Below, piece after piece: positions 1 through 38,688 of a stretch of 38,688 bases of DNA; the first letter of the stretch is position 1, and each line of letters begins with the position of its first letter. Both the position numbers and the translations under genes were made by a program. This DNA is from a virus: IMG/VR virus record IMGVR_UViG_3300024346_000198, positions 1 through 38,688 of that record; one strand, given 5' to 3'. Below the pieces are notes generated by a model, which had not been told where the DNA came from, ran no database searches, and was given only the letters and a program-made list of their open reading frames with translations.

Positions 1-1
1 T

Positions 2-22
2 GTCTTTTCGCAGAAAGGCAAA
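2..22 (+). promoter_or_regulatory. Partial copy of the phage leader box (GTCTTTT..AGAAAG.CAAA)
   Basis: Bases 2-22 read GTCTTTT, then CGC, AGAAAG, G and CAAA. This is the same word order as the 18-base box that precedes the first gene of two other operons (see 30900-30936 and 33979-34012), with two small insertions. The upstream hairpin half would lie beyond the window start, so the match is incomplete and may be a chance resemblance. Confidence 0.3.
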
Positions 23-34
23 GTTAGCGGGGGT

Positions 35-56
35 TATAAGGTTGCTAAAACGCAAC
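35..56 (+). promoter_or_regulatory. Candidate late promoter -10 and operator palindrome
   Basis: TATAAG at 35-40 fits a -10 box in five of six positions, but no convincing -35 is visible 16-18 bases upstream. Directly after it comes GTTGC-TAAAAC-GCAAC (41-56), a hyphenated palindrome with perfect 5-bp arms. The same palindrome, with the shared core GTTGCTA, overlies the -10 box of the Cro-like regulator at 31005-31020. Here it would cover the transcription start of the packaging operon. A lone -10 plus operator would suit a promoter that needs an activator. Confidence 0.4.
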
Positions 57-76
57 AAAGCGTTTAACATCAAAAA

Positions 77-448
77 ATGAAAAAAGCACCCAAACAAATT
101 ATTGCATTTCTGCGTAATCCAACCACTTGGAACGCCGATGCGTTTGAAACCGCCATCAGGAACGAAGTGGAAAATTCAACGGGTGCGTTAACTGCATCTG
201 ATGAACTGCTAATTGGTTCTTTGGTTTTGGTAGTGGAAACTTTGGTACAGGCGCACATTGGATTATTGGAAAAAGGCGCGATTTACCACTACAACGCGGG
301 GGATGCACCAAGCCCCTATTACAAGATAAGAACCGAATCAATGGACAAAGCGATAAAGATTCTTGCCGAACTAGCATTAGTGGCAAGGGGTCGCCCAAAG
401 ATTAAAAACAAGGCATCCGAAGTAGATGAGTTATTCGCAACTGCTTGA
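77..448 (+). CDS. Terminase small subunit, P27-like (probable)
   Basis: This 123-residue protein is the likely DNA-recognition subunit of the packaging motor, which binds the packaging site and loads the large subunit. Its size, its mostly helical sequence, the basic GRPKIKNK stretch near the C-terminus and its place just before the large terminase fit the P27-type small terminases. There is no diagnostic catalytic motif, so position carries much of the call. The 3' end overlaps the large terminase start by 23 bases, suggesting coupled translation. No clear Shine-Dalgarno sequence precedes the ATG; an A-rich stretch sits there instead. Confidence 0.65.
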   Translation: MKKAPKQIIAFLRNPTTWNADAFETAIRNEVENSTGALTASDELLIGSLVLVVETLVQAHIGLLEKGAIYHYNAGDAPSPYYKIRTESMDKAIKILAELALVARGRPKIKNKASEVDELFATA

Positions 449-2105
449 ACCCGCTTTTCAATATGCTAGGGGCGTAACCCTTGGCGATATAACTGCTTGC
501 GAAGATGTACGGTTAGCCGCCCAAAGATTCCTAGATATGGTGGAACGGCGGGATGCGCCTTATGAGTTCGTACCCGAAAAAGCCGAACACATTTTAAAGT
601 TTGCCAAGTTTTGCCGCCATGTCAAAGGTGCTGAAGCGGGCAAGCCTATTAACCTACAACCGTTTCAAGTTTTGTTCTTGGCGGCTATTTATGGGTTTAG
701 GGATAGGAAAGATAAAACCGTTCGTTGGGTAACTGATGTAATTTTGTTTGTGCCGCGTAAATCAGGCAAGACAACTTTGGCATCAATCATTGCACTTTAT
801 GAATTACAGTTTGGGGATGCGGGTGCTGAAGTTTTTACTTTGGCGACCAACCGCGAACAGGCAAGTATTTGCTTTGATTCATCTAAAGCCATCATTGAAA
901 ACATGGTGCATGAGTTTCAGCAAAAGTTTGTTGTTTACCGAAGCGAACTAAAGAAGGCGGGTGATTCCACTTCTACTTACCGTGCGCTATCCCGTGAAAA
1001 CAGAAAAACAGGCGATGGTAAAAACCCATCGTGCGCGATGATTGATGAAGCCGCGCAGATTACAGAACGGTCATCTATTGAGGTTCTGCATAGCGGTATG
1101 GGGGCGCGTAAGAACCCTTTGCGTATGTACCTAACAACCGCATCGTTTACCCGCGAAACCAAGTTCTTTGAAGATTTAAACCACTTACGCACGGTGTTAC
1201 GCGGCGCGGCAGAAGATAACTACCGTTGGTTTGGTTTACTGTATTCGATTGATGCGGGTGATGAATGGTCGAACGAAGAAACTTGGGCTAAAGCCAACCC
1301 GATGCTTGGCATATCGGTTACTACCGAACACATTAGGCACATGGCGCACGAAGCGCAATCTAAGCCCGCAAGCCTTAACGAATTTCTTTGTAAGCAACTG
1401 AACATTTATGTTTCAGCAAATAGCGCGTGGGTCGATAGAAGGTATTGGGATGATTCAGTTTGCCCTATGCCTGAAGATAAACCCGAATCAACTTTTATTG
1501 CGTTTGACTTGGCATATTCCCGCGACTTAAACGCGGTTTGTACTTTGCACCGATATTCGGAAGAAAAGTTCTTTGCAGAATTCCAATTTTTCTTACCCGA
1601 AGAAAGTTTAGACCTAATCCCAAATCACTATAAATCTATCTTTCTGCAAGCCCATGCAAGCGGCATATTGCGGCTTACGCAAGGCAATGTAACCGACCTT
1701 AACGAAGTAGAAACCTACATCAAGCAACAATGTATTAAGCACAATGTTAAAGAAATCGGCTACGACCCGTACAACGCCGCGTCATTGGTTGCTAATTTGT
1801 ATTCCGAGGGTTTACCCGTAAAGAAGGTTGGGCAGGGAATGGCGGTTCTATCTAACCCGTCTAAAACCGCAGAACAATTGATTTTGAAAAAAGGAATCTT
1901 GCACGATGGCAACTCGTTTGTTGGTTGGCAATTAGCCAACGCCGAAGTTTATACGGATGTAAACGGAAATGTCAAAGTTCGTAAGAATGAAGCCGATACA
2001 TCCGCAAAAGTTGACGGAATTATTGCAATGATTATGGCTTTGCATTGCCATCTAGACAATGTTTTTATTTCTGATACATTTGGATTTAGAAGTTTTGAAT
2101 GGTAA
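426..2105 (+). CDS. terL: Terminase large subunit (ATPase and nuclease)
   Basis: This is the packaging motor that cuts concatemeric DNA and pumps it into the prohead. At 559 residues it has the normal length. The Walker A-like motif VPRKSGKT is at about residues 109-116, Walker B CAMIDEAA at about 203-210 with D207/E208, and the coupling motif LTTA at about 236-239. The C-terminal RNase H-like nuclease shows its acidic residues in FIAFDLAYSRD (D361), IGYDPYN (D447) and KVDGIIAM (D530). All key residues appear intact. It belongs to the HK97/P27-associated terminase group. The start overlaps the small subunit gene. Confidence 0.95.
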   Translation: MSYSQLLEPAFQYARGVTLGDITACEDVRLAAQRFLDMVERRDAPYEFVPEKAEHILKFAKFCRHVKGAEAGKPINLQPFQVLFLAAIYGFRDRKDKTVRWVTDVILFVPRKSGKTTLASIIALYELQFGDAGAEVFTLATNREQASICFDSSKAIIENMVHEFQQKFVVYRSELKKAGDSTSTYRALSRENRKTGDGKNPSCAMIDEAAQITERSSIEVLHSGMGARKNPLRMYLTTASFTRETKFFEDLNHLRTVLRGAAEDNYRWFGLLYSIDAGDEWSNEETWAKANPMLGISVTTEHIRHMAHEAQSKPASLNEFLCKQLNIYVSANSAWVDRRYWDDSVCPMPEDKPESTFIAFDLAYSRDLNAVCTLHRYSEEKFFAEFQFFLPEESLDLIPNHYKSIFLQAHASGILRLTQGNVTDLNEVETYIKQQCIKHNVKEIGYDPYNAASLVANLYSEGLPVKKVGQGMAVLSNPSKTAEQLILKKGILHDGNSFVGWQLANAEVYTDVNGNVKVRKNEADTSAKVDGIIAMIMALHCHLDNVFISDTFGFRSFEW

Positions 2106-2117
2106 ACCATCAAGAAA

Positions 2118-3527
2118 TTGGGTAAAAACATGGCTATTTTCGACATTTTCAAGCGCAATAAAGACCAAAAAAACGAATCCAATGTGTTATTTGGGCAATC
2201 TGCGCTAGGTAATAACATTGTTTATCAGGGTTCTAAACAAGCCCCAAATGTCAATACTCAGATTCTTTATGTAACCACAGGCGCGACCAATAACGCGGGT
2301 CGCCCCGTGGATATGTCGCTACTTACGCGCAATAGCACAATCATTGCTTGCGTTGCGGCAAAAGCCCGCGCCCTATCCCAATTGCCTATTCGCGTAGTTA
2401 GCCAATCGGAAGATGGTACTTATGTCGATGCCATCAAATCGCCGCTAGTGGGCGCACGGGATAAGGCTAAAGCCAAGCAAGTGGCAAACCTTTTGGCACA
2501 ACCCAACCAATTCCAAAGTACCTATGAATTTTGGTATCAATGGCTAATGTGGTACGAACTTGCGGGCGAAGCATTTACCCTTTGGTGGAGAAAAGACCAA
2601 CAAAGTACAACGGAAACCCCGTTAGAAATGTACTTGCTTGATTCAACCCTAATTGCCGTAACAATCACCCCTGCGCGTTACCCATCGTATCGTTTGAGTA
2701 CGCCTAGTTACGGTTTTAACCGTGATGAACCGCTGAACTTTAACCAAGTGATGCACATTAAGGAAATGAACTGGCAAGGTTCTGCGGGTTTTAACAAAGG
2801 CATTTTGGCGGCAGAACTTGTTTCGCTAGACCAAGATATTGACCTTTACGCCAACTACATCATGCAGAACGGCGCAAAGCCAAGCGGCATGTTTACTACC
2901 GAAAGTGTTATTCCTGATGGCAAATACAAAGAAATCGCCGCCCGCTTGAAAGAAGCATGGTCGGCAATGGTTTCTAGCCGCCCAAGCGACCCAAGTAAGG
3001 CGGGTCAGGGTATGTTACTTGACCAAGGCATGAAGTACACCCCGTTGGATATGCTGACCCTACAGGATACCGATGCGGCTAAGTTAAAAGAACAAACCAT
3101 GAAGCGGATTTGCGGTTTGTTTGGCGTACCCGCGGCAATGATTGGCATTGGGGATTCCAAGTACAACAATACGCAAACAATGATGGATGAATTCTATAAA
3201 TCCACAATGTACCCAACTTTAATTAACATTCAGCAAAAATTAAAGCAACATTTGTTTGTTGGCTACCCTAATTTGTGCATTGAATTTGATACGCGCAATT
3301 TCTTAAAAGGCGCACCGTTAGACCAAATGAATTTTGCTACCGCGGGCGTTAGTAATGGAATTATGACCCCCAACGAAGCGCGTGAATACTTGGGGATGCC
3401 AAATATTGACGGTGCTAATGAACTTGTTGATAAAGGCGGGAAAGATAAGCCGATTGTAGGAACATCCCCGCAAGATACGGGCGGGGGCGGTGGAAACCAA
3501 ACCCGAAAAATGAATATCGGCAAGTGA
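2118..3527 (+). CDS. Portal protein, HK97 family
   Basis: A 469-residue portal, the dodecameric ring at one capsid vertex through which DNA passes and to which the neck attaches. The length and motifs fit Phage_portal (HK97-like). These include VDMSLLTRNSTIIACV near residues 58-75, the WYQWLMWYELAGEAF region near 135-150, the conserved FGVPAAMIG near 335-343 and the helix MYPTLINIQQKLKQ after it. The C-terminus is a glycine-rich tail (about 455-463), usually disordered. It lies in the standard terminase-portal-protease-capsid order. An internal start cannot be excluded, but this ATG gives the full N-terminal domain. Confidence 0.93.
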   Translation: MGKNMAIFDIFKRNKDQKNESNVLFGQSALGNNIVYQGSKQAPNVNTQILYVTTGATNNAGRPVDMSLLTRNSTIIACVAAKARALSQLPIRVVSQSEDGTYVDAIKSPLVGARDKAKAKQVANLLAQPNQFQSTYEFWYQWLMWYELAGEAFTLWWRKDQQSTTETPLEMYLLDSTLIAVTITPARYPSYRLSTPSYGFNRDEPLNFNQVMHIKEMNWQGSAGFNKGILAAELVSLDQDIDLYANYIMQNGAKPSGMFTTESVIPDGKYKEIAARLKEAWSAMVSSRPSDPSKAGQGMLLDQGMKYTPLDMLTLQDTDAAKLKEQTMKRICGLFGVPAAMIGIGDSKYNNTQTMMDEFYKSTMYPTLINIQQKLKQHLFVGYPNLCIEFDTRNFLKGAPLDQMNFATAGVSNGIMTPNEAREYLGMPNIDGANELVDKGGKDKPIVGTSPQDTGGGGGNQTRKMNIGK

Positions 3528-3534
3528 AAATAAA

Positions 3535-3747
3535 TTGTCCACTATTTTTAAATTAGTGATAGCATCCTTGGCAACATATAAGCCAAATACAGAACCGCCC
3601 CCCAAAAGAGGGCGACCCCCTAAAACAATATATGACATCGACCGAACTAAAATCGATGAGGTAATCTATGACCGTAAAAAACCTGATGATGGTTTGCGAA
3701 GCCAAATTAGTTTTGGAAAAGCAGGGCGAAAGCACAGGAAAAATTGA
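3535..3747 (+). CDS. Doubtful small ORF with an RGRPPK stretch
   Basis: A 70-residue reading frame with a TTG start and no good ribosome binding site, between the portal and protease genes. Its last 80 bases overlap the protease in another frame. The only recognisable feature is PPPKRGRPPK (about residues 21-30), like an AT-hook, followed by an acidic stretch. The 140-base gap it fills would otherwise be the largest non-coding gap in the head module. I list it because the first 45 codons look protein-like, but it may be a spacer. Confidence 0.25.
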   Translation: MSTIFKLVIASLATYKPNTEPPPKRGRPPKTIYDIDRTKIDEVIYDRKKPDDGLRSQISFGKAGRKHRKN

Positions 3748-4447
3748 AGCAACCGTAACTACTTGGGGTGCGCGTGAAGGCGCAGACGGTAGGCGGTTTA
3801 ATTATCAACCCGAAGGTTTTATGCAATGGGCAGAAGATTTTTCTGCATCAGGTCGCCCCCTACCCATGTTTGTGAATCACGATGCGGATGCAATCCCCGT
3901 TGGTCAATGGGATGCGTTCGAGTTTGACGATACAGGAATGAAAGCCGAAGGGCGTTTGTTTGTCAATACTACGATGGGTTCTGACCTTTACAAAGTAATG
4001 CAAGAATCACCCGCTATGTTTGGCGGCGTTTCCGTTGGTGCATACGCCGAAGAATATCAAATGGTCAATGCTGAAGGCGAACCCGACCAATCTGATGAAG
4101 CATATTTCCAAATCACAAAAGGCGGCTTGCGCGAAGTATCCGTAGTGATGTACCCCAACAACCCAATGGCAGAAGTTAGCAAGTTGGAATATTTCCGCGC
4201 TGATGGTTCTGCCGATTTAAAAGTTTTAGAACAAGCCTTGCGTGAAGTTGGGCTATCTAAAAAGGATGCGGTAGCCGCCGCATCTACGTTCAAAAAAGTG
4301 TTAGAACTGCGCGATGTAGTTACAACGCCTATTGAAATTGCGCCTATTCTGAGTGAATCAGATGCGGAGGCTACCGAAGCGGAAATTCTCGCGGCTTTAG
4401 AAACCCGTGAACTTCTTAAAATTCTTGATACCAAAATTAAAGGTTAA
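3668..4447 (+). CDS. Prohead maturation protease, HK97 family (S78)
   Basis: A 259-residue serine protease that is packaged in the prohead, removes the capsid delta domain and then digests itself. The catalytic His sits in FVNHDADA (H71), the Ser in GGVSVGAY (S122), and a likely third residue is the Glu of LREVSVVMYP (E156). The spacing matches the HK97 protease triad. The C-terminal part after residue 190 is acidic and alanine-rich, as expected for the self-cleaved tail. GAGG eight bases upstream supports this ATG. It is followed after three bases by the capsid gene. Confidence 0.92.
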   Translation: MTVKNLMMVCEAKLVLEKQGESTGKIEATVTTWGAREGADGRRFNYQPEGFMQWAEDFSASGRPLPMFVNHDADAIPVGQWDAFEFDDTGMKAEGRLFVNTTMGSDLYKVMQESPAMFGGVSVGAYAEEYQMVNAEGEPDQSDEAYFQITKGGLREVSVVMYPNNPMAEVSKLEYFRADGSADLKVLEQALREVGLSKKDAVAAASTFKKVLELRDVVTTPIEIAPILSESDAEATEAEILAALETRELLKILDTKIKG

Positions 4448-4450
4448 ATC

Positions 4451-5797
4451 ATGTCACAAGCAATCATTGAAAAACTGGATGCTATCGAAGCCAAGCAAAG
4501 CGAAAGCATTGCCGCCGTTGAAGCAAAAATCCCCGCCGCCGTTGAAGCAATCAAACTGGAAATGCAAGAAACCATTTCTGCTTTGGAAGCCAAAGTAGCA
4601 TCTATTCAAGCCCCCGCCATCATCAAGCCCGCTACAACCGTGCGCGGCGATGTAAACCGTTCTGTTAAAGAACAATTGGCTTCTTTCTACAAAAGCAATG
4701 CCCGCGTAGAAAAAGAATTGCAAATTTTTGCAGATGAAAGCCAACGCGATGCGTATATGCGCGAGGCATCAGCATTGACAGGCTCAGGTAACAACCAAGG
4801 TGGTCGCACCGCCTATGACCCCGTGTTTGCCGCTTTGCGTTTGGGTAATCCAATGCGCGGTTTGTCACGCACCGTTGCTACCGATGGTTCTTCTTATCAA
4901 TTCCGTGTCAAAACTGGTAATGCGGGTGCGGCATGGGGCTATGCAATTCAGAACAACGGCGCAACTACTACTGAAGATACAAGCATTTGGCAATTGGTTT
5001 TGCAAGACCTGAACGTGCAATTCCCAATCCGTACCGCGGCTTTGGATGACATTGATGGTTTGGAAGCCAATGTTGTTGACGATATGTTGATGGAGTTTTC
5101 ACAAAGTGAAGCCTTGTCAATGATTCAGAATAACGACCAAGCGGCACAATCAGGCACTAACCCTTACGGCGGTACAAATGGCTTGCGCGGCTTAGACCAA
5201 TATGCGGGTGCTAACGCTACCTATACGGGTGGTACTTGCACTACGGCGGCATTTGGTTCTAGCGGTACTGGTTCTAATACTGGTTTGCATAGCCTTGCTA
5301 CTTATGACCAACTTACCACTAACGCTAACACCGTTGGCGCAAACAACATTAACTATGTTGACGTAATCAATACTATTTATGCTTTGCCACAACAGTATTG
5401 GACACCATCAACTAAGTTTATGATTAACCCAATTTTGTTAAACGCTATTCGCGCATTGCGTGATACAAACGGCGCACCAATCTTTAATCGTAACGAAGGT
5501 TTGTCAGTTGAAGGCATCGTAGGTCAATTGTTGGGCTTTGATGTTGTTGTTAACAAGTATGTTGATAACCCATCACAAGCCACTACGGGTTCTGCGGGTA
5601 CAAATTCTTTGTATCCAATGTACTTTGGTGATTTCACACGCGGTCATACAATCATCGACAGATTGAACATGATTATGCGCCGCTACGACCAAACGGCCCC
5701 AGGTTTTATAACCTTTTTCGGGGAAAAAAGATTGGCAACATCCGTTCGGGACCCTAACGCGTTAATTCGTTATCGTTCAACTGGTACTGCTACTTAA
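4451..5797 (+). CDS. Major capsid protein, HK97 fold (copy 1, with delta domain)
   Basis: A 448-residue capsid subunit. Residues 1-60 are a charged, alanine-rich coiled coil (the delta or scaffolding domain), to be removed by the upstream protease. The HK97-fold body starts around residue 95. The C-terminal motifs FFGEKRLATSVRDPNAL and IRYR are typical of the family. This is probably the main shell protein because it keeps the scaffolding domain and sits right behind the protease. A strong intrinsic terminator follows its stop codon, and a paralog without the delta domain comes next. The body from REASALTGSG onward aligns with that paralog almost end to end. Confidence 0.93.
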   Translation: MSQAIIEKLDAIEAKQSESIAAVEAKIPAAVEAIKLEMQETISALEAKVASIQAPAIIKPATTVRGDVNRSVKEQLASFYKSNARVEKELQIFADESQRDAYMREASALTGSGNNQGGRTAYDPVFAALRLGNPMRGLSRTVATDGSSYQFRVKTGNAGAAWGYAIQNNGATTTEDTSIWQLVLQDLNVQFPIRTAALDDIDGLEANVVDDMLMEFSQSEALSMIQNNDQAAQSGTNPYGGTNGLRGLDQYAGANATYTGGTCTTAAFGSSGTGSNTGLHSLATYDQLTTNANTVGANNINYVDVINTIYALPQQYWTPSTKFMINPILLNAIRALRDTNGAPIFNRNEGLSVEGIVGQLLGFDVVVNKYVDNPSQATTGSAGTNSLYPMYFGDFTRGHTIIDRLNMIMRRYDQTAPGFITFFGEKRLATSVRDPNALIRYRSTGTAT

Positions 5798-5811
5798 TTG
5801 CGTTGCCATTA

Positions 5812-5840
5812 GCGGGGGGCGAAAATCCCCCGCTTTTTTT
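5812..5840 (+). terminator. Rho-independent terminator between the two capsid genes
   Basis: GCGGGGG (5812-5818) pairs perfectly with CCCCCGC (5827-5833) across an 8-base loop, followed directly by seven T residues (5834-5840). This is a canonical intrinsic terminator. It lies 15 bases after the first capsid stop codon and 16 bases before the second capsid start codon. All downstream neck, tail and lysis genes must be reached by read-through, antitermination or another promoter. Confidence 0.85.
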
Positions 5841-5855
5841 AAACAGGAATTCAAA

Positions 5856-6872
5856 ATGTCTATCACCGAAAAAATCTTGAACGGAATCAAACAAGCCATC
5901 ACCGAAGGCGGCAAAGTAAATATCGATTTGCGTGAAGCAAGTGCAATTACTGGTTCGGGTTCGGGTGTCGGTGGTAATGTTGTTTTTGATGAAGCGTTTG
6001 CGGCTTTGCGTCAAGCAAACCCTTTGCGTCAAGGCTCACGCCAAATCGCGGTTGCGGGTTCTGATGCCCAATTCGTTGCCAAAACTGGTAACGCCGCAAA
6101 TTCTACAAACCCTTGGGGTTACACATTTACGCCTGATAGCGGTTCGCCTAATGTGAACACTTCTATTTGGCAATTACCCGTGCGCGTATTGGTTGCACAA
6201 TTGCCAATCAGAACGGCGGTGCTAAGTGATGTTAATGGACTTGATGCAACGCTTGTTGAAGATTTGGCACTTGAGTTTGCACAACTTGAAGGTCAATCAA
6301 TGGTTCTTAATAGCGACCAAGCGGGTAGCACAACTACATCTACTGGTGCTACTAACGGTTTGCGCGGTTTGGATAGTTACACTAGCGGGGCTTCTAGTGC
6401 TTTCGGTACTAGTGGTACGGCTATTACAAATGGCATACATACTATCGCTACGGTTAGTAATGGCGGCACTACGGTAACTTACAACAAAGTTGTAAACATG
6501 GCTAACGCGTTGCCCCCGCAATATTGGTCGCTAGATTCAACTGCTTGGCACATTAGCCCCGCAATGATTCAAACATTGCGTCAATTAAAAGATACGGCGG
6601 GTTTGCCCTTGTTCTTGGAATTGGGCGAAAAAGATGGTTGCGCGATTGGTCACATTTTTGGTTGGCCCGTTATTCCTAATCCTTACCTTTCTACAGATTT
6701 TCCAATCTACTTGGCAAACTGGAATCGGTTTTTGACAATTGGTGATACCGAACAAATGACCGTGCAAATGTTTGAACAAACACAGGCGGGTTTTGTAACG
6801 ATGTACGCAGAAAAAAGAATGGTAAGCACCGTGCGCGACCCATTTGCGGGCGTTCGTATGTCTGCCGCCTAA
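5856..6872 (+). CDS. Second HK97-fold major capsid paralog (copy 2, no delta domain)
   Basis: A 338-residue protein clearly paralogous to the upstream capsid protein. Shared segments include REASAITGSG, FAALRQANPLR, VAKTGNA, TSIWQLPVRVLV, LPIRTAVL, TNGLRGLDSY, ALPPQYW and the C-terminal AEKRMVSTVRDPFA. It has only about 25 residues before the shared body, so the 90-residue scaffolding/delta region of copy 1 is missing. The glycine and threonine-rich loops differ in length. It may be a second shell subunit, a pentamer- or neck-vertex subunit, or a decoration protein derived from the capsid gene. Intact conserved motifs argue against decay. A ribosome binding site (AGGAA) precedes the ATG. Confidence 0.85.
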   Translation: MSITEKILNGIKQAITEGGKVNIDLREASAITGSGSGVGGNVVFDEAFAALRQANPLRQGSRQIAVAGSDAQFVAKTGNAANSTNPWGYTFTPDSGSPNVNTSIWQLPVRVLVAQLPIRTAVLSDVNGLDATLVEDLALEFAQLEGQSMVLNSDQAGSTTTSTGATNGLRGLDSYTSGASSAFGTSGTAITNGIHTIATVSNGGTTVTYNKVVNMANALPPQYWSLDSTAWHISPAMIQTLRQLKDTAGLPLFLELGEKDGCAIGHIFGWPVIPNPYLSTDFPIYLANWNRFLTIGDTEQMTVQMFEQTQAGFVTMYAEKRMVSTVRDPFAGVRMSAA

Positions 6873-6884
6873 AAGGGGGCTTGA

Positions 6885-7556
6885 ATGTCAGTAAATAGCG
6901 ATTTACTAGGTGCGCCTTACGGGGCATCTACCCGCAATCCGTTCAGTTATGTAAAAACAGAACAGATTAACCGCGATGTAGTTACGCCTTGGTTAACCTT
7001 GGATGAAATCACAAATCAAATAAATTTGTTTGAAGATGAATCACAAGATGGTTATTTGCAATCATTGGAACTTGCAGTTCGCCAAGCCATTGAAGATTAT
7101 TTAGGTCTATCTATTTTTTCAGTTACCTACCGTGTTTGGTATGGTGCTGAAAACCTAGCCGCATCGCCCGTATGTTTGGATTTGCCCGAAGTATCGCAAA
7201 ACCAATACCCCGATATGTCAGGCGTAACAATTGAACGCGTAGCGTATTGGGATAACAGTACACCGCCCGTTTTAACTACTGTTTCTTCTACTCAATACTA
7301 TTACGATGCAAGCGGTAACAAGGTAATTATTCAATCCTTGCCGACTACTATCAATAGCCAAATGACTGCACCAATTATTTGCGAGTACACAACCGCACCT
7401 AATCCGTTGCAAACTTATCCCGTTATTAAGCAAGCGGGTTTGTTGTTGTTTACGCACTTGTATAACAATCGTAGCAATACAACCGACAATCAGTTAAAAG
7501 ACATTCCATTTGGCGTATCTACATTGCTACGCCCATACAAACCATTGGTGATGTAA
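6885..7556 (+). CDS. Head-tail connector, gp6/gp15-like adaptor
   Basis: A 223-residue protein with the shape of the phage gp6-like (DNA packaging/adaptor) family. It has an N-terminal helical part starting with PWLTLDEITNQINLFED and LELAVRQAIEDYLGLSI (about 35-75), then a beta-rich insertion, then a C-terminal helix PVIKQAGLLLFTHLYNN and the ending LLRPYKPLVM that is typical of this family. It forms the first ring below the portal. It sits between the capsid genes and the head-closure gene, the standard order. Confidence 0.82.
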   Translation: MSVNSDLLGAPYGASTRNPFSYVKTEQINRDVVTPWLTLDEITNQINLFEDESQDGYLQSLELAVRQAIEDYLGLSIFSVTYRVWYGAENLAASPVCLDLPEVSQNQYPDMSGVTIERVAYWDNSTPPVLTTVSSTQYYYDASGNKVIIQSLPTTINSQMTAPIICEYTTAPNPLQTYPVIKQAGLLLFTHLYNNRSNTTDNQLKDIPFGVSTLLRPYKPLVM

Positions 7557-7901
7557 ATGGCAATTGCACGGTTTGAACAAATTACAGTCAATAATTTGGC
7601 ATTTGCTAAAAGTAGTTTTGGCGAACAAACAACCGCGCAAACTACTTGGTTTCGTACCCGTGCGCGTGTTCAATCCGTTGCCAATAGTTTAAAGATTTCC
7701 GAAAAGTACCGCCTTTATCAAGATGTAGTTAATTTTATTTTGAACTACACCCCAAACACAAGAACAATGGTTCGCAATCAAAACCTTTATTCAATCAATT
7801 ACAACGGTTACGATTGGCGTATTGATAACATCCGTGAATCTGACGATAGGATGACCGTGGTTATCTTGGCTTACAGAACTGACCCAGTTACGGCGGTGTA
7901 A
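7557..7901 (+). CDS. Head-tail joining / head closure protein
   Basis: A 114-residue protein of the Phage_H_T_join type (SPP1 gp16-like), predicted mostly beta-strand. Features are TTWFRTRARVQSVANSLK (about 29-46) and the conserved NGYDWRIDNIRESDDRMTVV (about 81-100), the family's 'I.y.g..y.I..i...d...' pattern. It plugs the DNA channel after packaging and receives the tail. It starts at the base after the preceding stop codon and ends one base before the next start. Confidence 0.78.
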   Translation: MAIARFEQITVNNLAFAKSSFGEQTTAQTTWFRTRARVQSVANSLKISEKYRLYQDVVNFILNYTPNTRTMVRNQNLYSINYNGYDWRIDNIRESDDRMTVVILAYRTDPVTAV

Positions 7902-8321
7902 ATGGCAACGCAACAAAATCCAGTTCAATACGGCAAAGCGATTCAGTTTCAACTGCAAAGCATTGTTACGCCCGTACCCGTTTATGCGGCGTTTAACCGT
8001 AACTTTGCTACCGAACCCAAGTTCTTGGTTTGGATGCTAAGAAATGTTCATCAAGATGTGTACACAGGGCCAGTTCAATCCGTGAAGGGTATCGACCGCC
8101 CAACATTTCAGATAAGTATTTTTACGCAAGTAATAGAAGATGGTTTCACTATTTCCAATCAGATACTACAATCGCTACACGGATATAGTGGTTTGTTTGG
8201 TGGTGCAACAAATGGTTTTCAGATTGCTAAAGCAGATGTTTTTTGGCTTTACAACACCTATGACAATGATGAAAAGTTAGCCCAAATTTTTCTTGATTGC
8301 ACCCTAGATATTCCAACATAA
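7902..8321 (+). CDS. Tail terminator / tail completion protein (DUF3168-like)
   Basis: A 139-residue protein immediately before the tail-tube genes, where the tail terminator normally lies. The sequence VPVYAAFNRNFATEPKFLVW, then RPTFQISIFTQVIEDGFTIS and a C-terminal LAQIFLDCTLDIP strand resemble the DUF3168/gpU-like fold (alpha/beta with strands pairing at the ring interface). These proteins cap the tail tube and stop its growth. No catalytic residues are expected. Assignment rests on position, size and general pattern. Confidence 0.6.
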   Translation: MATQQNPVQYGKAIQFQLQSIVTPVPVYAAFNRNFATEPKFLVWMLRNVHQDVYTGPVQSVKGIDRPTFQISIFTQVIEDGFTISNQILQSLHGYSGLFGGATNGFQIAKADVFWLYNTYDNDEKLAQIFLDCTLDIPT

Positions 8322-8354
8322 GACAACCCAACAACTTTTGAAGGAACTTTTAAA

Positions 8355-8849
8355 ATGGCACTACCAAACAAAATAATGGCGGGTTTTAGCGCGGCGTTGT
8401 ATGCCCAATCAGGCGCAACCCCTACCGCGTTAACACTTGCCCAACTTTCAACCCTTGGCAATGTTTCGGGCATTGCAATTTCGGGTAATCTGATTCCAGT
8501 AGAAGCAGTACCCGCATTTGGGCAAGATGATGCCGTTGCTAGTTTCGGTGTAGCGGGTTCGCGTCAATCTGACAAAATCCCAACGCAATCCGCACCAACA
8601 TCACTTAGCGTTACTGCCGCATGGAATCCTAGCGACACAATGCTTTTGCTGATGCGCGGCGATGCCTATAGCGGCTTGATTGACCGTACTTTTGTAGTTA
8701 GTGCTACCGAAGGGTCAAACATCGTTTATTACGCCTTTAACGCCCGCGTAAGCCAGTTTACGATTGATTCAAGCCCTAGTGCTGAAGCCAAATGCAATTT
8801 CACCATTCACCCCCGTGGAAATCTCTACGGTTGGTCTAACAACGCCTAA
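8355..8849 (+). CDS. Major tail tube protein, copy 1
   Basis: A 164-residue tail-tube subunit that stacks as hexamers around the tape measure. It begins MALPNKIMAGFSAALYAQSG and ends FTIHPRGNLYGWSNNA, nearly the same as the next gene. The central block VEAVPAFGQDDAVASFGVAG is identical in the two. A clear Shine-Dalgarno sequence (AAGGAAC) lies about ten bases upstream, in keeping with high expression. Proximity to the tail terminator and later to the chaperone and tape measure supports the tube role. Confidence 0.75.
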   Translation: MALPNKIMAGFSAALYAQSGATPTALTLAQLSTLGNVSGIAISGNLIPVEAVPAFGQDDAVASFGVAGSRQSDKIPTQSAPTSLSVTAAWNPSDTMLLLMRGDAYSGLIDRTFVVSATEGSNIVYYAFNARVSQFTIDSSPSAEAKCNFTIHPRGNLYGWSNNA

Positions 8850-8858
8850 AGGAATATC

Positions 8859-9380
8859 ATGGCTTTACCAAATAAAGTTTTAGCGGGTTTTAGCGCATCG
8901 TTGTATATGCAAAGCGCGGCAACGCCTACACCCCTTACAACGGCAAACCTTTCCGTATGGACAGGGCAAGTTACAACCATCGTAGGCACGGCGGCTAATG
9001 GTACTGGTGGCGCGGGTGTATTGTTGCCCGTGGAAGCCGTACCCGCCTTTGGTCAAGATGATGCGGTTGCATCTTTTGGCGTAGCGGGTTCACGCCAAAG
9101 CGATAAGATTCCTACGCAATCTGCGCCTACATCGTTAAGCATTACCGCGGCTTGGAATCCAAGCGACACCGCCTTATTGCAAATCCGTTCTGATGCCTAC
9201 AACGGTACGGTTGACCGCACTTTTGTTGTTGCCGCGGTTGATGGTGCTAATACGGTTGCGTATGCGTTCAATGGTCGCGTTTCTCAATTCACAATTGATG
9301 CAAGCCCAAGCGCAGAAGCAAAATGTAACTTTACAATTCATCCGAGGGGCAACCAATACGGTTGGTCTAATAACACATGA
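8859..9380 (+). CDS. Major tail tube protein, copy 2 (tandem paralog)
   Basis: A 173-residue tandem paralog of the preceding tube protein. It differs mainly by an insertion near residues 33-52 (a Gly/Ala/Thr loop TAANGTGGAGVLLP). The segment from VEAVPAFGQDD through IPTQSAPTSLS and the C-terminal SQFTID.SPSAEAKCNFTIH are the same in protein sequence, but third codon positions have drifted widely. This indicates an old duplication kept under selection. The two subunits may alternate in the tube, or one may serve a specialised position such as the neck or tip. AGGAA precedes the ATG. Confidence 0.75.
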   Translation: MALPNKVLAGFSASLYMQSAATPTPLTTANLSVWTGQVTTIVGTAANGTGGAGVLLPVEAVPAFGQDDAVASFGVAGSRQSDKIPTQSAPTSLSITAAWNPSDTALLQIRSDAYNGTVDRTFVVAAVDGANTVAYAFNGRVSQFTIDASPSAEAKCNFTIHPRGNQYGWSNNT

Positions 9381-9550
9381 TGACCGTAGAACAAGCCGTA
9401 GAAGTTCTTAGCACTACCTACCAATCCCTAGATGCCGTTGCACAGGGAATGGTAGTAGATGTTGAAGAACTAGAAGATGCCATTGCCGCCGCCGAAGCAG
9501 ATTCAGTAGAAGCGGTATGTTTAAAAGTTCTAAGTAAATACAATACATAA
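9377..9550 (+). CDS. Small acidic protein of unknown function (57 aa)
   Basis: A 57-residue frame that starts inside the stop codon of the second tail-tube gene (ATGA overlap, with a second Met directly after) and ends one base before the next start. The product is strongly acidic and alanine-rich, with VVDVEELEDAIAAAEADSVE near residues 26-45, probably helical. Tight coupling on both sides supports it being a real gene. I do not recognise a family. Confidence 0.6.
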   Translation: MMTVEQAVEVLSTTYQSLDAVAQGMVVDVEELEDAIAAAEADSVEAVCLKVLSKYNT

Positions 9551-9551
9551 T

Positions 9552-9779
9552 ATGCAAACGACAATAAAAGACAGTAACGATTTATTGAACTTCTTGGTAG
9601 CCCAATCCGATTCGCGTAAGGATTGGTTTGGGTTTACCGCACAAAAATTAACTGCTATTTCTTTAGCGCATGACATTGCCGCAAACCATGCGGATAAGTT
9701 TACGCCTGATGAAATCGTTGATTATGTTCATACGCTAAATAACGCGTTGTATCAAAAGATTATTAAACCGATGGGCTAA
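9552..9779 (+). CDS. Unknown small helical protein (75 aa)
   Basis: A 75-residue protein between the tail-tube and gp10-like genes. It looks mostly helical: an N-terminal segment SNDLLNFLVAQSDSRKDWFG, then QKLTAISLAHDIAANHADKF and a C-terminal helix IVDYVHTLNNALYQKII. There is no signal peptide, membrane segment or metal motif. It is spaced by one base from the gene before and two from the gene after, so it is part of the late operon. Function unknown. Confidence 0.6.
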   Translation: MQTTIKDSNDLLNFLVAQSDSRKDWFGFTAQKLTAISLAHDIAANHADKFTPDEIVDYVHTLNNALYQKIIKPMG

Positions 9780-9781
9780 TC

Positions 9782-10342
9782 ATGTCGGGCGTTACTTATA
9801 CCGTTGAAGGCTTAAAAGATGTTCTTTTGGCTTTTGATGAACTAGCCCAAGAAATTGGCGATAAGGATGCCAAAAGCAAAATTTTAGTTCCCGCGGCACG
9901 GGAAGCAATGCGACCCGTTTTAACGATGGCTAAAATAAATGCGCCCAAAGATACAGGCGATTTATCACGCACATTACAAATTGAAGCCCGCCGCCCAACC
10001 AAGCGGGATATGCGTTCTAAGTATATTAACGAAACTGATAGCGTTATTGCACTTATAACAACAAAAGCATTTCCAAAAAAATTAAAAAAACAGTTTTACG
10101 AAGCCAATGCTTCGCTTTATGAAACTAATAAAGAAGCATATAAAAAGAAACTTAAAGAAACCAAAAAGAATTTAGGTTTTTTATCGGATGCAAGGGCAAT
10201 AGCGCAAGAATTTGGCACGGCTAGAAATGGCGCAAAACCATTTTTACGCCCTGCTTTAGAATCCCAATCTCAAAGTGTCGCTAAAAAGATTGGGGAAATT
10301 TTGGCAAGGCGAATGAATCAATACAAGGCAAAACAAAAATGA
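9782..10342 (+). CDS. HK97 gp10-like neck/tail completion protein
   Basis: A 186-residue protein of the HK97-gp10_like type. The N-terminal GLKDVLLAFDELAQEIGDK, the central helix ILVPAAREAMRPVLTMAK followed by INAPKDTGDLSRTLQIE (about 34-68), and the C-terminal AQEFGTARNGAKPFLRPALE (about 141-160) are the family's signature segments. It has a lysine-rich insertion near 101-130. These proteins usually lie between the head-closure and tail-terminator genes; here it sits after the tail-tube genes. It overlaps the next gene by four bases. Confidence 0.82.
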   Translation: MSGVTYTVEGLKDVLLAFDELAQEIGDKDAKSKILVPAAREAMRPVLTMAKINAPKDTGDLSRTLQIEARRPTKRDMRSKYINETDSVIALITTKAFPKKLKKQFYEANASLYETNKEAYKKKLKETKKNLGFLSDARAIAQEFGTARNGAKPFLRPALESQSQSVAKKIGEILARRMNQYKAKQK

Positions 10343-10821
10343 CAAAATTTAGTTCAGCGTTTGGGGATAAATACCAAACAAATAGAAAGAACCTTTTAAT
10401 TCGTTCATTTGAATTGGGCGGGCATACTTTTAAAGTACGCATACCTTTGGTTGCTGAATCGGATGCCATCTACAAAAAGGTTTCTGAACCCGATGAAGAA
10501 ACAATAGAAAAGGTTTATCAAGAAATTACCAAACCTTTGCGCCAATTTGAAAACAACCAAACCGAAGAATTTAAATTTACGGATGATGATATTTTGGTTG
10601 ACGGGCGTTCTATGCGCGAAGCCGCTAAAAACAAAGCCATTACCGAAGCCCGCATTACTGAATTTTTTAAGTTACTAGTTCCTGAAATGGAAGGCGTAAC
10701 CCTTGAAGATTTGACCTACGCGGATATTGAAGAAGAATTCCCTATTTCCGTGCAGATGCAGATTGTGGAAAAGATTGGCGAAGTTATTAGCCCGACCTAT
10801 AGGGAAGCGCGGGGAAACTAA
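10339..10821 (+). CDS. Tail assembly chaperone, short (G) product
   Basis: A 160-residue protein equivalent to lambda gpG, which coats and guides the tape measure during tail assembly. Features are an N-terminal beta part with RSFELGGHTFKVRIPLVAES, an acidic middle, and a C-terminal helix VQMQIVEKIGEVISPTYRE. Its last two codons GGA AAC form the slippery heptamer G GGA AAC just before the TAA stop, so a fraction of ribosomes should shift to the -1 frame and make a longer GT fusion. It overlaps the gp10-like gene by ATGA. Confidence 0.82.
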   Translation: MTKFSSAFGDKYQTNRKNLLIRSFELGGHTFKVRIPLVAESDAIYKKVSEPDEETIEKVYQEITKPLRQFENNQTEEFKFTDDDILVDGRSMREAAKNKAITEARITEFFKLLVPEMEGVTLEDLTYADIEEEFPISVQMQIVEKIGEVISPTYREARGN

Positions 10822-10869
10822 TAGGCTCGTTGAAAAGCCAATGCCTAGCCGCAATGATTTTCAACGGGC
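10812..10869 (+). other. Programmed -1 frameshift signal (slippery heptamer plus stem-loop)
   Basis: GGGAAAC (10812-10818) is a canonical X XXY YYZ heptamer, in register with the upstream gene and directly before its TAA stop. After a 6-base spacer, bases 10825-10836 pair with 10858-10869 to form a 12-bp stem (one U-G wobble) with a 21-base loop. Shifting at this point makes ribosomes continue into the next frame, which has no good start codon of its own. Confidence 0.9.
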
Positions 10870-11183
10870 ATACCCTAGAAACAATAGCCGAATTAGACGA
10901 TGTAACCTTGGTAAACATTCAAACAATGTATGCCGATGGAATGGTTGGAAATTACGGCGTTCTTACGCAATTGGCAACCCTAACTAACGGGGTGTTTAAT
11001 TACATGAGAACGGCAAATTCGCCCCCATATAAACTAGCCAACATTTTGGGTAGTGCGTATGATTACATCTACCCGCCTTTATCTGATGATAAGAAAAAAG
11101 CGGCGGTAAACGATAGCCTTTTAGCATTTATGCAACAGGCACAAGGATTTGATAAAACATTGTTTGGGGTAAAAGATGGCTAA
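10818..11183 (+). CDS. Tail assembly chaperone T extension, made by -1 frameshift
   Basis: This frame is the T part of the GT tail chaperone fusion. After slippage at 10812-10818 translation continues at 10818 as LIGSLKSQCLAAMIFNGHTL and onward, giving a fusion of about 281 residues (160 from G plus 121). The frame is closed by a stop at 10800-10802. Its only early start is a TTG at 10830 inside the stem-loop with no ribosome binding site, so separate translation is unlikely. The T domain binds the tape measure and recruits tube subunits. It overlaps the tape measure start by eight bases. Confidence 0.85.
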   Translation, partial: LIGSLKSQCLAAMIFNGHTLETIAELDDVTLVNIQTMYADGMVGNYGVLTQLATLTNGVFNYMRTANSPPYKLANILGSAYDYIYPPLSDDKKKAAVNDSLLAFMQQAQGFDKTLFGVKDG

Positions 11184-13176
11184 TATGATTGCCCGCCTTG
11201 GCGTAAACCTTGGTTTAAATACCGCGGAGTTCAACAAAGGACTTGCTGAAGCGGGAAAGAAACTTGAACAATTTAGCCAAACCGCGGAAAAGTTTGGAAA
11301 GATTGGCGCAACCGCCTTGGTTGCCGCTAGTGCCGCCGCACTTCAATACGCCGATGAATTAGCCGATGTAGCCAAAGCCAATGATGTGGCTATTGCAACG
11401 GTTCTTAAACTTTCTAACGCTTTGGGCAATGCGGGCGGCAAAGCAAACGATACAGGAAAACTTTTAGCATCGTTTACAAAGTTTATTGATGAAGCCGCGG
11501 GCGGTTCTTTGCAAGCACAAAAAACCGCAATTATGTTAGGTTTAAGCCTTAAAGATTTAGGTAAACTTTCAGAAGAAGAATTATTAAATAAAGTTGTTAA
11601 AAATCTTGGGTCAATGGATGATTCCGTTACCCGCAATGCCAAAGCAATGGAAGTTTTTGGCAAAGCCGCTAAAGGTGTAGATTTTGTTGGACTTGCCGAA
11701 GATATGGGCAAGGCTAATAAACTAACTGATGACCAAGCAATTGGAATTCAAAAAGCCGCTGATGCCTACGATATGTTGGCACAAAATGCGCGTGACACGA
11801 TGGTAATTCTTAGCGCGGCACTTGGGCCAGTTCTTAAAACAACGCTAGATTACATAAAAGACATGAAAGGCGAAACTAGCCTTTTAGGTGAAATCTTTAA
11901 AACTGTATTTCAAACCGTTGCGGTTCTTGGGGCTAATGTTGCGTTTGTGTTTAAAGGTATTGCCGATGAACTGGTGCATACCTATCAAAACGCAAAGATT
12001 CTTGTTACAGAAGGCGTTGATGCCGCTATTGCCGCCAATAAAAAATACGATGCCTACCGCGCATCACAACGCCAAAATTTAGATTTCTTTGAATCCCAAA
12101 TTATGGGTACAAGTTACGGGCGTAGTGGCGTACATCCTGACCGTACCGATAACAAATCGCCCGCCGCTAGTGTGGGTAGAACTGTTACTAAAGCCCGCGA
12201 TAAAGATGCTGAAGAAGCCGAACGCCGCAGATTAAAAATGATTGCGGATTTAAACCGCGAAGCACAAAGGTACGCAAAACTTCTTTTGGATATTGAAGGG
12301 CAACAAGTAGCGGCATACACAAACGAAGCCAAACGTATTGAAAAAGAACAACGCGGCTTAGAAATTAAAAATCAGTTGTTATTTATTGACCAAAAAACAA
12401 TTGATATGAGGTCAGAAGATGCAAATTTAACACGCGATTTATATTTATCAGAACAAAAGCGTTTAGATGCTATTCAAGAAATTAACCGAAATAATCTTTT
12501 AGATGCTGATGGAAAAGAACAATTAGTAGCAAGGGAAAATGCATTAGCCGATGCGACAGAACGCTATCTACGCGCACAAAATCAAGCGGTTAAAGCGCAA
12601 CGCGAAGGAACTGGCGAACAAGGTTTCTTAAAAGAAGGCGCAAAGTTTTTCCGCGATTTGCCTACCGATTTAGAAAACGGCGCAAAAGCGTTTCAATCAG
12701 TAATGGGCAACATGGAAAGCGCGTTAGATAATTTTGTTCGCACGGGCAAGTTATCGTTTAAGAGTTTGGCGCGTAGCATTATTCAAGATTTGATTGCTAT
12801 TCAATTACGCGCATCGGCTACAGGAATATTTAAACAATTGTTTGGGATGTACGCGGGCGGCGGCTTTGGTACTGGCAACGCCTTTGGCAATCAAGACCTT
12901 GGCGGGTATTTGGCAGAAGGCGGTTCTGCTAATGCCAATACGCCTTATGTTGTCGGTGAACGCGGCCCTGAACTGTTTGTACCCCGTTCATCAGGTACAG
13001 TAATTCCTAACCATGCTTTAGCGGGCGCGGGCGGTACTACGATGGTTACAAACAACTACATTAACGCCATTGATACTAAATCGTTTGAAGAACGCCTATA
13101 CGGTAGTTCTAACGCGATTTGGGCGGCAAATCAGTATGCCAATAAATCGTTGGCGGTGAATAGGGGTCGGGCATGA
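11176..13176 (+). CDS. Tail tape measure protein
   Basis: A 666-residue protein that sets tail length; at about 0.15 nm per residue this suggests a tail near 100 nm. The N-terminal NLGLNTAEFNKGLAEAGKKL opening is typical of lambda-type tape measures. A hydrophobic, alanine-rich section lies near 35-60 and again at 200-270. A long charged helical region with many Lys/Glu/Gln spans 335-475. The C-terminus has the classic glycine-rich MYAGGGFG..LAEGG segment followed by VVGERGPELFVP and GTVIPNHAL. It follows the frameshifted chaperone, the standard order. Confidence 0.93.
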   Translation: MANMIARLGVNLGLNTAEFNKGLAEAGKKLEQFSQTAEKFGKIGATALVAASAAALQYADELADVAKANDVAIATVLKLSNALGNAGGKANDTGKLLASFTKFIDEAAGGSLQAQKTAIMLGLSLKDLGKLSEEELLNKVVKNLGSMDDSVTRNAKAMEVFGKAAKGVDFVGLAEDMGKANKLTDDQAIGIQKAADAYDMLAQNARDTMVILSAALGPVLKTTLDYIKDMKGETSLLGEIFKTVFQTVAVLGANVAFVFKGIADELVHTYQNAKILVTEGVDAAIAANKKYDAYRASQRQNLDFFESQIMGTSYGRSGVHPDRTDNKSPAASVGRTVTKARDKDAEEAERRRLKMIADLNREAQRYAKLLLDIEGQQVAAYTNEAKRIEKEQRGLEIKNQLLFIDQKTIDMRSEDANLTRDLYLSEQKRLDAIQEINRNNLLDADGKEQLVARENALADATERYLRAQNQAVKAQREGTGEQGFLKEGAKFFRDLPTDLENGAKAFQSVMGNMESALDNFVRTGKLSFKSLARSIIQDLIAIQLRASATGIFKQLFGMYAGGGFGTGNAFGNQDLGGYLAEGGSANANTPYVVGERGPELFVPRSSGTVIPNHALAGAGGTTMVTNNYINAIDTKSFEERLYGSSNAIWAANQYANKSLAVNRGRA

Positions 13177-13769
13177 GTTTCCAAACCATCTTTGAAATAC
13201 AACAATCAATGACGGTAAACAACCGCCGTATGGTTGGACAACAAGTAGCGCGTAGCGGTTATATCACCGTAGCGCAATACCTAACCGCCGTACCTTGGGT
13301 GTTTACTATCCAACCCCATGCTTATCTTTACTATCCACAAGTACGGGATATTATTCAAGCCATTGATAACAAAGATAGGCAATTGCCTGAAACAATTACT
13401 TTTAATACTACTAATCTTGCTTGGTTTAATAAAATGCGTGGCACGGCTACCGCGGCAACTTTAAACGGTGCGCCCGCGGCTAATACGCAAACACTTGCTT
13501 TAACTTCTAACGGAACATTTAAAGCGGGCGATTTCATTATGATTAACGGATACACCTACAAGATAACCGCCGATAGCGCGGGTTCATCAGTAGGCATTAA
13601 CCGCCCGTTGATTGGTACGCCCGCATCAGGAACAACGGTTAGCATTGGCAATGCTTGCACATTTACGGTGGTTGCAGAATCTTGCCCAACCTATACACTT
13701 AACCCAATGACGGATGGCGCGTTTGTGCAATGGGATGCGCCGTTTGTTTTCCGTGAGTACATAACATGA
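13173..13769 (+). CDS. Distal tail / minor tail protein (gpM-like position)
   Basis: A 198-residue protein directly after the tape measure, where siphophages encode the distal tail or gpM-like protein that starts the tail tip. The N-terminal half (about 1-70) forms an outer frame. An inserted beta domain (about 85-170) contains FKAGDFIMINGYTYKI and VGINRPLIGTP, a pattern often seen as a carbohydrate-binding-like insertion in minor tail proteins. The last residues VQWDAPFVFREY return to the frame. It overlaps both neighbours by four bases (ATGA). Family assignment is by position and pattern only. Confidence 0.6.
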   Translation: MSFQTIFEIQQSMTVNNRRMVGQQVARSGYITVAQYLTAVPWVFTIQPHAYLYYPQVRDIIQAIDNKDRQLPETITFNTTNLAWFNKMRGTATAATLNGAPAANTQTLALTSNGTFKAGDFIMINGYTYKITADSAGSSVGINRPLIGTPASGTTVSIGNACTFTVVAESCPTYTLNPMTDGAFVQWDAPFVFREYIT

Positions 13770-14419
13770 CAACAATTAACGCCGTAACTGGTTCACAAAT
13801 CAACCATGCGGAATTTGTAAAACTTACCGTTGGCAATGCCGCTACGGTTTACACATTCTGCAACGCCGCCGCACCTATCACGGTTGGCGGCATTACCTTT
13901 GCTAACCTTGGTGCGTTGCTTAATGTTGGTGATGTTCAACGCGACATTAAAGCAACATCGGATGACATGACCATTGCATTGACGGGCATTGACCCAACCA
14001 ATGTAGGCATTATTCTTGGCAATGATATTAAAGGTTCGTTGGTAGAAGTATGGCGTGGGTTCTTTGACAGTAATAACCAAATCATTACAACGCCTACAAC
14101 GCAATTCTTTAAACGCTACCAAGGCATCATCAATAGCGTTTCAATTACCGAAGATTTCAATAGCGAAGCAAGAACTAGGATTGCAACTTGTTCTATTTCT
14201 TGTTCATCAATGCGGCGCATTTTGGAAAACAGATTGTCGGGCGTTAAAACCAATCAGAACAATTGGCAATTTATTTATACGGGCGATACTTCAATGAACC
14301 GTGTAGCACAAATTTCAAACACCTATTTTGATTTTGGTTCGCCGCCAATGACACAAACACAAGCAAGTGAAACTACAGTAACAATGGATAACAATAGTGG
14401 AGGTGGTGACGCACCATGA
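13766..14419 (+). CDS. Minor tail protein, gpL/baseplate-hub-like (DUF2163-like)
   Basis: A 217-residue protein in the place of lambda gpL or the DUF2163 hub protein. The first half has beta-rich VKLTVGNAATVYTFCNAAAP and DVQRDIKATSDDMTIALTGI. The second half ends with the recognisable MRRILENRLSGVKTNQNNW and FIYTGDTSMNRVAQIS followed by FDFGSPP. This last block is a recurrent feature of hub proteins that join the distal tail ring to the tip. Several cysteines (CSISCSS) could bind a metal cluster as in gpL, but this is weak. It ends with a short Gly/Asp-rich tail. Confidence 0.6.
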   Translation: MTTINAVTGSQINHAEFVKLTVGNAATVYTFCNAAAPITVGGITFANLGALLNVGDVQRDIKATSDDMTIALTGIDPTNVGIILGNDIKGSLVEVWRGFFDSNNQIITTPTTQFFKRYQGIINSVSITEDFNSEARTRIATCSISCSSMRRILENRLSGVKTNQNNWQFIYTGDTSMNRVAQISNTYFDFGSPPMTQTQASETTVTMDNNSGGGDAP

Positions 14420-14862
14420 TAAGACAAGCGACAAGATACGATATACCTAGACTGTTAGAAATTGTGGAGGCATACGCTTATGAAAACCCTATTAAAAAAC
14501 TTGGTGAATCGTGTAACCACTTTCCCCGCTATGTTGAAGAACTATTGTTTAGCATCATTCAAGGGCGTGGGTTTATTTTTGTGGACTCGAATCTTAGAGG
14601 TGCAATCGTGGCTTATAAAAGTTCTAACATTTGGTCACCCAAAGTAAAAGAATTAAACGAACTATTGTGGTGGGTTGAACCTGAATATCGCAATGGTACG
14701 GTTGGCGGGCGGCTTTGGAAAGCGTTTGATGAACGCGCACAAGCGATGTTAAAAGCGGGCGATGTAGATTTTGTTTGCACTTCAATTTCTGCTAACGGGC
14801 CGTTGATTGATTACACGCGCAGGGGATACAAAGCCCTTGGCGCAACTTTTGTTAGGGAATAA
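14416..14862 (+). CDS. GNAT-family acetyltransferase inside the tail operon
   Basis: A 148-residue GNAT protein. The start MIRQATRYDIPRLLEIVEAY is the usual N-terminal strand and helix. The central ELLWWVEPEYRNGTVGGRLW (about 77-96) matches motif A, with RNGTVGG in place of the acetyl-CoA pyrophosphate loop (R/Q-x-x-G-x-G/A). The end FVCTSISANGPLIDYTRRGY and KALGATFVRE gives the last strand pair. The acceptor is unknown; it could modify a phage tail protein or a host target. It overlaps the hub gene by ATGA and lies two bases before the tip protein gene. Confidence 0.8.
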   Translation: MIRQATRYDIPRLLEIVEAYAYENPIKKLGESCNHFPRYVEELLFSIIQGRGFIFVDSNLRGAIVAYKSSNIWSPKVKELNELLWWVEPEYRNGTVGGRLWKAFDERAQAMLKAGDVDFVCTSISANGPLIDYTRRGYKALGATFVRE

Positions 14863-14864
14863 AA

Positions 14865-17800
14865 ATGGTTTGGACATTATTAGCGGCGGCGGCATCATCC
14901 CTAGCGACCGCTACAGGAATTAGTATAGCGGCGGCAACATTTGCCGTTAACTTTGCCCTTTCATACGTTGTTACCCGTATCTTTGCGGAAAATCCCGAAC
15001 AACAACAAGACATGGGCGTTAGGCAACAAGTACCGCCAAGCGCAGTAAATGCAATTCCTATTGTGTACGGCAATGCCTACATGGGCGGCACATTTGTTGA
15101 TGCGGTTTTGACTACCGACCAAAAAACAATGTACTACGTTTTGGCTATCTCAAGCATTAGCCCAAATGGTCAATTTACATTTGACACCGCCGATATGTAT
15201 TTTGGCGACCGAACTATTGTTTTTGGAACAGGCGCAGATAGCACAAAAGTTATTAAGTTAATTGATGAAGCGGGAAATGAAAACACAAAGATTAGCGGCA
15301 ATCTTTACATCAATCTTTATACATCTACCGATGCGGGCGTAATTACATCTAGCAATGGTGCATCAGCACCTAGTACGGTTATGGGCGGTTCTGATATTGC
15401 CGTTGGTCAGCGTTGGACAGGAACGCGGCAGATGAACGGTTTGGGTTTTGCTATTGTTAAACTAATTTACAACCGCGATGCTGACACTACACAACTTTCC
15501 CCAATTACTTTTAAAGTTAGTCACACACTAAATGGAACTGGTGTAGCCAAAGCGGGTGATGTTTGGTATGACTACATGACCAACGCGGTTTATGGCGGTG
15601 CGGTAGATGCCGCGTTTGTAAATAGCACAAGCGCAACCGCTTTAAACACTTACGGCGACCAAACAATTACATTTACCAATTCAAGCGGCAACCCCGCTAC
15701 ACAAGCGCGTTACCGAATTAACGGCGTATTAGATGCAGGGCAATCGGTTCTTTCTAATGTTGACCGCATTATGTCGGCGTGTGATTCATGGATGACCTAT
15801 AACGCCGCATTGGGTCAATGGTCGGTAGTGGTTAATAAAGCCGAATCTACCGCTTATGCGTTTACTGACAACAACATTATTGGCGAAATCCGCGTTAGTG
15901 CGACCGACATTACAACTTCAATAAATCAAGTTGAAGCGCGATTCCCGTTTAAAGAAAACCGCGACCAAGCCGCATTTGTAAACATTGAAACACCTAGCGG
16001 TTTACTGTATCCCAATGAACCCGTTAACAAGTATTCAATTACTTATGACTTGGTTAATGATTCGGTGCAAGCAAGTTACCTTGCAAATCGTTTATTAGAA
16101 CAAGCCCGCGAAGATTTAATTGTAGGTTTCAGCACTACATATTACGGCATCCAAGTTGATGCGGGCGATGTAGTTAGCGTTACCAATTCTGATTACGGTT
16201 GGAACGCAAAACTATTCCGCGTGATGAAAGTTAACGAAGCATCATTACCCGATGGTTCATTAGGCGCAAAATTGGAGATGTCAGAATACAACGCGCAAGT
16301 TTATGATGATGCAACCATTCAGCAATTTACGCCCGTGCCTAATTCGGGTTTGCCATCGGTTAGTTATTTTTCACCATTAGCCGCACCTACTGTTACAGGA
16401 TTTGCAACTGCAACCATTCCGTATATCAATGTTCAGGTTTTTATTCCAACAACGGGGCGCGTAACTTTTGGTAATTTGTTTTGGACTACAAGCGCAACGC
16501 CAACATCTGCTGATTGGAAGTTGGTAACAAGCGCATCTACAACCGATGGTCAACCCGTTACCAATGGTACTTATTACACATTTGCCAACATCACACTAAA
16601 CACGGGTACTTATTACTTTGCCTATATGGTTGGCAATGATGTAACAAGTTCAGTATTAAGCCCTATTAGCGCGGCATTAGTTTGGAATCCCGTAGCGGGC
16701 GCAGGGCCTACAGGCCCAACGGGTACTACAGGGCCAACAGGCACTACAGGCGGTAGCGGCGATTCGGTTGATATAATTTTTAAGCGTTCAGCAACGCAAC
16801 CCGCAACACCATCACCATCAGTAGGAACGCCCGCAACTTGGTATTCTGATGTTAATTCCGTACCCGCGGGAACTGACCCAATTTGGTCATCAGTAGGAAC
16901 AAATACGGGAACTGGCACAAATTACACTTGGCAAACGCCGCTTCTAATTGAAGGTCAAAATGGAACTGATGGTTTGTCGGTTGCCGAACTTTTAATTTAT
17001 ATCAGGGCTACATCTACACCATCTACACCAACTGGCGGTAGTTATAACTTTACAACGCAAACATTAACTGCGCCGACAAGTTGGTTTTCGTATGTTCCTA
17101 GTGGAACTGACCCCGTTTATACATCGCGTAGCGTTGCATCTATTCAAGGAACAACGGGTACAGATTCATCATTAACTTGGACTACACCAACGCTAAGTTT
17201 TCAAAATGGCGCAACTGGCCCAACAGGAACAACAGGCCCTACAGGGGCATCAATAACAGGGCCAAATGGCTTGGTTGGCTTGTCATCCTTAACTGCATAC
17301 TATGTTCAAGCGCAAAACCTTTCTGCCCCAACATTTACTACGCCTACGACAGGGCCTAATGCGCCAACTACGCCCGTTGTTTGGTCATTAACTACGCCCG
17401 CGGTAGCAGTAGGTCAAGTTCTTTGGTACATCCAAGGTAGATACAACGCTAATGCCGTAACTGTAGATGGCGTAGGTGCGGGGCAAACCGCTTGGACAGG
17501 GCCAGTAGCGGCAAGCATTTTTCAAGATATTCGTTCTGACAATTGGAATGGCGGCGTTCCAACAACTAACGCACCTACTGGAACTGTTGGTTACTACATA
17601 AAGCAATCAAACGGCAATATGTATTTGAATAGCGTTTATGCTAGAGGTGTTGCCCAATTTGATGGTGCAAATTCAACAAGTGCAGGTAATTCTGCAATTC
17701 TTGGCAACAATACTTTATCGCAACCAATTGGCGTAACTGGATTTACGCAACCCACAGTTGTTGGATATGGTGTCTATGGATATAACTCAACTGCGGCATC

Positions 17801-18227
17801 AAATGTTGGTTCTGGTGTTCACGGCGTTGCTGATGGCGCAAGTGCAAGTGGTGTTCGAGGCTTATCAAATAATGTCGGCGGTTATGGCGTAAGGGCTACA
17901 AACAATTCAGCGGGTGTTGGTTTTGATATTTCCAATGGAACAATGACAACGGCAAATAACACTTTGGTGACAAACCTTAATGCTGATTTGTTAGATGGAA
18001 GTCATGCAACTGCATTTGCAACTGTTGCTAGTGGAACTGATGCTTATGCCGCAAACCGTTTAAATGGTTCAGCGGGTGCGAATGTTTTAAGGTTTGTACA
18101 AGGAACGGTTACAGGAACAGGAATCGCAACCTTTAATGCTTCAAATAAACCCGCAAGCAATTCTACAAATGTGTGGATTGAAATAACAATTGATGGTACA
18201 ACCCTTTACATACCCGCATGGACTTAA
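14865..18227 (+). CDS. Tail tip / central fibre protein, gpJ-like (host specificity)
   Basis: A 1120-residue protein, the largest in the window. Residues 1-45 are hydrophobic and Ala-rich (two possible membrane-active helices), as in gpI/gpK-J type N-termini. About 46-500 resemble the conserved tip core, with VNAIPIVYGNAYMGG, QRWTGTRQMNGLGFAI and NRLLEQAREDLIVGFSTTYY. About 510-610 look like a fibronectin-type beta domain. Collagen-like [10 protein letters not shown] stretches occur near 613-633 and 782-800, bracketing two similar 80-90 residue modules. The C-terminal 250 residues are Gly/Ala/Ser/Thr-rich, with DLLDGSHATAF near 1043. It should contact the host receptor. Confidence 0.78.
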   Translation: MVWTLLAAAASSLATATGISIAAATFAVNFALSYVVTRIFAENPEQQQDMGVRQQVPPSAVNAIPIVYGNAYMGGTFVDAVLTTDQKTMYYVLAISSISPNGQFTFDTADMYFGDRTIVFGTGADSTKVIKLIDEAGNENTKISGNLYINLYTSTDAGVITSSNGASAPSTVMGGSDIAVGQRWTGTRQMNGLGFAIVKLIYNRDADTTQLSPITFKVSHTLNGTGVAKAGDVWYDYMTNAVYGGAVDAAFVNSTSATALNTYGDQTITFTNSSGNPATQARYRINGVLDAGQSVLSNVDRIMSACDSWMTYNAALGQWSVVVNKAESTAYAFTDNNIIGEIRVSATDITTSINQVEARFPFKENRDQAAFVNIETPSGLLYPNEPVNKYSITYDLVNDSVQASYLANRLLEQAREDLIVGFSTTYYGIQVDAGDVVSVTNSDYGWNAKLFRVMKVNEASLPDGSLGAKLEMSEYNAQVYDDATIQQFTPVPNSGLPSVSYFSPLAAPTVTGFATATIPYINVQVFIPTTGRVTFGNLFWTTSATPTSADWKLVTSASTTDGQPVTNGTYYTFANITLNTGTYYFAYMVGNDVTSSVLSPISAALVWNPVAGAGPTGPTGTTGPTGTTGGSGDSVDIIFKRSATQPATPSPSVGTPATWYSDVNSVPAGTDPIWSSVGTNTGTGTNYTWQTPLLIEGQNGTDGLSVAELLIYIRATSTPSTPTGGSYNFTTQTLTAPTSWFSYVPSGTDPVYTSRSVASIQGTTGTDSSLTWTTPTLSFQNGATGPTGTTGPTGASITGPNGLVGLSSLTAYYVQAQNLSAPTFTTPTTGPNAPTTPVVWSLTTPAVAVGQVLWYIQGRYNANAVTVDGVGAGQTAWTGPVAASIFQDIRSDNWNGGVPTTNAPTGTVGYYIKQSNGNMYLNSVYARGVAQFDGANSTSAGNSAILGNNTLSQPIGVTGFTQPTVVGYGVYGYNSTAASNVGSGVHGVADGASASGVRGLSNNVGGYGVRATNNSAGVGFDISNGTMTTANNTLVTNLNADLLDGSHATAFATVASGTDAYAANRLNGSAGANVLRFVQGTVTGTGIATFNASNKPASNSTNVWIEITIDGTTLYIPAWT

Positions 18228-18230
18228 ATT

Positions 18231-18506
18231 ATGCCAAGACAAATAACTATCCCCGCAGAAACTATTTACGAAGAAATACAATCATTAAATGAATTTCCCG
18301 AACAAGAAATTGTTAGGGTTGTTGTTGGCGTAACTGATGCCAATGGTGTTTTTCTTGTGCCACAACAATTTAAAACTTACGAAATTAGTGGCAATATGTA
18401 CGCCGAATTAAATTTGGCAAATCCTAGTTGGAATCCAAGCAAGCCCGCGGGAACTTATTTCAATGATGATTTGTGGCATTTTATTGATTTATTAAACCAA
18501 TCTTGA
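18231..18506 (+). CDS. Unknown small protein after the tip gene (91 aa)
   Basis: A 91-residue acidic protein three bases after the tip protein gene. It opens with PRQITIPAETIYEEIQSLNE and has a beta-like VRVVVGVTDANGVFLVPQQF, then NPSWNPSKPAGTYFNDDLWH. Similar short proteins are common between tip and fibre genes of siphophages, but I cannot assign a family. The promoter for the next gene overlaps its last codons. Confidence 0.65.
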   Translation: MPRQITIPAETIYEEIQSLNEFPEQEIVRVVVGVTDANGVFLVPQQFKTYEISGNMYAELNLANPSWNPSKPAGTYFNDDLWHFIDLLNQS

Positions 18507-18512
18507 TAGAAT
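18484..18512 (+). promoter_or_regulatory. Promoter upstream of the fibre gene cluster
   Basis: TTGATT (18484-18489), a 17-base spacer and TAGAAT (18507-18512) make a good sigma70-type promoter overlapping the end of the preceding gene. The leader of about 60 bases contains a GC-rich hairpin, CCGCG-GGATT-CGCGG (18539-18553), and a ribosome site TAGGGA before the ATG at 18581. It would let fibre genes be transcribed apart from the upstream late transcript. Confidence 0.5.
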
Positions 18513-18580
18513 AAAAAACAATACAAGATACCATTAGCCCGCGGGATTCGCGGAAGTTCTAACTAAGTTTAGGGAACGCT

Positions 18581-19069
18581 ATGGCGATTTTCAATAAGAA
18601 TACCCTTGCACAAGTAAGCGGGTTCGACAACCCCATTCTTGCGGGCGAATTGGTATGGAATCAGAAAACCTATTGGAATCTGACATTTACCAATTCCGCT
18701 ACTAGTTTGCCCATTGATTTGACAGGCGCAACCCTTAACGCCCAAATTGTTCGCCGTGAACTATCCAACATTATTGATACGCGCAATGGATTAACTTTTG
18801 ACATTGCCGATTACAACCCTGCGCCCGCCGCGATTCCGTTAACAATTACTAACATTGTTGCCGCCGCGGGTTCATGCACATTGGTAATTGATGCTAGTGC
18901 ATGGTCGCTAATGAGTACCGACCCCGAATTAGAAATTAACGCCGCCGACCCCGTGGGTTACTCAGGTCGCGTTAAGGTAAGTTTTCCCGTATCGGGTACA
19001 ACCCCCGCGGATGATTCAATTATTTTCTTGTTGTTCTTGGTGCGTAGCGATGGGGTAATTGTCCTATGA
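18581..19069 (+). CDS. Structural protein before the collagen-like fibre (162 aa)
   Basis: A 162-residue, beta-rich protein. It has [20 protein letters not shown] (about 17-36) and [20 protein letters not shown] (about 43-62), similar in style to the N-terminal attachment domain of BppU-like baseplate proteins, where a 'd.sG.t...qir' strand pattern recurs. A later part, [14 protein letters not shown] and [12 protein letters not shown], fits the same fold. It lies just upstream of the collagen-like fibre and overlaps it by ATGA, so it probably attaches or complements that fibre. The exact family is uncertain. Confidence 0.55.
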
Positions 19070-20988
19070 GCAACATCAAAGTTTCGGTTCAAGATGGCAA
19101 CAATGTAAACCTACAAGTAACGCCGCAACCCCGCATTGATTTACGAATTGATAGGGCGATTAGCGGGGCTACAGGCCCTACAGGGCCATCAGGCGTAGGC
19201 CCAACGGGTGCAACTGGCCCTACGGGTGCAACGGGTGCGCCAAGCACCGTGCAAGGCCCTACGGGGGCTACAGGGCCTACAGGCGCACAGGGTTCACAAG
19301 GTGTAGTAGGGCCAACAGGCCCGCAGGGTATTCAGGGTATCCAAGGCGTTCAAGGCATACAGGGCATACAAGGCCCGACAGGGGCGCAAGGTGCTAATGG
19401 CAATACGGGCGCGACAGGGCCAACTGGTGCAAATGGCGTTAATGGCAATACAGGGCCTACGGGTGCGGTTGGGCCTACAGGGGCGCAGGGTGTTCAGGGT
19501 AATGCAGGGCCAACTGGCTCGCAGGGGTTGCAGGGCGCACAAGGCCCAACGGGTGCTACGGGTGCGGCAAGCACGGTTGTAGGGCCAACTGGCCCGACAG
19601 GGGCGCAGGGTATCCAAGGCAATGCAGGGCCTACAGGCGCACAGGGTATTCAGGGCGACCAAGGTATTCAGGGCGTACAAGGTATTGCAGGGCCAACGGG
19701 TTCGCAAGGCGCACAGGGTAATGTTGGGCCAACGGGCGCACAAGGTTTGACAGGGCCAACGGGTAGCGCGGGCGCAAACGGGGCTACTGGCCCAACGGGT
19801 GCGGCATCTACAGTAGCAGGGCCAACAGGCCCTACGGGTTCGCAAGGTGCTGATGGTCAATCATCTTCTTATTACCAATATCAAGCCGACACAAACCAAA
19901 CATCAGGTACACCTACGGCGGGTCATGTGTACTGGAATAACGCAACGCAAACATCAGCAACCAACCTTGTTTTTAGCCATTTAACAAGCAACGGCATTGA
20001 TGTTGATTTGTTTTTGGGATTCTTAAAATCAGGCGATACCGTTGTATTGCAAGATGGAAGCAATTCAAACAATTATCAGCAATGGGTTTTATCTGCTAAT
20101 CCAACGGTAGTACCTAATACATCAGTAACTTATTCCGTTACCTTAACAACATCTAGCGGCACGGGTACAACGGGATTTGCAAACAATCACAATTTAATTG
20201 TTGTATTGCAATCGGTCGGCGTGGTCGGGCCAACTGGTGCGACAGGGCCAACGGGCGCGGCAAGCACGGTTGCAGGGCCTACGGGAAGTACAGGCGCAAC
20301 AGGCCCTACGGGTACACAAGGCGCGGTCGGGCCGACAGGCCCAACGGGGGCGCAAGGTATTCAGGGAACACAAGGCATACAAGGTATTCAAGGCGTGGCA
20401 GGGCCGACAGGGGCGCAAGGCATCCAAGGCGACCAAGGTATTCAAGGTATCCAAGGTGTAACAGGGCCAACTGGCGCACAGGGTACGCAAGGCGTAACAG
20501 GGCCTACGGGTGCGGCATCAACCGTTGCAGGGCCTACAGGCCCGCAAGGCATACAGGGCGTTCAAGGCGTGGCAGGGCCGACAGGGGCGCAAGGCATACA
20601 GGGTATTCAAGGTGATGTCGGGCCAACTGGCCCTACGGGTAGCACGGGCGCAACAGGCGCATTAGGCCCAACAGGGCCAACTGGCACACAAGGAATTCAA
20701 GGCAATGTAGGCCCAACAGGGCCGCAGGGCATACAGGGAATTCAAGGTGTACAAGGCGTGATTGGGCCAACGGGTTCTACGGGTGCAAACGGCCCAACAG
20801 GGCCTACTGGTGCGGGTAGTACCGTGGCAGGGCCTACTGGCCCAACTGGTGCAACGGGCGCAACCCCTGCAACTTATTTGCCCGTTTTAAATTACGCAAC
20901 CGTTGTTATACAAGTTTTAATTAGCGGCGGTTACATTCCTATTTTGCAGTTTGGCGGCACAGTCACAACCAATGTTCCAGTTTATTGA
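19066..20988 (+). CDS. Collagen-like tail fibre protein
   Basis: A 640-residue fibre. After a 33-residue head domain come two collagen-like blocks of G-X-Y repeats (about 34-265 and 386-600), dominated by GPT, GAT, GIQ and GVQ triplets. They are separated by a globular beta domain (about 266-385, containing GHVYWNN and [16 protein letters not shown]). The C-terminal 40 residues ([20 protein letters not shown]) are hydrophobic and could start or lock the trimer. Bacterial-type collagen repeats fold as trimeric rods without hydroxyproline. Expected role: an extended side or tip fibre. The DNA is highly repetitive and prone to length change and recombination. Confidence 0.85.
19160..20865 (+). 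repeat. Collagen-coding tandem repeats (two blocks)
   Basis: Degenerate 9-, 18- and 27-base repeats encoding G-X-Y triplets fill about 19160-19860 and 20220-20865. Recurrent words are variants of ggccctacaggg and caaggtattcaagg. They are coding repeats and have no spacers or conserved palindromes of a CRISPR array. Confidence 0.8.
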
Positions 20989-20996
20989 GGTGAAAT

Positions 20997-21692
20997 ATGG
21001 CAACTCGTTACCCTTTAGTTCTTAACGGAACAACAATTCAAGAAACCCAAGCGGGTGATGGTATTCAGTTGCCAACCGCTTTAGCCGTTATTTATGGCGG
21101 TACAGGCGTTACAACATCTACAGGCACAGGGTCAACGGTGTTATCAACATCACCAACACTTGTTACGCCTATTCTTGGTACGCCAACAAGCGCGACATTG
21201 ACTAACGCAACAGGATTGCCTATTGCAACTGGTGTATCAGGGCTTGGAACTGGTGTAGCAACATTCTTAACCACACCGTCAAGCGCAAATTTAATTTCGG
21301 CTGTAAGCGATGAAACTGGCTCGGGTGTTTTGGTATTTAACAATACGCCATCATTGACAAACCCAACAGTAACCAACTATGTAGAGACTCCATATTCCGC
21401 TAATAGTTCTACAGCAATCACTTTGGCATTGACTAACGGCACAGTTCAAATCATTACTCTGACAGGCAATGCAACGATTACCATGCCAACGGCTACAAGT
21501 GGTAAGTCTTTCATCATGTACTTGAAGCAAGATGCAACAGGCTCACGCACAGTAACTTGGTCAACAGTTAAGTGGGCTGGTGGTACTGCACCGACAATCA
21601 CATCTACTGCAAGCAGACAAGACATTCTCAGTTTCTTTGCTGATGGCACAAACTGGTATGGTGTCGTTGTTGGTCAGAACTACACGCCATAA
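20997..21692 (+). CDS. Tail fibre protein, fibre-shaft/tip type (231 aa)
   Basis: A 231-residue fibre protein. The N-terminal half has YGGTGVTTSTGTGSTVLSTS and GTPTSATLTNATGLPI, the repetitive Gly/Thr/Ser pattern found widely in phage fibre shafts. The second half carries ALTNGTVQIITLTGNATITM and FADGTNWYGVVVGQ, a known C-terminal fibre tip pattern. Codon style changes inside the gene near 21380: before this point it resembles the rest of the genome, after it CTC, GAG and GACT words become common. This suggests a recombination joint between two fibre domains. Confidence 0.65.
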   Translation: MATRYPLVLNGTTIQETQAGDGIQLPTALAVIYGGTGVTTSTGTGSTVLSTSPTLVTPILGTPTSATLTNATGLPIATGVSGLGTGVATFLTTPSSANLISAVSDETGSGVLVFNNTPSLTNPTVTNYVETPYSANSSTAITLALTNGTVQIITLTGNATITMPTATSGKSFIMYLKQDATGSRTVTWSTVKWAGGTAPTITSTASRQDILSFFADGTNWYGVVVGQNYTP

Positions 21693-21701
21693 GGGGTTTT
21701 A

Positions 21702-23057
21702 ATGTTTGCCGCATCTAAAACATCTACCGCTACTAGCGGCTATCAAATATCACGCAGTTTGCGCTTTAACAGCGCAGATTCTGCTTATCTGAATCGTACC
21801 CCTGCGAGTGCCTCCAACCGCAAGACTTGGACTTGGAGTGGATGGGTTAAGCGAGGCAGAATAACAAGTGGTCAATCACAAACCCTATTTGCGGCTGGTT
21901 CTTCACCCGCTACTGGTGTTCAGTTTCTTAATGGAACAGATATTATTCAACTTTACGATTATTCGGGTGCTTATAATTTTAGACTTGATACAACGCCTGT
22001 TTATCGTGACCCATCTGCTTGGTATCACATTGTTATTGCAATGGACACAACACAAGCAACTGCATCAGACCGCTTAAAACTTTATATAAACGGAACACAA
22101 GTAACAAGTTTTTCAACTGCTACTTACCCAACACAGAATACTGACTACCAAATCAACAACAATGTTGTAACTTATATTGGGCGTACTGGTATTGGTACTA
22201 TTTATGATTTTGATGGCTATCAAACAGAGATTAACTTAATTGATGGTCAAGCCCTCACCCCATCATCATTCGGTGAAACAAACGCACAAACAGGCGTATG
22301 GCAACCTAAAGCCTACTCAGGCTCATACGGCACTAACGGCTTCTATCTGAACTTCTCAGACAACAGCAACACCACAGCGGCTACATTGGGTAAAGACTAC
22401 TCAGGTAACGGCAACAACTGGACACCTAATAACTTCAGCGTTACTGCGGGTGCGGGTAATGACTCTCTTGTTGATTCACCAACATCGTATGGAACTGATA
22501 CTGGTGCGGGTGGGACTGTGCGGGGGAATTATTGCACTATCAACCCTCTTGATGGAACTTCTGTCAGCGCAACATCAAACGGAAACCTTGACTTTACTGT
22601 TTCAGCAAATGGTGGTGTAGCCCTTGGAACAATGGCTATTTCATCTGGTAAATGGTATTGGGAAGTTGTTGGAACAGGTGGCGATGCTTCTTACATGGTT
22701 GGTGTTGCAAACGCTTCTGCGGCTACAAGCACAAAAGGATGGCTTGGTGCTAATGGATGGTTCTATTACAACAACAATGGAAACAAATACAACAACAGTT
22801 CAAGTTCTGCCTATGGTGCTACATGGACAACTGGCGATGTAATTGGTATTGCATTGGATATGGATGCGGGTTCAGTTACTTTTTATAAGAACGGAACAAG
22901 TCAAGGAACTGCATACAGCAGTTATTCTGGTCTAACGATGCAACCAGCAGTAAGTTCTGCGGGTACAAATCTTTACACAATCAATCTTGGTCAACGCCCA
23001 TTTGCCTACACAGCCCCAAGTGGCTTCAAAGCACTTTGCACACAGAACTTGCCATAA
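21702..23057 (+). CDS. LamG/SPRY fibre protein, N-terminal part of a split gene
   Basis: A 451-residue receptor-binding-type protein. Residues about 15-200 form a LamG/concanavalin-like domain (SLRFNSADSAYLNRT, WYHIVIAMD, RLKLYINGTQV, GYQTEINLIDGQALTPSSFG). Residues about 300-445 form a SPRY-like domain (GKWYWEVVG, MVGVANASA, VIGIALDMDAGSVTFYKNG). It stops at LCTQNLP, and the next fibre gene starts with PTITKPNLYFDVVTYTG. In fibre proteins of this type as I recall them these two segments run on in one chain. An HNH endonuclease gene separates the halves. The product may still work as two assembling polypeptides. Confidence 0.75.
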   Translation: MFAASKTSTATSGYQISRSLRFNSADSAYLNRTPASASNRKTWTWSGWVKRGRITSGQSQTLFAAGSSPATGVQFLNGTDIIQLYDYSGAYNFRLDTTPVYRDPSAWYHIVIAMDTTQATASDRLKLYINGTQVTSFSTATYPTQNTDYQINNNVVTYIGRTGIGTIYDFDGYQTEINLIDGQALTPSSFGETNAQTGVWQPKAYSGSYGTNGFYLNFSDNSNTTAATLGKDYSGNGNNWTPNNFSVTAGAGNDSLVDSPTSYGTDTGAGGTVRGNYCTINPLDGTSVSATSNGNLDFTVSANGGVALGTMAISSGKWYWEVVGTGGDASYMVGVANASAATSTKGWLGANGWFYYNNNGNKYNNSSSSAYGATWTTGDVIGIALDMDAGSVTFYKNGTSQGTAYSSYSGLTMQPAVSSAGTNLYTINLGQRPFAYTAPSGFKALCTQNLP

Positions 23058-23066
23058 GGAACAATC

Positions 23067-23585
23067 ATGGGTGGACATAACAAATTAGATTTGGTTGGTC
23101 AAAAATTCCATAGATTGACTGTGGTCGAGTATGCGGGTGTTGATTCAAGCAAGCAGACCTTGTTTAAATGCGTCTGTGATTGCGGTAATGAAAAGATTAC
23201 TCGTGGTGCATCCTTGACCAACGATGTAACCAAGTCATGCGGATGCTTGCGTAAAGAGCAAGGTCGATTGGCTGGTCTGCGTTCAAAGGTTCATGGGATG
23301 ATTAAGACCCCAACGCATAATTCATGGACTAGCATGAAGATTAGATGTTTGAACCCATTGGATAACAACTATCGTTTTTATGGCGCAAAAGGCGTGACTG
23401 TTTGTGAACGATGGATGGATTTTCAGAACTTTTTGGCAGACATGGGTGAAAGACCAGAGGGCACAAGTTTGGACAGAATCAATCCATTTGGAAACTATGA
23501 GCCAAGTAATTGCAGATGGGCTACTGCTGATACACAATTGCAGAACACACGCAAAAACTACAAAGGTGAACTATGCCCACAATAA
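23067..23585 (+). CDS. HNH-type homing endonuclease inserted in a fibre gene
   Basis: A 172-residue protein. An N-terminal zinc-ribbon-like part has FKCVCDCGNEK and KSCGCLRKEQ (paired Cys, about 34-75). The second half has HNSWTSMKIRCLNPL, VTVCERWMDFQNFLADMGER and SLDRINPFGNYEPSNCRWAT (about 134-153). The latter is the shared C-terminal motif of a phage-borne HNH-like homing nuclease family. It would cut fibre genes lacking the insert and spread by repair. It carries its own AAGGA ribosome site. Its stop lies 13 bases inside the downstream fibre half, so the insert is almost entirely coding with no room for an intron. Confidence 0.8.
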   Translation: MGGHNKLDLVGQKFHRLTVVEYAGVDSSKQTLFKCVCDCGNEKITRGASLTNDVTKSCGCLRKEQGRLAGLRSKVHGMIKTPTHNSWTSMKIRCLNPLDNNYRFYGAKGVTVCERWMDFQNFLADMGERPEGTSLDRINPFGNYEPSNCRWATADTQLQNTRKNYKGELCPQ

Positions 23586-24622
23586 CAAAGCCAAACCTTT
23601 ATTTTGATGTAGTCACATATACAGGCACAGGCGCAACTCAAACAATTACTGGGTTAAATTTCCAACCTGATTTTGTTTGGATTAAAAACAGAACAAATGG
23701 TGCAAACTGGCACGTTTTAACTGATGTTGTGCGTGGTGTTCAAAAAGAGATTTACACAAACTCGACTGCGGCTGAAGCAACGCTGACCACTACTGGCGTT
23801 AATCAATTTAATTCCAATGGTTTTCAAATTCTTGGCAATAGCGGTGACTACAACAGAAGTGGTGATAACTATGTTGCTTGGTGTTGGAAAGCCAACGGCT
23901 CTGGCTCAACCAACACATCAGGCTCTATCACTTCAACAGTAAGCGCAAACACTACGAGTGGGTTCTCGATTGTTACCTACACAGGTAACGCAACATCAAA
24001 CCAAACCTTTGGTCATGGGCTTGGTGCTAAAGTTGATTTTGCAATTATTAAGAGCAGGTCAGCAGTATCAAGCCCTGCATGGATGGTGTGGCATAGGTCT
24101 GTTTGTAGTGGCAATGGTAAGGCTCTAGCTTTAGAAGAAACCAATGCAATTCAAGGCCCATTTGGAACTCCAATTTGGGATTCTTCAAATACATCTACTC
24201 AAGCGTCATCAACAACATTTACGATTGGTGCAAATACAACCATCAATGCAAGCGGTGCAACTTATGTCGCCTACTGCTTTGCTGAAGTAGCAGGGTATAG
24301 CAAGTTTGGCTCTTACACAGGCAATGGTTCTACTGACGGCGTATTCGTTTACACAGGCTTTAGACCTGCTTATGTTTTGATTAAAAGTTCAGGAACCGCA
24401 GATTCTTGGATTGTTCTTGATGCGGCTAGAGATACATACAATGTTGAACAGCGTTATTTGATTCCAAATGCGTCTGATGCTGAAGGAACTGCCGCAATTC
24501 TTGATTTTGTATCAAATGGTTTTAAGTTGAGATTTACTGGTTCATCAGGAAATTCAAGCGGAATAAATTACATTTTTGCCGCCTTTGCAACAAGCCCATT
24601 TAAATATTCCCTTGCACGATAG
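23573..24622 (+). CDS. Fibre protein, C-terminal part of the split gene
   Basis: A 349-residue protein made of repeated 'vvTYTGtG..qti.gl.F.PDfVwIKnR' modules. Examples are FDVVTYTGTGATQTITGL (about 11-28), FSIVTYTGNATSNQTFGHGL (about 124-143) and FGSYTGNGSTDGVFVYTGF (about 237-255), each followed by a 'fvwiK.r' strand. These domains usually follow a LamG/SPRY part in the same chain. Translation starts with an ATG formed at the insertion junction, with AAAGGTGA upstream supplied by the endonuclease gene. It probably binds the host surface together with the product of 21702-23057. Confidence 0.72.
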   Translation: MPTITKPNLYFDVVTYTGTGATQTITGLNFQPDFVWIKNRTNGANWHVLTDVVRGVQKEIYTNSTAAEATLTTTGVNQFNSNGFQILGNSGDYNRSGDNYVAWCWKANGSGSTNTSGSITSTVSANTTSGFSIVTYTGNATSNQTFGHGLGAKVDFAIIKSRSAVSSPAWMVWHRSVCSGNGKALALEETNAIQGPFGTPIWDSSNTSTQASSTTFTIGANTTINASGATYVAYCFAEVAGYSKFGSYTGNGSTDGVFVYTGFRPAYVLIKSSGTADSWIVLDAARDTYNVEQRYLIPNASDAEGTAAILDFVSNGFKLRFTGSSGNSSGINYIFAAFATSPFKYSLAR

Positions 24623-24630
24623 GACTCAAT

Positions 24631-25122
24631 ATGTACGCACTCATTGAAAACAACGCAGTCACCCAAGTTGGTGAACTAGAAACTCTCTTTCCAAACACAT
24701 CAAACCCTAATCACGCATTTGCTATTGAGCAAGGTGCATTAGAAGTGGTTGAAGGTGAGCAAAAAGACCAACGCTTTTATTGGGTGACTTTTGACAGTTA
24801 CCAAGTCAGCGATGTGGTTACTCGCACTTATGTCAATACGCCAAAGGCTTTGGAGGATGTGACTGAGACACCAGAGGGTCAGACTGAAGCCATTACGACT
24901 AAGGGCTTGAAATCACAATGGATTGCTCAGAACAAGGCATCTGCCAACAGCCTACTTGCATCTACCGACTGGATGGTCATTCGCAAGGCAGAACGTGATG
25001 TGGCTATTCCTAGTGAAGTAGTTGCTGAACGGGCAAAAATCATTGCAGATTGTACGGCAAAAGAAGCGGCTATAACTGCGGCAACAAGCATTGATGAATT
25101 GATGCAAGCACTATCAAACTAA
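24631..25122 (+). CDS. Tail fibre assembly-like protein
   Basis: A 163-residue protein after the fibre genes. The C-terminal half has LLASTDWMVIRKAERDVAIP and VVAERAKIIADCTAKEAAI, very like the end of tail fibre assembly chaperones and DUF4376-type proteins ('l..tDW.v.R..e....ip......R..i'). The N-terminal half is beta-rich (MYALIENNAVTQVGEL). It may help fold or attach the fibres, or be a virion component itself. Codon use is of the fibre-module type (CTC, GAG, GACT frequent), suggesting it moved with the fibre genes. Confidence 0.6.
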   Translation: MYALIENNAVTQVGELETLFPNTSNPNHAFAIEQGALEVVEGEQKDQRFYWVTFDSYQVSDVVTRTYVNTPKALEDVTETPEGQTEAITTKGLKSQWIAQNKASANSLLASTDWMVIRKAERDVAIPSEVVAERAKIIADCTAKEAAITAATSIDELMQALSN

Positions 25123-25136
25123 ACTACAAACAAGAT

Positions 25137-26249
25137 ATGACAAAACAACTCAAGATAGCAGTTTACGCAATCAGCAAAAATGAAGAACAGTTTGTTCAGC
25201 GGTTTTGTGATTCCGCTAAAAATGCTGATTTAATTTTGATTGCTGATACAGGTTCTACAGATAAAACAGTAGAAAAAGCATTGGAATGTGGCGCAAAAGT
25301 TCACGACATTTGCGTTAGCCCTTGGCGGTTTGATTTGGCGCGTAATGCCGCACTTGCTTTAGTGCCGCGTGACATTGATGTTTGCATTTCGTTAGACCTT
25401 GATGAAATAATGATGGAAGGTTGGCGCGAAGAAATTGAACGGGTTTGGCAAGAAAACACAACGCGCCTACGATACAAATTTGATTGGGGTTGCGGTATAA
25501 GTTTTTTCTACGAAAAAATCCATCATCGGCATGGTTATCGTTGGTGGCATAGCGTACATGAGTACCCCCGCCCTGATGGTCGCATCACGGAAATTTACGC
25601 GCATACCGATATGCTTTTGGTTAAGCATTTGCCCGACAATACTAAATCCCGCGGGCAATATATGCCCTTGCTTGAATTAGCGGTTAAAGAAGATGTGCAT
25701 TGCCCCCGTAACGCGTTTTATCACGCACGGGAACTAACTTTCTATGCTCGTTGGCACGATGCGATTACCGCCTTAAATAAGTACCTTGCAATGCCCGAAG
25801 CCACTTGGCAAAACGAACGGTGCTATGCGATGCGTTTGTTGGGTAAGGCGCATGAAGAACTAGGGCAATCGGTAGAAGCGCATAAGTGGTATCGCCTAGC
25901 GATTGCCGAAGCCCCTAACACCCGCGAACCTTGGTGCGAACTGGCAATGTTCTGCTACCGCCGTAGCCTTTGGGTTGAATGTTATTCTGCGGCGAAATCG
26001 GCACTTGAAATAAAAGATAAACAATTGGTTTATACAATGAACCCTGATGTTTGGGGCGCACAACCTTGGGATTTAGGTAGCATTTCTGCTTGGCATTTGG
26101 GACTAAAAGAAGAAGCAACACAACTTTTAGCAGAAGCAATAAAATTAGCCCCTGATGACCAAAGATTGCGAAACAATATGCAGTTTATGGATGCCGATTA
26201 CAAAACCTTTGATAAGGTAAAAAATGCCGACACCGTTAGAAGCCCATGA
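25137..26249 (+). CDS. Family 2 glycosyltransferase with C-terminal TPR repeats
   Basis: A 370-residue protein. Residues 1-110 are a GT-A glycosyltransferase core: IAVYAISKNEEQFVQRF, then LIADTGSTDKTVEKA, and the metal-binding ISLDLDEIM (DxD-type, about 85-93). About 185-345 form TPR-like helical pairs (FYHARELTFYARWHDAITAL, AMRLLGKAHEELGQSVEAHK, WCELAMFCYRRSLWVECYSA). No membrane segment is seen. The acceptor is unknown: possibly a fibre or capsid protein, or host surface polysaccharide to block superinfection. Codon style returns to that of the main genome here. Confidence 0.8.
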   Translation: MTKQLKIAVYAISKNEEQFVQRFCDSAKNADLILIADTGSTDKTVEKALECGAKVHDICVSPWRFDLARNAALALVPRDIDVCISLDLDEIMMEGWREEIERVWQENTTRLRYKFDWGCGISFFYEKIHHRHGYRWWHSVHEYPRPDGRITEIYAHTDMLLVKHLPDNTKSRGQYMPLLELAVKEDVHCPRNAFYHARELTFYARWHDAITALNKYLAMPEATWQNERCYAMRLLGKAHEELGQSVEAHKWYRLAIAEAPNTREPWCELAMFCYRRSLWVECYSAAKSALEIKDKQLVYTMNPDVWGAQPWDLGSISAWHLGLKEEATQLLAEAIKLAPDDQRLRNNMQFMDADYKTFDKVKNADTVRSP

Positions 26250-26385
26250 AGAAATATGCACATTGCGTTATGAAATGCTTTGTGCGCGTATTAAGCGATT
26301 AGAAGGCATCATTATCAAGGCTTGCGGGGCTATGTTGTTTGGCATGGCGGGCGTTGTTTATTCATCTTTGATACACTTAAAGTAA
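26224..26385 (+). CDS. Small one-pass membrane protein (53 aa)
   Basis: A 53-residue frame starting inside the end of the glycosyltransferase gene. It has a charged N-terminal helix (LRYEMLCARIKRLEG) followed by a hydrophobic segment (IIIKACGAMLFGMAGVVYSS). This layout, a soluble helix then one membrane helix at the C-terminus, resembles XhlA-type lysis accessory proteins. Location just upstream of the lysis genes fits, but the function is inferred only from topology. Confidence 0.5.
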   Translation: MPTPLEAHEEICTLRYEMLCARIKRLEGIIIKACGAMLFGMAGVVYSSLIHLK

Positions 26386-26401
26386 TGAATAAGGGCTTGG
26401 T

Positions 26402-27115
26402 ATGGTCACGGCTAAGAAAACCGCTAAAACACCCGTTAAAGCCCCTGCAAAGGTAGCCGCCGTTAAGCGTTCTACGCCCAAACCCAAACCCGTACCTAAA
26501 GTAGTTGTTAAGAACCAAACCAATGTTGACAAAATTATTGGCTTGATTGAATGGGTTGATAACCCGTTTAAATTGTTTACGGTAATCCTTTTATCGTTTC
26601 TTTTCTTTGCGGGTTACTTTGCTTGGGATTCACGGCAAGTAATCCTACAGGCGATTACAACGCAAGATAAGATGCCGCAACTGGCAAAGCAAGAAGATTT
26701 AATTGCCCCCGCACAATCATTGCTTAAAGATGTTGACGGGCTTATTTTGTTGGTTCACAAAGCAAACTTGGCAAGCAATTCCCGCACAACCGTTTTAGCC
26801 TTAAATGCCGATGGAACGCGTGAAAAGAAAATAGAAGGCACGGTTACATCATTGTTTAACGCAAGCGCGGATAGAAATAGTGCAATGGTTGCAATGCTGA
26901 ACGGTGAAGTTTTATGCGAAGAATTTAACCCGTCGTCTAAGGTTGGTGAATGGGGTGTTAAACAAGGTGTTAAGTTTATGTGCCGCGGTAGCATCCCGCC
27001 CGACATGGGTAAGTTTGCGGGTTATGTTGCCATTGGCTTTAAAGAAAAAATAGAAGATATTGCCGCTTTAAAAACGCGAATCAATCTAGCCGCAACGGAT
27101 ATGGCGCATGAATGA
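26402..27115 (+). CDS. Membrane protein with Lys/Ala/Pro-rich tail (237 aa)
   Basis: A 237-residue protein. Residues 1-38 are very basic and rich in Ala, Lys and Pro (TAKTPVKAPAKVAAVKRSTP), like a nucleic-acid- or membrane-surface-binding tail. One membrane helix is near 58-74 (LFTVILLSFLFFAGYFAW). The rest (75-237) is soluble and would lie outside the inner membrane, with QSLLKDVDGLILLVHKANLA and GEVLCEEFNPSSK. A positive N-terminus inside and a globular domain in the periplasm is the likely topology. I do not recognise a family. It precedes the lysis genes and overlaps the next gene by ATGA. Confidence 0.65.
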   Translation: MVTAKKTAKTPVKAPAKVAAVKRSTPKPKPVPKVVVKNQTNVDKIIGLIEWVDNPFKLFTVILLSFLFFAGYFAWDSRQVILQAITTQDKMPQLAKQEDLIAPAQSLLKDVDGLILLVHKANLASNSRTTVLALNADGTREKKIEGTVTSLFNASADRNSAMVAMLNGEVLCEEFNPSSKVGEWGVKQGVKFMCRGSIPPDMGKFAGYVAIGFKEKIEDIAALKTRINLAATDMAHE

Positions 27116-27399
27116 AGTGGCTCATACTTTTATTTGTATTGGTGATTGCGGGCGCGGTCGCCAAAGATGGATGCCATGTGCGCGAATTCTATGGCATTGG
27201 TTACACAATTCACAATCCATCAGAACGCCATCAACAAATGATTCAATGGCTAAAAAACAATGCGCCATATTGCAAAGCATCGGATTATGTAGTTATTTGG
27301 AACAACATTGCTGAATGGGCGGGTACGGCAGATTCATCAGAAACTAGGGCGTTAATTATTCATGGTTACAAAGATGCAGTTACGCGTGAAAAAAAATGA
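27112..27399 (+). CDS. Small exported protein with signal peptide (95 aa)
   Basis: A 95-residue protein with a clear N-terminal signal: a short basic start, then WLILLFVLVIAGAVA and probable cleavage after AVA (about residue 17). The mature part has only two cysteines (C21 and C54), which could form one disulfide in the periplasm, and conserved-looking HNPSERHQQMIQWLKNNAP. The residues around C21 (AKDGC) do not make a good lipobox. It is coupled by ATGA overlaps on both sides. A role in lysis or in blocking superinfection is possible from context, not shown. Confidence 0.65.
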   Translation: MKWLILLFVLVIAGAVAKDGCHVREFYGIGYTIHNPSERHQQMIQWLKNNAPYCKASDYVVIWNNIAEWAGTADSSETRALIIHGYKDAVTREKK

Positions 27400-27632
27400 T
27401 AATCCCAAACAAATGGTATCCAACGGTGCAAGCGCGGCATGATGTACAAACTGTAGCGTTTGATAGGATGGTTAAGCGCGTACAAGAAGATTACGACAAC
27501 GCGATAAAAGCGCATAAAGTTGAAACTGTTAATCACGCATTGGATGTAGAACTTTATAACAAGCGGGCGCGGGTTAATCAACTTGAACTAGAAATGTTTA
27601 CCGACCGCCGCAGATTTCAAATTTTTGTTTAA
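27396..27632 (+). CDS. Unknown helical protein in the lysis region (78 aa)
   Basis: A 78-residue charged protein with no membrane segment, mostly helical: FDRMVKRVQEDYDNAIKAHK (about 22-41) and VELYNKRARVNQLELEMFTD (about 51-70) could form a coiled coil. It overlaps the exported protein gene by four bases and lies eight bases before the holin-like gene. No Rz/Rz1-type signal or lipobox is visible, so I do not call it a spanin. Confidence 0.6.
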   Translation: MIIPNKWYPTVQARHDVQTVAFDRMVKRVQEDYDNAIKAHKVETVNHALDVELYNKRARVNQLELEMFTDRRRFQIFV

Positions 27633-27640
27633 GGAACATT

Positions 27641-28156
27641 ATGCTAACTTTACTTTCTACCTTGATTTCTTTTCTGATGGGCGGCTTACCTAAGATACTA
27701 GATTTCTTTCAAGATAAAGCCGATAAGTTTCACGAACTGCAATTAGCGCGTTTGCAGATTGAACGCGAATTAGAAATGCGTAAGTTAGGTTTTGAAGCGC
27801 AAGAACGCGTGGAACATATCCGTAGTGAACAACTGGCAACCGAATCCGCGGCAAACACTACGCAAGCCCTGATAGGCGCACAACAAGCCGAAATGCAAGC
27901 CATCTACGCACACGATACATCTTTGAATGAAGGTACATCGCAATGGATGCGTAACCTACGCGCATCGGTTCGCCCTGTCATTACCTACGGTTTCTTTTTC
28001 TTGTTGTTGTTTGTTGATGTTGGTTTGTTTGCCTACGGTTGGCATCAGGGCGCAACATTTGTAGAACTTGCCGAAATGCTTTGGGATTCTGATACGCAAG
28101 CATTGTTTGCATCAATTATTGCTTTCCACTTTGGCGGCAGGGCGTTTGGCAAATGA
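27641..28156 (+). CDS. Holin-like membrane protein
   Basis: A 171-residue protein with a weakly hydrophobic N-terminal segment (LTLLSTLISFLMGGLPKILD), a long charged helix (about 22-75, ELQLARLQIERELEMRKLGF), and two C-terminal membrane segments: RPVITYGFFFLLLFVDVGLF (about 112-131) and ALFASIIAFHFGGRAF (about 153-168). This layout fits the three-TM holins of gene-transfer agents and many proteobacterial phages. It would open the inner membrane to release the lysozyme encoded four bases into its 3' end (ATGA overlap). Confidence 0.72.
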   Translation: MLTLLSTLISFLMGGLPKILDFFQDKADKFHELQLARLQIERELEMRKLGFEAQERVEHIRSEQLATESAANTTQALIGAQQAEMQAIYAHDTSLNEGTSQWMRNLRASVRPVITYGFFFLLLFVDVGLFAYGWHQGATFVELAEMLWDSDTQALFASIIAFHFGGRAFGK

Positions 28157-28629
28157 AAGTTTCCGACAAAGCCATTAAGATGATTCAGCATCACGAAGGG
28201 GTTAGGCAACGCCCCTATCGATGCCCTGCTAAGTTATGGACAATCGGGGTTGGTCATGTGATGTACCCCGAACATGGCAAACTTAAAATTGAAGAACGCG
28301 CAGGGTTGCCGTTACGCCCTGAAGATGAACGCATCTTTTCAATGGATGAAGTAAATGCAATTCTTAGATTTGACCTTGATAGATTTGAACGCGGCGTGGA
28401 AAAGTTTTGCCCCGTACCACTTACACAAGGTATGTTTGATGGGTTGGTATCTTTTTCTTTTAATGTGGGCTTGGGAACACTTCAAAGAAGTACGCTACGC
28501 CAAAAGTTATTACGCGGCGATAAAGAAGGCGCGGCAGAAGAACTATTGAAATATTGCATGGCGGGCGGCAAGGTTCTTAGGGGGCTACAGAACCGCCGCA
28601 TCGATGAACGCGCATTGTTTTTAGGCTAA
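28153..28629 (+). CDS. Endolysin, lysozyme of glycoside hydrolase family 24
   Basis: A 158-residue lysozyme that cleaves peptidoglycan between MurNAc and GlcNAc. The active site pattern E-8aa-(D/C)-5aa-T is present as E15, C24 and T30 (HHEGVRQRPYRCPAKLWTIG); Cys in the middle position is a known variant. GVGHV follows. The second lobe has FDGLVSFSFNVGLG (about 95-108) and ends GLQNRRIDERALFL. There is no signal peptide or SAR helix, so it needs the upstream holin for export. Its last nine bases overlap the convergent gene on the other strand. Confidence 0.93.
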   Translation: MKVSDKAIKMIQHHEGVRQRPYRCPAKLWTIGVGHVMYPEHGKLKIEERAGLPLRPEDERIFSMDEVNAILRFDLDRFERGVEKFCPVPLTQGMFDGLVSFSFNVGLGTLQRSTLRQKLLRGDKEGAAEELLKYCMAGGKVLRGLQNRRIDERALFLG

Positions 28630-28944
28630 CGGGATAGCCGCTTGCCATTCGCGTTCGTTGCGCCCCGTGTTTGATTTAACTGTATTACCCGTAAGCATCA
28701 CAAGCCCCAACACGCGCATTTCGTTCATGCGCCTTGCTACCTGATTGCCGTCAAGATTGGTACGCGCCGCAATGCCATCTTTGCCCAACGCACCATGCTT
28801 AATTAGGCAATCTAAAATAATTTGATGATGTTCAGATACAGATTCTTTGATTGATTCTGCCGCTTCAAAAGATGTTAGCGGGTCATTTGCCCGAACGCGT
28901 GGGAATTCGGGAAACATCTTGTTAAAAATATTTTTGTAGTTCAT
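28621..28944 (-). CDS. Winged-helix DNA-binding protein
   Basis: A 107-residue protein at the end of the leftward operon. The helix-turn-helix region is about residues 38-80: SEHHQIILDCLIKHGALGKD, then GIAARTNLDGNQVARRMNEM and a wing LGLVMLTGNTVKS. It is preceded by PLTSFEAAESIKES, a common start of small phage winged-helix proteins. It may act as a transcription regulator or assist replication and recombination. The ribosome site AGGAT precedes the ATG, and 70 bases separate it from the SSB-like gene. Its stop lies inside the lysozyme gene. Confidence 0.68.
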   Translation of the reverse strand: MNYKNIFNKMFPEFPRVRANDPLTSFEAAESIKESVSEHHQIILDCLIKHGALGKDGIAARTNLDGNQVARRMNEMRVLGLVMLTGNTVKSNTGRNEREWQAAIPLA

Positions 28945-29013
28945 TGTCTTATCCTATAGGTGGGGGTACTGGCGTTCGCCCGACAGAATTGTCGCGTTTT
29001 CCCCCCGTGTTAC

Positions 29014-29247
29014 TTAGAAGGGTGCATCTTCATCAAATACGGGCGCAGATTGCTTAGTTGTTTTAGGTTCTAGCGGCGGTTTAGCACTAAGCCAACCATC
29101 CCAATTAAGCGGCACATTGTCAATCTTTAAACTGATGCCCTGCCCTTTATCCCATAGCGTTCCCACTTTGGCAAATCGTTTTTTATTGTTGCCTTGGGCA
29201 TCGGTGTATTCGCCCACTACGGCGATTAAATCTAATTTAGTTGACAT
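29014..29247 (-). CDS. SSB-like small protein with acidic DEDAPF tip
   Basis: A 77-residue protein between the exonuclease and winged-helix genes. The N-terminal part (KLDLIAVVGEYTDAQGNNKK, then RFAKVGTLWDKGQGISLKID) looks like a compact beta domain. The tail is disordered and ends DEDAPF, very like the DDDIPF tip by which bacterial SSB recruits partners. Next to Erf and exonuclease this suggests a single-strand DNA-binding or partner-recruiting role. It is too short for a full classical SSB. The gene overlaps the exonuclease 3' end by 11 bases. Confidence 0.55.
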   Translation of the reverse strand: MSTKLDLIAVVGEYTDAQGNNKKRFAKVGTLWDKGQGISLKIDNVPLNWDGWLSAKPPLEPKTTKQSAPVFDEDAPF

Positions 29248-29869
29248 GGTTTAATCTTTCATTCAGTTTACTAATTTTGGTATCTAGTTCGGCTAAGAAC
29301 TTAACCACTTCTATTTCTAGCGTTGCCGCATATTCCGTATCAAATTCAACGCGTTTAACAAACACTTGTAACCCGTTTGGCAACCGTGGGTCAAACGATA
29401 CGAAATCGCACCAAGCACGACCCGTACAAACCATTTGCCATTGCATTTGCGTTATGTACTTTGTAGGCACTTGTTCAGTAATCAATGTGTCGATATGGGT
29501 AGCGGTGTTAGGGCATTTAATTTCCAGTAACCCAAACAAACCTATCAAGCCATCAGGCGATGCCCCTGCGCGTTCAATGCGTGGGTGCTGAACATACCCT
29601 ACTTCATCAACCAAAACATCGGCTAGGGACTCATAAGCGGCGCGGGCAAGTGGTTCGGTTTCCGTACCCCATTGCATAGCCGCATTTGTGTACGATTCTG
29701 CAACCGTACCCGTCATGCGTTCACAAATCAATTGCGCCATATAGTTTTCGCGTGATGCTGAATAACCGCTTTTGGTTTTAGCGATTACATCGGCAACGCG
29801 GGATGCCGTGACATTGCCCAATCGTGCGGCAAACCATTCAGGCGTACCTTGTTCAACTTTTTCAATCAT
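29237..29869 (-). CDS. YqaJ/lambda-type recombination exonuclease
   Basis: A 210-residue 5'-3' double-strand exonuclease that makes 3' single strands for the Erf annealase. The N-terminal EQGTPEWFAARLGNVTASRV is the YqaJ signature. The catalytic residues lie in RAGASPDGLI (Asp) and LLEIKCPN (Glu-x-Lys), and the later YITQMQWQMVCTGRAWCDFV carries the conserved Gln-x-x-Met/Gln helix. I chose the ATG at 29869 because AGGGAA lies eight bases upstream; an in-frame ATG at 29893 overlapping the Erf stop would add eight residues. Confidence 0.92.
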   Translation of the reverse strand: MIEKVEQGTPEWFAARLGNVTASRVADVIAKTKSGYSASRENYMAQLICERMTGTVAESYTNAAMQWGTETEPLARAAYESLADVLVDEVGYVQHPRIERAGASPDGLIGLFGLLEIKCPNTATHIDTLITEQVPTKYITQMQWQMVCTGRAWCDFVSFDPRLPNGLQVFVKRVEFDTEYAATLEIEVVKFLAELDTKISKLNERLNHVN

Positions 29870-29892
29870 AAGAATTTCCCTTTTGCGCCACA

Positions 29893-30438
29893 TTACAGTT
29901 TTGCTTTAACTTTATCTATTGCGGCAATCACTTTCTTTTGCCAATCAGGATTGCCATTACAAGCGGCATAAGCGGCTTTGTAGGCGTTCTTTAAACCGTC
30001 TTGGTCGGTTGATGCTTCAATAGCGGCTAAATGGTCTACAAGGGCGTTTTCATCAACTGTAGTTTTACGCACCGCGGTATTGCCATCGTCATCTTCAGGG
30101 GCTATGCCGCAAGCCGCCATAAGGCTATAACGGCGGGCATAAGTTAATGCGCTACCGTAGCCTTGGGCATCTTGTTTGTTAGCGGGTACATGAAGAATTC
30201 CACATTCAAACATTTCGCCCGATTCATGCACAAACATGGTTTCAATCATTACGCCGTTAGTGCAATCGTAATTCTTTTGAATAAGCGCAATGCCGTTATC
30301 GTTTAGCGCGTCTATAACCGCTTCAACGCAAGCGGCAAGGTCAGCGTAGCGGGATTTGAAATGCGGGTTTGTAGAGGTCTTTAAAGCAGGGCCAAACGCC
30401 TTTTGTGCTTTGACCAATGCGGTTGCTAAGTTTTTCAT
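29893..30438 (-). CDS. erf: Erf-family single-strand annealing protein
   Basis: A 181-residue ERF protein that binds single-stranded DNA and pairs complementary strands, used for recombination and possibly genome circularisation or concatemer formation. The signatures are TSTNPHFKSRYADLAACVEA (about 21-40), ALNDNGIALIQ, and QGYGSALTYARRYSLMAACG followed by PEDDDGN (about 93-120). The C-terminal 60 residues are helical (ENALVDHLAAIEASTDQDGL). It overlaps the upstream small gene by ATGA and, with the exonuclease, forms a two-component recombination pair. Confidence 0.92.
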   Translation of the reverse strand: MKNLATALVKAQKAFGPALKTSTNPHFKSRYADLAACVEAVIDALNDNGIALIQKNYDCTNGVMIETMFVHESGEMFECGILHVPANKQDAQGYGSALTYARRYSLMAACGIAPEDDDGNTAVRKTTVDENALVDHLAAIEASTDQDGLKNAYKAAYAACNGNPDWQKKVIAAIDKVKAKL

Positions 30439-30593
30439 TGTTCAATTCTTTCTATTGGTTTTGCTACTAGCCAGTTATTACCCAAGCGGCGAACGCTACG
30501 CACCCATTGCCGTTGGTAGGAACGGATTACTTCAGGCGGTGCATCGTATGTTGCAAACATAGCGCGAACGCGTTTAAGAAATCGTATATTCAT
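30435..30593 (-). CDS. Unknown basic small protein (52 aa)
   Basis: A 52-residue, arginine-rich protein directly upstream of Erf and overlapping it by four bases. I chose the ATG at 30593 because GGAGAGGG precedes it. The sequence FLKRVRAMFATYDAPPEVIR then SYQRQWVRSVRRLGNNWLVA could be one or two helices that bind nucleic acid. Family not recognised. Confidence 0.65.
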   Translation of the reverse strand: MNIRFLKRVRAMFATYDAPPEVIRSYQRQWVRSVRRLGNNWLVAKPIERIEQ

Positions 30594-30595
30594 GT

Positions 30596-30688
30596 TTACC
30601 CTCTCCATGCCAAAAGTACACCAATGCCGCCAAAGATGATGATGGCTAATGCACATTCAATTAAAGTTGTAATGATTTTGTGTTTCAT
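30596..30688 (-). CDS. Tiny membrane protein (30 aa)
   Basis: A 30-codon frame with AGGA six to nine bases before its ATG. After a short basic start (MKHKII) almost the whole chain is hydrophobic: LIECALAIIIFGGIGVLLAW, ending RG. It is a single-pass membrane micropeptide with a likely outside C-terminus or the reverse. It sits between two coupled genes of the early leftward operon and its stop codon overlaps the next gene's leader. Confidence 0.6.
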   Translation of the reverse strand: MKHKIITTLIECALAIIIFGGIGVLLAWRG

Positions 30689-30724
30689 GTTTTGTCCTAT
30701 GTAGGAAACTAAGCCCCCGTTTGT

Positions 30725-30895
30725 TTATTTGTTTTTTAGTGGAGAATTTGCTTTGAAATCGTAGCCAATAGATTTCAATTCTTTTGTTGTATCTGCAAGG
30801 CTCATTGCATTTACTTGTTGGACAGGGTAGCCAATGTTAAGTAAAGCCTTGCGTTGGGCATTTGCCAAAGTAACCATCCAGTTGCAATTTGTCAT
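30725..30895 (-). CDS. First gene of the leftward early operon, unknown (56 aa)
   Basis: A 56-residue protein preceded by the conserved leader box at 30900-30936. The sequence NCNWMVTLANAQRKALLNIG, PVQQVNAMSLADTTKELKSI and GYDFKANSPLKNK shows no known motif; it looks helical and basic. Its ATG lies four bases after the leader box, whose AGAAAG may serve as the ribosome site. The position, first in the early transcript, suggests a host takeover or regulatory role, but this is only context. Confidence 0.6.
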   Translation of the reverse strand: MTNCNWMVTLANAQRKALLNIGYPVQQVNAMSLADTTKELKSIGYDFKANSPLKNK

Positions 30896-30899
30896 TTGA

Positions 30900-30936
30900 T
30901 TTGCTTTCTAAAAGACCCCAAGAAGTTCGGGGCATG
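30900..30936 (-). promoter_or_regulatory. Conserved structured leader element, leftward operon
   Basis: Read on the minus strand: CATGCC, then a hairpin with CCCCGA pairing TTGGGG around ACTTC, then GGTCTTTTAGAAAGCAAA, four bases before the ATG at 30895. The CC of CATGCC and the GG of the box are the ends of the stem. The same layout, with a different but still paired stem (CCGT/ACGG), precedes the gene at 34015. CTTT-TAG-AAAG inside the box can form a second small hairpin. Confidence 0.65.
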
Positions 30937-30940
30937 ATTA

Positions 30941-30970
30941 AGTATAAGCGATTTCAACGCCATGTTTAAA
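30941..30970 (-). promoter_or_regulatory. Leftward early promoter
   Basis: On the minus strand TTTAAA (30970-30965, four of six to the -35 consensus), an 18-base spacer and TATACT (30946-30941). Transcription would start near 30934, right at the conserved leader element. The -35 lies within the left AT-rich direct repeat (30963). Confidence 0.5.
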
Positions 30971-30998
30971 ATATTTTCACAATTTGTTTAAATATTTG
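30963..30998. repeat. AT-rich direct repeats in the divergent control region
   Basis: TGTTTAAA begins at 30963 and again at 30985, 22 bp apart (about two helical turns), each followed by an AT-rich symmetric core (AAAATATTTT and AAATATTT). They lie between the leftward -10 and the regulator promoter, where repressor or Cro operators would be expected. Confidence 0.4.
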
Positions 30999-31004
30999 TA
31001 AAAT

Positions 31005-31020
31005 GTTGCTATGATGCAAC
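31005..31020. promoter_or_regulatory. Operator palindrome over the regulator's -10 box
   Basis: GTTGC-TATGAT-GCAAC: perfect 5-bp arms flank TATGAT (31010-31015), a -10 box with five of six consensus bases. The regulator's ATG at 31022 falls seven bases after the -10, where transcription should begin, and no Shine-Dalgarno is present, so the mRNA is probably leaderless. The same palindrome core (GTTGCTA-N4-GCAAC) occurs at 41-56. Confidence 0.6.
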
Positions 31021-31021
31021 T

Positions 31022-31204
31022 ATGAACAAAACACAAATAGATGACGATAAAGCCTTGATTGCCAAGTTAGGGGGGGCAACAATCCTATCTAAACGCCTTG
31101 GTTTTCAATCTGCCCAACGGGTACACAACTGGATGTATAGGGGAATACCCGCATCCGTTAAGTTGGCGCATCCTAAAATCTTTTTAAAAGGGTTACGCAA
31201 ATGA
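31022..31204 (+). CDS. Cro/YdaS-like helix-turn-helix regulator
   Basis: A 60-residue DNA-binding protein. Residues about 12-45 form a helix-turn-helix: ALIAKLGGATILSKRLGFQS, then AQRVHNWMYRGIPASVKLA, the pattern of Cro/YdaS-type proteins where the first helix ends in 'GG...lA..lG.s' and the recognition helix in 'v..W..rGIP'. It is the first gene of the rightward early operon, probably on a leaderless transcript, and a palindrome covers its promoter. Autoregulation is likely. It is too small for a CI-type repressor with an oligomerisation domain, consistent with a lytic-cycle switch. Confidence 0.78.
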   Translation: MNKTQIDDDKALIAKLGGATILSKRLGFQSAQRVHNWMYRGIPASVKLAHPKIFLKGLRK

Positions 31205-31398
31205 CAAAAATAGAAAAATATCTACATCACAAATCTTTGATGTTGGAACACCTAGCATTTGCGTATGCAAATCAATCGATGCAAGATTCTTTGTATCAAC
31301 TGATTTGCTACCACTTGCACAAAGATTACACGCAAGGTTATTATTATTTTATGACCCATCAGGAACGAAAAGATTTGCAAACGATGATGGTTCTTTGA
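31201..31398 (+). CDS. Unknown early protein (65 aa)
   Basis: A 65-residue protein rich in His, Tyr and Leu (EKYLHHKSLMLEHLAFAYAN, YQLICYHLHKDYTQGYYYFM), probably two or three helices. It overlaps the regulator gene by ATGA. No motif recognised. The promoter for the next transcript overlaps its end. Confidence 0.6.
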   Translation: MTKIEKYLHHKSLMLEHLAFAYANQSMQDSLYQLICYHLHKDYTQGYYYFMTHQERKDLQTMMVL

Positions 31399-31404
31399 TA
31401 TAAT
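31375..31404 (+). promoter_or_regulatory. Strong internal early promoter
   Basis: TTGCAA (31375-31380), an 18-base spacer and a perfect TATAAT (31399-31404). Transcription would start near 31411, at the first stem of the candidate structured RNA, about 90 bases before the next start codon. Confidence 0.6.
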
Positions 31405-31408
31405 TTTT

Positions 31409-31467
31409 ATACGCGGCTAGGGTAGCACCCGAAAAGACGATTCTTCACCGTTCTGCCATCAGCGTAT
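31409..31467 (+). ncRNA. Candidate structured leader RNA (three-way junction)
   Basis: Bases 31409-31414 (ATACGC) pair with 31462-31467 (GCGTAT), and GGC at 31415-31417 with GCC at 31455-31457, closing a junction. Inside it are GGGT-AGC-ACCC (31420-31430) and AGACG (31435-31439) pairing CG-T-(T)-CT (31449-31454, one bulge) around ATTCTTCAC. It follows a strong promoter and precedes the 31502 gene, which lacks an evident ribosome site. It matches no RNA family I can name; it could be a regulatory leader or a small RNA. Confidence 0.35.
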
Positions 31468-31501
31468 CTTGTGAAGTCAACCTATGAAGCATGGTTAAAA
31501 A

Positions 31502-31729
31502 ATGGCTACCCTTAGTCTAAAAAAGGCAAAACAACTTGCCGCGGAAAAACCCGTAAATAATTTATTGCATAAATATGCAGTTATGCGTCATGCGCGGCAT
31601 ACGCACAGTATTAGATTTACTTGTGTCCATGACACATTTGAAATTGCAAAAAAAGAAGCATTGCGATTACATAAAGAATATCCAAGCGAACGCTATTTAA
31701 TTGTTTCAATCCTTGATGGGGTTGAATAA
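31502..31729 (+). CDS. Unknown early protein (75 aa)
   Basis: A 75-residue basic protein: LKKAKQLAAEKPVNNLLHKY near the start, then HTHSIRFTCVHDTFEIAKKE and ALRLHKEYPSERYLIVSIL. The second half reads as strand-helix-strand with several His residues (HARHTH). It overlaps the initiator gene by one base. There is no clear Shine-Dalgarno sequence before the ATG, so the start is less certain, or its translation depends on the leader. Confidence 0.55.
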   Translation: MATLSLKKAKQLAAEKPVNNLLHKYAVMRHARHTHSIRFTCVHDTFEIAKKEALRLHKEYPSERYLIVSILDGVE

Positions 31730-32463
31730 TGCACTACTATCAACACCATATTGGTGACTTTATAAAAGCAACTGCACGGCTATCTGATGCTCAAGCAATG
31801 GGTTATTTACGTTTGTTATGGATGTATTACGATAGCGAAAAACCACTTAAATCTGATACAAAAATTCTTGCTTTTCAAATTGGCGCAACCGTAGAAGATA
31901 CAAAATTACTGTTAGAAAGTTTTTTTGTATTGTGCGAAAACGGTTGGCATCAAACTCGATGCGATAAAGAAATTGAAGATTACAGAGAATTTTTAAACAA
32001 AAAATCTAACGCGGGTAAAGCATCTGCTGAACGTAGGAAGAACAAGAGTTTAACAGATGTTCAACAGGTGTTCAACAGCAGTGCAACTGATGAGCAACTA
32101 ACCACTAACCAACAACCACTAACCACTAACCATAATTCCGTATCTAAAGATACGGGCGACAAGCCGCCCCTAACGCCTGATGAAATTATTTTTGGTTACG
32201 GTGTTCCATTGTTGACCAATGCGGGTGCTACCGATAAAAGCGCACGGTCGTTTCTTGGTAGCCTAAGAAAAGCGCATGGCGATGAAACCTTGGTAAACAC
32301 CCTGCGCGATTGCATCAGGGCTAAACCTATACAACCTTTGGAATGGTTAGCAAAGGCATTGCCGCCTGATGGCATAAAACCCAAACTTAACAAACAGGAA
32401 TCATTGGAAGCGTCAAACCGCGCCGTTGTTGAAAAACTATTGAAGAAAGAAGGTTTTGTATGA
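31729..32463 (+). CDS. Replication initiator-like protein, DUF1376/YdaU family
   Basis: A 244-residue protein. Residues 1-90 are the DUF1376 domain: MHYYQHHIGDFIKATARLSD, AQAMGYLRLLWMYYDSEKPL and CENGWHQTRCDKEIEDY, a winged-helix region used for origin binding. A Lys/Arg patch (KASAERRKNKS) follows, then a low-complexity Gln/Asn/Thr linker (about 108-140). The C-terminal half has FGYGVPLLTNAGATDKSARS and FLGSLRKAHGDETLVNTLRD. The linker DNA holds two sets of direct repeats and a hairpin, like the origin inside lambda O. It overlaps the next gene by ATGA. Confidence 0.8.
   Translation: MHYYQHHIGDFIKATARLSDAQAMGYLRLLWMYYDSEKPLKSDTKILAFQIGATVEDTKLLLESFFVLCENGWHQTRCDKEIEDYREFLNKKSNAGKASAERRKNKSLTDVQQVFNSSATDEQLTTNQQPLTTNHNSVSKDTGDKPPLTPDEIIFGYGVPLLTNAGATDKSARSFLGSLRKAHGDETLVNTLRDCIRAKPIQPLEWLAKALPPDGIKPKLNKQESLEASNRAVVEKLLKKEGFV
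32047..32101 (+). repeat. Five 11-bp iteron-like repeats
   Basis: Consecutive 11-base units start at 32047, 32058, 32069, 32080 and 32091: AGTTTAACAGA, TGTTCAACAGG, TGTTCAACAGC, AGTGCAACTGA, TGAGCAACTAA. The consensus is TGTTCAACAG with (C/T)AAC kept in all. Since 11 is not a multiple of three, the encoded peptide is not repetitive, pointing to a DNA-level role with sites one helical turn apart. Confidence 0.65.
32098..32132 (+). repeat. Five 7-bp repeats CTAACCA
   Basis: Heptamers begin at 32098, 32105, 32112, 32119 and 32126; four are exactly CTAACCA and the middle one is ACAACCA. They follow directly on the 11-bp set. The period again is not a multiple of three. Confidence 0.65.
32138..32155 (+). 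other. Perfect inverted repeat next to the iterons; origin candidate
   Basis: CCGTATC (32138-32144) and GATACGG (32149-32155) form a perfect 7-bp stem with a 4-base loop TAAA, six bases after the last heptamer. Together with the repeats at 32047-32132, inside the initiator gene, this makes 32047-32155 the best candidate for the replication origin. Confidence 0.55.
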
Positions 32464-33050
32464 ACGCAAATCAAAAAGCCAATTTTTACAAATTAGTTGG
32501 CGATGCCCTTGGCTACTGGAAACAGGATGTAAGCGAATTTACATTGAATGTTTGGTGGAACGGTTGCCAAGCCTTTGAGTTTGAACAAGTAGTTCAGGCA
32601 TTAAGCAACCATGCGACCGACCCCGACAAAGGGCACTTTGCGCCAAAGGTAGCCGATATTGTGCGTATCTTGGGCGGCACTAAAACCGACCGTTCTTTGC
32701 GTGAATGGGGGCGGGTGTATGAGGCTATGAGTTCGGTTGGGGCTTATAGCGATGTTGATTTTGGCGATAGCGCAACCCATGCAAGTATTCGGGACATGGG
32801 TGGATGGGCAAAAGTTTGCCGCACCGAAACGAAAGAATTAAGTTATTTACAACATCGGTTTTGTGAACTGTACAAAGCGCACGATGGGCAAACAAGCCAT
32901 GTACCCGCTTTGATGGGCGATAGGTCGCCTGATGAAATGTTTAAGAAAAAGGGCTTGGCTTTGCCTAAACCTAGACTGATTGCAGGGGGCAACCCAAAAA
33001 AGCCGCTTGAATTGCATACCCAAATTACGCAAGCATTGGGGTACAAATGA
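32460..33050 (+). CDS. Replication-associated protein, possible helicase-loader-like role (196 aa)
   Basis: A 196-residue protein after the initiator. The N-terminal KANFYKLVGDALGYWKQDVS, LNVWWNGCQAFEFEQVVQAL and FAPKVADIVRILGG form a helical domain of a type I associate with DUF6475-like phage replication proteins. The middle MGGWAKVCRTETKELSYLQH and RFCELYKAHD follow, with a basic C-terminal tail. By position it corresponds to lambda P or DnaC-type helicase loaders, but there is no Walker motif, so the role is inferred from context. Overlaps both neighbours by ATGA. Confidence 0.55.
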   Translation: MNANQKANFYKLVGDALGYWKQDVSEFTLNVWWNGCQAFEFEQVVQALSNHATDPDKGHFAPKVADIVRILGGTKTDRSLREWGRVYEAMSSVGAYSDVDFGDSATHASIRDMGGWAKVCRTETKELSYLQHRFCELYKAHDGQTSHVPALMGDRSPDEMFKKKGLALPKPRLIAGGNPKKPLELHTQITQALGYK

Positions 33051-33169
33051 CACACGAAATGGCTATGCGAATATTGGACAGGGTGCGGGATGGGGTTAGT
33101 TACCCACAATGGGTAATCCGCAAAGCCTTGGAATTAACTGGCGACATTGATGGACATGGAACACTTTAA
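33047..33169 (+). CDS. Small unknown protein (40 aa)
   Basis: A 40-residue frame starting within the stop of the preceding gene (ATGA). The sequence THEMAMRILDRVRDGVSYPQ and WVIRKALELTGDIDGHGTL reads as two helices and resembles short proteins I recall next to replication genes of Betaproteobacteria phages. It ends 20 bases inside the next gene. Confidence 0.55.
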   Translation: MTHEMAMRILDRVRDGVSYPQWVIRKALELTGDIDGHGTL

Positions 33170-33356
33170 GGATTGCGAAGCGCGGGAATGGATTGCCCGC
33201 TACCGCAAAAAGCATTTAGAAGAAGGTAAGGGCGAAGCAATCGAATGGTGGGCAAAAACTATTAAAGAAATTGCCGCCAAACGGGGGCAAAAGGTTGCCG
33301 ATGATTTAAAGCGCAGAATGAATGAACAAAAGGATTTAAATGCGATACGCCGCTAG
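33150..33356 (+). CDS. Unknown charged helical protein (68 aa)
   Basis: A 68-residue, very charged protein: FKDCEAREWIARYRKKHLEE, then AIEWWAKTIKEIAAKRGQKV and ADDLKRRMNEQKD. It should be almost fully helical. The start is chosen at the ATG at 33150; a TTG one codon upstream and an ATG at 33156 are also possible. It overlaps genes on both sides. No family assigned. Confidence 0.6.
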   Translation: MDMEHFKDCEAREWIARYRKKHLEEGKGEAIEWWAKTIKEIAAKRGQKVADDLKRRMNEQKDLNAIRR

Positions 33357-33606
33357 GGTTGATGCCAACCAAGAACAGATTGTTAGCGCACTACGCGCCG
33401 CGGGTGCTTATGTTTGGATTATTGGGCTACCCGTTGACCTACTAGTTGGTTACCGCGGGCATACATTCTTGGTAGAGATAAAAAGCACGGTTAAAGGGCG
33501 TTTAACGGGGCTACAAGCCGACTTCTTTAAGAATTGGGGCGGGAGTACCTTGTGCCGCGTTGACACGCCTGAAGCGGCTTTAAGAATGATTGGAGTAATT
33601 AAATGA
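33340..33606 (+). CDS. VRR-NUC-like PD-(D/E)XK nuclease
   Basis: An 88-residue compact nuclease. The first helix RVDANQEQIVSALRAAGAYV, then LPVDLLVGYRGHTFLVEIKS (about 30-49) holds the catalytic Asp of PVDLL and the Glu-x-Lys of VEIKS; the tail LTGLQADFFKNWGGSTLCRV and TPEAALRMIG matches small phage VRR-NUC proteins. These act on branched or recombination DNA. The family's minimum length is met. It overlaps the next gene by ATGA. Confidence 0.85.
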   Translation: MRYAARVDANQEQIVSALRAAGAYVWIIGLPVDLLVGYRGHTFLVEIKSTVKGRLTGLQADFFKNWGGSTLCRVDTPEAALRMIGVIK

Positions 33607-33935
33607 ACGCACCATACAAAGCAATTGATTTCATATTGGAAAACGCGGCTAAATTTGCCAAGGCTAAAAGCGAACGCATATACCTTGATGAATTTAGACG
33701 GGTTAAACGCGCTTTGCTGATGAAGCAAGCAATGGAAATGGGTTACGAAAGCGCGGTAGCACAGGAACGCGAAGCCTACGCCCATTCAGAATATGAAGAA
33801 TTGTTAAGAGGGTTAGCCGTAGCCGTGGAACAGGAAGAATTGTTACGTTGGAAATTAACCGCGGCTACTTTAAAAACGGAAATATGGCGAACCGAATCGG
33901 CTAACGAACGCAATGGCATAAAAGCAACGGAATAA
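33603..33935 (+). CDS. Unknown helical phage protein (110 aa)
   Basis: A 110-residue protein, nearly all helical: IDFILENAAKFAKAKSERIY, LDEFRRVKRALLMKQAMEMG and YEELLRGLAVAVEQEELLRW followed by a WKLTAATLKTEIWRTESA helix. Proteins with this arrangement are recurrent in phages beside replication genes and may help bind DNA or a polymerase, but I know no tested function. It ends the first part of the early operon; a new promoter follows. Confidence 0.6.
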   Translation: MNAPYKAIDFILENAAKFAKAKSERIYLDEFRRVKRALLMKQAMEMGYESAVAQEREAYAHSEYEELLRGLAVAVEQEELLRWKLTAATLKTEIWRTESANERNGIKATE

Positions 33936-33943
33936 ACAATTTG

Positions 33944-33973
33944 TTGAAAAAACTGTATTAGTAATCTTATAAT
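33944..33973 (+). promoter_or_regulatory. Promoter of the second rightward operon
   Basis: TTGAAA (33944-33949), 18 bases, TATAAT (33968-33973). Transcription should start near 33980, at the beginning of the conserved leader element. Confidence 0.65.
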
Positions 33974-33978
33974 TTAAC

Positions 33979-34012
33979 CATGCCGTTACATCACGGTCTT
34001 TTAGAAAGCAAA
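33979..34012 (+). promoter_or_regulatory. Conserved structured leader element, rightward operon
   Basis: CATGCC (33979-33984), a hairpin CCGT-TACATC-ACGG (33983-33996), then GGTCTTTTAGAAAGCAAA (33995-34012), two bases before the ATG at 34015. The flanking words and the 18-base box are identical to those at 30900-30936 on the other strand, while the stem differs but still pairs. Confidence 0.65.
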
Positions 34013-34014
34013 CA

Positions 34015-34107
34015 ATGTGGCCCTTTCCCCCGTTTCCAAACCCAAAAGATAAGGGGCGTAAAACCCCCAAATTCAACCCTGATAACTTTGAGGATTCGCC
34101 CGTATGA
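34015..34107 (+). CDS. Proline-rich small protein (30 aa)
   Basis: A 30-residue frame starting two bases after the conserved leader box and overlapping the next start by ATGA. The sequence MWPFPPFPNPKDKGRKTPKF is rich in Pro, Phe and Lys, with an acidic end. Its placement mirrors the 56-residue gene at 30895 behind the other leader copy. It may be a leader peptide that couples translation to the next gene. Confidence 0.55.
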   Translation: MWPFPPFPNPKDKGRKTPKFNPDNFEDSPV

Positions 34108-34814
34108 CGCCTTTAATACGTGAAGCAATCAAAATGGCTTTTGATGGTGGCATAGACCCTACAGAAATTCAATGGTTTGACTTGTCGGGTTATGTTGACG
34201 ATAGAAGCCATGCGGTAACCGAACCGCTGATGAAATATCGACCCCCTTTTGAAAAAAACATTGTTGTTTGGCGCGGCAAAACAAAAAGCCATGCGTCATT
34301 TGACACTATTTTTATGGTAGTTGGTACAGACCCTAATGAGGGTATTGTTATATCAACTTGGAAGGGCGTAACAGGGCGTATGCCAACTAAATTCCCATCA
34401 ATGGTTTATTTAATTGAAGGCAATATGTTGCGGTATGGCCCTATAGATGATGGCGCGGAAATATCTAAAGAAATGGCAGAAACAATGCTTGCGTTTTGTG
34501 GTAATTGGCTTGAATCGTTAACGCAATCAGTTCAAGCGCATAAACCAATTGCCAAACTTAGTTTTACCAATCAGCGCAAAATTAAAGATGGAAAAATGCC
34601 TACTTACGATTGGACTACGGTAATTGTTGAAGCCGCAAAACCTAAAAATGAGTATCAAGGCGGTACACACGCAAGCCCTAGATTGCATGACCGCAGGGGG
34701 CATTTAAGGCGGCTTAAAACGGGTCAAACTTGTTGGGTTAAAGCCCACAAAGTTGGCGATATAACAAAAGGTATTGTTTTTCACGATTATGTAATTCAAA
34801 AAGGTCAAATATGA
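34104..34814 (+). CDS. Conserved phage protein of unknown function (236 aa)
   Basis: A 236-residue protein. The C-terminal part carries a striking motif: [20 protein letters not shown] (about 181-200), then [20 protein letters not shown] (about 205-224). The His/Arg-rich 'THASPR.H.RRGHlRrl...v.V....vGd...G.v.hdY' block recurs in many phages and plasmids without an assigned role. The N-terminal 100 residues are alpha/beta ([19 protein letters not shown]). The conserved His, Arg and Asp could suggest nucleic acid binding or catalysis. Overlaps neighbours on both sides by ATGA. Confidence 0.65.
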
Positions 34815-35056
34815 GAGATTACGAATTTACCTTTAACGCCACAACAGGCGCGGGCGGTGAAACCGTCACTTGCAAAATGTCATACGAACGGGATGAACAT
34901 GGCACATTTTTTGAAAACATTGAAGATGTAACCTATGAGGGCATCAGCATTATGGGCTTGTTAATTGATGAACAATATAGCGAACTAGAAATGGTTGGCA
35001 TTATGAAGTTGGCTACACATTTAAAAGAAGAATCCGACAGGGCGCAAGAACCATGA
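34811..35056 (+). CDS. Unknown acidic protein (81 aa)
   Basis: An 81-residue acidic protein. The first half is beta-like ([20 protein letters not shown]), the second helical ([20 protein letters not shown]). It is linked by ATGA overlaps to the genes before and after. No family recognised. Confidence 0.6.
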
Positions 35057-35136
35057 GCAAACAATGGGGATTGATATTCTTGTTTCTGATTGCCTTTTGG
35101 GGTTGGGTTATTTTTATCCTAAAGGGCGCAATATGA
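35053..35136 (+). CDS. Tiny membrane protein (27 aa)
   Basis: A 27-residue frame with ATGA overlaps on both sides. After MSKQWG almost all residues are hydrophobic ([17 protein letters not shown]), then KGAI: a single membrane helix. Like the 30-residue protein at 30688, it is a micropeptide of the early region, possibly acting on the host membrane or its pumps. Confidence 0.5.
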
Positions 35137-35315
35137 TGCCGCAAATAGACATTGGCGCACGGTTTGCCAATCACAAATTTAAACTTTGTACCAAATGCGA
35201 TATTGATAAACCGCCCGAAGGCGGGATAGACATAGGGCATAAATGGATTTGCCAATCATGTTGGAACAAGCGCATTACAGGCAAATACCTTAGACAAAAC
35301 AGTAAAAATGCGTAA
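35133..35315 (+). CDS. Zinc-ribbon small protein (60 aa)
   Basis: A 60-residue protein with CTKC at about 19-22 and CQSC at about 40-43, spaced as a four-cysteine zinc ribbon, with WICQSCWNKRITGKYLRQNS at the end. I chose the ATG at 35133, which overlaps the stop of the micropeptide gene; an upstream ATG at 35064 would read through that gene in another frame. Probably a nucleic-acid- or protein-binding factor. Confidence 0.62.
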   Translation: MMPQIDIGARFANHKFKLCTKCDIDKPPEGGIDIGHKWICQSCWNKRITGKYLRQNSKNA

Positions 35316-35766
35316 ACGCACTAAACGAAAGTTTTGGGCATTGCTAGACCCAATCGCGCATGGCATTGTTGGGGCTAGTTACACGCCTAGACATTTGTTA
35401 GACAAGTTAAGGCTAACCGAATATGCCGCTTTGGAATCAATCACCAAGGGTAATGGCACGGTACAAGATTGGCGAACCTTAGTAGATGTTATGAACCTTG
35501 CGGAAATGATGGCTAAAAACGGCGTCGGGCCTGAAGTGTTACCCGTATGCGAGAAAGCCCAAGAAAGCCTACACAAAGCCGCTATACGCTACCAAACAAC
35601 GCTAAAGATGGGGTTGGATGGGGTTGGCATACAGGCTTTGCGGGATTTACTGGAATATGCCGATTTGCAACAGGGAAGCATCACCCGCGCAGAATTTGAA
35701 CGCTATGTGCAAAAGACAAGAAATTACATTAAATCAAACGGCAACTTAGTTGTTGAAATCGAATGA
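35308..35766 (+). CDS. Unknown phage protein (152 aa)
   Basis: A 152-residue helical protein with a basic start (MRKRTKRKFWALLDPIAHGI) and then KLRLTEYAALESITKGNGTV, DWRTLVDVMNLAEMMAKNGV and GVGIQALRDLLEYADLQQGS. The form, a basic head followed by four or so helices, resembles a recurrent family of hypothetical proteins in Burkholderiales phages and prophages. It could be a transcription antiterminator or a DNA-binding factor, but I have no residue-level evidence. Overlaps neighbours by 4-8 bases. Confidence 0.6.
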   Translation: MRKRTKRKFWALLDPIAHGIVGASYTPRHLLDKLRLTEYAALESITKGNGTVQDWRTLVDVMNLAEMMAKNGVGPEVLPVCEKAQESLHKAAIRYQTTLKMGLDGVGIQALRDLLEYADLQQGSITRAEFERYVQKTRNYIKSNGNLVVEIE

Positions 35767-36782
35767 AAATCACAATACAAGACAAAATCGTAGATGATAT
35801 TTTTAGTTATGTAGAGAAAAGGCAATTTCCCTATTACAACTACACATTCAAAGAAAAGATTAAAGAGTTTGAAACACTAAGCAAATTTGATTTCAAACGA
35901 ACAATTAAAGGGAATATCCTAAGTCAAACAATGCACGGTTTGGGATTGGCTTGGAGTTATCACCCACACGCATGGGAAGTTCAAACCCGCGAAATGATTA
36001 CCCCGATGCAAGTTTGGCAAGATAAAACCGTTTTGCGTAAAGCATTAACCAAACGCCTAAACCGCGGCGGGTTAGAAATGTTATTGCCAAACAATGAAAT
36101 GACAGATAGCCAAATTCGCAAGGCGTTGCGTAGTTACTCAGGCGTTCAGGCGGTAAGCAACTTTAGACCATCAACCGCGGCGGCAATCTATCAAAAATAC
36201 TGTAAACCCCGCGGCGTTGTTTGGGATATGTCGTGCGGCTTTGGCGGTAGGTTGTTAGGGGCTTATGCAAGTGGCAATGTATCCAAGTACATCGGTACTG
36301 ACCCAAGCCAAAAGACAATGCAGGGTTTATTGTCAATGATTGATGACTTTAGACATTTGCCAATGGATGCCGAATTGAACATGGTAGGTAGCGAAATGTT
36401 CGTTCCCGCTGAACCCGTTGATTTGTGTTTTACATCGCCCCCGTACTTTGATACTGAAAAATACGCGGATGAATCAACTCAAAGTTTTAAAGCCTATGAT
36501 ACGGTCGATAGATGGAATGAAGATTTCTTACGCCAAACCATTAAAAATTGCTATCAAGCATTAAAATCAGATGGTTATTTAATATTAAATGTTGCTAATG
36601 TTAAATCGCACCCTAATTTAGAACGCGATACATTGGAAATAGCAGGGCAAGAAAAGTTCGAGTTACAAGAAATATTAAAAATGCAACTTTCCCACATTAG
36701 TAAGGGCGGTTTTAAATATGAACCCGTATTTGTATTTAAGAAAGTAGAGAAAATGCCAATTCAACGATGGTTAAACGGATAA
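35763..36782 (+). CDS. Orphan amino-DNA methyltransferase (SPPY motif)
   Basis: A 339-residue S-adenosylmethionine-dependent DNA methyltransferase. The cofactor site is WDMSCGFGGRLLGAYASG (about 155-172, motif I) and the catalytic motif IV is CFTSPPYFDTEKY (about 222-234). SPPY is most common in N4-cytosine and some N6-adenine enzymes. The order is motif I before IV. The first 140 residues are unlike the usual N-terminus and probably carry the target recognition or another domain (NFRPSTAAAIYQKYC just before the core). No restriction enzyme is nearby, so it likely protects phage DNA from a host system or marks it. Confidence 0.85.
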   Translation: MKITIQDKIVDDIFSYVEKRQFPYYNYTFKEKIKEFETLSKFDFKRTIKGNILSQTMHGLGLAWSYHPHAWEVQTREMITPMQVWQDKTVLRKALTKRLNRGGLEMLLPNNEMTDSQIRKALRSYSGVQAVSNFRPSTAAAIYQKYCKPRGVVWDMSCGFGGRLLGAYASGNVSKYIGTDPSQKTMQGLLSMIDDFRHLPMDAELNMVGSEMFVPAEPVDLCFTSPPYFDTEKYADESTQSFKAYDTVDRWNEDFLRQTIKNCYQALKSDGYLILNVANVKSHPNLERDTLEIAGQEKFELQEILKMQLSHISKGGFKYEPVFVFKKVEKMPIQRWLNG

Positions 36783-37108
36783 TGAGATTCCCTAAACATC
36801 AATATATCCGTAGCCAAACTATATTACGCAACGCCCGTGAAATCCCATGCCAACATTGCGGCGCGGATGACGGAACGGTAATAGCCGCACATACCAATTG
36901 GCAAGGCGGTAAAGGTCGGGGGATAAAAGCCGATGACAACCTAATTGCAAGCCTTTGCCATGCTTGTCACATGGAAATTGACCAAGGCAAGGATTTAGAC
37001 AAGTTTGAACGACAAAAGATTTGGTTTGCCGCACATTTGAAAACGGTGCGAAAATTACAGGCATTGGGCTTATGGCCCGCCGATGTTCCACTACCCGAAG
37101 GACTATGA
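36782..37108 (+). CDS. YbcO-like (DUF1364) HNH nuclease
   Basis: A 108-residue nuclease of the DUF1364/YbcO type: IPCQHCGADDGTVIAAHTNW (CxxC, about 22-25, then the catalytic His region), KGRGIKADDNLIASLCHACH and MEIDQGKDLDKFERQ (second Cys pair with the 'HxxxD' end). It probably resolves branched DNA before packaging. The ATG at 36782 overlaps the methyltransferase stop (TAATG); an in-frame ATG at 36767 would add five residues. Confidence 0.8.
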   Translation: MRFPKHQYIRSQTILRNAREIPCQHCGADDGTVIAAHTNWQGGKGRGIKADDNLIASLCHACHMEIDQGKDLDKFERQKIWFAAHLKTVRKLQALGLWPADVPLPEGL

Positions 37109-37503
37109 TGGTTAAATTCCGTGCCGAAGCCGCCCAAAGCGACCCCGTAATGCAGTTTGTTCAATGCTTATTGCATAGCGTCACCAACGCGCATATCCTA
37201 CATTTCCAAAGCCTAAGTTACTCTCAGCACATGGCATTAGGTGCGTATTACGATGAAGTAAGCGACCTAGTAGATGGATTCGTAGAAGCGTTCCAAGGTA
37301 AGTACGGGCTATTGACTAAGTACCAATCGGATTACCAATTGCCTGACAATAACCCCGTAACCTACTTAACCTACCTTAAAGATGAAGTAGCGACCCTGCG
37401 CCGCGCATCAGGATTTCCGCAAGATAGCGAACTACAGAACGAAGTAGATAACATCGCCAACCTGATTAACACTACCCTTTATAAACTACGATTCTTAGCC
37501 TAA
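37105..37503 (+). CDS. Four-helix DUF5856-like protein
   Basis: A 132-residue protein. FVQCLLHSVTNAHILHFQSL, SYSQHMALGAYYDEVSDLVD and GFVEAFQGKYGLLTKYQSDY (about 13-75) match my memory of DUF5856, a Dps/ferritin-like helical family found in cyanophages and others, with conserved His and Glu residues. The tail holds TLRRASGFPQDSELQNEVDN and a final helix. Function is not established; metal binding is possible. The start at 37105 (ATGATG overlapping the previous stop) was chosen over an earlier in-frame ATG at 37021. Confidence 0.65.
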   Translation: MMVKFRAEAAQSDPVMQFVQCLLHSVTNAHILHFQSLSYSQHMALGAYYDEVSDLVDGFVEAFQGKYGLLTKYQSDYQLPDNNPVTYLTYLKDEVATLRRASGFPQDSELQNEVDNIANLINTTLYKLRFLA

Positions 37504-37934
37504 TGCCATCAGTACCCACTAACGGTAAGTGTTCATCATTAGGGTGTAAGAACCCTAGAAGTAAGTTGAACACCTACTGCTTAGAACATGGTGGTATCGA
37601 CAACATGGCTAGGCGGGAAACAGATAGCGCATACCAAACGCCATTATGGAAAAGCATCAGGGCAGTTCAGATAAGCAAACAACCCCTATGCCAAGGGTGT
37701 TTATCTAGGAACATAGTGGCATCAGCAAAGCATATAGACCATCTGTTTGCATGGAAGCATATAGGTAGCCATGCGTTTAGCCGCAACATATTCCAATCCC
37801 TTTGCCACAATTGCCATAGCCAAAAATCAGGGCTAGAAAAGCAGGGAATCTACAGGCACTACGCCCAAGATGGTGCAAAAGACTACACAAAGAACGATTA
37901 TGCGTATATGGTGACAAATGAACATAGGGCATGA
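37503..37934 (+). CDS. Terminase-associated HNH endonuclease
   Basis: A 143-residue HNH nuclease. The N-terminus has a Cys/His finger (CSSLGCKNPRS..CLEHG, about 10-30). The HNH core is LCQGCLSRNIVASAKHIDHL (about 62-81) with AWKHIGSHAFSRNIFQSLCH and NCHSQKSG. In HK97-type phages such HNH proteins are encoded beside the terminase genes and take part in cutting DNA at cos during packaging. If the ends of this window join, it lies about 0.8 kb before the small terminase, separated by the GIY-YIG gene. Confidence 0.85.
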   Translation: MPSVPTNGKCSSLGCKNPRSKLNTYCLEHGGIDNMARRETDSAYQTPLWKSIRAVQISKQPLCQGCLSRNIVASAKHIDHLFAWKHIGSHAFSRNIFQSLCHNCHSQKSGLEKQGIYRHYAQDGAKDYTKNDYAYMVTNEHRA

Positions 37935-38658
37935 ACATCAACCAAAAGGCGCAAGTGTTGTTTATTGGATACACAAGCCCGAACATACCGACATATTTAC
38001 ACAAGGCTATGTAGGCATTACAAACGGAAAAGCGCGGGAACGGTGGGCAGAACATAGAAGGTCATCACGCAAAAACCCCGATGTGCATTGCGTGGTAATT
38101 AACCATGCTATTCGCAAACATCGCGATTTAATCTATGAAGTGGTAGTAGTAGCCGATACCCGTGAATATTGCGAACGCATAGAAGGGTTGTTAAGACCTA
38201 CTAACAACATCGGTTACAACATAGCCCGCGGTGGTATGCCCGTTGATACCATGATGGGCGGCATAGCCAATAGGGAACGATGGATTAAATATTGGATAGA
38301 TAACCCCATTGAAGCGGCTAACCGTTGGTGGGATACAGAACGCGCATTGCTTAATAAACAAGCAATAGTACATCGCAGGGCAAGAAAGCCCAAGCCATTT
38401 ACAAAAGATAGAAAGCCGCACAAAGATAGCAATTCAAAGTGTACGGGTGTTACATGGTTTACTAAGTACAGTAAGTGGCGGGCGCAGATAGGCATAAGCC
38501 CTATTGTTATCACATTGGGTTACTTTGATACCAAAGAACAAGCGCAAAATGCCTACCTACAGGCTAAAGCCATATACAAATCGCATAAGCAAGGCAACAT
38601 AGAATTGCATCAAGCAATACGTCAAATTAAGGGCGATAATAGTGGACTTTTGTTTTAA
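37918..38658 (+). CDS. GIY-YIG homing endonuclease with AP2-type DNA-binding domain
   Basis: A 246-residue protein. The N-terminal GIY-YIG domain reads VVYWIHKPEHTDIFTQGYVG (about 14-33), with ITNGKARERWAEHRRS holding the catalytic Arg, and LRPTNNIGYNIARGGMP (about 92-108) carrying the conserved Asn. The C-terminal CTGVTWFTKYSKWRAQIGIS (about 174-193) and LGYFDTKEQAQNAYLQAKAI form an AP2-like domain. It is a free-standing homing endonuclease inserted between the HNH gene and the terminase region. The start overlaps the HNH gene by 17 bases; no better start is visible. Confidence 0.85.
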   Translation: MNIGHEHQPKGASVVYWIHKPEHTDIFTQGYVGITNGKARERWAEHRRSSRKNPDVHCVVINHAIRKHRDLIYEVVVVADTREYCERIEGLLRPTNNIGYNIARGGMPVDTMMGGIANRERWIKYWIDNPIEAANRWWDTERALLNKQAIVHRRARKPKPFTKDRKPHKDSNSKCTGVTWFTKYSKWRAQIGISPIVITLGYFDTKEQAQNAYLQAKAIYKSHKQGNIELHQAIRQIKGDNSGLLF

Positions 38659-38688
38659 AAAGTAAAATATTTTGGAACGGTTGAAAAG

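Follow-up and report, generated by a model that had tools for sequence, protein, structure and literature searches.

Hairpins in 5' leaders are known from single genes such as T7 gene 10, in which a hairpin in the 5' leader is followed by a U-rich ribosome-binding site (RBS). In cluster K mycobacteriophages, the 13-bp SAS, GGGATAGGAGCCC, is located just before start codons, and for the ESAS of these phages the authors judged that no RNA hairpin was formed (PMC3203893). The 5' hairpin of T4 gene 32 is cited in PMC8948821 as stabilising its mRNA, and the hairpin of RiboJ, an engineered insulator, was suggested to expose the RBS and to stabilise the message (PMC6206723). While 5'-leader hairpins as such are already known, what appears to be new in the phages described here is a hairpin cassette that is family-wide.

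Two copies of the leader element in one viral record

The window analysed here is the whole of IMG/VR record IMGVR_UViG_3300024346_000198, 38,688 nucleotides in length. The 18-mer GGTCTTTTAGAAAGCAAA, originally predicted to precede two genes, occurred exactly twice in the window, at 30900-30917 on the minus strand and at 33995-34012 on the plus strand. Dinucleotide shuffles gave 0.06 matches at up to 3 mismatches and none reached 2, so that two occurrences of this 18-mer greatly exceed the chance expectation. Both copies had the same order of TATA(A/C)T, 5-6 nt, ATGCC, hairpin, GG, TCTTTTAGAAAGCAAA, 2-4 nt and ATG. Copy 1 reads TATACT-TAATC-ATG-CCCCGAACTTCTTGGGG-TCTTTTAGAAAGCAAA-TCAA-ATG, and copy 2 reads TATAAT-TTAACC-ATG-CCGTTACATCACGG-TCTTTTAGAAAGCAAA-CA-ATG. 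Their parts are listed below, together with the matches of R1, a covariance model built from 50 distinct copies of the element.

30964-30969, minus strand: copy 1, weak -35 TTAAAC, read from the sequence
30941-30946, minus strand: copy 1, -10 box TATACT, read from the sequence (R1 match 30900-30946, 54.8 bits)
30933-30935, minus strand: copy 1, predicted transcript 5' end AUG with +1 at the A at 30935, from the -10 spacing of relatives
30916-30932, minus strand: copy 1, leader hairpin CCCCGA-ACTTC-TTGGGG, 6 pairs including one G.U, -7.4 kcal/mol
30896-30915, minus strand: copy 1, TCTTTT as U-rich spacer, purines AGAAAG at the SD position, then a spacer up to the start codon
30725-30895, minus strand: copy 1, first gene of the unit, 56 aa (MTNCNWMV...)
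33944-33973, plus strand: copy 2, promoter TTGAAA-N18-TATAAT, read from the sequence
33980-33982, plus strand: copy 2, predicted transcript 5' end AUG with +1 at the A at 33980, from the -10 spacing of relatives
33983-33996, plus strand: copy 2, leader hairpin CCGT-TACATC-ACGG, 4 pairs (R1 match 33968-34012, 51.5 bits)
33997-34014, plus strand: copy 2, TCTTTT as U-rich spacer, then AGAAAG and a spacer up to the start codon, read from the sequence
34015-34107, plus strand: copy 2, first gene of the unit, 30 codons (MWPFPPFPNPKDKGRK...), overlapping the next ORF at 34104

Most of the original prediction for this region was borne out. The two stems differ and both pair, CCCCGA/TTGGGG forming 6 pairs around the loop ACTTC and CCGT/ACGG forming 4 pairs around TACATC, the latter being weak (about -2.5 kcal/mol). 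Each copy is followed by a very small first gene, of 56 and 30 codons. The plus-strand promoter is TTGAAA-N18-TATAAT, and on the minus strand TATACT is clear but its -35 is weak. The two units do point apart, yet the description of divergent operons needs amending, as a third plus-strand operon with a different leader (31022-33935) lies between them. A broken third copy had been suspected at 2-22 (TGTCTTTTCGCAGAAAGGCAAA), but ATGCC, a comparable hairpin and a promoter were all missing from this site, and across the entire record the covariance model found copies 1 and 2 only.

Other features were observed in the window. The 31022 ORF of the third early operon is weakly YdaS-like, the promoter of this operon has no leader element, and a palindrome at 31003-31018 (GTTGCTATGATGCAAC) over its likely -10 is a probable repressor operator. 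Between two small early genes, 31410-31477 on the plus strand gave a full-length, sub-threshold match to the int-alpA RNA (RF02996; 26.6 bits against a cut-off of 35.8, E 0.012). If the record is circular, 38680-38688 and 1-8 form a perfect inverted repeat across its ends, GAAAAG-TGT-CTTTTC.

The element is widespread in uncultured phages

The exact 18-mer was found in 13 viral contigs, two of which (L005 and L009) are probably chance matches, and with looser patterns 52 and at least 119 stretches were obtained. Protein-coding lookalikes were set aside on their reading frame: L005, L023, L028, L029, L034, L036 and L053, reading AMPPGGLLESK, and likewise L018, L021, L045 and L048. In three sets of viral loci R1 found 95, 152 and 7 matches, respectively, and its best score in 60 bacterial loci pre-selected for a similar pattern was 22.1 bits. 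Altogether, 244 copies with 100 distinct hairpins were parsed on about 130 viral contigs, and among 128 contigs counted, 46 carried one copy, 59 carried two, and the remainder carried three to six. The phages with the element were lambda-like siphoviruses and P22-like podoviruses.

In the data sampled, the element is restricted to viruses. A pattern search of 399 Burkholderiales genomes gave 3 matches, compared with 2 in the backward control, and R1 found none in 29 of these genomes when the best 150 first-look candidates were scored per genome. Scanning genome contigs with a loose pattern returned mostly chance matches among the matches listed. No copy was found in Methylophilaceae phage P19250A, Rhodoferax phage P26218 or four Manatee Spring genomes (two incomplete), and when some of the elements were compared with INPHARED by blastn, only chance-level matches were obtained. 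No Rfam 15 family reached the gathering threshold in the window or in 8 relatives, and in the window the element itself was not covered by any match, even at E values as high as 10. An open-access literature search found no description of the leader element.

Anatomy of the leader

The copies shared a layout of a sigma70-type promoter, AUGCC, a hairpin of 10-22 nt, UCUU(UU), SD-position purines and AUG. The -10 was TATAAT in 190 of the 244 copies and the word after the hairpin was TCTT in 232 and TCTTTT in 200, frequencies that are upper bounds because TATAAT, ATGCC and TCTTTT were among some of the search words. Variants of TCTTTT included TCTTAT, TCTTAA, TCTAAA and ACTACT. TTG was present at the -35 spacing in 193 copies and at a control distance in 39. 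Between the -10 and the A of ATG there were 5-7 nt in 230/244, which suggested that the transcript begins at AUGCC; +1 is thus probably the A of AUGCC, with 2-3 nt preceding the hairpin, which would begin at about nt 3-4. In 237 of 241 copies the hairpin ended 16-21 nt upstream of ATG, regardless of its length. The purines, mostly 6-9 nt before ATG, formed either an ordinary SD or the AGAAAG seen in the window. What had been described as a single 18-base box is better read as a U-rich spacer followed by a purine stretch at the SD position. Most relatives have TCTTTT and AGGAGG or AAGGAAA at the position of the box, so its identity between the window copies is a subtype feature.

Reading the 5' AUG as the start of a leaderless peptide was rejected, as ATG is changed to ACG in 8 copies, ATGCCCTAA, TAG or TGA is read in many copies, and hairpin length breaks the frame.

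A GC hairpin with a U-run might also be an intrinsic terminator or attenuator opening each transcript, and GGGGTCTTTT does look like the tail of one; L301 contains a terminator-like site built in this way. However, the copies lack the hallmark of intrinsic terminators, a strong GC hairpin with a U-run immediately behind it: the run is interrupted in about 18% of copies (44/244) and the stems often have only 4 pairs. The hairpin, moreover, lies between promoter and SD, and its distance from ATG is fixed in front of many gene families. We consider a terminator very improbable.

Stems are conserved through pairing

Among the 50 distinct copies, 90.8% of stem cells were paired, compared with 78.4% after shuffling, and none of 500 shuffles was as high; these counts include related sequences and differ from a formal covariation statistic. 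Each of the five stem pairs showed changes on both sides, and pair 3 was paired in 50/50 copies with six pair types. Because searching with CC...GG had in part imposed the first two pairs, pairing was tested twice more with different search words. Contigs found through the promoter and ATGCC alone had the hairpin in every complete one, and among contigs found through the box alone, L293 and L184 carried UUCCAA-ACUUC-UUGGAA. L293 represents the copy 1 locus, with an identical box, an identical 56-aa protein and near-identical flanks; compared with CCCCGA/UUGGGG in the window, its UUCCAA/UUGGAA stem has two C-G pairs replaced by U-A and one G.U replaced by A-U. A third relative with the copy 1 gene (L240) has the stem CCCUGA/UCGGGG. 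Relatives were also checked for a retained box with lost pairing, and pairing was retained.

The same comparisons bear on whether the repeat is a DNA palindrome, bound as double-stranded DNA in an operator or extended promoter. Tight coupling of the element to TATAAT and the predicted +1 would suit such a site, but its stem sequence is free to vary and promoter-less copies precede start codons. Among the distinct hairpins, pairs 3-4 were G.U 33 times and A.C 9 times; such G.U pairs break DNA symmetry, and their excess points to pairing in the mRNA strand. We regard the DNA reading as very improbable.

The stem is conserved through pairing and not through sequence, as in 5' mRNA-stabilising leader hairpins, and the predicted RNA-level element with a kept fold and changing stems is supported by hundreds of relatives. 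Judged by this pattern of pairing, the leader hairpin is a real RNA element, and apparently an undescribed one.

Genes and phages served by the element

The first genes after the hairpin fell into 63 families with 192 distinct proteins, mostly small and of unknown function. A single family could have as many as ten hairpins, and many families could share one. This swapping of hairpins among 63 families suggests a general control that is not gene-specific. The first-gene family of copy 2 also follows the hairpin in relatives, where it comprises 8 distinct proteins. In the copy 1 unit, an Erf-like annealing protein and a RecE-like exonuclease follow the first gene (30438-29237, minus strand).

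The terminase of the window is shared by its relatives at 74-99%, and the nearest isolate by terminase was P19250A, at 60%. The element-bearing G436, G010 and their relatives have P22-like portals and terminases and share the Erf/RecE-like early genes with the window. These shared early genes, despite other structural genes, indicate that the element travels with the early region across structural lineages.

Six related contigs had a further, promoter-less copy within an operon, immediately 3' of a stop codon:

L011, 4304-4586 (also in L008, L017, L019, L024 and L026): a unit with two leader elements, of which the second lacks a promoter and adjoins the stop codon of the first gene

Such copies count against antitermination by a nut- or put-like site, at which RNA polymerase would be modified shortly after leaving the promoter. 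The hairpin is promoter-proximal, often with a 5-nt loop, and the adjoining GGUCUUU(U) is loosely boxA-like. In a lambda-type nut site, though, boxA lies 5' of boxB, and here the hairpin precedes UCUU in both window copies and in the R1 matches; compared with the boxA word, the adjoining word is itself not boxA, and its UUU is not always present (UCUAAACG, ACUACUAG). RBS and start codon come straight after it, and closely spaced promoters on the same strand each have a copy, for example in L006, where they are 400-600 bp apart. The window proteins scanned included no recognised N-like protein, which is weak evidence. Antitermination is accordingly improbable. Among the functions originally proposed, the translation-related leader fits the geometry best and the nut-like site is disfavoured.

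A different possibility is that a phage or host RNA-binding protein reads the stem-loop beside the RBS and jointly switches translation or stability of the genes. The loop was ANNYC in 30/36 pentaloops, the ATG and TCTT flanks were near-invariant, promoter-less intercistronic copies exist, and placement before 63 gene families resembles a regulon. On the other hand, conservation of loop and flanks is inflated by pattern seeding and kinship, and there is no clear reader: only two families, the RecE-like exonuclease and a possible winged-helix protein, occurred in all 7 element-bearing phages and in at most 1 of 6 controls. We hold such a reader to be a tentative alternative and rather unlikely. 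A more specific version, in which a dedicated factor would recognise the ANNYC-loop hairpin with AUG/UCUU and selectively protect or translate phage mRNAs during takeover, with stems free, perhaps favoured, to differ, is still more doubtful. None of 146 within-contig copy pairs shared the same hairpin, where 2.9 were expected (P about 0.045).

The possible winged-helix protein is encoded at 28621-28944 on the minus strand; it is small, belongs to phrog_1123 (7/7 element-bearing phages, 1/6 controls), has Pfam matches below cut-off and is a candidate regulator. An 83-aa protein at 35064-35315 on the plus strand represents a family found in 5/7 element phages and 0/6 controls, the longest member of which shows a CxxC...CxxC pattern.

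A proposed protective and insulating leader

The reading we favour, with a probability of roughly 0.55, is that the element is a modular 5' hairpin that protects and insulates phage messages and keeps the RBS open, a function that we infer from sequence. Host-type RNA polymerase would initiate at the A of AUGCC, as the -10 spacing suggests. The first ~20-25 nt would fold into a small self-contained hairpin with 2-3 free 5' nt, and a short spacer rich in U would lead from it to the SD position and the start codon. Most likely, the hairpin would hinder 5'-end-dependent decay by shielding the triphosphate end and stop upstream RNA from pairing with the RBS, and the U-rich spacer may aid 30S/S1 binding. 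The whole would form a portable cassette of promoter and protected RBS, shuffled ahead of many small early genes.

Computed RBS openness was 0.653 with the native hairpin, 0.576 with a shuffled one and 0.643 with the hairpin removed, and was higher with the native hairpin in 160/192. In this model the hairpin would act as a neutral spacer where random sequence would interfere, as would any local hairpin, which is support for insulation and not proof. Several observations speak against protection. In the promoter-less copies of six relatives, 5'-end protection would need processing, and some stems are weak, such as the CCGT/ACGG of copy 2. The ANNYC loop and near-invariant AUG/UCUU also exceed the needs of a plain protective hairpin, although part of this is ascertainment.

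The element can be seen as a natural, much-replicated expression part, with one promoter-hairpin-RBS layout before dozens of small phage gene families, in phages whose head genes are unrelated. It could be used to locate early small genes and likely transcript starts in uncultured phages, and the about 100 hairpins provide a natural library for testing 5'-end protection and RBS insulation. It may also offer a handle on how element-bearing phages favour their own messages.

Comparison with known systems

Like a lambda nut site (boxA-boxB), the element has a small promoter-near hairpin beside a UCUU word, but the order is reversed, the box is different, and the element ends at the start codon. 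It shares with RiboJ a hairpin between promoter and RBS; here, in contrast, there is no ribozyme and the hairpin lies at the predicted native transcript start. The T4 gene 32 leader and the ompA 5' UTR likewise have a 5'-leader hairpin followed by the RBS and would act alike. These two and T7 gene 10 are single-gene leaders, whereas the element is a family-wide cassette with variable stems, an ANNYC-type loop and recurrent AUG/UCUU words. The nearest analogue is the ESAS of cluster K mycobacteriophages. Both SAS/ESAS and the present element are short repeated phage elements that lie just before the start codons of numerous small genes, have an inverted repeat upstream, and are absent or rare in the host. 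They differ in that the conserved words here are ATGCC and GGTCTT, not GGGATAGGAGCCC, and that the arms here are 4-8 nt and covary.
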